39,686 bases of DNA from a virus, in the IMG/VR virus record IMGVR_UViG_3300028800_002447, positions 1 to 39,686 of that record; one strand, 5' to 3'. Below, one piece after another: positions 1 to 39,686 of this stretch; the first letter of the stretch is position 1; every line of letters begins with the position of its first letter. The notes below the pieces were generated by a model. That model was not told the origin of the DNA, did not search any database, and saw only the letters and a program-made list of their open reading frames with translations. The position numbers and the translations under genes were made by a program.

Positions 1-645
1 GTGAACTCCCATACTGTCTATACGCTGCTTGATCTGGTTGGGACGTTCGCTTTCGCCATCAGTGGTGCCGTCGCCGCGCGACAAAGGCGTCTGGACCTTT
101 TTGGCATCACCTCCATCGCATTCATCGTTGCCTGCGGCGGCGGTATCGTGCGTGACGTCTGTATCGGGGCGGTGCCGCCCGCGGGGCTCTCGAACTGGCG
201 CTATCTGGCAACTGCGCTGCTTGCATCAGCAATCGCGATCCTCGCCTATCCGCGTGTTCGACGTCTGCGCCAGCCAGTACTGTTCTTCGATGCAATTGGC
301 CTTGGGCTGTTCGCGGTATCAGGCGCCCAAAAGTCACTTGCCTATGGCCACAGTGCCGAGCTTGCGATACTGCTCGGCATCGTCAGTGCCGTTGGCGGAG
401 GTGTCATGCGCGATGTGGTGCTTTCACGTGTACCGGCCATTCTCGAGCGTGAGATCTATGCGTCGGCGGCGCTGCTCGGCGCTGCTGTCCAGACAGGTTT
501 TTTCTATGTAGGTTGGATGAGCTGGTGGACGCCTTGGTTGGCCACGCTCGTTTGTGTGACGGTCCGACTTGCGTCGCTTTACTTCGGATGGCGCTTACCT
601 GTCCTCCTGGAACGCAGGGGAAATATTGCCGACGACAGCTCGTAA
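1..645 (+). CDS. TRIC/YicG (UPF0126) family membrane protein, chromosomal flank
   Basis: A 214-residue, very hydrophobic protein. It has the internal duplication typical of the bacterial TRIC/UPF0126 family: an acidic residue followed by a GTFAFAISG-type segment (about residues 11-22) repeats as DAIGLGLFAVSG (about 97-108), and a GGG-x-x-RD motif appears twice (GGG at 46-48 and 132-134). Family members are trimeric cation channels of the inner membrane with about seven membrane helices. The reading frame begins with GTG at base 1, so the window may start exactly at the gene or may cut a slightly longer one. The gene shows no phage context and reads away from the phage operon behind it, so I take it as host chromosome next to the prophage end. 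The family is clear; the physiological substrate is not known from sequence. Confidence 0.9.
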   Translation: MNSHTVYTLLDLVGTFAFAISGAVAARQRRLDLFGITSIAFIVACGGGIVRDVCIGAVPPAGLSNWRYLATALLASAIAILAYPRVRRLRQPVLFFDAIGLGLFAVSGAQKSLAYGHSAELAILLGIVSAVGGGVMRDVVLSRVPAILEREIYASAALLGAAVQTGFFYVGWMSWWTPWLATLVCVTVRLASLYFGWRLPVLLERRGNIADDSS

Positions 646-1000
646 CGATACCGGCATGATGAAATGGCGGAGAGTGACCCCGCTCCGCGATGCCGATCGT
701 GAATCTCGATGCGTTGATCGGTCATTGTTGACGCCGGTTACTCAAGTCAGGAACGCCGGCGTTTGCCGGAAAGGGAGGCCGGCTGAACCTGGAATTGCCG
801 GGCCGTAATCAGCTGACGCGGCGCCATTGAACAGGTCGGGTAAGCGGCAGCTATGCATTACAAGCGGTCGTTGCTGTAGGTCAAGTATGAACGGCGGCTC
901 CGGGTCGGAACGTGTCAGATGTCCCGCAGACGCCCACGATGCTCGATTTTCGCAATGCAGCATGCCTGGTTGAGAACATCAAACGCTGAATCAAAATACA
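646..1000. other. Gene-free chromosome/prophage junction region
   Basis: No convincing coding sequence is seen on either strand. The stretch separates the host TRIC gene from the terminator of the leftward phage operon, so the left attachment site should lie here. I cannot define it because the other prophage end and the integrase are outside the window. No tRNA gene is seen here. GC-rich fragments such as the one around 750-790 could form short hairpins, but none has a T-run. Confidence 0.5.
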
Positions 1001-1024
1001 AAAAAACGCCGGCCAGTGCCGGCG
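1001..1024 (-). terminator. Rho-independent terminator of the early leftward operon
   Basis: CGCCGGC at 1007-1013 pairs perfectly with GCCGGCG at 1018-1024 around a CAGT loop. On the minus strand the stem is followed by six U (plus-strand A run 1001-1006). It lies about 65 bases after the last gene of the leftward operon. Confidence 0.85.
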
Positions 1025-1087
1025 CTTCTCCCATGCGTGCTACCTGAGAACGGGACTACTAAAGAGACGTCCCGTTAAAGCGGAAAG

Positions 1088-1378
1088 CTATTTTGATGTA
1101 ATGCCCGTGGGCTTGGTGTGCACGCGGATGTGACCCATACCGATCATGAACTGACGGTACGAGTTGATCGCGGCATTCCACGCCTGGCGCGCGACGTCGT
1201 CGCCGGCCGCAACGATCCTGCCGTTCTCGTCGACAACTGCAAGGCGAGCTGGCCGTCCGTCTCCGGTATGGGCCGTCAGACCTTCGTGAATCACGGCGCT
1301 GATATCGCAGTTCGGGAGACCGTCCAGCGGGAACTCGTGGGCGCCCAGGTTTTGCGCCGGTTGAGGAGTGCGCTTCAT
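1088..1378 (-). CDS. Hypothetical phage protein, last gene of early left operon
   Basis: 96 residues from the ATG at 1378, which overlaps the stop of the upstream gene as ATGA; a longer in-frame start exists but would overlap the neighbour by more than 100 bases. I do not recognise a family. The middle contains a patch rich in hydrophobic and acidic residues ending in RLAVVDENGRIVAAG, which looks like a small beta-hairpin domain, followed by a helical segment containing AWNAAINSYRQ. It is co-transcribed with eight other small genes on this strand and sits just before the operon terminator. Function unknown. Confidence 0.7.
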   Translation of the reverse strand: MKRTPQPAQNLGAHEFPLDGLPNCDISAVIHEGLTAHTGDGRPARLAVVDENGRIVAAGDDVARQAWNAAINSYRQFMIGMGHIRVHTKPTGITSK

Positions 1379-1749
1379 TTGGCGACCCCCGTGGCCAAGG
1401 TCATTGCATGCGCCTGCATCGCGGCCAAGGTGAGGCTGCCGTTGTAAGCGACCGTATGCGCCGTTGCCATGCCGGCCGCGCACCAGAACTCGTCCATACG
1501 TCCGCGCGAGCTGCGCATCCGAAAACGCTCAATCTTGCCGTCGGCTTCGGCTGTCTCCATCACCTCGTCGACGAGCCATTTCACAGTACGCAGCGCCGTG
1601 ATGATCTTCTTCTTCGGCAATGGGCCGTTTTTGCGGAGCAACGCGACCGCATCGGCTTGCAAAGCAACTTTGTCTCGGACGTGCTGGACGGTCCCGTTGA
1701 TGAGCGTCGGTGCGTATCGGCCGGGCAAATTGGCGATTGGAATTCTCAT
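1375..1749 (-). CDS. Hypothetical phage protein, possible winged-helix
   Basis: 124 residues from the ATG at 1749; the reading frame extends a little further upstream through GTG/TTG codons. The core, from about residue 30 to 80 (ALLRKNGPLPKKKIITAL followed by VMETAEADGKIERF), has the rhythm of a helix-turn-helix or winged-helix domain that ends in a GKIERFRM-like beta hairpin. That is inference from pattern only. It shares an ATGA junction with the next gene and begins just after the stop of the preceding gene, so translation is probably coupled. A role in early regulation is possible but unproven. Confidence 0.65.
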   Translation of the reverse strand: MRIPIANLPGRYAPTLINGTVQHVRDKVALQADAVALLRKNGPLPKKKIITALRTVKWLVDEVMETAEADGKIERFRMRSSRGRMDEFWCAAGMATAHTVAYNGSLTLAAMQAHAMTLATGVAK

Positions 1750-1754
1750 GATCG

Positions 1755-2027
1755 TCACTCGCAAAGGAGAATCAACCGATTGTTGTTGGAGCAGACGTCG
1801 TCACGGCCTTCCACGATTCCGTACCAGCACAGATAGGCGTCGCCGGTCCTCGTGATCGCCTTCCACATCTTGCCGGGGTACACGCCGCTCGGCTTCGATC
1901 GTGAGTAATCCGGCAGGCGTTCGAGCGCGCTTCGGCTCATGACTGCATGCGTGCCGTTGACGGCAATATCGTCTCGCGATGGTTGGTCCCAGTATTTGCC
2001 ACGCGGATCGGTCATCGGAGGGATCAT
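1755..2027 (-). CDS. Hypothetical phage protein
   Basis: 90 residues. The ATG at 2027 is chosen because a strong GGAGGAA ribosome site lies eight bases upstream and because it overlaps the stop of the preceding gene as TGATG. The sequence is polar and contains KMWKAITRTGDAYLCWYGIVEGRDDV, split here by its aromatic residues. I recognise no family. A block near residues 46-65 (tyrosine/proline rich) plus a tryptophan-rich middle suggests a compact folded protein rather than a spurious frame. It is part of the early left operon; role unknown. Confidence 0.7.
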   Translation of the reverse strand: MIPPMTDPRGKYWDQPSRDDIAVNGTHAVMSRSALERLPDYSRSKPSGVYPGKMWKAITRTGDAYLCWYGIVEGRDDVCSNNNRLILLCE

Positions 2028-2680
2028 CAGGCGTTCCTCCGCGTGTCCAGATAGGCGTTCAGCTGCGCGACATACTCGTCGTGCGTCGGGTGGTCGGAGA
2101 TCGTCAGCCAATGCTCGTAGCCGGAGTTATATCCGCCGCTGATGGAGTGTCCCGACAGCTCGTCGCGGTCGACGCGGGTGGCCAGATCCGAAAGCGTGCC
2201 CGCGAGATCCTGCGTGGTGTCGGCCTGAATGTCGATGCGGAATTGGACTGCGCGCTTCGGGGCCGCGCGCTCGTCGGGCTGCGCGGCCAGCATCTGCTGC
2301 GTTCCGGGAAGCAAGGGGTCTGCGCCGATATAGCAATCGGCCGGTGCATCAGGCCACTCGCGGCGGCACGCCTCAAAGTCGCCCTCGTTCCAGCGTTCGA
2401 GGAATTCGATGCCGTCGATCGGATTATCGAGCACATACTGAATCACGGCGAGCGCTGCGGAGAGATCGGCCGTCGCGACGGGGTGTGATGCAGTATGGCC
2501 AGCAGCACGGTTGTTCCATGCATCAACCAGGCCGGTCTTTTCGCCGAACTCGACGCACGAGCTGCACAGACACTTTTCGCAAGTGATCACGTCGCCGCCG
2601 GCATTGGCCCCTTCGGCGATCTCGAAGCGCTTCGCAGCGCCGCTACAGAACGGGCACGGCTTCAGAATATTTTCGTTCAT
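2027..2680 (-). CDS. Lar-like zinc-ribbon protein with extra C-terminal domain
   Basis: 217 residues from ATG 2680, which has GAGG six bases upstream; an ATG six bases earlier abuts that ribosome site too closely. The N-terminus carries the Lar-type ribbon: KPCPFC near residues 7-12, a second Cys cluster (CEKCLCSSC) about 25 residues later, and the VDAWNNRA motif near residue 55. Lar family proteins counter host restriction by stimulating methylation. After residue 70 comes an acidic helical region, then a C-terminal module ending in HDEYVAQLNAYLDTRR. Lar proteins are usually under 100 residues, so this is a fusion or a different protein that uses the same ribbon. Assignment of the ribbon is good; an anti-restriction role is inference. 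Confidence 0.75.
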   Translation of the reverse strand: MNENILKPCPFCSGAAKRFEIAEGANAGGDVITCEKCLCSSCVEFGEKTGLVDAWNNRAAGHTASHPVATADLSAALAVIQYVLDNPIDGIEFLERWNEGDFEACRREWPDAPADCYIGADPLLPGTQQMLAAQPDERAAPKRAVQFRIDIQADTTQDLAGTLSDLATRVDRDELSGHSISGGYNSGYEHWLTISDHPTHDEYVAQLNAYLDTRRNA

Positions 2681-2688
2681 ATGCATCC

Positions 2689-3099
2689 TCACTTCGCGTC
2701 GCTGCGCATTGCGCGGTCGAGCTGCATTAGGCCGGTTTCGAGCGTGAGGCCGGCGGCGCTGGCCCACGTGCGTGCTTCCTGCGCGGCTTTGTGCCGGCTA
2801 TAGCTGCCTGTCTCATCCCGCATGAGGTCGAGCAAATCGACGTCAGCGGCTAGCGCGATTACTTCGATTAGCGAACGGATCTCGACGCGCAGGGCGGTGA
2901 TGCGCGAGAGGTTGGCCAGTCGGGTATCCGACTGGCCTTCCTTCTTCTGGATTGCGGGCGTAAGCCCGCTGCTGTTGACGTTGTCGTCCGAAGGCTGCGC
3001 CGGAACGGCGCCAGCAAGCACGAGCCTCGGGCGTTTGTCAGCGCTTTCCCGCTTTCGCGACAGCGGACGCGGGGTAGAAGAGGCCGGGTGCGGGGTCAT
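2689..3099 (-). CDS. Hypothetical phage protein
   Basis: 136 residues from the ATG at 3099, with a GGAGG ribosome site and an ATGA overlap with the ParB-like gene. The first 50 residues are proline, serine and arginine rich and probably disordered. Residues from about 60 onward form leucine-rich helices (ITALRVEIRSLIEVIALAAD) that could be a coiled coil. No family is recognised. Its direct coupling to the ParB-like gene suggests they may act together, but nothing in the sequence proves it. Confidence 0.65.
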   Translation of the reverse strand: MTPHPASSTPRPLSRKRESADKRPRLVLAGAVPAQPSDDNVNSSGLTPAIQKKEGQSDTRLANLSRITALRVEIRSLIEVIALAADVDLLDLMRDETGSYSRHKAAQEARTWASAAGLTLETGLMQLDRAMRSDAK

Positions 3100-4442
3100 T
3101 TCGCCTCCCACGGTTCGCCCGGATAGGGCCAAAGCTGTGAGGCGCGCGCTGCCGCAGCGGGTTGGGCAGCATTCGCGAGATCTTCAGTCCAATCCGGATC
3201 AGGCTGCGCCCATTGCCTGTCGAGCCATGCACGAACGCCGGGCGCTTCCTTGCTCTCGCCGAGGCGGGGGTCTTCAAGACGGCGTGTGAGTTCCTGCACG
3301 GCGCCTCGGATGGCTTGCCTGCGCGTCGGATACGTCGGTTCGCCCTCGTGCCATGAACACGGGCTGGAACCGCTTCCTGTGCCCATGCGATACGAAGTCG
3401 ACGAGATCCACTTCCCGATCTCGACCTGAGCGAGATGAATCTCGGCGGGGTGCGCCTGAAGACGCTTCGAAAGCGGTGCCTTGATCGTCTCGTGCCGGAC
3501 GTAGACGCCGTGCTCGTTCGGTTTGGAAACTGCGTATTTCCGCTTCTTCTCAGGCAGATCGAGCAGATCCGAGAACGGCCCGATTGCAGCGTGCACGCCC
3601 GAGATCGTGCCGGGAGAGAGTTTGCCGAACATCGGGTCGTGCAGCACGGACTGGAGTGCCTGCAAAAGTTGCTTTGCGCTCGCATCACTGATCTTCTTCG
3701 CCGCCGGCGCCGTATCGGGCTTTGCCAGATGCTTCTTCGTGACCTTGGCTTTGCCTGTGGCCTTCGCTTCTGCTGCGCTTTTCTGAAGCCGCTCCAGCGC
3801 TTTCTCGGGGCCGTGCCGGCGGATTTCCTCGATCGCGAGCGTGCCGGCGACCGTGCCTTCGCGCACAAGCGTGTGCAATCCGGCAGGCGCCGTCTCGAGC
3901 AGCGCAACATCGCGGACTGTCTGGTCGGTGATGTTTAGTCGCATGCAGATCGTCTTGACGTCGACGCCATGTACGGCGCGCAGCTCGGCAATCTTCTCGG
4001 CGAGTTCGAGCGGCGACGTGCGCTTGCTGTCGTTGCTCGTCAGGCCGCCGAAGATCATATTGACGCGATCGACCGACTTCGCGTCCAGCATGACGACGGG
4101 GATGAGACCGACATCGATGCCTGCCTTGATGGCGAAGCCGGCGCCGTGATAGCGGTGCTGACCTTTCCAGACGTACACATGGTCCTCGCCGTTGACCTTG
4201 CGGACATAGCAGTGCAGCGGCTGGCTCTTGTCGAATCCCTCGGTGGCGATCAGCTTGCCGATGTGTTTGGCCCAGGCGACATCGAGTGGCCGAACGTTGT
4301 CGCGTGGATCGTAGTGAAGCGCGTCGTAGGGGAGCATCCACAGGTCGGCCGATTTGCCACCGGCCGTCTTGACGGCAGCCTTCGTGTTGCCCGTAGCGAT
4401 CGGCTCGTCGAGCTGGAGCGGGCGGGTGCGCCTGTCGTTCAT
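3096..4442 (-). CDS. ParB/Srx-fold nuclease-like protein
   Basis: 448 residues. The N-terminal 130 residues fit the ParB N-terminal domain. A target-binding strand ends around DPRDNVRPL (45-53), and the conserved box appears as WKGQHRYHGAGFA at 92-104, where chromosomal ParB has G-E-R-R/H-R-x-x-A. A helix-turn-helix of KorB type follows (about 145-185, LELAEKIAEL then TDQTVRDVALL). Residues 205-260 are lysine/alanine rich, and the C-terminal 190 residues are not recognised. ParB-fold proteins bind CTP or nucleic acid and load on centromere-like sites; phage versions can be regulators or nucleases. No ParA is present, so plasmid-style partition is unlikely. It is the largest gene of the early left operon. 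Confidence 0.85.
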   Translation of the reverse strand: MNDRRTRPLQLDEPIATGNTKAAVKTAGGKSADLWMLPYDALHYDPRDNVRPLDVAWAKHIGKLIATEGFDKSQPLHCYVRKVNGEDHVYVWKGQHRYHGAGFAIKAGIDVGLIPVVMLDAKSVDRVNMIFGGLTSNDSKRTSPLELAEKIAELRAVHGVDVKTICMRLNITDQTVRDVALLETAPAGLHTLVREGTVAGTLAIEEIRRHGPEKALERLQKSAAEAKATGKAKVTKKHLAKPDTAPAAKKISDASAKQLLQALQSVLHDPMFGKLSPGTISGVHAAIGPFSDLLDLPEKKRKYAVSKPNEHGVYVRHETIKAPLSKRLQAHPAEIHLAQVEIGKWISSTSYRMGTGSGSSPCSWHEGEPTYPTRRQAIRGAVQELTRRLEDPRLGESKEAPGVRAWLDRQWAQPDPDWTEDLANAAQPAAAARASQLWPYPGEPWEAK

Positions 4443-4687
4443 GCGGCACCTCCGCGATCACCACCGGAAAGCCTCGTGGACCGCCCTTTCAACAGCGGGC
4501 GCAGGAAGCACGCGGCACAGAACGTCGCGATGAGGACGACGGCCGTCTTGCCGGCGGTGATGCCCGCGACGATCCAGAGCACGGCATCGGTCAGACCGAG
4601 TGCGGCGCCGAGCGTGCGGTTCGGTTGACGACCGGTAAGCAGCCAGGCCGTCATGCAGGTTGCGATGGCAATGAGCAGGGCGAGCAT
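4439..4687 (-). CDS. Small inner-membrane protein
   Basis: 82 residues from ATG 4687, which has GGGAGG upstream and a TGATG junction with the gene before. Two hydrophobic helices are visible: residues 1-16 (LALLIAIATCMTAWLL) and about 30-60 (ALGLTDAVLWIVAGI and VVLIATFCAACFL). A basic tail follows (RPLLKGRSTRLSGGDRGG), so the protein should sit in the inner membrane with the tail in the cytoplasm. Its stop overlaps the start of the ParB-like gene (ATGA). Small early membrane proteins in prophages are often superinfection-exclusion factors; that is a guess here. Confidence 0.7.
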   Translation of the reverse strand: MLALLIAIATCMTAWLLTGRQPNRTLGAALGLTDAVLWIVAGITAGKTAVVLIATFCAACFLRPLLKGRSTRLSGGDRGGAA

Positions 4688-5040
4688 CAGGCGGCCTCCC
4701 TGAGAGGCGGTCGACCGCGACGCTTCGCCGTCTTCTTGGTGGTCGCTTCGGGGGCCCATGCAGTCTGTCCCATGCGGTACCGCGTGATCGCCGAATGGCA
4801 GTCGCCCTCGCTCGGGTAGCTGATCTGCGTGCGAACGATCTCGTGACCGTCGAGGATCACGTACTCCGTATAGATGCTGTTGGTCAGCGGCTGGCGACCG
4901 ACGAGGTAGGGGCCGACCATAACCGGCGTCGACGGGCGCGGTGCGCGCGGGTCGTATTTCACGATCGAGCGCAGACCGATCGTGTCGCGGCGTGTCGGTT
5001 CGACCGCCGAGGAGGGCATAAGCAATTTTTTGCGTGGCAT
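4687..5040 (-). CDS. Hypothetical protein with C-terminal AT-hook
   Basis: 117 residues from ATG 5040, with GGAG about nine bases upstream. The C-terminus holds KKTAKRRGRPPL (about 102-113), a textbook AT-hook core (R-G-R-P flanked by basic residues) that inserts in the minor groove of AT-rich DNA. The body (residues 25-95) is beta-rich, with VGPYLVGRQ and EYVILDGHEIVRTQI. I do not recognise a family for it. It lies between two unrecognised genes of the early operon. DNA binding through the hook is a good inference, but the role is unknown. Confidence 0.7.
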   Translation of the reverse strand: MPRKKLLMPSSAVEPTRRDTIGLRSIVKYDPRAPRPSTPVMVGPYLVGRQPLTNSIYTEYVILDGHEIVRTQISYPSEGDCHSAITRYRMGQTAWAPEATTKKTAKRRGRPPLREAA

Positions 5041-5045
5041 GCGGA

Positions 5046-5252
5046 TTACTCCGTATCGCCAGCGGCCCGTCGCTTGTTGTCGATGAGCTTGTCGCTCACC
5101 GGCTGCTCGCGTTGCTTTCGCAGTCCGGCAAGGACCGCGAGACAGGTTCGCGTGGCAGGGTTGGTAAGCGCGTCGCTGATGGGGCCGGGGAAATGGCGGA
5201 GGCGATGCTCCCGCACGATGTCTGCATCGGTGACGGGGATTCGCTCGGCCAT
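5046..5252 (-). CDS. Hypothetical small phage protein
   Basis: 68 residues, predicted mostly helical (DADIVREHRLRHFPGPISDAL, then a second helix around LAVLAGLRKQ). It starts at ATG 5252, 13 bases after the previous stop, with a weak GAGG-like site upstream, and ends five bases before the AT-hook gene. No family is recognised; it is kept because spacing and strand fit the operon. Confidence 0.6.
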   Translation of the reverse strand: MAERIPVTDADIVREHRLRHFPGPISDALTNPATRTCLAVLAGLRKQREQPVSDKLIDNKRRAAGDTE

Positions 5253-5264
5253 TGTCCGGCCTCG

Positions 5265-5723
5265 TCAGGCAGACGCGGGGCGGCCGAGCGGCCGGTACTT
5301 CAGGAGGCGTTGCAGCAGGCCGCCCAGTCGCTCTCGCGAATGGGTCGGGCGCGGTGCGGTCGGTGCGTTATGGCCACACGCACATGAGATGAACTGCCCG
5401 TGCGGCGCTCGACCGTAGACGCCGCCGCAACAAAAGCAGTGCGTGAACGATTGGAATGCCGGGTCGCCGGTGCGGACGGTGATGACAAGGTCGAATTCAG
5501 CCTGTACGGCGACCGGCACTTCAAGTTCGACGTCAACGACGACAGCGTGCGTGTCGATGCCGCGCAGGAAGCCGGCATCGACGTCTTTGGCCGATGCTGC
5601 GCGGAGGAATACGTAGTCGCAGGCGCCTTTGTCGATGCGCAGGTAACTCGCGATCGCGACGCCGATCTGCGCAGCGATGCGGTCAGTGGGCTCGGCGAGC
5701 CGCTGGACGAGGATCTTTTCCAT
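5265..5723 (-). CDS. Hypothetical protein with C-terminal Cys cluster
   Basis: 152 residues from ATG 5723, which has GGGAG eight bases upstream. The first 90 residues look like an alpha/beta domain (RIAAQIGVAIASYLRI, then HAVVVDVELEVPVAV and FDLVITV). A Cys-rich segment follows at about 94-116 (HCFCCGG and SCACGH), probably a zinc site, and a basic arginine-rich tail ends the protein. I do not recognise the family. Second gene of the leftward operon. Confidence 0.65.
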   Translation of the reverse strand: MEKILVQRLAEPTDRIAAQIGVAIASYLRIDKGACDYVFLRAASAKDVDAGFLRGIDTHAVVVDVELEVPVAVQAEFDLVITVRTGDPAFQSFTHCFCCGGVYGRAPHGQFISCACGHNAPTAPRPTHSRERLGGLLQRLLKYRPLGRPASA

Positions 5724-5733
5724 GTCGGCTCCC

Positions 5734-5970
5734 TCAGACCATCGGCCGGACGTGGCCGGTCTGGACGGTGTTCGGTGCGTGCTCAACGGGTGCGTCCGGG
5801 TCCGGCGAGAACACCTGAATGCCGATCACGATTACGGCGATTGCGATGAAGATGCGGTAGCAGGGCGACTGCTCAAAGTCGCTTTGGGGCGTTTGCTGCG
5901 TTACGCGTGGCTGCTGCTCATGGCGAAGCCAGCCGTGCCGTTTATCGGTGTTTATGTCGAGGTTTCGCAT
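5734..5970 (-). CDS. Small membrane protein, first gene of early left operon
   Basis: 78 residues. A polar N-terminal half is followed by one hydrophobic helix at about 38-54 (CYRIFIAIAVIVIGIQVF) and a short acidic tail, so it is a single-pass inner-membrane protein. The ATG at 5970 follows GGAGA and lies about 20 bases after the predicted transcription start of the operator-controlled promoter. It would therefore be the first protein made from the leftward early transcript. Function unknown. Confidence 0.65.
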   Translation of the reverse strand: MRNLDINTDKRHGWLRHEQQPRVTQQTPQSDFEQSPCYRIFIAIAVIVIGIQVFSPDPDAPVEHAPNTVQTGHVRPMV

Positions 5971-5997
5971 AGTCGTCTCCGTATGTAGACGAGCGCG

Positions 5998-6027
5998 AGT
6001 ATCCGACTACGGATACTGATTTGTCAA
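5998..6027 (-). promoter_or_regulatory. Early leftward promoter
   Basis: On the minus strand there is a perfect -35 box TTGACA (plus coordinates 6022-6027), an 18-base spacer and a -10 box GATACT (5998-6003, four of six matches). Transcription would start near 5991 and run through the genes ending at 1088. Both boxes lie inside palindromic operators, so repression by the immunity repressor is expected. Confidence 0.75.
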
Positions 6028-6040
6028 TCCGTAGTCGGAT
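6001..6040. promoter_or_regulatory. Paired operators of the early left promoter
   Basis: ATCCGACTACGGAT at 6001-6014 and ATCCGTAGTCGGAT at 6027-6040 are exact reverse complements of one another. Each also has the symmetric form ATCCG-N4-CGGAT. Their centres are 26 bases apart. One overlaps the -10 box and the other touches the -35 box. The same site recurs beside the repressor gene at 7140-7153. Confidence 0.8.
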
Positions 6041-6118
6041 ATTTCACCCGAAAGGAAGCTCGGTGACCCAGCGTAGCGGGCGCCAAGCTATACCGAATTT
6101 TCGTGCGCGGATAGGCTT

Positions 6119-6625
6119 CTAGTCGTCTCGGCCGTCGCTTGGTGCGAAGAGGCTTGCGGCGAGAGTAATCACAGAATCGAGCCAGTTGATGTGATTGATA
6201 TACGCCGCGATTGCAAGGGCTACGGGAATGATGATGGCGAGCGTATAGAAACCGTGCGGCGGGTTGTCGCGCTTCTTGATTTGGCTGTGCCAGCGAACGC
6301 GCTGATGAAGAGCGTCAAGCCCCTCAGCAATTGCATCGGCAAATTCAGGCTCGATGTCGGCTGCGATGATGTCGACGGCGCCGTCCTGCCTAAGGGTGAC
6401 GAAGGCCGCGGCTACGGGCGCCGCTTCCGGGTCGTCAAGGTGCGAGAGTATTGTGTTGCGAACAGAGAGTTTGCGGGCCACCACGTGATTCTCTTTGGCG
6501 GGGCTCTCCGTAGTGGTGGGGGCTTTCACCAGTCGGAGGTGGGTTCTTCCGGCGTTATCTTTCCCGTTTCGTGCGGCGTGGGCGTGTTCTGGTGTGGTGT
6601 TCGTCATTCTTGTTGTTGAGCGCAT
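6119..6625 (-). CDS. Membrane protein downstream of the repressor
   Basis: 168 residues from ATG 6625; an in-frame ATG at 6607 is equally possible and neither has a strong ribosome site. The first 110 residues are soluble, with an acidic beta/alpha section (AAFVTLRQDGAVDIIAAD then EFADAIAEGL). Two hydrophobic helices lie near the C-terminus at about 126-142 (FYTLAIIIPVALAIAAYI) and 147-161. It overlaps the end of the repressor gene by about 70 bases, so it is expressed with it in the lysogen. Lysogen-expressed membrane proteins next to a repressor are often superinfection-exclusion factors; this is inference. No family recognised. Confidence 0.65.
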   Translation of the reverse strand: MRSTTRMTNTTPEHAHAARNGKDNAGRTHLRLVKAPTTTESPAKENHVVARKLSVRNTILSHLDDPEAAPVAAAFVTLRQDGAVDIIAADIEPEFADAIAEGLDALHQRVRWHSQIKKRDNPPHGFYTLAIIIPVALAIAAYINHINWLDSVITLAASLFAPSDGRDD

Positions 6626-7070
6626 TGTTCGATAGGTTTGTATCGATTGCGCTCTGTCGCGCCGCTTTTTCGGCGGGCGCTGGAATGATCGATTTATGCA
6701 AATTGAGTTTCGTTACAGCGGTGTCGTGAATCCCCCGGTCATGATTATCCATAACGAACTCGATGAACGCACCGATGCTCGCCTTCTCACTCTCGCTCAG
6801 GCGGGAATAGCGGTCGCGATCGTATTTCAATTCGGCGGCTTGATGAGCCTTTGGCTCCTCAATTAGCTCATAGATCGACACGCCAAACGATTTCGCTACC
6901 TGAAGTGCCGTTATTAGCAGGCAATCGGTTTCGCCGGCCACCAGGCGATTAATTGAGCTTTGGGAGAGCTTTGCCTTTTTGGCGAGTTGTACCTGGCGCG
7001 ACAACTCCGTGCTGTCGTTCATAAGTCGTAGCACGTTGTCGGCGACGATTTTGCTGAGAGGTCTGTTCAT
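6555..7070 (-). CDS. XRE-family phage repressor (CI-like), no protease domain
   Basis: 171 residues from ATG 7070. Residues 10-70 are an HTH_3 domain: QVQLAKKAKLSQSSINRLVAGE gives the two helices (split at about 33-45), followed by ALQVAKSFGVSIYELI. The remainder (75-171) is charged and helical and ends in a very basic tail (RTRPRRTKRER). It lacks the S24 Ser/Lys autoprotease found in lambda CI, so RecA-stimulated self-cleavage is not expected and induction must work some other way. It faces the Cro-like gene across a 117-base region with operators, the normal layout of a lysis-lysogeny switch. An upstream start would read through the operators and is rejected. Confidence 0.85.
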   Translation of the reverse strand: MNRPLSKIVADNVLRLMNDSTELSRQVQLAKKAKLSQSSINRLVAGETDCLLITALQVAKSFGVSIYELIEEPKAHQAAELKYDRDRYSRLSESEKASIGAFIEFVMDNHDRGIHDTAVTKLNLHKSIIPAPAEKAARQSAIDTNLSNNALNNKNDEHHTRTRPRRTKRER

Positions 7071-7129
7071 ACTGGCAATCTTGCCGAACACGGATTGCCG
7101 TGAGCGGATAGATGTCGACGGGCTCGGAC

Positions 7130-7158
7130 TTGCCGATATATCCGAGAACGGATAATAT
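7130..7158 (+). promoter_or_regulatory. Candidate rightward early promoter (PR-like)
   Basis: TTGCCG at 7130-7135 (four of six) is followed by a 17-base spacer and TAATAT at 7153-7158. A better -10, GATAAT at 7151-7156, would leave only 15 bases. The operator at 7140-7153 fills the spacer. Transcription would start about 20-25 bases before the Cro-like gene. Confidence 0.5.
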
Positions 7159-7168
7159 CCGGGCGGAT
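7140..7168. promoter_or_regulatory. Immunity-region operators
   Basis: ATCCGAGAACGGAT at 7140-7153 has the same ATCCG-N4-CGGAT symmetry as the two sites at 6001-6040; with flanks it reads TATCCG-N4-CGGATA. A second, shorter-spaced ATCCG-GG-CGGAT lies at 7157-7168. Isolated CGGAT half-sites occur at 7091-7095 and 7105-7109, on the repressor side. These are the expected binding sites for the XRE repressor and/or the Cro-like protein. Confidence 0.7.
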
Positions 7169-7187
7169 TCATCACCATTTCTCTGTC

Positions 7188-7421
7188 ATGTCTCAATCAA
7201 GCAATTCGATGTTGGCCAAGGTCGTGCACCGGCTGCTGAGTCGCCGCGGGGATTGGCCGACGGTCGCCCGTGAAAGCGGGGTGCCTTACACGACTCTCAC
7301 GCATATCGCCCAGGGGCATAGCCGAGACCCGCGCATATCCACGGTCCAGGCTCTACACGACTACTTCGAAGAGCATCCCGCACCGACCGACTCCCGCGAG
7401 CCGGCCGGCGCTACGCACTGA
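7188..7421 (+). CDS. Cro-like small HTH regulator
   Basis: 77 residues. A compact helix-turn-helix is seen at about 23-48 (WPTVARESGVPYTTLTHIAQG), followed by PRISTVQALHDYF, the usual helix 4-5 pattern of Cro/CI domains. The protein contains nothing else. It is divergent from the XRE repressor and is the first gene to the right of the switch, the position of cro. The ATG at 7188 has no clear ribosome site; an in-frame ATG seven codons later would still keep the whole domain. Confidence 0.75.
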   Translation: MSQSSNSMLAKVVHRLLSRRGDWPTVARESGVPYTTLTHIAQGHSRDPRISTVQALHDYFEEHPAPTDSREPAGATH

Positions 7422-7438
7422 CGCGGACGGAGGAAGTC

Positions 7439-7582
7439 ATGAAGCAACTGTATGCCCGCTTTATCTCGTGGCTCATCAAATCGGAAACCCCTGGTCCGGC
7501 CGACGAGCGCCGTAAGGCACTCGCAGACCTGGTTATTCGGATCGAATGTACGTCTCCGGAGAATTGTCGAGGACGAGAGTGA
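7439..7582 (+). CDS. Short protein, partial paralogue of the gene at 7846
   Basis: 47 residues from ATG 7439 with AGGAAG just upstream. The start MKQLYARFISWLIK is clearly related to MKRLYARFVLWLIR of the gene at 7846-8100, and the upstream GGAGGAAGT is shared too. After about 16 residues the two diverge, and this one stops early. It looks like one half of a small duplication with a decayed or replaced C-terminus. The amphipathic N-terminal helix may bind membrane or a partner. Its end overlaps a convergent minus-strand gene by about 50 bases. Confidence 0.5.
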   Translation: MKQLYARFISWLIKSETPGPADERRKALADLVIRIECTSPENCRGRE

Positions 7583-7778
7583 CTTCGGCGATACCAGAGC
7601 GGTGCTCGAACTGTCGACGGATTACGCGAAATACGATGGTTTCGTTCGCACCTGCAATCGCGTAGTCGTCGCCAACGGCCGGAATAGCACCTGAGGTGTC
7701 GTAATTCCCAAGCTGGTAACCGCTAGGCACCTCGGATGCGGCCTCCGGTGTAAAGCGCAGTATGAGTTCAGCTTTCAT
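7533..7778 (-). CDS. Hypothetical phage protein
   Basis: 81 residues from ATG 7778, behind a GGAATA-like ribosome site. Alternating hydrophobic residues suggest a small beta-sheet protein: ELILRFTPEAASEVPSGYQLG, then TIVFRVIRRQFE and IAEVTLVLDN. It lies antisense between the two related small plus-strand genes and overlaps the end of the first. No family recognised. The protein-like composition supports it more than the start site does. Confidence 0.55.
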   Translation of the reverse strand: MKAELILRFTPEAASEVPSGYQLGNYDTSGAIPAVGDDYAIAGANETIVFRVIRRQFEHRSGIAEVTLVLDNSPETYIRSE

Positions 7779-7845
7779 GGGTATTCCGTTCTTGCTTTTA
7801 GGTTGTTCAACAAACCAGCGCCCGAAGGCGCGGATGGAGGAAGTA

Positions 7846-8100
7846 ATGAAGCGACTGTATGCGCGGTTCGTGCTGTGGCTGATCCGTCCGGCGCTCAGCT
7901 TGCAATTCGAATCGTCGAAGGGCCTTGGGGCGAGAGTCATATTGGACGCCTTTGCTGAAGTCGACACTGAACATCCTCTGTCACCCAGCGGCCTCGACTT
8001 TATTCGTCCGTGGCTTGGCGAGCATCAGGGTGAACCACCGGCGAATCTATGGAAGGCCGAAAAATTCCGTGAAGGCTTCAAGAAGTTTGTCCGTCAGTGA
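7846..8100 (+). CDS. Hypothetical phage protein, paralogue of 7439-7582
   Basis: 84 residues from ATG 7846, with GGAGGAAGT immediately upstream. An N-terminal amphipathic helix (MKRLYARFVLWLIRPAL) is followed by a soluble part containing RVILDAFAEVDTEHP and PWLGEHQGEPP, with a lysine-rich C-terminus. It shares its first 14-16 residues and leader with the truncated gene at 7439. It overlaps the convergent gene 8078-8326 by 23 bases. Unknown function. Confidence 0.65.
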   Translation: MKRLYARFVLWLIRPALSLQFESSKGLGARVILDAFAEVDTEHPLSPSGLDFIRPWLGEHQGEPPANLWKAEKFREGFKKFVRQ

Positions 8101-8326
8101 GCATATCCATCATGCCGCTAATGGATTGGTCAAAGCCGTGGAAAGTTAGCTCGCTAATAACGTTTTGCTTCTTCATCAGCTCTCTCGCACGCGTTGCGTC
8201 TTCGGCAAGCTGGGTTGCACACCATATCCGCTGCTCGGGCTCCATGGCATGAATGAGGGTGGCAAACAGCGCTCCATACGCAAGGAGTTGGCCGTGAAGC
8301 TGGTCGGGATGATTCGCTTGTTTCAT
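8078..8326 (-). CDS. Hypothetical phage protein
   Basis: 82 residues from ATG 8326, with GGAGC nine bases upstream. It is all helical in appearance: LHGQLLAYGALFATLIHAM, then a second helix AEDATRARELMKKQ and a methionine-rich end (SGMMDMLTDG). No family recognised. It is divergent from the CII-like gene at 8511 and shares the 184-base intergenic region with it, so both promoters should lie there. Confidence 0.65.
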   Translation of the reverse strand: MKQANHPDQLHGQLLAYGALFATLIHAMEPEQRIWCATQLAEDATRARELMKKQNVISELTFHGFDQSISGMMDMLTDGQTS

Positions 8327-8510
8327 GAGTGCTCCGTTTGTGTGGTTAGTGAAGGGGTTTCCGGCCCCGCTTCATTCTCGCACGGGCGCGAGCACTCTCT
8401 TTTGTTCGCAGCACGGTAGTAGCAGTAGTTAGAACGCAGCCCGAATCGTAGAGCCAGCGATCAGGGCTGCACAGACTGAAACGTCATCGTAGTCAACAAC
8501 GGGGTGTTGA
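8327..8510. other. Divergent intergenic region before the CII-like gene
   Basis: No gene. TGAAGGGG near 8344 can pair with CCCC-G-CTTCA near 8364 to form a bulged hairpin, and CTCGC/GCGAG around 8377-8392 makes a second one. Neither has a strong T-run. Promoters for the genes on both sides are expected but I cannot place them with confidence. Confidence 0.4.
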
Positions 8511-9020
8511 ATGACGCGCAGATATAGCAATGCGAATTGGCTCGACGTGTTGTACACGTCGGTCCGCGATACGTCCGGCGGAGTGGTTGAGGCTGCGGCG
8601 TACCTCACGAATCGCCGCGGCCGAAGCATCACCAGCGAGGCGCTGCGCTTGAGACTGGCCGGACAGGGCGACCACCGCCTGTCGATGGAGATGTTCGAGC
8701 TGCTGATCGAATGGATGCAGGAACGCGGTCGTCCGGATGCACTGAATGCCGTGCATGCGCTCAACGAACGCTTCGACCTGATCGCGGCGCCGATCGAAAA
8801 CGACACCGAAACCGGCAGCGCGAACACCGTCGCGCTTCATACGCTCGATCTCGCTCGCCATACGGGTAAGGTGGCCGATGAGGTTCGTGCGGCACTTGCC
8901 GACGGCAAGATTACCCCGGTTGAAGCGGAGGCCATTGCAGCTGCTGCACGAGCCAGTCAGCGCATGCTCGACCGCCTTGTCCGAGCCGCGCGTCGCGCCT
9001 CACGCCGGGAGTCGCAGTGA
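8511..9020 (+). CDS. CII-type phage regulatory protein (CP76 family)
   Basis: 169 residues. The N-terminal half matches the phage regulatory CII family of temperate phages: NWLDVLYTSVRDTSGGVVEAAAYL is the typical opening, split here around residue 20. LRLRLAGQGDHRLSMEMFELLIEW follows near 44-66, where relatives have the NKVNP...LTLAEADRLI segment. The rest (about 110-169) is a long charged helix with AAAARASQRMLDRLVRAARR. Family members activate lysogeny genes or control early replication. The ATG at 8511 follows GGGGTG. It is the first gene of the replication block and its stop overlaps the GTG of the next gene. Confidence 0.75.
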   Translation: MTRRYSNANWLDVLYTSVRDTSGGVVEAAAYLTNRRGRSITSEALRLRLAGQGDHRLSMEMFELLIEWMQERGRPDALNAVHALNERFDLIAAPIENDTETGSANTVALHTLDLARHTGKVADEVRAALADGKITPVEAEAIAAAARASQRMLDRLVRAARRASRRESQ

Positions 9021-9475
9021 GCCGATTCGCGCCAGGCATGGCGTGTTGCAATCGGTATCGCACCGGAATCGGACTGACCTGCAGCATCGAGCAGCAGCTG
9101 ACGTGCGCGGCGAGCGCCCTGAAATGGCAGTCAGCCAACAGTCCCGAGACTGTGCAGCGACTCGTCCGGGATCTGCTGTCGACGTTCCCTGCGCACGCAG
9201 CGTATCTGCGCCTCGCCGCGCGTGAAGCTGAGGCGCTGGACGTGTTCGTCGACGAGGCCGCTCTGCACTGCGCGGCACTCCCGACGAAGACCGAACGGCA
9301 GGCATATCGGGCGGCGCTCGTCGGCACGCTCGATTCTCCGGCGTATTCCGAACCGCTCACCACGGCGCTTTCTGCCGACCAGATCACACGCTTCGACACC
9401 CTCATGGCCGCCGAATGGCATCGCCTGCGCGGCAAACCTGTATCCGGAGAAAAAAGTGACTTTGAACGGTGCTAG
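9017..9475 (+). CDS. Hypothetical phage protein
   Basis: 152 residues from GTG 9017, overlapping the previous stop as GTGA. It is largely helical (SPETVQRLVRDLLSTFPAHAAYLRLAA is the longest run, interrupted by prolines) and ends with a tryptophan-containing helix (LMAAEWHRLRGKPVSGEK). Two Cys near the N-terminus do not form a recognisable metal site. Coupled translation with the CII-like gene suggests an early accessory or replication role. No family recognised. Confidence 0.65.
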   Translation: MSRFAPGMACCNRYRTGIGLTCSIEQQLTCAASALKWQSANSPETVQRLVRDLLSTFPAHAAYLRLAAREAEALDVFVDEAALHCAALPTKTERQAYRAALVGTLDSPAYSEPLTTALSADQITRFDTLMAAEWHRLRGKPVSGEKSDFERC

Positions 9476-9653
9476 TACGTCGCTGCGGCACCGGCACGCC
9501 TTGCGCAACCGCATACCGGTTGGATCCCACGGTTGCGCGGCGGGCCGAGGCGCTTGGCGCGGCTTCGTTCTCATGCGCCAGCGACGCCAGCATGAGCAGC
9601 TTTGCGTGAACGGTCTGCGTGTCGCTGGCGTGTCGGCAGTACGTCGAGGGTGA
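9456..9653 (+). CDS. Possible short basic protein
   Basis: 65 residues from GTG 9456, with GGAGA six bases upstream. The frame is rich in arginine and glycine and has low coding character after the first 20 residues. The start codon lies inside the palindrome AAAGTGACTTT at 9453-9463. It overlaps the preceding gene by 20 bases. It may simply be an open frame in GC-rich DNA; the ribosome site is the main argument for it. Confidence 0.25.
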   Translation: MTLNGASTSLRHRHALRNRIPVGSHGCAAGRGAWRGFVLMRQRRQHEQLCVNGLRVAGVSAVRRG

Positions 9654-9757
9654 TGATGCCGCGTGTCGCGTTCGATGCCACCGGTCCGCCGTGGTCAGCT
9701 GGAGCGTTCAGGTCATCCAATCATCCACCCTGATCCTCACAAAGGACCGCAAAAAAA
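9476..9757. other. Region before the primase gene
   Basis: About 280 bases with no firm gene apart from the doubtful small frame ending at 9653. It ends with AAGGA followed by an A-run before the primase ATG. I see no hairpin with a T-run and no clear promoter. Confidence 0.4.
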
Positions 9758-12478
9758 ATGGCAACACTCGACCAGATCCGTGCGCAGTTGATCGCGGCGG
9801 ACCACCCTGTGCCGTCCGCCGAACTCGTCATCAACGGCCAGCCGCAACGCTATGGTCCGAAGAAAAAATTCTGGTACTCGCTGCATGAGGTCGTGAAGGC
9901 CGGTCAGGTTATTGGCTATACCGGCGCTTTTGGCTTCTGGTCCGGCAACGATAACGGCGCTCAGGCGTTCGAATGGCAGGGCGAAACGCTGTCGCCTGAA
10001 GACGTCGCGGCCACTAAGGCCCGGCAGGACGCGATCGCGCGCGAGCAGGAAAACAAGCGGCAGCACGCGGCGAAGCTCGCGGCGAACCGAGCGCGGCAGC
10101 AGTGGCAGGAAGCGAGCGATGAAGGCTTGTCGGCATACCTGGAGCGCAAGCAGATCACGCCCGAAGGCGTGCGCTTTGCGGCCGATGGCGACACGCTTGT
10201 GCCGATGTTCCGGTACGACGAGAATTTCCGTCTCGTCGGCCTGCAGAAGATCACACCGAGCGGTGCGAAGCGCTTCAACAAGGGCATGGAGAAAAAGGGC
10301 GCCCTGTACCTGCTCGGTGAGCTGAACGACGACAGCAAAGTCGTGTTGATTGCCGAAGGCTACGCGACAGCCCGCTCGATCCGCATGGCAACCGAAGGTG
10401 CTGTGCCCGTGGTGATCTGCTTCGACGCCGGCAACATGTTTCCCGGCGCCGAGTACCTTCGTGCGCACTATCCCGACATTCACGTGATGATCTGCGCGGA
10501 CGATGACTGGGCGATCGAGCAGCGTTTGCGCGATCACCTCGCGGAGCGGTTTGGTTATGCGGATGCGTTCGAGATCGGCGGTGAGCCGATACTCGTCGAG
10601 GCGCACAAGACGTGGTACCGGGTTGCCGGCCGATGGAACACGGACGGCCACGGTGTCCAGTCGCTCGTTCTCACGTGGGGCAACGATGTGATGCCGGAAC
10701 GTGCGCAGCACTTCGAGAATGCCGGTCTGACGCACGCCTTCAAGGCGGCCGATCGCATCGGCAATGCGAGCGTGGTCTATCCGGTCTTCGCGGCGCGCGG
10801 CACGCGCAAGCTGACCGACTTCAATGACCTGCACGTCGACGAAGGGTTGCACGTCGTCAAGGCCCAGATCGAAACAGCGTTGCTGTATGAGCTGAGCCCG
10901 AAGGACGCCGGCAGTGATCATGCGCGGTATCTCGCCGCCGTCGAGCCGATCGTTGACCCGCTCTATGACAAGGCGGTCGAGCACGTGCGTGCGACGCGCA
11001 GCGCGTCGACCTCGAAGCTGCAGCGCACGCTGCAGATCGGCTACAACCGGGCCGCGCGGCTGCTCGAAGCGCTGGAGAAGGCGGGTATCGTGTCGCCGAT
11101 CGACGACGCCGGCCGCCGCCGCGTGCTGGCTTCCAACCCCACGTCCGCTGCCGCTGGATCGGTGGGAGGTATGGACGACGATCACGAGAACGGCGCGTAC
11201 ACGTGGGAGCAACGGCTGCGACGCACCGAGCGCGGGGCGCTGAAACCCGACCTCGACAACGTGATCGACATCCTGTCGCACAGTGACCGGTGGCAGGGCG
11301 TGCTTGCCTACGAGGAATTCTCGCAGAAGGTGCGCAAGCTGAGGGCGCCGCCGTACGAGGGCGGCACCGACGGCGAATGGCTCGAACACGACGACGTGCT
11401 GCTGACCGACTGGTTCGGGCGCACGTGGTCGATCACGCCGCGACGCGATGTGATCTGCGATGCGGTAGCGGCCGTCGCACGCCGCAACAGCTACCACGTC
11501 GTGCGCGACTATCTGCGCAAGCTGGAGTGGGACCAGAAGCCGCGCGTACGTACGTGGCTGGTCGACTACCTCGGCGTCGAAGATTCGCCGTATGCGCGTG
11601 CCGTGAGCTACAAGTGGCTGCTCGGCGCAGTCGGCCGCGTGATGGAGCCCGGCTGCAAGATGGACAACGTGCTGATCCTCGAAGGCGCGCAGGGCGCAGG
11701 CAAATCGCGGTCGATCAAGATGCTGTTCGGCGAGGAATGGTCGATGGAGGCCAACATCAGCCTGAACGACGCGGACGCGGTTGAAGTGCTCGGCGGCAAG
11801 TGGGCAATCGAGCTGGCCGAGCTGGACGCGCTGAACAAGTCCGACTCTGCAGCGGCGAAGCGCTGGATCACGACGCAGGCCGACGTCTACCGGCCGAAAT
11901 ATGCGCGGCGGGCGATCCGCGTGCCACGCCAGTTCGTCGTGGTCGGCACGGTGAACCTTGACGCGTACCTAAAGGATGAGACCGGAAACCGGCGCTACTG
12001 GCCAGTGCGTGTGCAGCCGTGGATCGCACTCGCATCGCTGCGATCCGATCGCGATCAGCTCTGGGCGGAAGCCTGTTCGATGTATAGCGAGTGGGCTGCG
12101 GAGAACGCGGAAGCGGGCGGCGAGTTGCCGACACCGTGGCAGGTGCTGGACGACGAGAAGGCAATGTTCGAGGTCGAGCAGGCTGCCCGCTACGAAGGCG
12201 ACATGTTCGAGTCGGTGATTGCCGAATTCGTCCTGCAGCGCGACAGCGTGACGATGGAAGACATCGCGTTCGACTGCCTGAAGATCGAAACCGCGTCGAA
12301 GATCACGAAGCCGGATCAGCGTCGTATTGGCGCCGCGATGAAAGCGCTCGGCTGGGAGCGTAAGCGGGAAACGAAGGGCGCACGTCGATGGTATTACGTG
12401 CGGCCGCCCGTACCGCCGATCCGACCCGCATCCGCGCCAGCCGCACCGCGTCCTGAGGACGACGATGCACCGCTGTAA
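9758..12478 (+). CDS. Phage primase-helicase (TOPRIM + VirE-like SF3 helicase)
   Basis: 906 residues. About 1-190 is a primase-associated region that includes a Lys/Gln-rich helix. Residues 190-265 are a TOPRIM fold: [17 protein letters not shown] supplies the catalytic Glu, and a DD pair (ICADDDW) follows. Residues 385-435 hold a helical DNA-binding stretch. The C-terminal half matches the virulence-associated E (VirE/DUF5906-type) helicase: Walker A GAQGAGKS at 643-650, the acidic box [10 protein letters not shown] near 683-692, and the arginine-finger region TGNRRYWPV at 742-750. It should prime and unwind DNA at the phage origin as one bifunctional protein. Long open frames on the opposite strand are codon-bias shadows. 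Confidence 0.9.
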
Positions 12479-12721
12479 CAGCGCGCCATCTTGCACGCGT
12501 CAGCGCGCCGTCGCGTTCCATGCGGCGCGCCGTGCCGTGACTCCGGATGCGACAGCCCGCCGTTCCGGCCGTCCCGCGTCCCACTGGCCGATGCACTTTC
12601 CATAGCCTTGTGCACGCTCCCGCGACATGCGCGACGTGAGGGAGCGCATGTCGCGCGTCGCAGGGGCATACACACATTTTTTTTCATCGTTATCGAAGTG
12701 GGACGTAGGACGGAATAGGGG
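12479..12721. other. Intergenic region with a perfect 12-bp inverted repeat
   Basis: No convincing gene. CGCGACATGCGC (12621-12632) and GCGCATGTCGCG (12644-12655) are perfect reverse complements around 11 bases. A run of eight T follows at 12677-12684, too far from the stem for a standard terminator. It may be an operator, a processing site or part of an origin; it lies just before the antiterminator candidate. Confidence 0.5.
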
Positions 12722-13510
12722 GTGAAGATGATCGACGGCCTGAAAGAGCAAGCCGGGAGTGCGATGAGCGTGCGCAGTCAGCTCGGGGAAACGGTCGCTG
12801 ATCCGAAAGTCACTTTGGCGGCGCTCGCGTTCGCGAGCGACCTTGGGCGTTTGCTGTGGCGCATGAAGTACGGGCAGGACGTGAAGCGTTCCGGGCTGCA
12901 TCGGGCGGCACTGTTGCTCGCCGCTCGAATCCGTCAGCCGGGCCGGTTCGCGCGGTCGAAGTTCACGGGCCTGACGAACGCGCAGCGGTTCCAGCAGCGG
13001 CGCGGCGAGGTAGTCGAGCGCGAGCAATCCGACATCATTGAACGGTTCGCACACCGCGCGATCGTCGAATGGGTTGATGACGCGTGCCCACGCTGCGATG
13101 CACGTGGGACGATCGGGCGGACTGCTGAGCGCCGCTATTCGTGGGCAAGGTGCGATGCGTGCGACGGTGCCGGGACCACCGTGTCGGAAGAGCGGATACC
13201 GTTCGCGACGCGTCGCGATGGCTGCGGACCGCTCGTGCTGCGCGAGCGCGCACGCTGTGACGAGTGTTTGGGGCTTGGCCGTGTTCAGGTGGAGTGGGGC
13301 GACAGGCGCACGGGCCGCCAGATCTGTCCGGATTGCGGTGGATCGGGGCGGCGCCAGCCAAACGACGCGGGGCGCGCACAGGCCCTCGGTGTCTCGCTGG
13401 GCCATTACCGGACCAACTGGGCGCCGCTGTTCCACGGGGTGCTTGCCATGCTCGACGCCGTCGACGGTCGGGCCGAGGACACGATGCGGCAGCAACTCGT
13501 GAGGCGTTAG
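12722..13510 (+). CDS. Zinc-finger, Q-like late antiterminator candidate
   Basis: 262 residues from the GTG at 12722. The N-terminal 115 residues are helical and basic. Residues about 118-225 contain four DnaJ-type C-x-x-C-x-G-x-G-like motifs: CPRCDARG, CDACDGAG, CDECLGLG and CPDCGGSG, enough for two zinc sites. Antitermination Q proteins of lambdoid phages carry such DnaJ-like fingers. The position supports this: it is the last gene before the late operon, and a promoter, a leader of about 200 bases and a terminator follow at once, as in lambda Q-pR'-tR'. Q-like function is inference from fingers plus context; a DnaJ-like chaperone is less likely because no J domain is present. Confidence 0.65.
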   Translation: MKMIDGLKEQAGSAMSVRSQLGETVADPKVTLAALAFASDLGRLLWRMKYGQDVKRSGLHRAALLLAARIRQPGRFARSKFTGLTNAQRFQQRRGEVVEREQSDIIERFAHRAIVEWVDDACPRCDARGTIGRTAERRYSWARCDACDGAGTTVSEERIPFATRRDGCGPLVLRERARCDECLGLGRVQVEWGDRRTGRQICPDCGGSGRRQPNDAGRAQALGVSLGHYRTNWAPLFHGVLAMLDAVDGRAEDTMRQQLVRR

Positions 13511-13520
13511 CAGGATGGAC

Positions 13521-13550
13521 TTGCATATTGGCGCACGCTCATCCTATACT
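13521..13550 (+). promoter_or_regulatory. Candidate late promoter (pR'-like)
   Basis: TATACT at 13545-13550 (five of six matches to -10) lies 18 bases after TTGCAT at 13521-13526 (a weak -35). It begins 11 bases after the stop of the Q-like gene. Transcription would start near 13557. A weak -35 with a good -10 is common at late promoters controlled after initiation. Confidence 0.6.
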
Positions 13551-13556
13551 CCGCCC

Positions 13557-13755
13557 CAGTCGTCCTTTACCGCAATCACTGGGCGTCCTGGAGCGGTCGC
13601 AGCGTCGTACCGCAACCCTTTCCTTGCAGACGTACAGCATCGCGGGAGCGCCGCGACCTATACCGATAAAAGCCTGCAAGGACTCGTTTGGCCCCAGCTC
13701 GGCCCGACGAAACGTGAATACCAAAGCCTCGTGTGCGCAAGCCACGGGGCTTTTT
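13557..13755 (+). ncRNA. Predicted short late leader RNA
   Basis: The distance from the predicted start to the end of the T-run is about 199 bases and contains no convincing gene. Without antitermination this would be released as a short RNA, like the 194-nt lambda 6S RNA between pR' and tR'. The call is by analogy and depends on the promoter placement. Confidence 0.4.
13723..13755 (+). terminator. Leader terminator (tR'-like)
   Basis: AAAGCCTCGTG at 13723-13733 pairs with CACGGGGCTTT at 13743-13753 (one G-T pair), followed by TTTTT ending at 13755. It stands 33 bases upstream of the first late gene. It would block late transcription unless RNA polymerase is modified. Confidence 0.8.
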
Positions 13756-13788
13756 GCATTGGTGCTGTTCTCATCGCGCGAGCGTGCA

Positions 13789-14595
13789 ATGGCAAATACG
13801 ACAATCGAGATCGACACGAGTGAACTGTCGCAGCGTCTTGCCGATGAAGTCGCGCGACAGTTGCCGTATGCCTCTTCGCTCGCATTGAACAGCATTGCCG
13901 ACAAGACCAAAGCGGCTCTCGTCGACACGATGGGCCGCGTGTTCGACAGGCCGACGCCGTACACGTTGAATGCGCTTTATGTGCGGCGCGCGACGAAGCA
14001 AAACCTTGAGGCGCAGGTGCGTTTCAAGGATGCGACGTCGAAGGGCACCGCCGCCTCAAAATACCTCGGGCCTGAAGTGTCCGGCGGGGCGCGATCGGTG
14101 AAGCGGTTCGAGCGAGCGCTGTCGTCGAATATCGGTCGCATCAGTGAGGTCATGCAACGGCTCGGCGTGACGAATTACTTCGTTCCCGGCACGGGCGCGC
14201 AGCTCGACGCTTACGGCAACATGGTGCGCGGCCAGTTCTCGAAGATCCTCTCCCAGCTCGCCGGCCAGAACGACCGTTACGCGAACGAGACACCCACATC
14301 GCGCAACCGGCGCGAGGGCAAGGCGGTCGGGCCGCGCAAGGTTCGGCCACGGCCACAGCCGCGCTACTTCATCGCCGGTCTGTACAAGGCACGGCACCTG
14401 GCGCCCGGTATCTGGATTCGCACTCCAATCGGGCGCGGCCAATGGGATGTGAAACCGGTGCTGATCGAGGCCAAAGCGGCGCCGCAGTACAGCGAGCGCT
14501 TCCCGTTCTACGAGACAGCCGAACGGGTCTTCGACGATATCGCAGCGCCCGAGATGGAGAAGGCCCTCGCGATCGCGTTGGGGAGTGCCTGGTAG
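13789..14595 (+). CDS. Hypothetical phage protein, possibly minor tail protein Z-like
   Basis: 268 residues from ATG 13789; the frame is open further upstream, but that part covers the leader and terminator. The opening (ELSQRLADEVARQLPYAS then LALNSIADKTKAALVDTM) and the following FDRPTPYTLNALYVRRAT resemble prophage minor tail Z-type proteins in general layout, with early helices and then a basic segment near 170-190 (RRKGK-like, rich in Arg/Pro). In lambda Z lies after FII, not before the terminase, so the position is odd. The similarity is weak; it could equally be an unrelated first late gene. No strong ribosome site. Confidence 0.6.
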   Translation: MANTTIEIDTSELSQRLADEVARQLPYASSLALNSIADKTKAALVDTMGRVFDRPTPYTLNALYVRRATKQNLEAQVRFKDATSKGTAASKYLGPEVSGGARSVKRFERALSSNIGRISEVMQRLGVTNYFVPGTGAQLDAYGNMVRGQFSKILSQLAGQNDRYANETPTSRNRREGKAVGPRKVRPRPQPRYFIAGLYKARHLAPGIWIRTPIGRGQWDVKPVLIEAKAAPQYSERFPFYETAERVFDDIAAPEMEKALAIALGSAW

Positions 14596-14708
14596 CAGGG
14601 TGGACACGCCCGGCCCGGTGGTCGGGGGCCCCTGGAGGCGAGGGCGAACACGGGTAATTCGAACCCCGTACTTTTTGTACTAACGACGCAGGCCAGGGGG
14701 TTGTACAT

Positions 14709-15278
14709 ATGCCAACACAAGCCGACATTGCGGCTCACCTTGGGATCAGTCAACAGGCTGTCTCCGGCCAGATGAACCGGCTCGAAATCGACTGGCGTAC
14801 CGCATCAATGGAAGCAATCCGACTGGCGTACATCGATCATCTGCGCGGCCTCGCTGCCGGCAACCGCAGCGAAAACGGCATCGATCTCGTGGCCGAGCGC
14901 GCGATGACCGAGCGCATCACGCGCGAACTAAAGCTGCTTGAGCTGGCTGAGAAGCGGAACCAGCTCGTGAACGCTGCTCAACTCGAAGCGGCTTACGGCC
15001 AGTTGGTCGATGCGTTCCGCGCCGAACTGCTGGCACTGCCCGAAAAGATCGTCGACGACATTCGCACGCTGTATGGGATCGACGTCGACGTGGACCTGGT
15101 CAATGAATATTTCGTCAACGCTCTCGCCGAGCTATCTGGACACGACGCAGGCGGTGAACGCACTGCTCGCGCGACTGCGCGCCCGGCTGACGCCACCGCT
15201 ACGGATGGGGACGACGGAGTGGTCCAGGCTCTTTCGTCGCCTGTCGGCGAAGAGTTCTGCGAAGGAGGGCCGCTATAA
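14709..15278 (+). CDS. Terminase small subunit (Nu1-like)
   Basis: 189 residues. It opens with a winged helix-turn-helix (TQADIAAHLGISQQAVSGQM, about 3-22) as in lambda Nu1, which recognises the cos site for packaging. A long helical region around ERAMTERITRELKLLELAEKR (about 64-82) serves dimerisation and contact with the large subunit, and an acidic, threonine-rich tail ends the protein. The ATG at 14709 follows a GGGGG-type site. It overlaps the large subunit by about 175 bases. The 113 bases before it contain only a small GTAC-T5-GTAC hairpin near 14668. A cos site must be nearby but cannot be located by eye. Confidence 0.85.
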   Translation: MPTQADIAAHLGISQQAVSGQMNRLEIDWRTASMEAIRLAYIDHLRGLAAGNRSENGIDLVAERAMTERITRELKLLELAEKRNQLVNAAQLEAAYGQLVDAFRAELLALPEKIVDDIRTLYGIDVDVDLVNEYFVNALAELSGHDAGGERTARATARPADATATDGDDGVVQALSSPVGEEFCEGGPL

Positions 15279-17265
15279 CCCGGAGCTGACGCCCTGGGTC
15301 TTGGGCATGCACGCGGCGCTCGACGACCCGACGATCCAGAAGGTGGTAGGCGAGAAGTCGGCCCAGATCGCGTGGACGGACGGCGTCATGATGAATTACA
15401 TCGGTAAGCGGATTCACACCGATCCATGCCCGATGATCGTGCTGTTCCCAAAGCTGAAGACGGCGCAGAGCTTCTATAAGGAAAAGCTCAAACCCGCGAT
15501 CGAGGCGACGCCTGTGTTGAGCGAGATTATTCCTGTCTCGAAGAAGCGCGACACGGACAACCTGTGGAATCACAAGGCGTTCCCGCGCGGCTATCTGAAG
15601 CTCGTCACGTCCAATGCACCGGACGACGTGAAGTCGACGTCGGCACCGGTCGTGATAGTCGAAGAGCCCGACGACACGAATGAGAACGTCAAGGATCAGG
15701 GCGACTCGATAACACTGCTCGAAGAGCGGACGAAGTCGTATTCGGATCGTCGACGCAAAGTAATTTTGGGCGGCACGCCGACGATCGATGGCTTCTCGCG
15801 GATCCATCAGGCTTATCAGGCATCCGATCAACGCGTCTATCTGGTGAAGTGTCCAGACTGCGGTGAGCGACACGAACTGGCTTTCGAGAACGTGCGTTGG
15901 TCGAGCGAGGCGCCGGTCGAGCACGAAGTGTTTGGCCGGGCGCAGCCGGAGACCGCGCACTATGTTTGCCCGCATTGCGGCTCGATCTGGAACGACTCGA
16001 AGAAGTTCCGCGCGGTGCTGCAGACTTCGCGTCTCGAAAACTTCGGGTGGGTTGCTACGGCGCATGCGCCGGGTGTAGCAGGCTTTCGTATCTGCGAGCT
16101 TGTCTCCGGGTTCCCGGGCTCACGCATGACGGTGCTCGTCCGCAAATATCTCGTCGCCATGCATGCGTTGAAGCAAGGCGATGACGCGAAGATGCGCTCG
16201 TTCGTGAACAACACGGAAGGGCGTCCGTACAAGGTGAAGACCGGTCTGCCGGAGCTGGAGGCGCTTGCGCAACGCGCGCTCGACTACAACGCATTCGGCG
16301 TGCCGTTCGGCGGCTTGCTGCTGACCGTCGGTATCGACGTGCAGCACGACCGTCTTTCGGTGCTCGTGCGCGCGTGGGGGCGGGGCGAGGAAAGCTGGCT
16401 TGTGGTGTGGGATGAAATCCACGGCAACGTACTTGAGCAGGGAGCGAATCCGCTCGTCGGCGGCGTATGGGGTGCTCTCACAACCATGCTGACGGCGGCC
16501 TATCGGCACGAAACGGGCGCAGCGCTGCGCATGCGCGCGGCGTCAATCGACTCAGGCGACGGCTCTACATCGGATGCGGTGTATCGGTATGTTCGCGCAG
16601 CGCGTGCAAACGGCATCCCGATCATGGCGATCAAGGGCGCGAAGGATGCGGGCGCAGAGATATTCCGCGCTCCATCGGACAAGTCGGTTGATGCGAACCA
16701 GGACAACACAAAGGCCACGAAATACGGTCTGAAGGTGTTCCCGGCGGGCGTGGGCCGGGCGAAGGATCTGATCCTCGGCAATCGCATGAAGCTGGACGGC
16801 GATGGCCCTGGGCGCATGCACTGGTATCGCGCGGTACGCGATGACTATCTGAAGCAACTGACCGCCGAGGTCAAGATGCCCGGCCGGCGCGGCGGCCGTC
16901 AGGTGTGGACGAAAAAGGCCGGTGCCCGCAACGAAGCGCTGGACTGCGAAGTGTATGCGCTCCACGCAGCACGCAGTCTCAAGACGCATCTTTTCACGGA
17001 AGCGCACTGGATGGTGGAACAGGCCCGCATGCAGCAGGGCGGCCTGTTCGAGACCGTGCCGGTGATTACCGCACTTCCTTCCGGTGACGCGGCGCCATTG
17101 GTGGCCGCGCTGCAGCCGGCGGTCGAGGCTGGCGAGCCTGTGCCTGCTGTTCCGCCGGTAGCGCCGCCTCCTCCTGCGCAGCGTCCAGTTGCGACCGTGC
17201 AACAACGGCCGCAGCCTGCACCGCGGACGGTTGTGCGATCGAAGTATCTCAGCAGAAGGCGATGA
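15103..17265 (+). CDS. Terminase large subunit (GpA family)
   Basis: 720 residues from ATG 15103, chosen because the alignable GpA region starts about 25 residues later (LRARLTPPLRMGTTEW matching the usual P-x-x-x-V-x-E-W opening). An ATG at 15204 is the alternative. The ATPase part holds a Walker A-like EKSAQIAWTDG around residue 80 and the Walker B VVIVEEPDD around residue 185. Two CxxC pairs (CPDCGERH and CPHCGSIW) form a zinc site near 250-295. The nuclease part has TVGIDVQHDR, a second acidic strand SIDSGDG, and a final ARNEALDCEVYALHAA. The C-terminal 70 residues are proline/alanine rich. It cuts and pumps DNA into the prohead. Confidence 0.93.
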   Translation: MNISSTLSPSYLDTTQAVNALLARLRARLTPPLRMGTTEWSRLFRRLSAKSSAKEGRYNPELTPWVLGMHAALDDPTIQKVVGEKSAQIAWTDGVMMNYIGKRIHTDPCPMIVLFPKLKTAQSFYKEKLKPAIEATPVLSEIIPVSKKRDTDNLWNHKAFPRGYLKLVTSNAPDDVKSTSAPVVIVEEPDDTNENVKDQGDSITLLEERTKSYSDRRRKVILGGTPTIDGFSRIHQAYQASDQRVYLVKCPDCGERHELAFENVRWSSEAPVEHEVFGRAQPETAHYVCPHCGSIWNDSKKFRAVLQTSRLENFGWVATAHAPGVAGFRICELVSGFPGSRMTVLVRKYLVAMHALKQGDDAKMRSFVNNTEGRPYKVKTGLPELEALAQRALDYNAFGVPFGGLLLTVGIDVQHDRLSVLVRAWGRGEESWLVVWDEIHGNVLEQGANPLVGGVWGALTTMLTAAYRHETGAALRMRAASIDSGDGSTSDAVYRYVRAARANGIPIMAIKGAKDAGAEIFRAPSDKSVDANQDNTKATKYGLKVFPAGVGRAKDLILGNRMKLDGDGPGRMHWYRAVRDDYLKQLTAEVKMPGRRGGRQVWTKKAGARNEALDCEVYALHAARSLKTHLFTEAHWMVEQARMQQGGLFETVPVITALPSGDAAPLVAALQPAVEAGEPVPAVPPVAPPPPAQRPVATVQQRPQPAPRTVVRSKYLSRRR

Positions 17266-17266
17266 C

Positions 17267-17482
17267 ATGGCATATACGCAATCGGATCTGGACCGCATCG
17301 ACCGGGCAATCGCGCGCGGTTCGCTGGAGGTCCGGTACGCAGACCGCCTCGTGAAGTTCCGCACGCTCGACGAGCTGTTGACGGCCAAGCGCGAGATTCA
17401 ACGCGAGCTGGTGGCTGCCACCGGCTCGGCCGGGCGCCCGCGCGCGACGCTGCTGCGTTCGGCCGGCAAGGGGGCGCGATGA
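17267..17482 (+). CDS. gpW-like head-tail joining protein
   Basis: 71 residues, close to the 68 of lambda gpW. It has the same plan: an N-terminal helix (QSDLDRIDRAIARGSLE), a short hairpin (VRYADRLVKFRT) and a second helix (LDELLTAKREIQREL). gpW plugs the portal and lets the tail connector bind. It lies between terminase and portal as in lambda, starts one base after the terminase stop, and shares an ATGA with the portal gene. Confidence 0.85.
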   Translation: MAYTQSDLDRIDRAIARGSLEVRYADRLVKFRTLDELLTAKREIQRELVAATGSAGRPRATLLRSAGKGAR

Positions 17483-18990
17483 GCGCACGCGCCTTTCCGG
17501 CATTGAAATCGCGCGGCTTCGTTTTGCCGCCGCGCGCGATGGCCTATGAGTCGGCTGGCAACACAGGGAGCCGCACGCGGGACTGGCGCACGTCCGGCGC
17601 CGGTCCGACCGCGGCGGCGGCCGGCGGCCTGCGCACGCTGCGCAGCCGCTCGCGCGACGCGCAGCGTAACGATCCGTGGGCGAAAAAGACCATCGCGAGC
17701 CTCGTATCGTCTGCGATCGGCACCGGCATCCGGCCGTATCCGCAGCACCCTGACCCCAGCGTTCGGCAGCAGCTCACAGAGCTGTGGGACGACTGGTCAG
17801 TCGAGGCGGATGCGGACGATCGCATGGACGTATATGGGCTGCAGACGCTCGCCGCGCGCGCGATGTTTGGCGACGGCGAAGGTCTGGTGCGATTCCGTCC
17901 ACGTCTTCCATCGGATGGCCTGACGGTACCCCTTCAGTTGCAGGCGATCGAGTCGGATTTTCTGCCGGTCGAGCGCAGCGAGATGCTGCCGAACGGCAAC
18001 GAGATCATCTGTGGCGTCGAGTTCGACAAGGTCGGGCGCCGGGTTGCGTATTACCTGTGGAACCGGCATCCCGGCGATGGCCGGGTGCAGCCCGGCGTGG
18101 GGCTCGTGCAGCGACGGGTGCCAGCCGATCAGATCATTCACCTGTACCAGGTCGACCGGGCGGGGCAGGTGCGCGGCATAACGGTACTCGCGACCATTCT
18201 GCTGCGCCTGAAGACACTCGACAGCTTCGACGATGCAGTGCTGGTTCGTCAGGAGGCGGCGAATCTCTTTGCCGGTTTCGTCACGCCCGCACTCCCTGAG
18301 ACGGGTTTACCTGCGGTGCAGACGGACGAACTGGGCAACCTGCTCACGCCTGGCCATAACGGCAGACAGCCGGCCGCGTCGATCGAACCGGGAACGATGC
18401 AGGAACTCAATCCCGGCGACCAGGTTACGTGGTCCGACCCGCCCGATGCGGGCGACAACTACGCCGACTTCATGCGTCAGCAACTGATGGCCTCTGCAGC
18501 TGCGGCGGGTCTGCCGTACGAACTGCTGTCGGGCGACCTGCGCGGCGTGAGCGACCGGGCGCTGCGCGTGATCCTGAACGAGTTTCGCCGCTCGATCGAG
18601 CAGCTGCTGTGGACGACGTTCATTCACCAGTATTGCCGCCGCACGTGGTCAGGGTTCCTCGACGCGGCAGTGCTCGCCGGCGAATTGCCGGCCACGGACT
18701 ATCAGCGTAACCGGAGGCTCTATCGACGCGTCCAGTGGGTTCCGCACGGTTGGGACTACGTCCATCCGGTGCAGGACGTGCAGGCACGTGGCCTCGAAGT
18801 GCAATACGGATTCCGTAGCCGCTCATCGGTCGTCCTGGCCCGTGGGCAGTTGCCGGACGCGGTCGACCGGGAGCGGGAGGCCGATGAGAAGCGCGAAAAG
18901 TCACTTGGCCTTTCTTCTGGCGTCCGCCCGCCGGCCGCTGGTTCAACCACGCAGCAGTCAGCTGCAACCGAGTCACAGGATGATCAATGA
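17479..18990 (+). CDS. Portal protein (lambda gpB family)
   Basis: 503 residues, near the 533 of lambda gpB. Family signatures include an N-terminal RTRDWRTSGAGPTAAA and LRTLRSRSRDAQRNDPWAK stretch, the GTGIRPYPQ motif near 75, FGDGEGLVRFRP near 130, and ADQIIHLYQVDRAGQVRGIT near 215-235. LPYELLSGDLRGVSDRALRV follows near 347-366. Twelve copies form the ring through which DNA enters the head. Start and stop overlap the neighbours by four bases each, so the block gpW-portal-protease is translationally coupled. Confidence 0.93.
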   Translation: MSARAFPALKSRGFVLPPRAMAYESAGNTGSRTRDWRTSGAGPTAAAAGGLRTLRSRSRDAQRNDPWAKKTIASLVSSAIGTGIRPYPQHPDPSVRQQLTELWDDWSVEADADDRMDVYGLQTLAARAMFGDGEGLVRFRPRLPSDGLTVPLQLQAIESDFLPVERSEMLPNGNEIICGVEFDKVGRRVAYYLWNRHPGDGRVQPGVGLVQRRVPADQIIHLYQVDRAGQVRGITVLATILLRLKTLDSFDDAVLVRQEAANLFAGFVTPALPETGLPAVQTDELGNLLTPGHNGRQPAASIEPGTMQELNPGDQVTWSDPPDAGDNYADFMRQQLMASAAAAGLPYELLSGDLRGVSDRALRVILNEFRRSIEQLLWTTFIHQYCRRTWSGFLDAAVLAGELPATDYQRNRRLYRRVQWVPHGWDYVHPVQDVQARGLEVQYGFRSRSSVVLARGQLPDAVDREREADEKREKSLGLSSGVRPPAAGSTTQQSAATESQDDQ

Positions 18991-20111
18991 AAAGAGGAAA
19001 CTGGTACGCGATTACCGCGCTGCAGACGGATTCGGGCGTTGTGGCCGAGGTGCGGATCTACGACGAGATCGGGTTCTGGGGCGTTACCGCGAAGGATTTT
19101 ATCGCGCAGCTCGATGCTGCGGCGGCCAACGCCTCGCAGGTGCTCGTCGCTATCAATTCACCCGGCGGCGATGTGACCGACGCATTCGCGATATACAACG
19201 CGCTGCGTCGATATGCGGGCAAGGTCGTCACGCGCGTCGACAGCATCGCCGCTTCGGCCGCGACGATTCCGCTGATGGCTGGCGACACGATCGTGATGCC
19301 GGAGAACGCAATGCTGATGATCCACGAACTGTCGACGGTCGCCGTCGGCACCTCGGATGATCTGCGCGGCGCGGCGGACATGATGGACAAGATGCGCGAT
19401 TCGGTGGTTGCGGCCTACGCGAGCCGTACTGGCCAGACGCCCGAAGCCATCCAGCAGATGATGAAGGACACGACGTGGATGACGGCCAGCGAGGCAAAGG
19501 AGCTTGGCTTCGCGGACGAGATCGAGCAGCCTGTACGACTCGCTGCCTCGATCAACGCGGTCGGCCGTCTCGCGCGCTATCAGGGAGCACCGCAGGCGTT
19601 CATCGAAATGATTGAGGAAGCGGACGCGTCGGCGGCGACGACCTCGACGACCCAGACGACCGTGACGCCGCCGGCCGGTGCCGCGAACGAGGATCCGCCG
19701 CTGGCACCTGTTTCCACGACGCCCGTCGATGCGACGATGCTGGCCACGCACGTGTTCACGATGTGCCGTAGTGCAGGTGTGAGCAACCTCGCGGAGCCGA
19801 TCATCATGTCGTGCGGCCTGAAGGACCAGGCGTCGGTCGACGCGCGGATCAGCTCGGCGCGCGAGATCGCGGGCCTGTGCGTGGCTGCGAAGCTGCCCGA
19901 AGCAACTGCCGAGTACGTGTCGTCCGGCCTGAACGTCGAGCAGGTGCGTGCGCGCCTCTTTGATCGCGTGACGGCGCAGGCCGCTGCGCCGATTAGCACC
20001 CATCAGCGGCCGCAAGCCGAAAGCACCGGGGCGGCGGCTGGCCTGTCCTCGGCGAGCATCTATGCCAGCCGTCGCCAATCCGTCCAATCCATCCAGATGA
20101 AAAGGAGCTGA
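18987..20111 (+). CDS. ClpP-like (S14) prohead protease, probably with scaffold domain
   Basis: 374 residues. The first 190 form a ClpP fold: VLVAINSPGGDVTDAFAIY (53-71), then SIAASAATIPLMAG with the nucleophile Ser90, then MLMIHELST with His113, and DTTWMTASEAKELGFAD near 155-175. Residues 195-250 are a low-complexity Thr/Pro/Ala linker. The C-terminal 120 residues are helical and may act as the scaffold, as in phages where protease and scaffold share one gene. Lambda itself uses an S49-type protease here, so this is a replacement of the same step by a different clan. It matures the prohead. Confidence 0.9.
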   Translation: MKRGNWYAITALQTDSGVVAEVRIYDEIGFWGVTAKDFIAQLDAAAANASQVLVAINSPGGDVTDAFAIYNALRRYAGKVVTRVDSIAASAATIPLMAGDTIVMPENAMLMIHELSTVAVGTSDDLRGAADMMDKMRDSVVAAYASRTGQTPEAIQQMMKDTTWMTASEAKELGFADEIEQPVRLAASINAVGRLARYQGAPQAFIEMIEEADASAATTSTTQTTVTPPAGAANEDPPLAPVSTTPVDATMLATHVFTMCRSAGVSNLAEPIIMSCGLKDQASVDARISSAREIAGLCVAAKLPEATAEYVSSGLNVEQVRARLFDRVTAQAAAPISTHQRPQAESTGAAAGLSSASIYASRRQSVQSIQMKRS

Positions 20112-20114
20112 TCG

Positions 20115-20453
20115 ATGCCGGTCGTTACCGAATCCCTCCATACCGGAGGCTACATCCTGTCCGAAGGCCCCGGGCGCATCTCGCGCGACCAGATCACGGT
20201 CGCGGCAGGTGACGCGCTGCCCGTTGGCCAGTTGCTCACGAAAGGCGCAAACGACGTGTACTCGCCGTATTTGACGGCGGACGCCGCGACTGCGCCGGCA
20301 CACGCCGTGCTGTACGCGGCCATCCCGGCCAGTGTGGCCGCGCGCGCGGCGGTGGCCACGGTGCGTCTGTCCGAGGTCGCCCAGGCGCAGCTTACCGGCT
20401 TCGACGAGACGGCTGCTGCGGATCTCGCTGCGAGCTACATCATCGTGCGCTGA
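20115..20453 (+). CDS. Head decoration protein (lambda gpD family)
   Basis: 112 residues, the same size as gpD (110). It has the gpD opening (SLHTGGYILSEGPGRISRDQ, residues 7-26), the small beta barrel with GDALPVGQLLTKG, and the alanine-rich stretch (PAHAVLYAAIPASVAA) seen in the family. Trimers clamp the capsid lattice after expansion. It starts three bases after the protease stop, with AGGAG just upstream, and is followed by a terminator-like hairpin, consistent with its high expression. Confidence 0.9.
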   Translation: MPVVTESLHTGGYILSEGPGRISRDQITVAAGDALPVGQLLTKGANDVYSPYLTADAATAPAHAVLYAAIPASVAARAAVATVRLSEVAQAQLTGFDETAAADLAASYIIVR

Positions 20454-20491
20454 CATAGCGCCAGCGGTGCTGGCGTGCTTCAACAGAGAGT

Positions 20492-20515
20492 GGCTGCCTC
20501 ACGGCAGCCTTTTTT
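20492..20515 (+). terminator. Intra-operon terminator after the decoration gene
   Basis: GGCTGCC (20492-20498) pairs with GGCAGCC (20503-20509) around TCAC, followed by T6 and ATTTC. It lies inside the late operon 65 bases before the capsid gene. Confidence 0.8.
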
Positions 20516-20580
20516 ATTTCCCGAGCGGGCCGACATGGCGTTGACCATGCAGCCCGCTTTCGTTTGTGGAGTGAAAACAG

Positions 20581-21585
20581 ATGGCTGACATCGGAATCAT
20601 GAACGCCGATGAGTTCTCGGTCGAGAGTCTCACGGCATCGATCAACGAGTCGCCGGCCGTGCCCGGTCGCATCGGCGCACTCGGCCTTTTCGAGGAAGAC
20701 GGCATCCAGTCGACCTCGGTGCAGATCGAGAAGGACGGTGACACGCTCGCGCTTGTCGCTGCAGGCGAACGTGGGGCGGAAGGCCAGGTGGTCACCGGCG
20801 ACAAGCGCGTGATGATCTCGTTCTCGACGGTGCATCTGCCGCAGGTTGCGTATATCGGCGCGGACGAGATTCAGGGCGTGCGTGCCTTCGGCACGACCAC
20901 CGAGCTGCAGGTGATGCAGGACGTGGTGAACCGGCGCCTGAACAAGATGCGCCGGCAGCTTGACGCAACGCACGAGTGGCAACGCGTCGGCGCCCTGAAA
21001 GGTCAGATCATCGACGCCGACGGCACGAAGGTGCTCGTCGACATCCTGCAGCAGTTCGGGATCCAGCAAAGCGTCGTCGCGATGAAATTTACCACCGAGG
21101 CCGATCTGCGCAATCCGTCGCTCGCAGCGACGGAAATCGTCGAAGACGCGATGGGTAATACGACCTGGAGCGGCGTGCGGGCGCTGTGCGGCCGGAACTT
21201 CTGGAAAAAGCTGATCACGCACAAGTCCGTGACGAGCACGTACCTGAATACGCAGCAGGCCGCGCAACTGCGCGGTGACCCCACCGATACCTTCGATTTC
21301 GGTGGCATCACGTGGGAGCGCTACAAGGGGCGCATGAACGGTGTCGGCTTCATCGACGACGAGGAGGCGTTGCTTGTGCCGCAGGACGTGCCGGAACTGC
21401 TGATCAGCCGCTTCGCACCGGCCGATTACATGGAGACGGTCAACACGCCCGGTCTGCCGTATTACGCGAAGCAGGAAATCATGCGTTTCGGCAAGGGTGT
21501 CGCGCTCGAAGCCCAGTCCAACCCGATCCATCTGCCGACGCGTCCGAAAGCCATCGTTCGCCTCGTCGACACGTTGCCGGATTGA
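20581..21585 (+). CDS. Major capsid protein (lambda gpE family)
   Basis: 334 residues (gpE has 341). The family opening MADIGIMNADEFSVESLTA is followed by the N-terminal arm, then the E-loop region with SVQIEKDGDTLALV, and ISFSTVHLPQVAYIGADEI near 80-98. The spine helix ELQVMQDVVNRRLNKMRRQL lies at about 110-130. FDFGGITWERYKGRM around 240 and the C-terminal NPIHLPTRPKAIVRL are typical too. It builds the HK97-fold shell. The ATG follows GGAG, and the gap in front carries a hairpin plus T-run. Confidence 0.95.
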   Translation: MADIGIMNADEFSVESLTASINESPAVPGRIGALGLFEEDGIQSTSVQIEKDGDTLALVAAGERGAEGQVVTGDKRVMISFSTVHLPQVAYIGADEIQGVRAFGTTTELQVMQDVVNRRLNKMRRQLDATHEWQRVGALKGQIIDADGTKVLVDILQQFGIQQSVVAMKFTTEADLRNPSLAATEIVEDAMGNTTWSGVRALCGRNFWKKLITHKSVTSTYLNTQQAAQLRGDPTDTFDFGGITWERYKGRMNGVGFIDDEEALLVPQDVPELLISRFAPADYMETVNTPGLPYYAKQEIMRFGKGVALEAQSNPIHLPTRPKAIVRLVDTLPD

Positions 21586-21899
21586 AGCCGCTCGACAACG
21601 TCTTCGATGACATGTGGAACATCTTCGAAGACGAGGGCATGTTCGATACGGCAACGTTCCAGCCCGCGTCGGGCGACCCGTACGACATCGTGGTCGACTT
21701 CCGTCAGGGTGCCGCCGATGTGTTCGATGGCGCGGCGCGCACCCTGGAACTGTCGATCACATACCGTCGCGCCGACGCGAGCCTGCAGCGTGGTTCGATG
21801 CTGGTGATCGACGGCACGCAATACCGCGTCGTCGCCGATCCGGAACCGGACAAGACCGGACTGAACGCCACTGCTGAACTGCAGAAGATGCCGCCATGA
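21582..21899 (+). CDS. Head-tail connector, gpFII-like
   Basis: 105 residues if started at TTG 21582, which overlaps the capsid stop; the first ATG is at 21612. The TTG start is preferred because LDNVFDDMW then aligns with the opening of lambda gpFII (DNLFD). The body is beta-rich with LELSITYRRADASLQRG then MLVIDGTQYRVVADPEPD, the pattern of gpFII (RRGDTLTI...FWVDRV). FII completes the head and contacts the tail terminator. It overlaps the next gene by four bases (ATGA). Confidence 0.8.
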   Translation: MKPLDNVFDDMWNIFEDEGMFDTATFQPASGDPYDIVVDFRQGAADVFDGAARTLELSITYRRADASLQRGSMLVIDGTQYRVVADPEPDKTGLNATAELQKMPP

Positions 21900-22327
21900 A
21901 AACCCTTCGGCAGGTCTATATCGACACCCTGCTCGCGCAGTTTCAGGCGAATGCGGACCTCACGGCGCTGGCCACGGTCGACCGCTCGGTACTGCGCGCA
22001 ATGGGCATGAACGACCGTGCCGTGATCGTGCCGCATCGCGGCGGTGGCCAGATGAAGGAGGCCATGACGGGCTACACCGACCGGTGGGTCGAATTGCTAG
22101 TGACGATCGTGACGCGCGACCTCGAACCTGACCGTGTCGCCGATGAAGTGCTTGAAGTGGCGCACCCGATCGTGATGGCTCTCACCGGGCTGAACCTGAT
22201 CGACGTATCGCAAATGGAAGAAAGCGACGATCCACCGGTCTTCGTTTCGCAGAACGACACGCTGTGCCTGTGCACGTCGCACTATGTCATCCACTACCGA
22301 TCCATGCGGGACGACCTGTCCCGATAG
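21896..22327 (+). CDS. Tail terminator protein (gpU-like)
   Basis: 143 residues. An N-terminal helix (RQVYIDTLLAQFQANADL) is followed by a central beta sheet (RWVELLVTIVTRDLEPDRVADE) and a helix containing VAHPIVMALTG. This is the layout of gpU-type tail terminators, which cap the tail tube and join it to the head. The gene order FII-like, this gene, tail tube supports the call. No strong sequence motif proves it. Confidence 0.7.
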   Translation: MKTLRQVYIDTLLAQFQANADLTALATVDRSVLRAMGMNDRAVIVPHRGGGQMKEAMTGYTDRWVELLVTIVTRDLEPDRVADEVLEVAHPIVMALTGLNLIDVSQMEESDDPPVFVSQNDTLCLCTSHYVIHYRSMRDDLSR

Positions 22328-22335
22328 GAGCCTTC

Positions 22336-22602
22336 GTGAAAACCCTTGTCCAGACGATCACGTCTGACCAGTTCGCTGGTCAGGCCGGCGTCTATCACTA
22401 TGACCCGTCGACCGGGACGCGCAGTCGCGCATCGGCCGCTCCTGCGCCGGCACTGGTGCCGCCGAAAGAAGCCGGCTCGCCGCCCGCCGCGCCTGTCGCA
22501 ACGGCTGCAATGGCCGGGCAGCCGCCGTCGATCCCCGCAACCAGTGCGACGCCCGCGCCCGCCGCGAACGTCGCGTCCGATAACGGAGTGAACGCAAAGT
22601 GA
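22336..22602 (+). CDS. Short Pro/Ala-rich tail-region protein
   Basis: 88 residues from GTG 22336, with GGAG five bases upstream. The first 30 residues look folded (VKTLVQTITSDQFAGQAGVY); the remaining 55 are a disordered proline/alanine chain. It lies between the tail terminator and tail tube genes, and its stop overlaps the GTG of the tail tube gene. No family recognised. Part of the palindrome AAAGTGACTTT forms this junction. Confidence 0.65.
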   Translation: MKTLVQTITSDQFAGQAGVYHYDPSTGTRSRASAAPAPALVPPKEAGSPPAAPVATAAMAGQPPSIPATSATPAPAANVASDNGVNAK

Positions 22603-23528
22603 CTTTTCTTACTCGCAAATCCCTCGTGCTCGCCGGCATTCAGGCCGAGCGCGGCACGGCTGCCGTGCTCGATGGCACGGCAGCGATGAACGTCAAAAAC
22701 ATCACGTCGAAGCCGATCTCGACCGAAACGGCTGCGCTCGACTTTATCCGGCCGTGGCTTGGCAACACGCAGAATCTAGTCACCAGCTGGCATCAGGAGC
22801 TGGATTTCGAGGTCGCGCTGACCGGCTCGGGCGAGGTCGGCAAGGCACCGCCGTGGGATCCGCTGATTCGTGCATGCGCGTTCTCGGTGACCGTGACGGA
22901 CGGCACGAGCGTCGTGTACGCGCCGATTTCGACGGACCCGGAGCGCGTGACGATCCAGTACTTCCTCGACGGTCTGCGACACCAGCTCGTCGACGCGGTC
23001 GGCACGGTGTCGCTGGACCTGACGCCGAAGAACGTCCCGACGCTGAAATTCCACTTCTTGGGCAACTACGAGCCCGTGCAGGATGCAGCGCCACCGGCCG
23101 GCATCGATTTCAGTTCGTTCATCACGCCACAAGCCGTCGGCGCGGACTACACGCCCGAATGGAGCCTCCACGGTTACACCGGCAAGCTGTCTGCGTTCTC
23201 GCTCGATGTCGCGAACCAGCTCAACTATCGCAACCTGATCGGCGGCAAGGGGGGCGAGCTGACCGACCGGAAGGCGACGGGCAGCGCGACGTTTGAACTC
23301 GGCACGGTCGCATCGAAGGACTGGTGGAATGCGACGCTCACGGCGACGCTTGCGCCGCTGACGATCACGCACGGCACGATCGCCGGCAGCATTGTCAAGA
23401 TCGATTCGCCGAGCGTGCAGCTGTCCGATCCGCAGTACTCCGATGACAACGGCATCGTGATGATGCAGACGACGCTCACGCTCGTACCGAAGGTCGGCAA
23501 CGACGAACTGGTGATCACGCTGACGTAA
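22599..23528 (+). CDS. Tail tube protein
   Basis: 309 residues from GTG 22599 (overlap GTGA). Typical long tail tube features are present: an N-terminal TRKSLVLAGIQAERGTAAVL, then ELDFEVALTGSGEVGKAPPWDPLIRAC (residues 68-94; split when read) near the hexamer interface. A central strand VTIQYFLDGLRHQLVDAVGTV follows, and many Thr/Val strands extend to the end (MMQTTLTLVPKVG). It stacks in hexamers around the tape measure. A strong hairpin follows the stop. Confidence 0.88.
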   Translation: MTFLTRKSLVLAGIQAERGTAAVLDGTAAMNVKNITSKPISTETAALDFIRPWLGNTQNLVTSWHQELDFEVALTGSGEVGKAPPWDPLIRACAFSVTVTDGTSVVYAPISTDPERVTIQYFLDGLRHQLVDAVGTVSLDLTPKNVPTLKFHFLGNYEPVQDAAPPAGIDFSSFITPQAVGADYTPEWSLHGYTGKLSAFSLDVANQLNYRNLIGGKGGELTDRKATGSATFELGTVASKDWWNATLTATLAPLTITHGTIAGSIVKIDSPSVQLSDPQYSDDNGIVMMQTTLTLVPKVGNDELVITLT

Positions 23529-23531
23529 CAA

Positions 23532-23558
23532 ACTGGGCCGCGCTCTGCGCGGCCCAGT
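23532..23558 (+). terminator. Strong hairpin after the tail tube gene
   Basis: ACTGGGCCGCGC (23532-23543) and GCGCGGCCCAGT (23547-23558) form a perfect 12-bp stem with a three-base loop, four bases after the stop. It has no T-run, so it may protect the 3' end of the abundant tail tube message rather than terminate. Confidence 0.7.
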
Positions 23559-23579
23559 CTATCTCAACTGTAGTACATC

Positions 23580-23602
23580 GCCCGCTCCGCGCGGGCTTTT
23601 TT
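23580..23602 (+). terminator. Intra-operon terminator before G
   Basis: GCCCGC (23580-23585) pairs with GCGGGC (23591-23596), followed by T6. The T-run continues as ATTTCAGGAG, so the ribosome site of the next gene is directly attached. Confidence 0.75.
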
Positions 23603-23620
23603 ATTTCAGGAGTCGAACCC

Positions 23621-23956
23621 ATGTTCTGCGTCTCTCAGTCGGACAGCTACAAGTACCCGGTCACCGTGGAAACGAACGGCGAAACCGGCAAGAAGGAAAA
23701 GTCGACGTTCAGTGCATTTTTCAAGCGCCTGTCGCAGACGGAGGCCACCCAACTGTTCGAGACGGAAAACCTCACGTTCGAAGATCTCATGTCCGCCGTT
23801 CTCGTTGGCTGGGGAACTGACCTTGTCGGCTCCGACAAACAGCCGCTGGAATTCAACGCCATGAATCGCGACGCCCTGTTCAATATCCCCGAGGCGCGCT
23901 TCGCGCTTCGCGAGGCATTCTGGGAAAGCATCAAGCTGGGCAAGGTAAAAAACTGA
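23621..23956 (+). CDS. Tail assembly chaperone G-like
   Basis: 111 residues. It holds a small N-terminal beta part (KYPVTVETNGETGKKEKSTF) and helices (LSQTEATQLFETENLTFEDLM). It sits just before the tape measure gene, the position of lambda G. It ends at TGA 23954-23956 directly after the slippery heptamer A-AAA-AAC. A fraction of ribosomes should slip back one base and make the longer GT form. G and GT coat the tape measure during assembly and are not in the finished tail. Confidence 0.85.
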   Translation: MFCVSQSDSYKYPVTVETNGETGKKEKSTFSAFFKRLSQTEATQLFETENLTFEDLMSAVLVGWGTDLVGSDKQPLEFNAMNRDALFNIPEARFALREAFWESIKLGKVKN

Positions 23957-24336
23957 CTGACGCCGCGAAGCACTGGATCGGCTGGCGTGAGGATGAATTC
24001 GCCATTGACAGCGACATGCTCGCCGCCATGCGGGCATTCGGTGCAGCCACGGATGATCTGGAAGCTGCGGACGCGCGTCGCGACGATCACGACTTCGAGG
24101 TGTGGGAGGAGAACTGGCCGGTTGTGCTCCTGTTCCTCTCACTCGGCCGTCAGTGGCGCTGGCTCCCGCTAGCGATGGGGCCGCCGATCCGGCTCGGACT
24201 CGACTACACAGCGGTCGAGTCCGTGTTTCGCCTGACCGGCGTCAGGAAGAAGGAACGTGCTGAAACGTTCGCTGCGCTTCAGCTGATGGAAAGCGCGGTG
24301 ATAGAAGTCGAAGCCATGCGGGCCGCTCGTCGTTGA
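23621..24336 (+). CDS. GT frameshift product of the tail assembly chaperone gene
   Basis: Reading 23621-23953 and then resuming at 23953 (a -1 shift) gives about 238 residues. The second part begins LTDAAKHWIGWREDEFAID and holds a DUF1799-like section (PVVLLFLSLGRQWRW then LGLDYTAVESVFRLTG), ending in a helix with LQLMESAVIEVEAM. No good independent start codon or ribosome site exists for this second part. That, together with the canonical slippery site, is the argument for frameshifting. The T part recruits the tail tube protein in lambda. Confidence 0.82.
23947..23953 (+). other. Programmed -1 ribosomal frameshift site
   Basis: The heptamer A-AAA-AAC is in the correct phase (codons GTA-AAA-AAC) and is followed at once by the G stop codon. 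ACGCC at 23960-23964 can pair with GGCGT at 23984-23988, and GCCG/CGGC pairs lie between them, giving a possible stimulatory stem about seven bases downstream. Confidence 0.8.
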
Positions 24337-24348
24337 GCGGTCCTTTTT
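24320..24348 (+). terminator. Intra-operon terminator before the tape measure gene
   Basis: GGGCCGCTC (24320-24328) pairs with GAGCGGTCC (24335-24343, one G-T pair), followed by T5. Its left arm overlaps the last codons of the GT frame, and ATTTCAGGTGA with the next ribosome site follows. Confidence 0.7.
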
Positions 24349-24362
24349 ATTTCAGGTGAAGT

Positions 24363-27300
24363 ATGTCCGCTACAGCTCTCGCCGATCTCGTTATCCGCAT
24401 CAGGACCGATGGCGTTGCGCAGGCCGGTACCGCGATGCAGCAGCTCGGAACCAGTGTCGGCTCGATCACTGCGCCGGCACAGAGTGCTGCGGCGTCGCTC
24501 ACGATGACCGATCGCGCCGCGACGAAGTTCCTGCAGGACCTCAAGGATCAGGCGGCGACGGTCGGCATGACGAAAACGCAGATCGCTGCTTACCGGGCCG
24601 AACAGCTCGGCGTGACGGCGCAGGCTGCGGGCTTCATCGAGCAGATCGAGAAGGCCGGGCACGGCATGGAGGGGCTCGGGCTCAACACGCAGGTCGCACG
24701 ACGTGAACTGGTTGTGATGGGCCATGAAGCCCTGCAGGGGAACTGGAAAAATCTGGTCGGTTCGTTCACTGTGCTTGCCGAGCATTCGAATATCGGCGCT
24801 GCTGCACTCAGCGGATTGGGCGTCGCAGCAGCGGCCGGTGCTGCGGCACTTGCCACGGTTGCTGCTGCAGCGATTGCGGGGGCGCGCGAGTCCGATGCCC
24901 TGACGAAGTCGCTGACGTTGACGGGTAACGCGGCGGGCGTTACCGAGGCGGGTTTCGCCGTCATGGCCCGCACGATCGCAGACGGCACCGGCAAGAGTAT
25001 GGGCACCGCGCGCGAGGCTCTGCAGGAACTCGTGTCGACCGGGCAGTTCACGGGCGCGGCCCTCACACTCGCGGGCGAGGATATCGTCCAGTTCTCGACG
25101 CTGTCGGGCGAAAGTCTCGACAAGGTCGCGGCCGATTACGCGAAGATGCCCGAGGGTGTGACGAAGTGGGCCGTTGAGCATAACCAGCAGCTCAACTACA
25201 TGAACGAGGCCGACTACGAGCGCATCAAGACGCTTGAGGAGGCCGGCCAGACCGAGCAGGCTCTCATGGAGAACCTGACTCTGCTTCACCAGCACTTTGC
25301 GGACACGGCGCAGGAAAAGCTCGGCTACGTCGAGCAGGCGTGGCGCGGGGTGAAGGGGGCAATCAGCGACACGTGGGATGCGCTCAAGGACATCGGGCGC
25401 GATTCGACTCCCGAGCAAAAGCTGCAGGCTATTGCCGACAAGCGCAAGCGCTCGGATAGCGGTGGCATCACGTCGTCGTGGGAAAACCCGAACAACGTGT
25501 ACACCGCGCAGGATGACGCAGACGCGATGGCGCTGCAGATGCAGGCGGATAGCGCCGCCTCCGCCGCCTTCGCGAAGTCGCAGGCGGATGCCGAGCAAAA
25601 GGCCGCGATCTCGGCTGCATCGAGCCTCGACAGCGCTCTTCATTCGTTCGACAAGGCGTACGCGAAGAAGCAGGAACTCGACCAGACTAAGGCGAAGTTC
25701 ATCAACCTGTACAAGGGGAACCCGGATTCCGAACTGCTTAAGGGCGTCAAGGTATCGGGCAGCGACGACAGCGGCTGGTCCGTGTCCGGCGGCACGTATG
25801 ACCAGCTCGTCACCGACATCAACAAACGCTACACCGACAAGAGTGCGGTCTCTCACGCCGATCAGACGAACAACCGCGATATTGCGGACCTGAAAGCGCA
25901 GATCGCTGCAAAAGAGCAGCAGCTCGCACTGCTCGACCAGTACGGCCTCGCGCAGAACAAGATCAGCGATGGCGACAAGAAGGTGCTGCAAATCGAGCAG
26001 CAGCTCGGCCTCGCGCAAAAGGATCGTATCGGCAAGGTCTCGGACGCCCAGCTGAAGGAGCAGCTTGGCTACGCAAAGCAACTTTCCGCCGTCGAAAAGG
26101 AGATCGACGCAAAGACCCGCGCGGCCGAGGCGCAGAAGGATTACAACGCCCAGGTCGACAAGTGGAACGCCTCGGCGCAAACCGAGCAGGCGGCGCTCAA
26201 TCAGGACCTCGCCCTCTACGGCACGGAGGGTGAAGCGCGCAAGATCATGGCGACGCAGCTGCAATATGAGGCGCAGGCGCGCGACACGATCGCGAAGGCG
26301 CAGCGTGACGGGCATCCGCTGTCCGAGCAGCAGCAAAAAGACCTGATGAACGAGGCGGACGCCCGTGCGAAGGTCGTCGGCAGTCTCCAGGCGCAGCGTG
26401 ATGCGCTTGCGGCTGCAACGCAGCTGCAGCAGGAAAACGAGAAGTTCGCGGCTAACAGCATTCTCGACGAGAAGGACCGTGCGGCGGCACTGCTCGCGAT
26501 CGACTCGAAGAAGTGGACGGACCTGATCGCCAACGCGGGCGACGGCACCGAGGCGCAAAAGAAGCTGATCGAGCAGTACGACCAGTGGTATGCCGACCAG
26601 CAAAACAAGCCCGTGATTGACCAGTGGAAGAAGACCGTCAGCCAGCTTGACAGCGATTTCCACGACGGCTTCCTGCAGATGCTTACCAATGGCAAGGCGA
26701 GCTGGTCGAGCTTCACCAAGGCGCTCGAAAACACCTTCAAGACGACGGTTGCGGACGCACTCTATCAGGACCTCGCCAAGCCGTTTGTCGTGAAGGTCAT
26801 CGCGCAGCTCGCCGGCATCGTGAGCGGTCAGGGTGTTCAGGATGCGCTTTCGGGCACGAGCAGTTCTGGCTCGGGCAGCATTTCGAGCCTGCTTTCCAAC
26901 CCGTACGGCACGTACAACAACCTGTCGAATGGTTACAACACGGTCATGGGGTGGATTCAGGGCTATGGCGGCGCATCGACCGCATTGGGCTCGTCTGCGA
27001 TTGCAGGCGCTACGACAAGCGCGTTGAGCGCCGGAGGCGCGACACTGGGAGGGTTGGGTGCCGGCATCGGTGCGGATGTCGCGTCTTCATCGGCCGGTTA
27101 CGCGGCGTCGCTCGGCTCCAACGCCTACAGCTTCGCGATGCCAGCGGCCACTGATGGCCTCGGCCTGGGTGGCACACTGGGGTCGAGCGCGGGGCTGATG
27201 TACGGAGGTGCCGGGCTGCTCGGTGGTCTGGCCGGCGGTGCACTGTTCGGTAACAAGGGCTACTCCAGCCTCGGCGGTTCGCTTGGCGCGATGGGTGGCC

Positions 27301-29495
27301 TGGCATTGGGTGCGTCGAGCGCACTCGCCGGCACGGCCATTGGTGCCGAGCTAGGCTCATTCGCTGGCCCCATCGGAGCCGTCGCAGGCATGGTAATCGG
27401 CGCGGCGCTTGGTTCCCTGATCGGCGGTGGCGAAACACGCTATGGCTCGGTCTATACCAGCGATGGGACGACCGATACGAAGATCAGCGCGCCGTCTGGT
27501 GGGGACATTGCTTCCGATCAGGTCACGCAGCAGATCAACTCGACGTACCAGACGATCCAGTCGATGGCGACGCAGCTGGGCGGCTCCATCGATGGCCTCG
27601 GAACGTACACGGCGGGATATGAGATCAGCCCGAAGAAGGGTAACTCGTTCGTTGTCGCGGGATTCCAGGATGACCCTAACCAGAACGGCGCGGGCCATCA
27701 GGATCTGGGTGGCGTGAAGGACCCGACGACGGTCCTGAACGACTTCAGCCTGCAGCTTCAGCGCTCGATCATCAAGAGCCTGCAGGATGCCAATCTCGAC
27801 AAGCCGTATGCGGACTATCTGAAGCAGTTCGACACCTCGACGTTGAGTTCGGATCAGGTGACGCAGATTGAAAGCGTCCTGAACGAGCTGAAGTCGCTGT
27901 TCGATTCGATCCAGAAGATGGGAGCGGACTTCGACAACCTCAAGAAGGTGTCGACCGACGCCCAGCTCTCGGTGATCAACCTCTCGGGTGGTATCGACCA
28001 GTTCAACACGAACGCGTCGTACTTCTACCAGAATTTCGTTCCGGCATCGCAGCAGGCGGCCGACCAGGCGAAGGCGGTAACCGATCAACTCGCCGCGCTT
28101 GGCATGGTCGGCGTTACGACGAACGAGCAGTTCAGGCAGGCGGTTGAGGGAATTGACCTGACGACGACGGCCGGGCAGCAGTTGTACGTGCAGATGCTCG
28201 CGCTCGCGCCGGCGTTCAACACCATGACGCAGGCGGCGCAGCAGGCCGCGCAGGCGGAACTGCAGACGATGCAGCAGAGCCGCCAAACTGCGAACCAGGC
28301 GTTACAGACCGCTCTTGGTGCGGTTCAAACGGCCTATGACAATCAGGTTCAGGCGATCCAGTCGAATATCGATTCGATCAAGCAGTTCATTACGTCGCTG
28401 ACGAACCTGAAACAGTCGCTGGCTCTCGGCGACCTGTCGACGCTTTCCCCGCAGGACAAGTACCTGCAGGAAAAGCAGCTGTTCGAGCAAACGTCCGCAG
28501 CAGCAGCGTCGGGAGACGCGACAGCACAGGGCAATCTTCCTCAGGTTGCCCAGGACTTCCTCAACGCGTCGAGAGCATACAACGCGAGTTCGCAGGCGTA
28601 TGTCGACGACTACAACGAGGTCCAGTCCTCGCTCGACCAGAACATCGCGGCGGGTCAGCAGCAGTTGAGCGTGGCCGAGCAGCAGCTGAATGCGACGAAC
28701 CAGATGGTGCAGGGCATTCTCAGCATCAACCAGACCACGATGTCGCTTTCGGAGGCTCTGCTTCAGTATTTTGCAGCGCGCGCCGCTGCCAGCATGCCGG
28801 CAGCGCCATCTGCCGGATCGGCTCCCGCAACCATTAATGCGGACGATCCAACAAGCGAGTTCATCAACCAGGCGTATCAGCAGATCCTGGGGCGGACACC
28901 AGAGACGGATGGCTACAACTACTGGTACGGACAGCTATCGTCCGGCTCGATGACCCAATCGCAGGTGCTGGGTTCGATCACGACGGCGGCGAACAACCAG
29001 AACGCAACGTTCGTGGTCGACGCTTACGAAGCAGCGACGGGTTATGCACCTGACAACGCGAGCTATACGAAGTATCTCGGCGCCCTGACATCGGGTTCGA
29101 TGAGCGAGTCTGACGTGCTGGCTGCGATCAAGGCGTCGACGGTCAACGGATCGCACGCGGGCGGCGCCGACTACATTCCGTTCGACGGCTATCGCGCTGA
29201 GCTTCACAAGGGCGAGGCGGTGATTACGTCGAAGAACAACCAGAAGTTGTCGCGGATGCTCGGTGCAAGCTGGTCGGATTTCGGGGCGCAGAACACGGAA
29301 GCGCTGATTCAGGAAATTCGCGCGCTGCGCGCCGAGGTCCGCAATCTCGAGCAGTCGCAGCAGCAAGGCGTGGCAGCTCAACTCGAACAGGGCGCGAAGC
29401 AGCACACGCAATCGCAGGCGACGCAAAACAAGGCGCTGAAGATTGCGAAGTCAGGCAGCGCTACCGCACGGATACCAGGAGCAAAACAACGATGA
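24363..29495 (+). CDS. Tail tape measure protein with C-terminal DUF4214-like part
   Basis: 1710 residues, the longest gene, which sets tail length. The N-terminal 300 residues show the lambda gpH-type opening (RIRTDGVAQAGTAMQQLGTS) and a hydrophobic block near 155-180. About 330-790 is a long charged coiled coil rich in Gln, Lys and Asp. Around 775-815 stands the lambda tape-measure C-terminal motif (KASWSSFTKALENTFKTTV). Residues 840-1030 are glycine/serine-rich with a hydrophobic, membrane-active look. Residues about 1490-1590 contain INQAYQQILGRTPETDGYNYW and a second weaker unit, matching DUF4214. HAGGADYIPFDGYRAELHKGE near 1600 is a typical tail-tip end. It overlaps the next gene by four bases. 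Confidence 0.93.
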   Translation: MSATALADLVIRIRTDGVAQAGTAMQQLGTSVGSITAPAQSAAASLTMTDRAATKFLQDLKDQAATVGMTKTQIAAYRAEQLGVTAQAAGFIEQIEKAGHGMEGLGLNTQVARRELVVMGHEALQGNWKNLVGSFTVLAEHSNIGAAALSGLGVAAAAGAAALATVAAAAIAGARESDALTKSLTLTGNAAGVTEAGFAVMARTIADGTGKSMGTAREALQELVSTGQFTGAALTLAGEDIVQFSTLSGESLDKVAADYAKMPEGVTKWAVEHNQQLNYMNEADYERIKTLEEAGQTEQALMENLTLLHQHFADTAQEKLGYVEQAWRGVKGAISDTWDALKDIGRDSTPEQKLQAIADKRKRSDSGGITSSWENPNNVYTAQDDADAMALQMQADSAASAAFAKSQADAEQKAAISAASSLDSALHSFDKAYAKKQELDQTKAKFINLYKGNPDSELLKGVKVSGSDDSGWSVSGGTYDQLVTDINKRYTDKSAVSHADQTNNRDIADLKAQIAAKEQQLALLDQYGLAQNKISDGDKKVLQIEQQLGLAQKDRIGKVSDAQLKEQLGYAKQLSAVEKEIDAKTRAAEAQKDYNAQVDKWNASAQTEQAALNQDLALYGTEGEARKIMATQLQYEAQARDTIAKAQRDGHPLSEQQQKDLMNEADARAKVVGSLQAQRDALAAATQLQQENEKFAANSILDEKDRAAALLAIDSKKWTDLIANAGDGTEAQKKLIEQYDQWYADQQNKPVIDQWKKTVSQLDSDFHDGFLQMLTNGKASWSSFTKALENTFKTTVADALYQDLAKPFVVKVIAQLAGIVSGQGVQDALSGTSSSGSGSISSLLSNPYGTYNNLSNGYNTVMGWIQGYGGASTALGSSAIAGATTSALSAGGATLGGLGAGIGADVASSSAGYAASLGSNAYSFAMPAATDGLGLGGTLGSSAGLMYGGAGLLGGLAGGALFGNKGYSSLGGSLGAMGGLALGASSALAGTAIGAELGSFAGPIGAVAGMVIGAALGSLIGGGETRYGSVYTSDGTTDTKISAPSGGDIASDQVTQQINSTYQTIQSMATQLGGSIDGLGTYTAGYEISPKKGNSFVVAGFQDDPNQNGAGHQDLGGVKDPTTVLNDFSLQLQRSIIKSLQDANLDKPYADYLKQFDTSTLSSDQVTQIESVLNELKSLFDSIQKMGADFDNLKKVSTDAQLSVINLSGGIDQFNTNASYFYQNFVPASQQAADQAKAVTDQLAALGMVGVTTNEQFRQAVEGIDLTTTAGQQLYVQMLALAPAFNTMTQAAQQAAQAELQTMQQSRQTANQALQTALGAVQTAYDNQVQAIQSNIDSIKQFITSLTNLKQSLALGDLSTLSPQDKYLQEKQLFEQTSAAAASGDATAQGNLPQVAQDFLNASRAYNASSQAYVDDYNEVQSSLDQNIAAGQQQLSVAEQQLNATNQMVQGILSINQTTMSLSEALLQYFAARAAASMPAAPSAGSAPATINADDPTSEFINQAYQQILGRTPETDGYNYWYGQLSSGSMTQSQVLGSITTAANNQNATFVVDAYEAATGYAPDNASYTKYLGALTSGSMSESDVLAAIKASTVNGSHAGGADYIPFDGYRAELHKGEAVITSKNNQKLSRMLGASWSDFGAQNTEALIQEIRALRAEVRNLEQSQQQGVAAQLEQGAKQHTQSQATQNKALKIAKSGSATARIPGAKQR

Positions 29496-30976
29496 CCATC
29501 GCAGTAGAAATCAGCGCGTGGCAGTTGTCGACGGGCGAGGCGCAGACGCTTCGCTTTGCGAGCGAGGGTTTCACGACCACGCCCGGCGACACGCCCGGCA
29601 ACGCGTTTTTTGATCCACGTATCGAAGATTCCCCGTCGCTCGCTCGCACGTTGTTCGATGGCGCGGCGACGTACGGTGCGTCGCGCGCGACGCCCGGATC
29701 GATTGATCTGGTGAACGCAGACGGCGGCCTCGACGCGCTGCTCACCGATTACGCGCTCGACGGGCGGCCGTTCACGGTTCGGCGTGGCACCATCGGCACG
29801 CCGTTCAGCAGCTGGACCGTCGTGATGTGCGGCGTGCTCGACGACATTCAGGTGTCGGACGACGTGATCAAGTTCCAGATCCGCGACCGGCTCGCGGTAT
29901 TCGGCATCACGCTCGACCGGCCTAAATATGCGGGATCGAACGTGCTGCCGGACGGGCTCGAAGGCGTGGCGAGCGACCTGAAGGACCAGTACAAGCCGCG
30001 TATATACGGAAGCGTGCTCAACGTGCCGGCGAAGGCCGTCAACACCTCGAAGCTCATTTATCAGGTGTCCGACCAGGCGTGTGCGATCTCGATGGTGTAC
30101 GACAGCGGCGTGCAACTCACGCGCGATGCGGATTACGCCGATCTCGCGACGCTGCAGTCGACCGAGCCTCCATCAGGGCACTTCCGATGCTTCGAGGGCT
30201 ACTTCCGCCTCGGGGGCTCGCCCGCCGGTCAGGTGACTGCCGACGCTTCGACGACGGAGACGCGCGCGGCGTCGCTGGTCCAGCAGATCGCGCTCGATGC
30301 GGGCATCCCCGCGGCCGACATCAGCGCGGCGGACATCGCAGCACTGAACGCAGCTAATCCGGCTGTCGTTGGCGTGTGGGCCGATGGCGATGCGACGCCG
30401 CAGCAGCTGCTCGATCTGCTCGCGAACAGCGTGGGCGCGTGGTACGGATTCGACCTGTTCAACCAGTTACGCGTCACGCAACTCGAAGCGCCGGGCGGGG
30501 CGCCATCGACGACATGGGATCAATTCCAGATTACGTCTGTCGACGTGCAGGCGGCCGGCATCCCGTCGTGGGGCGTGATTGTCCAGTACGCGCATAACTA
30601 CACCACGCAGACGCAGCTCGCGACGAGCGTGTCGACCGATCGCGTCGCGTGGCTCGCGCTCGATTACCGGCAGGCGGCATCCGAGGATTCGACGATCAAG
30701 ACGGCGTGGCCGTCGTCCGACGAACTCACGTTCGAAACCGCGCTGGTCAATCAGGCGGATGCCGCCGCCGAGGCCGATCGTCGCCGGGCGCTGTATGGCG
30801 TGCGGCGGAAGACGCTCGCGATCGAGATTCCGCTTTCGGAACTCGGCGCCGCCGACCTCGGCGCGGTAGTCGCAATTTCGTGGCCACGCTACTCGCTGAC
30901 CGGCCGACTGTTCATCGTCATCGGGCTCGACGTCGGCGCCGATACGGAAACGGCCAAAGTGACTTTGTGGGGGTGA
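29492..30976 (+). CDS. Tail-tip/hub-region protein
   Basis: 494 residues. It opens with beta-rich sequence and FDPRIEDSPSLARTLFDGA, then a section with VMCGVLDDIQVSDDVIKFQI. The middle has GHFRCFEGYFRLGG followed by an alanine-rich helical stretch. Near 310-345 comes TPQQLLDLLANSVGAWYGFD, which resembles phage hub proteins that carry a small helical insert. The C-terminus is beta-rich again (LAIEIPLSELGAADLGAVV). It is placed directly after the tape measure, where tail-tip hub proteins are found. I do not recognise a named family. The last codons include the palindrome AAAGTGACTTT. Confidence 0.7.
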   Translation: MTIAVEISAWQLSTGEAQTLRFASEGFTTTPGDTPGNAFFDPRIEDSPSLARTLFDGAATYGASRATPGSIDLVNADGGLDALLTDYALDGRPFTVRRGTIGTPFSSWTVVMCGVLDDIQVSDDVIKFQIRDRLAVFGITLDRPKYAGSNVLPDGLEGVASDLKDQYKPRIYGSVLNVPAKAVNTSKLIYQVSDQACAISMVYDSGVQLTRDADYADLATLQSTEPPSGHFRCFEGYFRLGGSPAGQVTADASTTETRAASLVQQIALDAGIPAADISAADIAALNAANPAVVGVWADGDATPQQLLDLLANSVGAWYGFDLFNQLRVTQLEAPGGAPSTTWDQFQITSVDVQAAGIPSWGVIVQYAHNYTTQTQLATSVSTDRVAWLALDYRQAASEDSTIKTAWPSSDELTFETALVNQADAAAEADRRRALYGVRRKTLAIEIPLSELGAADLGAVVAISWPRYSLTGRLFIVIGLDVGADTETAKVTLWG

Positions 30977-30977
30977 T

Positions 30978-31829
30978 ATGGCAAACGTGCTGCTCGCGTG
31001 GCCAAACCTGATCGATGGGGCAGTGCTGTCCGGCGGGGCATGGCAGATTGCCCTGCCGGCTTTGCAGGATCGGCGGCTCGCGCGCGTTGCGCGCACGACT
31101 GACCTATCGGCTGCGAACACGCAATTCACGGTAGACCTGAAAAGCCCGACGAGACAGCAGATCGTGGCGATCGTGAATCACAACCTCACGACGCAGGCGA
31201 CATGGCGTGTGCGCCTGTCAAATGACGCGACGTTTTCGACAAGCGATTACGACTCGGGCTGGATGAGGGCGTGGCCGGTGATCTACACACCGGACATGCT
31301 GGAGTGGGAGGACGACAACTGGTGGGAGGGCACCATCTCGGAAGCGGACAGGGCCGGTTATCCGGCCCTGCTGATTTTTAGGCTCGACCGGATCTATCTT
31401 GCGCGCTACCTGCATTTCGAGTTCCGCGACGCAGCGAATCCGGACGGCTACCTGCAGTTCGGTCGGCCCTTCATCTCGACGAGCTGGCAGCCGGCCTACA
31501 ACATGAGCTACGGCGCAACGGCAGGGTGGAGCACGGACACCACAATGCAGCGCTCGCTCGGCGGCACTCCCTACTTCGACCGGAAATCGCCGCGCCGAAC
31601 AGAAAAATTCTCCCTCGACTTCCTGTCGCCTGACGAGGCGTGGGGAAAGGTCTTCGAGATGCACCGCGTGCTTGGCACGGATGGCGAGGTGCTGGTCGCA
31701 TGGGATGTCGCTGACCCGTACAACCTGCTTCGCTTTTCGTTTCTTGGGCATCTCACGGATCTTTCGCCCGCGACGGCGGTTTTCCTGAACAACTTCAGCA
31801 ATCCGATCACGATCGAGGAGCTAACCTGA
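30978..31829 (+). CDS. Tail protein, tip or fibre-base region
   Basis: 283 residues, rich in Trp, Tyr and Asp (DMLEWEDDNWWEGTISEADR near 105-125). RLDRIYLARYLHFEFRDAANP follows near 137-157, then GRPFISTSWQPAYNMSYG. This looks like a beta-sandwich domain with an exposed aromatic patch. It sits between the hub-like gene and the fibre, starts two bases after the previous stop and ends in a TGATG overlap with the fibre gene. It could connect fibre to tip. No named family recognised. Confidence 0.7.
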   Translation: MANVLLAWPNLIDGAVLSGGAWQIALPALQDRRLARVARTTDLSAANTQFTVDLKSPTRQQIVAIVNHNLTTQATWRVRLSNDATFSTSDYDSGWMRAWPVIYTPDMLEWEDDNWWEGTISEADRAGYPALLIFRLDRIYLARYLHFEFRDAANPDGYLQFGRPFISTSWQPAYNMSYGATAGWSTDTTMQRSLGGTPYFDRKSPRRTEKFSLDFLSPDEAWGKVFEMHRVLGTDGEVLVAWDVADPYNLLRFSFLGHLTDLSPATAVFLNNFSNPITIEELT

Positions 31830-33322
31830 TGGTGAACACAGTAACTTTCCCGCCGGAAATCGGTGGCGACGGCTCGACCGTCACGGACGACAGTAGCCCG
31901 ACCACCGGCCTCGCAAACGGCGGATTTCGCACGCGCTTGCTGCCGATGTTTACGCAGATCGTCAACGTCGTGAACTGGTTCGTCGCTCGGGGCAACTCGC
32001 TCGTCAATACGGCATCAACGCATGTTGACGACGCGACGACGCAGGCTAACAATGCGGCCGCTTCGGCGGCAAACGCCCAGATTTACGCAGCGGCTGCGCA
32101 GTCGGCAGCTGGCTTGCCAGCATTGGCTGGCCACGCCAACGCTCCTCTGCAAGTCAAACCGGATGCATCCGGAGTCAAGTGGCTGGGAATTGGCGTCCCG
32201 AGCGGCGTCGCTGCACTCGACCCCAACGGCCTGGTTCCGGCCGCGCAGTTGCCGACTGTCTTCAACACTGGAGATACGATCACGACGGCTAATGCGCCCG
32301 CATCCCCGGCATGGCTTAAATGCGATGGCTCCGTTTATTTGCAATCGAATTATGCGGTGCTGTTTGCAAAACTTGGGATATTGTCGAATCCCGGCGCGCC
32401 GTGGACACAGAGAACGTTGCCAACAAACGCGTACTGGAGTTCGGTCACTTACGGGAACGGTGTGTTCGTTGCGGTGGTGAGCAGCAGCAACATCACTGCC
32501 ACCTCGCTGGACGGCATTACGTGGACGCAGAGAGCGTTGCCAGTAAGCGGGAGCTGGAGTTCAGTCACTTACGGGAACGGAGTGTTCGTTGCGGTGATGA
32601 ACGGCGGCAGCATCGCTGCCACCTCGCCGGACGGCATTACGTGGACGCAGAGAGCGTTGCCAGTAAGCGGGAGCTGGAGTTCGGTCACTTACGGGAACGG
32701 TGTGTTCGTTACGGTATGGAACGGCAGCAACTTCGCGGCCACCTCGCCGGACGGCATTACGTGGATACAGAGAACGTTGCCAACGACCGCGTACTGGTTT
32801 TCAGTTACCTACGGTAACGGTGTGTTTGTCGCCGTGTCGAACAGCGCAAGCGCAATAGCTGCCACCTCGCAGGATGGCATTACGTGGACGCAGAGAGCGT
32901 TGCCAGTAAGCGGGAGCTGGAGTTCAGTCACTTACGGGAACGGAGTGTTCGTTGCGGTGATGAACGGCGGCAGCATCGCTGCCACCTCGCCGGACGGCAT
33001 TACGTGGACGCAGAGAGCGTTGCCAGTAAGCGGGGGTTGGAGTTCGGTCACTTACGGGAACGGTGTGTTCGTTGCGGTGGTGAACAGCGGCAGCATCGCT
33101 GCCACCTCGCCGGACGGCATTACGTGGACGCAGAGAGCGTTGCCAGTAAGCGGGAGTTGGAGTTCGGTCACTTACGGGAACGGTGTGTTCGTTGCGGTGG
33201 TGAACGGCAGCAGCATTGCGGCGACTTTGACAGCGTATGCGTATAACGTCGCCACGCAGTTCGCCGTGCCGCTTTTGACAAATGCGCAGGGCATTCCAAC
33301 TTATATCAAGACGGGGCTGTGA
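31829..33322 (+). CDS. Tail fibre / receptor-binding protein with seven tandem repeats
   Basis: 497 residues. The N-terminal 130 residues contain an alanine/glutamine helix (QANNAAASAANAQIYAAAAQ), a common trimeric fibre stalk, and then a DGSVYLQSNYAVLFAKLG collar-like element. From residue 192 on there are seven repeats of about 40 residues built around WSSVTYGNGVFVAV and SPDGITWTQRALPVSG, a WD/BNR-like beta-propeller pattern seen in other fibre tips. The last 28 residues (PLLTNAQGIPTYIKTGL) form a short C-terminal cap. The protein should bind the host surface. The repeats are close to identical in DNA, so this gene is prone to recombination. GAGGAG lies upstream of the ATG. Confidence 0.85.
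   Translation: MVNTVTFPPEIGGDGSTVTDDSSPTTGLANGGFRTRLLPMFTQIVNVVNWFVARGNSLVNTASTHVDDATTQANNAAASAANAQIYAAAAQSAAGLPALAGHANAPLQVKPDASGVKWLGIGVPSGVAALDPNGLVPAAQLPTVFNTGDTITTANAPASPAWLKCDGSVYLQSNYAVLFAKLGILSNPGAPWTQRTLPTNAYWSSVTYGNGVFVAVVSSSNITATSLDGITWTQRALPVSGSWSSVTYGNGVFVAVMNGGSIAATSPDGITWTQRALPVSGSWSSVTYGNGVFVTVWNGSNFAATSPDGITWIQRTLPTTAYWFSVTYGNGVFVAVSNSASAIAATSQDGITWTQRALPVSGSWSSVTYGNGVFVAVMNGGSIAATSPDGITWTQRALPVSGGWSSVTYGNGVFVAVVNSGSIAATSPDGITWTQRALPVSGSWSSVTYGNGVFVAVVNGSSIAATLTAYAYNVATQFAVPLLTNAQGIPTYIKTGL
32401..33243 (+). repeat. Seven tandem repeats of about 120 bp in the fibre gene
   Basis: Units start at about 32401, 32521, 32641, 32761, 32884, 33004 and 33124 (period 120, once 123). 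The units at 32521 and 32884 are identical over their full 120 bases, while the unit at 32761 is the most diverged. Because the period is a multiple of three, two other frames on this strand and one on the opposite strand also stay open through the repeats; these are not genes. Confidence 0.92.
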
Positions 33323-33323
33323 A

Positions 33324-33875
33324 ATGACCACGATCTACAAATGGGATGCCGACTTCGCGTATGCGGGGCCGTTCGAGATTTCAGATGAATATGCGCCGGT
33401 TCCGCCGGGAACTGATTTTGAGCCGCCGCCCGCTGCGGATGGTCAGGCTGCGTATTGGACAGGCAACGCATGGGAAGTGCGTGCGATTCCCGGCCCGGAA
33501 CTCGACGGTGCGAAGGCAGCGCAGAAGGTCATTGTTTCGCAAGCCTGCCAGGACGCAATCCTCGCAGGCTTTGAGTCGTCCGCACTCGGCCCATCACACA
33601 CCTACCCAGCCAAACCGACCGATCAGCAGAACCTGAATGCATCGGTCGTCGCGTCGCTTCTTCCCGGCAACGCCGCGGACTGGGCGACACCATTCTGGTG
33701 TGCGGCCCCGGACGGAGTTTGGGCCTACGTTCCGCACACGGCTGCGCAGATTCAACGGGCCGGCGCGGACGGCAAGGCGGCGATCCTCGCATGCCTGACG
33801 AAGAACCAGCAGCTCGCAGCGCAGATCGACGCCGCGACGACGATTGACGCCGTGCAGGCAATCACCTGGGAATAG
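33324..33875 (+). CDS. Tail fibre accessory protein (DUF4376-like)
   Basis: 183 residues from ATG 33324, one base after the fibre stop. The N-terminal part holds a PPPAADGQAAYWTGNAWEV element seen in fibre-assembly proteins. The C-terminal 100 residues match the DUF4376 pattern: CQDAILAGFESSALG, then HTYPAKPTDQQNLNASV, and a C-terminal QQLAAQIDAATTIDAVQAITW. Such proteins are encoded right after fibre genes and help folding or attachment. The start has little room for a ribosome site, so coupling to the fibre gene is likely. Confidence 0.8.
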   Translation: MTTIYKWDADFAYAGPFEISDEYAPVPPGTDFEPPPAADGQAAYWTGNAWEVRAIPGPELDGAKAAQKVIVSQACQDAILAGFESSALGPSHTYPAKPTDQQNLNASVVASLLPGNAADWATPFWCAAPDGVWAYVPHTAAQIQRAGADGKAAILACLTKNQQLAAQIDAATTIDAVQAITWE

Positions 33876-33917
33876 TTGCCGCGACCCGCAAAAGCTCATC
33901 AATACGTTTCGTAATCA

Positions 33918-33941
33918 GGCTGCCTTCGGGCGGCCTTTTTT
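33918..33941 (+). terminator. Terminator before the lysis genes
   Basis: GGCTGCC (33918-33924) and GGCGGCC (33929-33935) pair, with one G-T, around a stable TTCG tetraloop, followed by T6. ATTTCCGGAG with the holin ribosome site follows directly. Confidence 0.8.
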
Positions 33942-33956
33942 ATTTCCGGAGACCCG

Positions 33957-34136
33957 ATGGACCGAAGTGACTTTGCTGCGAGCGTTGCGAAGGCAGCGCC
34001 AGCGCTGGGCGGCAATTTCTGGCTCTGGCTGGAAAGCCATGACATCAACTGGTGGGTAGCGCTGCTGACGGCGGGATACATCTGCCTGCAGGCGTTCTAT
34101 CTCATCAAGAACCGCGGACGCAGGGGAGGTGAATGA
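33957..34136 (+). CDS. Holin
   Basis: 59 residues from ATG 33957, with GGAG seven bases upstream. A polar N-terminus (MDRSDFAASVAKAAPALGG) is followed by one membrane helix (WWVALLTAGYICLQAFYLI, about 33-51) and a basic tail (KNRGRRGGE). This is the shape of small phage holins. It lies immediately before the lysozyme and overlaps its start as ATGA. It forms the inner-membrane hole that releases the endolysin. The start is immediately followed by an AAGTGACTTT sequence. Confidence 0.8.
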   Translation: MDRSDFAASVAKAAPALGGNFWLWLESHDINWWVALLTAGYICLQAFYLIKNRGRRGGE

Positions 34137-34588
34137 ATCTGGCATTGCTTTACGCCGAGCTGCGACGCGACGAGGCGGTGCGCCGCTGGCCGTACAAGGA
34201 CACGGGCAAGCCGCCGAAGACGACAACCGGTGTCGGCCACAACCTCGACGCGTGGCCGCTTCCGGCCGGCTGGACCTATCCGCTCTCCGACGCACAGATC
34301 ATGCAACTGCTCGCAGACGACGTGGCCGACACTTTGCACCAGCTCGACATGCATTTGTCGTGGTGGCGCACGTTGAGCGAAGTGCGTCAGCGCGTCATCG
34401 CAAATATGTGCTTCAACCTCGGCATAGCCCGGCTTCTCGAATTCAAAATGACGCTCGCGGCAATGCAGACGGACAACTTCGGTACCGCTGCAGACGAGAT
34501 GAAGAACTCGGAGTGGTTCGGTGAGGTAGGCGATCGCGCTGTGCGCCTGTGCTCGGCGATGCGTACTGACGTCATGCCGACCGCCTAG
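34133..34588 (+). CDS. Endolysin, T4-type lysozyme (GH24)
   Basis: 151 residues. The catalytic pattern E-8x-D-x-x-T of T4 lysozyme is present: Glu14 in RRDEAVRRWPYKD, Asp23, and Thr31 before GVGHN (33-37). The C-terminal helices (VRQRVIANMCFNLGIARL, then FKMTLAAMQ) match the second lobe. No signal peptide is seen, so it depends on the holin to reach the cell wall. It cleaves the glycan chain of peptidoglycan. Confidence 0.92.
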   Translation: MNLALLYAELRRDEAVRRWPYKDTGKPPKTTTGVGHNLDAWPLPAGWTYPLSDAQIMQLLADDVADTLHQLDMHLSWWRTLSEVRQRVIANMCFNLGIARLLEFKMTLAAMQTDNFGTAADEMKNSEWFGEVGDRAVRLCSAMRTDVMPTA

Positions 34589-34620
34589 CCGATCGAATAT
34601 CGATCAGATGACCGTAACGA

Positions 34621-34640
34621 AGCCGCCCTCGGGCGGCTTT
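34621..34640 (+). terminator. Terminator after the lysozyme gene
   Basis: AGCCGCC (34621-34627) pairs with GGCGGCT (34632-34638) around CTCG, followed by TTTATTTT. A second palindrome of G and C follows near 34648-34659 and ends in TTTTTC, so there may be two stacked hairpins. Confidence 0.75.
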
Positions 34641-34681
34641 TATTTTGCCGCCGCGCGCGGCTTTTTCTTATGGAGGACTGC

Positions 34682-35026
34682 ATGACCGTTCGATTGAAAA
34701 TCATCGTCGCCACACTCGCGGCGCTCTTCGTGCTGCTGCTCATGATCCTGTGGTCGGCCTTCGTCTTTCTCGGTCGCACGCCGATCGATCCGTTCATCAA
34801 CCAGATCGGTGCGCTGATCACCATCGCTGTCGGCCTCGTCTCCGCGTTCTTCGGACACCAGGCGGCATCGGGTACGTCAGCGCCTGTGGCGGCGCAGCTC
34901 GTCGCTGGTGAGGCGTTTCAGCCGTTGACGGCACCGCCGCGCGCGGCGGTCGATGCGCCGGCCGTGTTTGCTGCGGACGCGCTGCAGCCTGCAGCGCAAG
35001 GGCCGGTCATCCCGCAGCCGCAATGA
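34682..35026 (+). CDS. Two-helix membrane protein of the lysis cassette
   Basis: 114 residues from ATG 34682; GGAGG stands directly before it, which rules out the in-frame ATG 12 bases earlier. Two hydrophobic helices are seen, at 5-30 (VRLKIIVATLAALFVLLLMIL, then WSAFVFLG) and about 39-58 (INQIGALITIAVGLVSAFFG), followed by an Ala/Pro-rich tail. It could be a second holin or antiholin, or the inner-membrane member of a spanin-like pair with the lipoprotein gene that overlaps it as ATGA. It lacks the coiled coil of classical Rz, so the spanin idea is weak. Confidence 0.65.
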   Translation: MTVRLKIIVATLAALFVLLLMILWSAFVFLGRTPIDPFINQIGALITIAVGLVSAFFGHQAASGTSAPVAAQLVAGEAFQPLTAPPRAAVDAPAVFAADALQPAAQGPVIPQPQ

Positions 35027-35238
35027 CGCGGACTATTGCACTCGCACTCGCCGCCGCACTGGCCGGCTGCACGATCGTCGAGCACGTTCAGGTGCTGCCC
35101 ATCGTGAACCCGAACACCTACGACGTCTCCTGCTGCGTGGCCTACGCCGAGATTCCGCCGTCGACGCGTCTGAGCGTCACGGTCAAGAAGAGCGGCGCGG
35201 GAACGTCCGTCAAGCTCGGCGCCCGTTGGCGCTTCTGA
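35023..35238 (+). CDS. Small lipoprotein of the lysis region
   Basis: 71 residues. A signal peptide with lipobox LAGC (Cys16) is clear, leaving a mature protein of about 56 residues with two further Cys side by side (SCC). The end is beta-like (SVTVKKSGAGTSVKLGARWRF). Position and size suggest an outer-membrane spanin, but it is not proline-rich like Rz1. Start overlaps the previous gene (ATGA). A role at the outer membrane in the last step of lysis is plausible but not shown. Confidence 0.65.
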   Translation: MTRTIALALAAALAGCTIVEHVQVLPIVNPNTYDVSCCVAYAEIPPSTRLSVTVKKSGAGTSVKLGARWRF

Positions 35239-35281
35239 TGTTCTTTGCCCGCCTGCGTGAAATATCGTCACTGAAAGGAGA

Positions 35282-35608
35282 TCAGGCGACATCGTTTGGC
35301 GATTTGCGATTTTCGATATACGAGTCTCGCAGCGTAGTTCCATATAGCAGCGCCTGATATGCAATCGTGAGTAGCGCCACAACGGTGTAAATCGAAAACC
35401 CTTGCCAGGGTTTTTTGGAGAAAAGAAAAATTGCCGATATGAAGCTGAATGACAACAAGGACCGTAGCGTCTTTAGTACAGCTGCCGCGAGAAAAAGGCG
35501 CTTGCGGATAGCCATGGAAATCACATGTCTATGCATGGCAGGAATTCTCGTGGCAGCCCAAGTTTTTCCGATACCCGACGAAACCCTTTCCTTAATTCTT
35601 TGCGTCAT
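35282..35608 (-). CDS. Possible membrane protein, lower-GC accessory gene
   Basis: 108 residues from ATG 35608, which has GGAG about nine bases upstream. Two hydrophobic stretches (LFLAAAVLKTLRSLL with FISAIFLF, then YTVVALLTIAYQALLY) and basic ends suggest an inner-membrane protein. The local base composition is clearly richer in A and T than the phage around it, a sign of separate origin. It overlaps an open frame on the plus strand (35439-35660) across about 170 bases, and a terminator-like hairpin lies in its middle. Only one of the two frames may be real. The ribosome site favours this one. Confidence 0.45.
   Translation of the reverse strand: MTQRIKERVSSGIGKTWAATRIPAMHRHVISMAIRKRLFLAAAVLKTLRSLLSFSFISAIFLFSKKPWQGFSIYTVVALLTIAYQALLYGTTLRDSYIENRKSPNDVA
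35395..35416 (+). terminator. Terminator after the lysis genes
   Basis: AAAACCC (35395-35401) pairs with GGGTTTT (35408-35414) around TTGCCA, followed by T6 in total on the plus strand. It would end the late transcript; on the minus strand the T-run is shorter. Confidence 0.65.
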
Positions 35609-35660
35609 GTTGATGATCTCCTCGCTTCTCGTGGGGGCAATCTTCGGCGAGCAAGTTTAA
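35439..35660 (+). CDS. Possible two-helix membrane protein
   Basis: 73 residues from ATG 35439; an in-frame TTG lies at 35415. A polar, basic start (NDNKDRSVFSTAAARKRRLR) is followed by two hydrophobic helices (AMEITCLCMAGILVAAQVF and TLSLILCVMLMISSLLVGAIF). No good ribosome site is seen; the nearest GGAG is 18 bases away. It runs collinear with the lysis genes but after a terminator. It is antisense to the frame at 35282-35608. Moderately protein-like, unknown function. Confidence 0.4.
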   Translation: MKLNDNKDRSVFSTAAARKRRLRIAMEITCLCMAGILVAAQVFPIPDETLSLILCVMLMISSLLVGAIFGEQV

Positions 35661-35727
35661 CAATCCGCGCTGCAATTTCTTAAATTCTCCCGCCGCGCCC
35701 GCGGCATCACCCCCGAAGGATCTCACC

Positions 35728-36060
35728 ATGAAGAAGCTCATGCCGCTCGCGGCAGGTATTGCCACGCTCGCGCTCGGCGCATGCTCGGCCGCACAACAAT
35801 CCCAAGCCGACGCGACGTTGTCCAATGTTGGCACGACGCTCAACACGGTTACTACAGTTGTCGTCGATGGCTGCAGAGTTGTTCAGCCAGGGCTTAGCGC
35901 TGTCGGAACCGTCAATCCGACGGTCGCCACTGCTGCGGTCGCGAATGGAGTCTTCTGCGCGGCTAATACGGCGATGGCGACCGCAACCGCCTCTGTTCCG
36001 GCTGCCGCATCGATCCCGGCGCCCGCATCGACGCCGCTCGCTGGTGCGCCGTTGCAATGA
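35728..36060 (+). CDS. Lipoprotein paired with the lipase-like gene
   Basis: 110 residues with a clear lipoprotein signal (MKKLMPLAAGIATLALGAC, Cys19) and AAGGA upstream of the ATG. The mature part contains two Cys (DGCRV and FCAAN) that may form a disulfide, a Val/Thr-rich central region, and an alanine/proline C-terminus. It overlaps the following lipase-like gene by four bases (ATGA), so both are made together. The lipoprotein could hold or restrain the hydrolase at the membrane; this is inference. No family recognised. Confidence 0.7.
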   Translation: MKKLMPLAAGIATLALGACSAAQQSQADATLSNVGTTLNTVTTVVVDGCRVVQPGLSAVGTVNPTVATAAVANGVFCAANTAMATATASVPAAASIPAPASTPLAGAPLQ

Positions 36061-36632
36061 CGCCGCGCGACTATGCGCTGCTCGCGCAGCGTGCCTATTC
36101 CACGCCGCCGCTGATTGGTGAGGAATCGAGCGCTGCGCGAGCGATCGTCGATGGCGATGTGGTCGCGTTCCCCGGCACGAACAACCTTCCGTGCTGGCTC
36201 GCGGATCTCGACGTAAGGGTTGAGGTCGTGCCGGGACTCGGCGCACTACATGCGGGGTTCTGGCGGGCCTTTAGCTCGATCCGGGATGCGCTATTCAAGC
36301 TGCCGACGCCGGCCGTCACGGTCGGGCACAGCGAGGGCGCGGCGCTCGCGATCCTGTTTGCCGCAGCGCTGTGCCAGGTAGGCCGGGCGCCGCGCGAGGT
36401 CTACGCGTTCGAGCCGCCGCGCGTGAGCGCCGATAGCGTGCTCGCCGAGTTGCTGCAGGGGCACGGTGTGCAGGTGAACCTCTATCGAAACGGCTACGAC
36501 GTCGTGCCGCTCGTGCCGCGCCTGCTACATCCCTGGCAACATCCAGCGCGGCTCGTGGCAATCGGCAAGCCGGCCATCCCCGTGACTAACGTCGAGGATC
36601 ACTTCATCGAGCGGGTGATTGCGGCGTTGTAG
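36057..36632 (+). CDS. Lipase-like alpha/beta hydrolase (class 3 type)
   Basis: 191 residues. The nucleophile elbow TVGHSEGAALAI (Ser92) matches G-H-S-x-G of class 3 lipases. The other triad members are likely Asp148 in NGYDVVPLVP and His182 in VEDHFIERV. The DVVAFPGTNN segment near 34-43 corresponds to the oxyanion strand (usually FRGT). It is shorter than secreted lipases and has no signal peptide, so it acts in the cytoplasm or is released by lysis. An accessory gene with no lambda counterpart, coupled to the lipoprotein upstream. Confidence 0.78.
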   Translation: MTPRDYALLAQRAYSTPPLIGEESSAARAIVDGDVVAFPGTNNLPCWLADLDVRVEVVPGLGALHAGFWRAFSSIRDALFKLPTPAVTVGHSEGAALAILFAAALCQVGRAPREVYAFEPPRVSADSVLAELLQGHGVQVNLYRNGYDVVPLVPRLLHPWQHPARLVAIGKPAIPVTNVEDHFIERVIAAL

Positions 36633-36828
36633 AAACTCGGCGCGACCGGTGTGGCGCGGCGACAAAGTAATTTTGCCCATTGGGCGTGAAGAACAGGGCG
36701 GCCGGGGGAATGTTGACGCATTCGTCCCGGTCGCCTTTCCACTGAGATAGCCAGTGAATCAGCCAGGGCCCTGTAACCCTCCGGAGGGCGGGCCGAATTC
36801 TAACGATATTTCCAGATTTGGCAATCAC
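36604..36828 (-). CDS. Possible short protein in the gap before the methyltransferase
   Basis: 74 residues from GTG 36828. The composition is protein-like, with WLIHWLSQWKGDRDECVNIPP and FFTPNGQNYFVAAPH, and codon use in the second half matches the phage. It has no good ribosome site and overlaps the lipase stop by 29 bases. Without it the gap would be about 200 bases of non-coding DNA. That gap holds the near-palindrome at 36664-36674 and the palindromes CAGGGCCCTG (36764-36773) and CCCTCCGGAGGG (36777-36788). Confidence 0.4.
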   Translation of the reverse strand: MIAKSGNIVRIRPALRRVTGPWLIHWLSQWKGDRDECVNIPPAALFFTPNGQNYFVAAPHRSRRVSTTPQSPAR

Positions 36829-36829
36829 T

Positions 36830-37621
36830 ATGGCTCAACCCATCATTCCCTGGATCGGTGGCAAGCGTCGCCTAGCCGACCATCTGATTCCGCGTTTCCC
36901 GGCCCACGACTGCTACGTCGAGGTATTTGCCGGCGGGGCGGCGCTGTATTTCATGCGTCCGCCGGCCAAGGTCGAGGTCATCAACGACGTGAACGGCGAT
37001 CTCGTGAATTTGTACCGCGTCGTGCAGCACCACCTCGAAGAATTCGTGCGCCAGTTCAAGTGGGCGCTGACGAGCCGACAGGTGTTCGAATGGCTCAAGG
37101 AAACGGTTCCTGAAACCCTGACGGATATTCAGCGGGCCGCGCGATTCTATTACCTCCAGCAAAATTGCTTTGGGGGCAAGGTCGAGGGGCAGACGTTTGG
37201 GACCGCGACAACCACGCCGCCGGGGCTCAACCTTCTGCGCCTTGAGGAGAATCTCTCGGCAGCGCATCTGCGGCTCGCGGGCACCTATGTCGAGCATCTC
37301 GACTGGAAGGCGTGTATAGACCGCTATGACAGGCCGCACACGCTTTTCTATCTCGATCCTCCCTACTGGCAGACGGAGGGCTACGGCGTGCCGTTCCCGT
37401 TTGGCGAATACGAAGCGATGGCAGCACGCCTGCGGACGATCAAGGGCAAGGCAATCATCAGCCTCAACGATCATCCCGACGTACGGCGCGTGTTCGGCGG
37501 GTTCCATATCGAAACCGTCGACATCCGCTACACAGTCGGGGGCGGTGGCCGCGAGGCTGCGCGTAAGGAGGTGATCATCTTCAACTGGGATGATGCCGCG
37601 CAGCCGGCCGGGTTGTTCTAG
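36830..37621 (+). CDS. DNA adenine methyltransferase (Dam/D12 class)
   Basis: 263 residues from ATG 36830. D12-class motifs are in order: PWIGGKRRLADHLIPRFP (6-23) as the start of the alpha region, and the SAM-binding VEVFAGGAALYF (about 26-37; motif I F-x-G-G). DVNGDLVNLYR follows near 49-59, and the catalytic DPPY lies within FYLDPPYWQTEGYG near 170-183. The class methylates adenine N6, often in GATC, but the target cannot be read from sequence. It could protect phage DNA from restriction or regulate promoters. No restriction partner lies nearby, so it is an orphan methylase. No strong ribosome site. Confidence 0.9.
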   Translation: MAQPIIPWIGGKRRLADHLIPRFPAHDCYVEVFAGGAALYFMRPPAKVEVINDVNGDLVNLYRVVQHHLEEFVRQFKWALTSRQVFEWLKETVPETLTDIQRAARFYYLQQNCFGGKVEGQTFGTATTTPPGLNLLRLEENLSAAHLRLAGTYVEHLDWKACIDRYDRPHTLFYLDPPYWQTEGYGVPFPFGEYEAMAARLRTIKGKAIISLNDHPDVRRVFGGFHIETVDIRYTVGGGGREAARKEVIIFNWDDAAQPAGLF

Positions 37622-37636
37622 CGCGCCATGGGTAGC

Positions 37637-37678
37637 CAGGTGCGGGGTTCGTGCTGTCGCACACGAGCCCTGCACCTG
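37637..37678. repeat. Long inverted repeat between converging genes
   Basis: 17 bases at 37637-37653 and 37662-37678 are reverse complements apart from one mismatch and one G-T pair, with an eight-base loop. There is no T-run on either side. It sits between the ends of the methyltransferase gene and the antitoxin gene and could end transcripts from both sides or act as a recombination or binding site. Confidence 0.7.
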
Positions 37679-37706
37679 TCCGGCAGGCGTTCCCGATACC
37701 GGCGAG

Positions 37707-38126
37707 TCAAATTACCGCAAGCTCCAGATGCCGCCCGAGGGCTTCGACGGCTTCGGCAATCTTGTCGATCTTCGTCGCATGGTGAATATCGACGATGCGG
37801 TTGACGGCCTGAGGGCTCGTACCAAGGCGCCGCGCCAACTCTGCTGGCGCAACTTTCTGCGTGACCATCTCGTTGAGCAAAAGTACCTTTGCCGAGACGG
37901 TCGCCGGCAACGAGACCAGTTCCTCGTCCTTCTTTGCCTTCGAGGGGGCGGGGACAGGGCGCTTGTCTTCGAAATAGAAGTCCATCGCCGTAAGCAATGC
38001 ATCGGCGGCCATAGTGCGGGCCTCGTCCAGCGTATCGCCCTGCGTGATAGCCTCGGGCACGTCGCGAAACGTCACTACAAAACCGTGACCGTCGTCCGGC
38101 TCAAACCGCCCTGGATAACGTAACAT
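37707..38126 (-). CDS. hicB: HicB antitoxin
   Basis: 139 residues from ATG 38126, with GGAGAA nine bases upstream. The N-terminal half is the partial RNase H fold of HicB (FVVTFRDVPEAITQGDTLDEA, then MAADALLTAMDFYFEDKRPVP). The C-terminal half has a helix-turn-helix (AELARRLGTSPQAVNRIVDI, about 102-121) for DNA binding. HicB binds HicA and represses the pair's own promoter. The gene follows hicA on the same strand with a 59-base gap that contains a strong hairpin. The operator at 38389-38418 is the likely target. Confidence 0.92.
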   Translation of the reverse strand: MLRYPGRFEPDDGHGFVVTFRDVPEAITQGDTLDEARTMAADALLTAMDFYFEDKRPVPAPSKAKKDEELVSLPATVSAKVLLLNEMVTQKVAPAELARRLGTSPQAVNRIVDIHHATKIDKIAEAVEALGRHLELAVI

Positions 38127-38161
38127 GTTGATTCTCCATAGATGCTTTGAGAAACGGTGCA

Positions 38162-38187
38162 GAGAAAGCCCCTTTCGGGGCTCTCTC
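38162..38187 (-). terminator. Hairpin between hicA and hicB
   Basis: On the minus strand an 11-bp stem (one G-U) closes a GAAA tetraloop directly after the hicA stop. No U-run follows, so it may act as an RNA-stabilising or attenuating element that sets the toxin to antitoxin ratio. Confidence 0.65.
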
Positions 38188-38362
38188 ACTTCAGTCCTAG
38201 CTGCTTCAAGATCGCTTTCCGGGTTCCTTCTTTCAACTCGCTACCTGGGTGCCTCGGAAGGGTGGTTTGCTTGCCGTTCAGGTAGACCTTTGTGTGATTC
38301 GAACCTTCCTTGAAGACCGCGCCCTGTTCAGCTAACCACCTCTTGAACTCACTCTGTTTCAC
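38186..38362 (-). CDS. hicA: HicA mRNA interferase toxin
   Basis: 58 residues from GTG 38362, preceded by a G-rich ribosome site. The small dsRBD-like fold is recognisable: SEFKRWLAEQGAVFKEGSNH at 4-23, with the catalytic His23 in GSNH. It continues KVYLNGKQTTLPRHPG and the C-terminal helix ELKEGTRKAILKQLGL, which matches the typical HicA ending. HicA cuts mRNA and arrests translation when HicB is degraded. The gene is the first of the pair. It stabilises the prophage or acts in defence. Confidence 0.9.
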   Translation of the reverse strand: MKQSEFKRWLAEQGAVFKEGSNHTKVYLNGKQTTLPRHPGSELKEGTRKAILKQLGLK

Positions 38363-38388
38363 CGTTCCCCCGTGTTGTTGAACATGGA

Positions 38389-38420
38389 GTCACTATAAAC
38401 AAAAATGTTTATAGTGACAA
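38389..38420 (-). promoter_or_regulatory. hicAB promoter and operator
   Basis: A perfect 13-bp inverted repeat (GTCACTATAAACA at 38389-38401 and its complement at 38406-38418) with a four-base spacer overlaps a strong minus-strand promoter. The -35 is TTGTCA (38415-38420, five of six), the spacer 17 bases, and the -10 TATAGT (38392-38397, five of six). Binding of HicB here would block RNA polymerase. Confidence 0.85.
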
Positions 38421-38483
38421 GGCTTTTCAGGTGGGTGTGCGACGAATCTGGCTATGATGAACGTTCGCCCTCTGGAGCTTCCT

Positions 38484-39161
38484 ATGTGCACGAACTATGC
38501 AGCCGCACGCCGCGACTACCTTTTCAGGCACTACGGTATTGAGCCGCCCGAAAGCCCCTGGCGAGACGAGATCTACAAGGATTACGCCGCGCCGATCATT
38601 CGTCGCGTTGAAGGCGAGAGACGTGCAGATCTTGCGACGTTCGGGATGGTTCCGCGCAAGCACATTCCCGATGGCGTGCGGGCATTCGATACGATGAATG
38701 CGCGGGCGGAGACGGTTAGGGAGCGGCGCAGTTTTAGCGGTGCGTGGAAAAAGCTGCAGCTCGCGTTGATTCCGTGCGAAGCGTTCTACGAACCGAACTA
38801 TGAAACCGGCAAGGCAGTGCGATGGCGCATCGGCATGGCAGACGGCGCACCGTTTGCCGTCGCTGGCCTCTGGCGGGAATGGAACGAGCCAGAAGGGAAA
38901 GCGTGGTCGTTCACGATGCTTACGGTCAACGCTGACCATCATCCGCTCATGAGGCAGTTCCATAAGCCAGGCGACGAGAAGCGTTCGGTCGTGATCGTGC
39001 CGCCCGGCGAATACTCCAGCTGGCTCGCGGCTCGATCTACCGATGAGGCCCGTTCGTTTCTCAACCTGTTCCCAGCTGAGGCGATGCAAGCCGTTGCGCA
39101 GCCCGCGCCGCCGCGAACGGCAAAGGCAGCGGCGAAGCCCCCGGGCGACGCGGTGTCGTGA
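38484..39161 (+). CDS. SRAP-domain abasic-site protein (YedK/HMCES family)
   Basis: 225 residues from ATG 38484 with TGGAG upstream; this start places the catalytic Cys at position 2 (MCTNYAAARRD), as the family requires after removal of Met. Other conserved features are AFDTMNARAETVRERRSF with the DNA-binding Asn (about residues 72-89), PCEAFYEP with the Glu near 107, and MLTVNADHHPLMRQFHKP with the conserved His. SRAP proteins link covalently to abasic sites in single-stranded DNA and protect replication forks. The Pro/Ala C-terminal tail is unusual but outside the domain. A TATGAT box lies at 38453-38458, but no matching -35 was found. Confidence 0.93.
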   Translation: MCTNYAAARRDYLFRHYGIEPPESPWRDEIYKDYAAPIIRRVEGERRADLATFGMVPRKHIPDGVRAFDTMNARAETVRERRSFSGAWKKLQLALIPCEAFYEPNYETGKAVRWRIGMADGAPFAVAGLWREWNEPEGKAWSFTMLTVNADHHPLMRQFHKPGDEKRSVVIVPPGEYSSWLAARSTDEARSFLNLFPAEAMQAVAQPAPPRTAKAAAKPPGDAVS

Positions 39162-39167
39162 CGTGCC

Positions 39168-39686
39168 TCATCGGCGATCGCCAGTGATCGGACCGATGCG
39201 CGCCATCTCCCGTTGTAGGCGCCTCCGGATGCGCGCGAGCGATCTTCGGGCATCGTCGATCGTCGCGCCATCCTTTCGCATGTACCAATACTCTTCTGAG
39301 GCGACCGCTTCGAGTTCGGCGATTGCATACCGCCCGGTCTGAATCTCCAGCGCGAGCCGGCGAACATCCTCGTGGGGGTGCTCGCTCCAAATGCGGCGCA
39401 GTTCCGCGTACAGTGGGGTGACGAAAGGCGGCAGACCGAAACGGGAGCGTTCGGCGCGCACGCGCCGCTCGCGTGTCCAGTCGACGTCGGCGGTGGGCGG
39501 CTCGACGGCGGGGCCGCTTGATCGATTGCGGTCACGGCGCGTGTGCTCGATCCGGTATGACCGTTGGTCGTCGTAAGCGTGCCAGTCCGTGCGCGCCTCG
39601 TCCTCGGTCATCCACAACGGCGTCTGCTCGAATCGGTTGGCAAATTCGTTCCAGTACGCCCAGCGGTACTCCCAAAGCGGCTCCAT
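39168..39686 (-). CDS. Hypothetical protein at window edge
   Basis: 172 residues. It starts with ATG at the last bases of the window, so the true start may lie here or further out. The N-terminus is aromatic (MEPLWEYRWAYWNEFANRF), the middle is arginine-rich and probably disordered, and residues about 120-165 form a charged helix (DARRSLARIRRRLQREMARI). No family recognised. It converges with the SRAP gene, with six bases between the stops. Confidence 0.6.
   Translation of the reverse strand: MEPLWEYRWAYWNEFANRFEQTPLWMTEDEARTDWHAYDDQRSYRIEHTRRDRNRSSGPAVEPPTADVDWTRERRVRAERSRFGLPPFVTPLYAELRRIWSEHPHEDVRRLALEIQTGRYAIAELEAVASEEYWYMRKDGATIDDARRSLARIRRRLQREMARIGPITGDRR

Follow-up and report, generated by a model that had tools for sequence, protein, structure and literature searches.

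The locus examined here raises two questions: whether a gene for a zinc protein and the short noncoding stretch behind it form the late-gene switch of a prophage, and whether the RNA made from that stretch is anything beyond the transcript on which such a switch acts. The locus lies in a 39,686-base IMG/VR-type virus record, analyzed over its full length and called the window below. The sequence-only reading of this DNA had proposed a switch of the lambda Q, pR' and tR' kind; that part is supported by the family of the Q protein, the order of the elements and the late genes, while a conserved, structured leader was absent from it. Overall, we regard the locus as a lambda-type late-gene switch with a conserved structured leader RNA in a Burkholderia-type prophage, with a probability of about 0.75.

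The putative antiterminator was assigned by family and by fold. PHROG_127 ("anti-termination protein Q-like") matched the window protein with an E value of 4.5e-19 over profile positions 29 to 251 of 253, i.e., nearly its full length, and lambda Q (from NC_001416) matched PHROG_127 too (E 7.6e-83). An AlphaFold2 model built from 21 homologues, with a mean pLDDT of 78, was compared with the PDB using Foldseek, and the six best matches were all lambda Q (entries 7ubm, 7ubn, 4mo1, 7ubl, and 7ubj), at a probability of 1.00 and with a best E value of only 1.4e-3, which we count as a weak point of the identification. No Pfam Q family matched the window protein at E 0.1, reflecting a detection limit and not a defining trait, and Pfam reported just a DnaJ-type zinc stretch along with weaker zinc families. 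Likewise, phmmer against the PDB retrieved nothing but the zinc stretch of anti-TRAP (E 0.41), and tblastn and blastn against named phage records and plasmids yielded nothing useful, in a set from which near records may be missing. The open reading frame (ORF) opens at a GTG at 12722 and ends at 13510 on the plus strand, and the start conserved among relatives (alignment A3) is the ATG at 12728, suggesting that the gene itself spans 12728 to 13510. These results indicated that the product of 12722 to 13510 is a lambda-Q-type antiterminator by family and modeled fold, with antitermination as its predicted activity.

Four DnaJ-like CXXC zinc motifs are present in this Q at 13085 to 13336 on the plus strand (CPRC at 13085, CDAC at 13151, CDEC at 13256, and CPDC at 13325), for which Pfam DnaJ_CXXCXGXG gave an E value of 6e-6, under the cut-off of that family. 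The earlier proposal that this four-motif zinc protein is the Q of the phage was thus borne out by the PHROG_127 match and by the lambda Q structures. Lambda Q has two CXXC motifs, whereas the Qs studied here usually have four; close relatives with two carry the same kind of leader, and therefore the four motifs are not essential. A tie between motif number and the two leader classes described below was rejected, as two-motif Qs occur with both classes (a single one with class B). The likeness to TIGR02642 and other DnaJ-finger phage proteins lies in the CXXCXGXG zinc region (E 1e-5), and the window Q scores far under the TIGR02642 cut-off, with the match confined to the zinc stretch.

Immediately downstream of Q, the window carries a putative promoter on the plus strand, consisting of a −35 element TTGCAT (13521 to 13526) that starts 11 bases 3′ of the Q stop and is a poor sigma-70 match, an 18-base spacer (13527 to 13544), and a −10 element TATACT (13545 to 13550) recognized from the sequence and from comparison of Q clusters. 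Transcription would be expected to start at about 13557, as placed from the −10 element. A tR'-like intrinsic terminator occupies 13723 to 13755 on the same strand (stem 13723 to 13753, T5 at 13751 to 13755). Its hairpin, at −20.3 kcal/mol, is the fourth best on the plus strand and is equaled by the best hairpins of random sequence, and a consensus scan of the window alone did not detect a sigma-70 promoter and gave a terminator count below that of shuffled sequences. Since neither element exceeded chance in the window alone, both were tested by comparison with relatives. Among 39 Q clusters, whose hexamers were picked automatically with the picking going astray in a minority, the pattern was TTGCA(A/T), a spacer of 17 to 18 bases, and TATA(C/T)T or TAAACT, usually 2 to 11 bases after the Q stop, and TTGCA(A/T) was conserved a few bases past that stop in most of them. 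About 90 distinct loci share this succession of Q stop, promoter, leader, and terminator. Thus, the coordinates proposed earlier for a promoter within 11 bases of Q proved right, and so did a leader of about 199 nt closed by a T5 terminator, here 13557 to 13755, with an intrinsic terminator kept in 85 of 91 loci by an automatic test.

The genes behind the terminator are those of late functions, again as proposed. The first encodes a minor tail protein of family phrog_1924 (13789 to 14595, plus strand; E 3.9e-64), and the terminase small (14709 to 15278) and large (ORF 15010 to 17265) subunit genes follow at 14709 to 17265 on the same strand (phrog_57, E 3e-21; GpA ATPase and nuclease domains). 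In most relatives with tested downstream genes, the leader precedes genes for late head or packaging functions or HNH genes. The locus therefore shares with the lambda Q/pR'/6S leader/tR' region its Q family (PHROG_127), the gene order, a leader of about 200 nt, and an intrinsic terminator before the late genes; it differs in that lysis genes come first in the lambda late operon, while head and packaging genes come first here. The close match to the 194-nt lambda leader, which had been offered as evidence, carries no weight, because leader-region lengths vary (163 to 204 nt from the −10 element to the T run). Elsewhere in the window, 8511 to 9020 encodes a CII-like activator (phrog_101, E 1.7e-21; Phage_CP76, E 2e-9), in keeping with a temperate lifestyle. 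The Primase/VapE-like helicase ORF at 9758 to 12478 is unusual in that its Toprim and helicase parts are separated by an FtsK gamma domain (PF09397, E 1.2e-22, residues 400 to 458). At the left end, the product of 1 to 645 resembles, by eye, a YicG/TRIC-type membrane protein of the host, suggesting that this end is the host flank of an integrated prophage.

The Q proteins of lambdoid phages bind at the promoter, are loaded onto the paused polymerase, and then suppress terminators (PMC6606751, PMC7171158); their binding element lies between −35 and −10, and a pause element resembling a −10 box is located in the initially transcribed region (PMC6606751). Compared with lambda, the corresponding elements here are candidates only. 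Column counts over the 39 Q clusters revealed a conserved CCAAGA in the 5′ half of the spacer, which, judging by its position, may be where Q binds; at this place the window has ATTGGCG instead. Similarly, TTTAC (13566 to 13570, plus strand; +10 to +14), a weak −10 match conserved in the alignments of most relatives, could be a candidate sigma-dependent pause element.

The leaders follow a common plan: a 5′ hairpin (P1), a second hairpin with a C-bulged or mismatched stem (P2), a central domain (P3) that occurs in two forms, and a last hairpin (P4). Class A leaders are about 165 to 170 nt long with a short P3, and class B leaders, including that of the window, are about 195 to 205 nt long with a 9-bp P3 enclosing an additional hairpin (P3a). 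In the class B leader of the window (13557 to 13755, plus strand, as are all its helices), P1 spans 13562 to 13584 (13562 to 13565 paired with 13581 to 13584) and holds the TTTAC in its loop, while P2 spans 13593 to 13613 and consists of GCGGT/ACCGC, an extra C, then a G-U and a C-G pair, and a hexaloop. P3 spans 13621 to 13682 (13621 to 13629 paired with 13674 to 13682), with P3a, found in class B only, at 13640 to 13656 (13640 to 13645 paired with 13651 to 13656), and P4 spans 13684 to 13710, placed by class B pair counts and the minimum free energy fold of the window leader. That fold contains the consensus helices, with a z score of −2.3. Model R1, built from class A leaders only, matched the window leader with an E value of 3.9e-6 and found all class B leaders tried, the clearest indication that the two classes are one family. 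Model R2, whose training included the window leader, matched it as well; a second R2 match in the window, at 39040 to 39172 (E 0.34), was judged to be chance. Chimeric leaders also occur, combining a class B-type P2 with a class A P3 (e.g., L003, L012, and L024) or the reverse (L093).

Compensatory changes were then counted against shuffled and slid controls. In alignment A1 (class B, MAFFT), made without fitting to any model, 91.6% of cells were paired, and 12 pairs were changed on both sides versus 4.0 in shuffles, with slid versions reaching at most 46% pairing. For 26 class B leaders, the values were 88% paired and 15 pairs changed on both sides versus 6.6 in shuffles (slid controls at most 52% paired), and for 36 class A leaders, 93% paired and 51 cells changed on both sides versus 13.1. 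In class A, changes on both sides were found in all four P1 pairs and in 4 of 6 P3 pairs; in class B, the P3 pairing reads UCCUUGCAG/CUGCAAGGA versus UCCCGGCAG/CUGCCGGGA in relatives, P3a shows compensatory changes, and P2 reads GCGGT/ACCGC in the window versus GCGCC/GGCGC elsewhere. No P2 pair was changed on both sides among the 36 class A leaders; since P2 hardly varies there, its pairing rests on class B. RNAalifold, run on alignments A7 and A8, which were fitted to the models, recovered P3 and P3a in A7 and P1 and P3 in A8, missed P2 and most of P4 in A7, and placed P2 in another register in A8, so the pair counts from A1 and A7 are the basis for P2 and P4 as described. The compensatory changes back the pairing of P1 and P3/P3a, together with part of P2 and P4. 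They also bear on whether the conserved core is a DNA element, either a cos site or a protein binding site, as its position near terminase genes in some phages and the nearly invariant P2 of class A might suggest. We regard this as very improbable, given the paired changes in P1, P3, and P3a, a downstream gene that varies (minor tail, HNH endonuclease, or terminase small subunit), and a leader that stays beside Q and not at a fixed distance from terminase; the cos-site form was rejected on the covariation and the changing downstream genes.

The association with Q was evaluated from both sides. All 24 loci found via the Q protein have the promoter and leader after the Q stop, with the terminator following in nearly all of them (L019 is cut short). 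A search with the exact class A core string retrieved 48 stretches, which showed the promoter and a Q-like ORF where the flanking DNA sufficed, the ORF ending about 72 nt upstream (with a longer gap in L033). Using the Q profile alone, in a search not conditioned on the RNA and matched to leaders by coordinates, we detected 43 Q loci in 398 Burkholderiaceae genomes, 41 of them with a leader directly downstream; in the loci that were read, the leader came after a promoter and nearly always ended in a terminator. Of the other two, G224 has its leader about 1.1 kb from Q, separated by a 331-aa ORF of unknown family on the opposite strand (L108:4391-5386), and G039 has a degenerate Q and no leader. 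R1 had matches in 37 of 399 Burkholderiaceae genomes; a further sample of 399, drawn at the order level, gave matches in only two, both already in the family sample. R2 added two places beyond R1. Thus, as judged by comparative evidence, the leaders form a conserved family of structured RNAs that is under selection, each tied to its Q gene. That a Q-like ORF happens to be followed by random promoter-like and terminator-like sequence, as the lack of excess in the single-sequence scans would allow, is scarcely credible for an arrangement recurring in about 90 loci with covariation.

Four leaders lacking Q were found, and they resemble remnants: G393:C126:27159, without promoter and P1; that of G233, in a decayed prophage; and those of G336 and G178. 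On G393:C126, a second, promoterless class B leader with terminator (L174:3160-3289, minus strand) lies about 15 kb from an intact Q-leader unit. In the host genomes G336 and G178, the leader-like RNA (L109:3975-4095 and L110:4221-4348, both minus strand) is upstream of a trypsin-like peptidase gene (3201-3818 and 3452-4078, respectively, minus strand), without Q or a clear promoter and outside recognizable phage genes; these may be either prophage remnants or a captured leader. In L019, L037, and L073, the leader is truncated once P4 has begun, or unrelated sequence takes the place of its 3′ part and terminator; these points may be recombination joints or prophage ends. L048 and L050, which are within the 85 of 91 loci, have an unrelated terminator hairpin at the same place.

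By homology with lambda, polymerase would start at about 13557 with or without Q. When Q is lacking, it would stop at the terminator (13723 to 13755) and release a folded RNA of about 199 nt; as Q accumulates, it would be loaded at the promoter and read-through into the head and packaging genes would follow. P2 to P4 would be made only after the expected Q-loading step and should therefore act later. The retention of a terminator, even by replacement, favors a role for the terminated RNA.

P2 is nearly invariant in class A. In pairs of class A loci whose Qs are 15 to 35% identical, the 28 nt of P2 including its loop are 96% identical, a figure partly conditioned because many class A loci were found by the exact core or by R1, while third codon positions are 36% identical and the promoter and downstream stretches flanking P2 are at background. 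Among the loci found by Q only (L002 to L025), about half carry the same class A core. It is conceivable that the folds serve by shape alone, shielding the late mRNA at its 5′ end or keeping the leader from disturbing Q loading with no specific partner; the strong hairpins and the freely changing sequences of P1 and P4 would fit, but such a role does not require about 28 nt, loop included, to stay 96% identical at saturating Q divergence, and we consider it quite unlikely. For class A, we tentatively prefer, at somewhat below even odds, that the P2-P3 core has as its partner a conserved host component, not Q, and that the terminated form is a stand-alone RNA of lysogens, because the core lies downstream of the expected Q loading, remains constant while Q diverges, and keeps its terminator. 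Class B P2 loops vary, so the argument for a host partner is limited to class A.

Cis-acting antitermination RNAs are known, namely, the HK022 put RNA and the EAR element. The leader might act in the same manner, folding behind the polymerase and, alone or with Q, making the elongation complex resistant to termination. This is the main rival to a role for the terminated RNA, though it appears unlikely to us. In its favor, the leader invariably has a promoter before it and a terminator behind it and is linked to Q, copies standing alone proved to be remnants and none was intact, and put RNA is a precedent for a structured phage RNA acting on RNA polymerase (PMC9378689). Against it, self-sufficient antitermination would defeat the terminator just past P4 and turn on the late genes in lysogens. 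Moreover, put serves early operons without Q, unlike the leader here, and R1 matched neither the lambda late region nor, up to E 10, the HK022 genome (NC_002166). Finally, the Qs of L003 and L014 are 90% identical and yet carry different P3 forms, which also disfavors recognition of P3 by a specific Q.

A host partner for class A remains our preferred reading, and precedent for a lysogen RNA exists in StxS of Shiga-toxin phages, an RNA derived from phage regulation that has host targets and acts in lysogens (PMC12197685). The pR' regions of those phages are reported to be heterogeneous (PMC6266700), whereas here a structured family is common to nearly all Q loci of the clade. Rfam 15 contained no family matching the leader, giving only chance-level miRNA and lncRNA matches. 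Burkholderiales-1, a candidate structured RNA of Burkholderiales, is listed without an Rfam accession in the table of a 2010 paper by Weinberg (PMC2864571); subject to comparison with this candidate, the leader appears, provisionally, to be a new RNA family. The late switch itself is of an already known kind, and it is the conserved leader RNA that appears new.

Leader transcripts from late promoters under Q control are commonly regarded as by-products of the switch. More speculatively, the leader may represent a new family of phage RNAs that lysogens transcribe from the late promoter; by binding a conserved host component, it would serve across Burkholderiaceae prophages as a selected regulator that controls the host or superinfecting phages. 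If so, the candidate partners would be RNA polymerase, an RNA chaperone, or a host mRNA. Because the central domain comes in two interchangeable forms and the class A hairpin is nearly invariant, a function of its own for a pR' leader becomes directly testable, and the late switch is identified for a large group of Burkholderiaceae prophages whose Qs Pfam misses.
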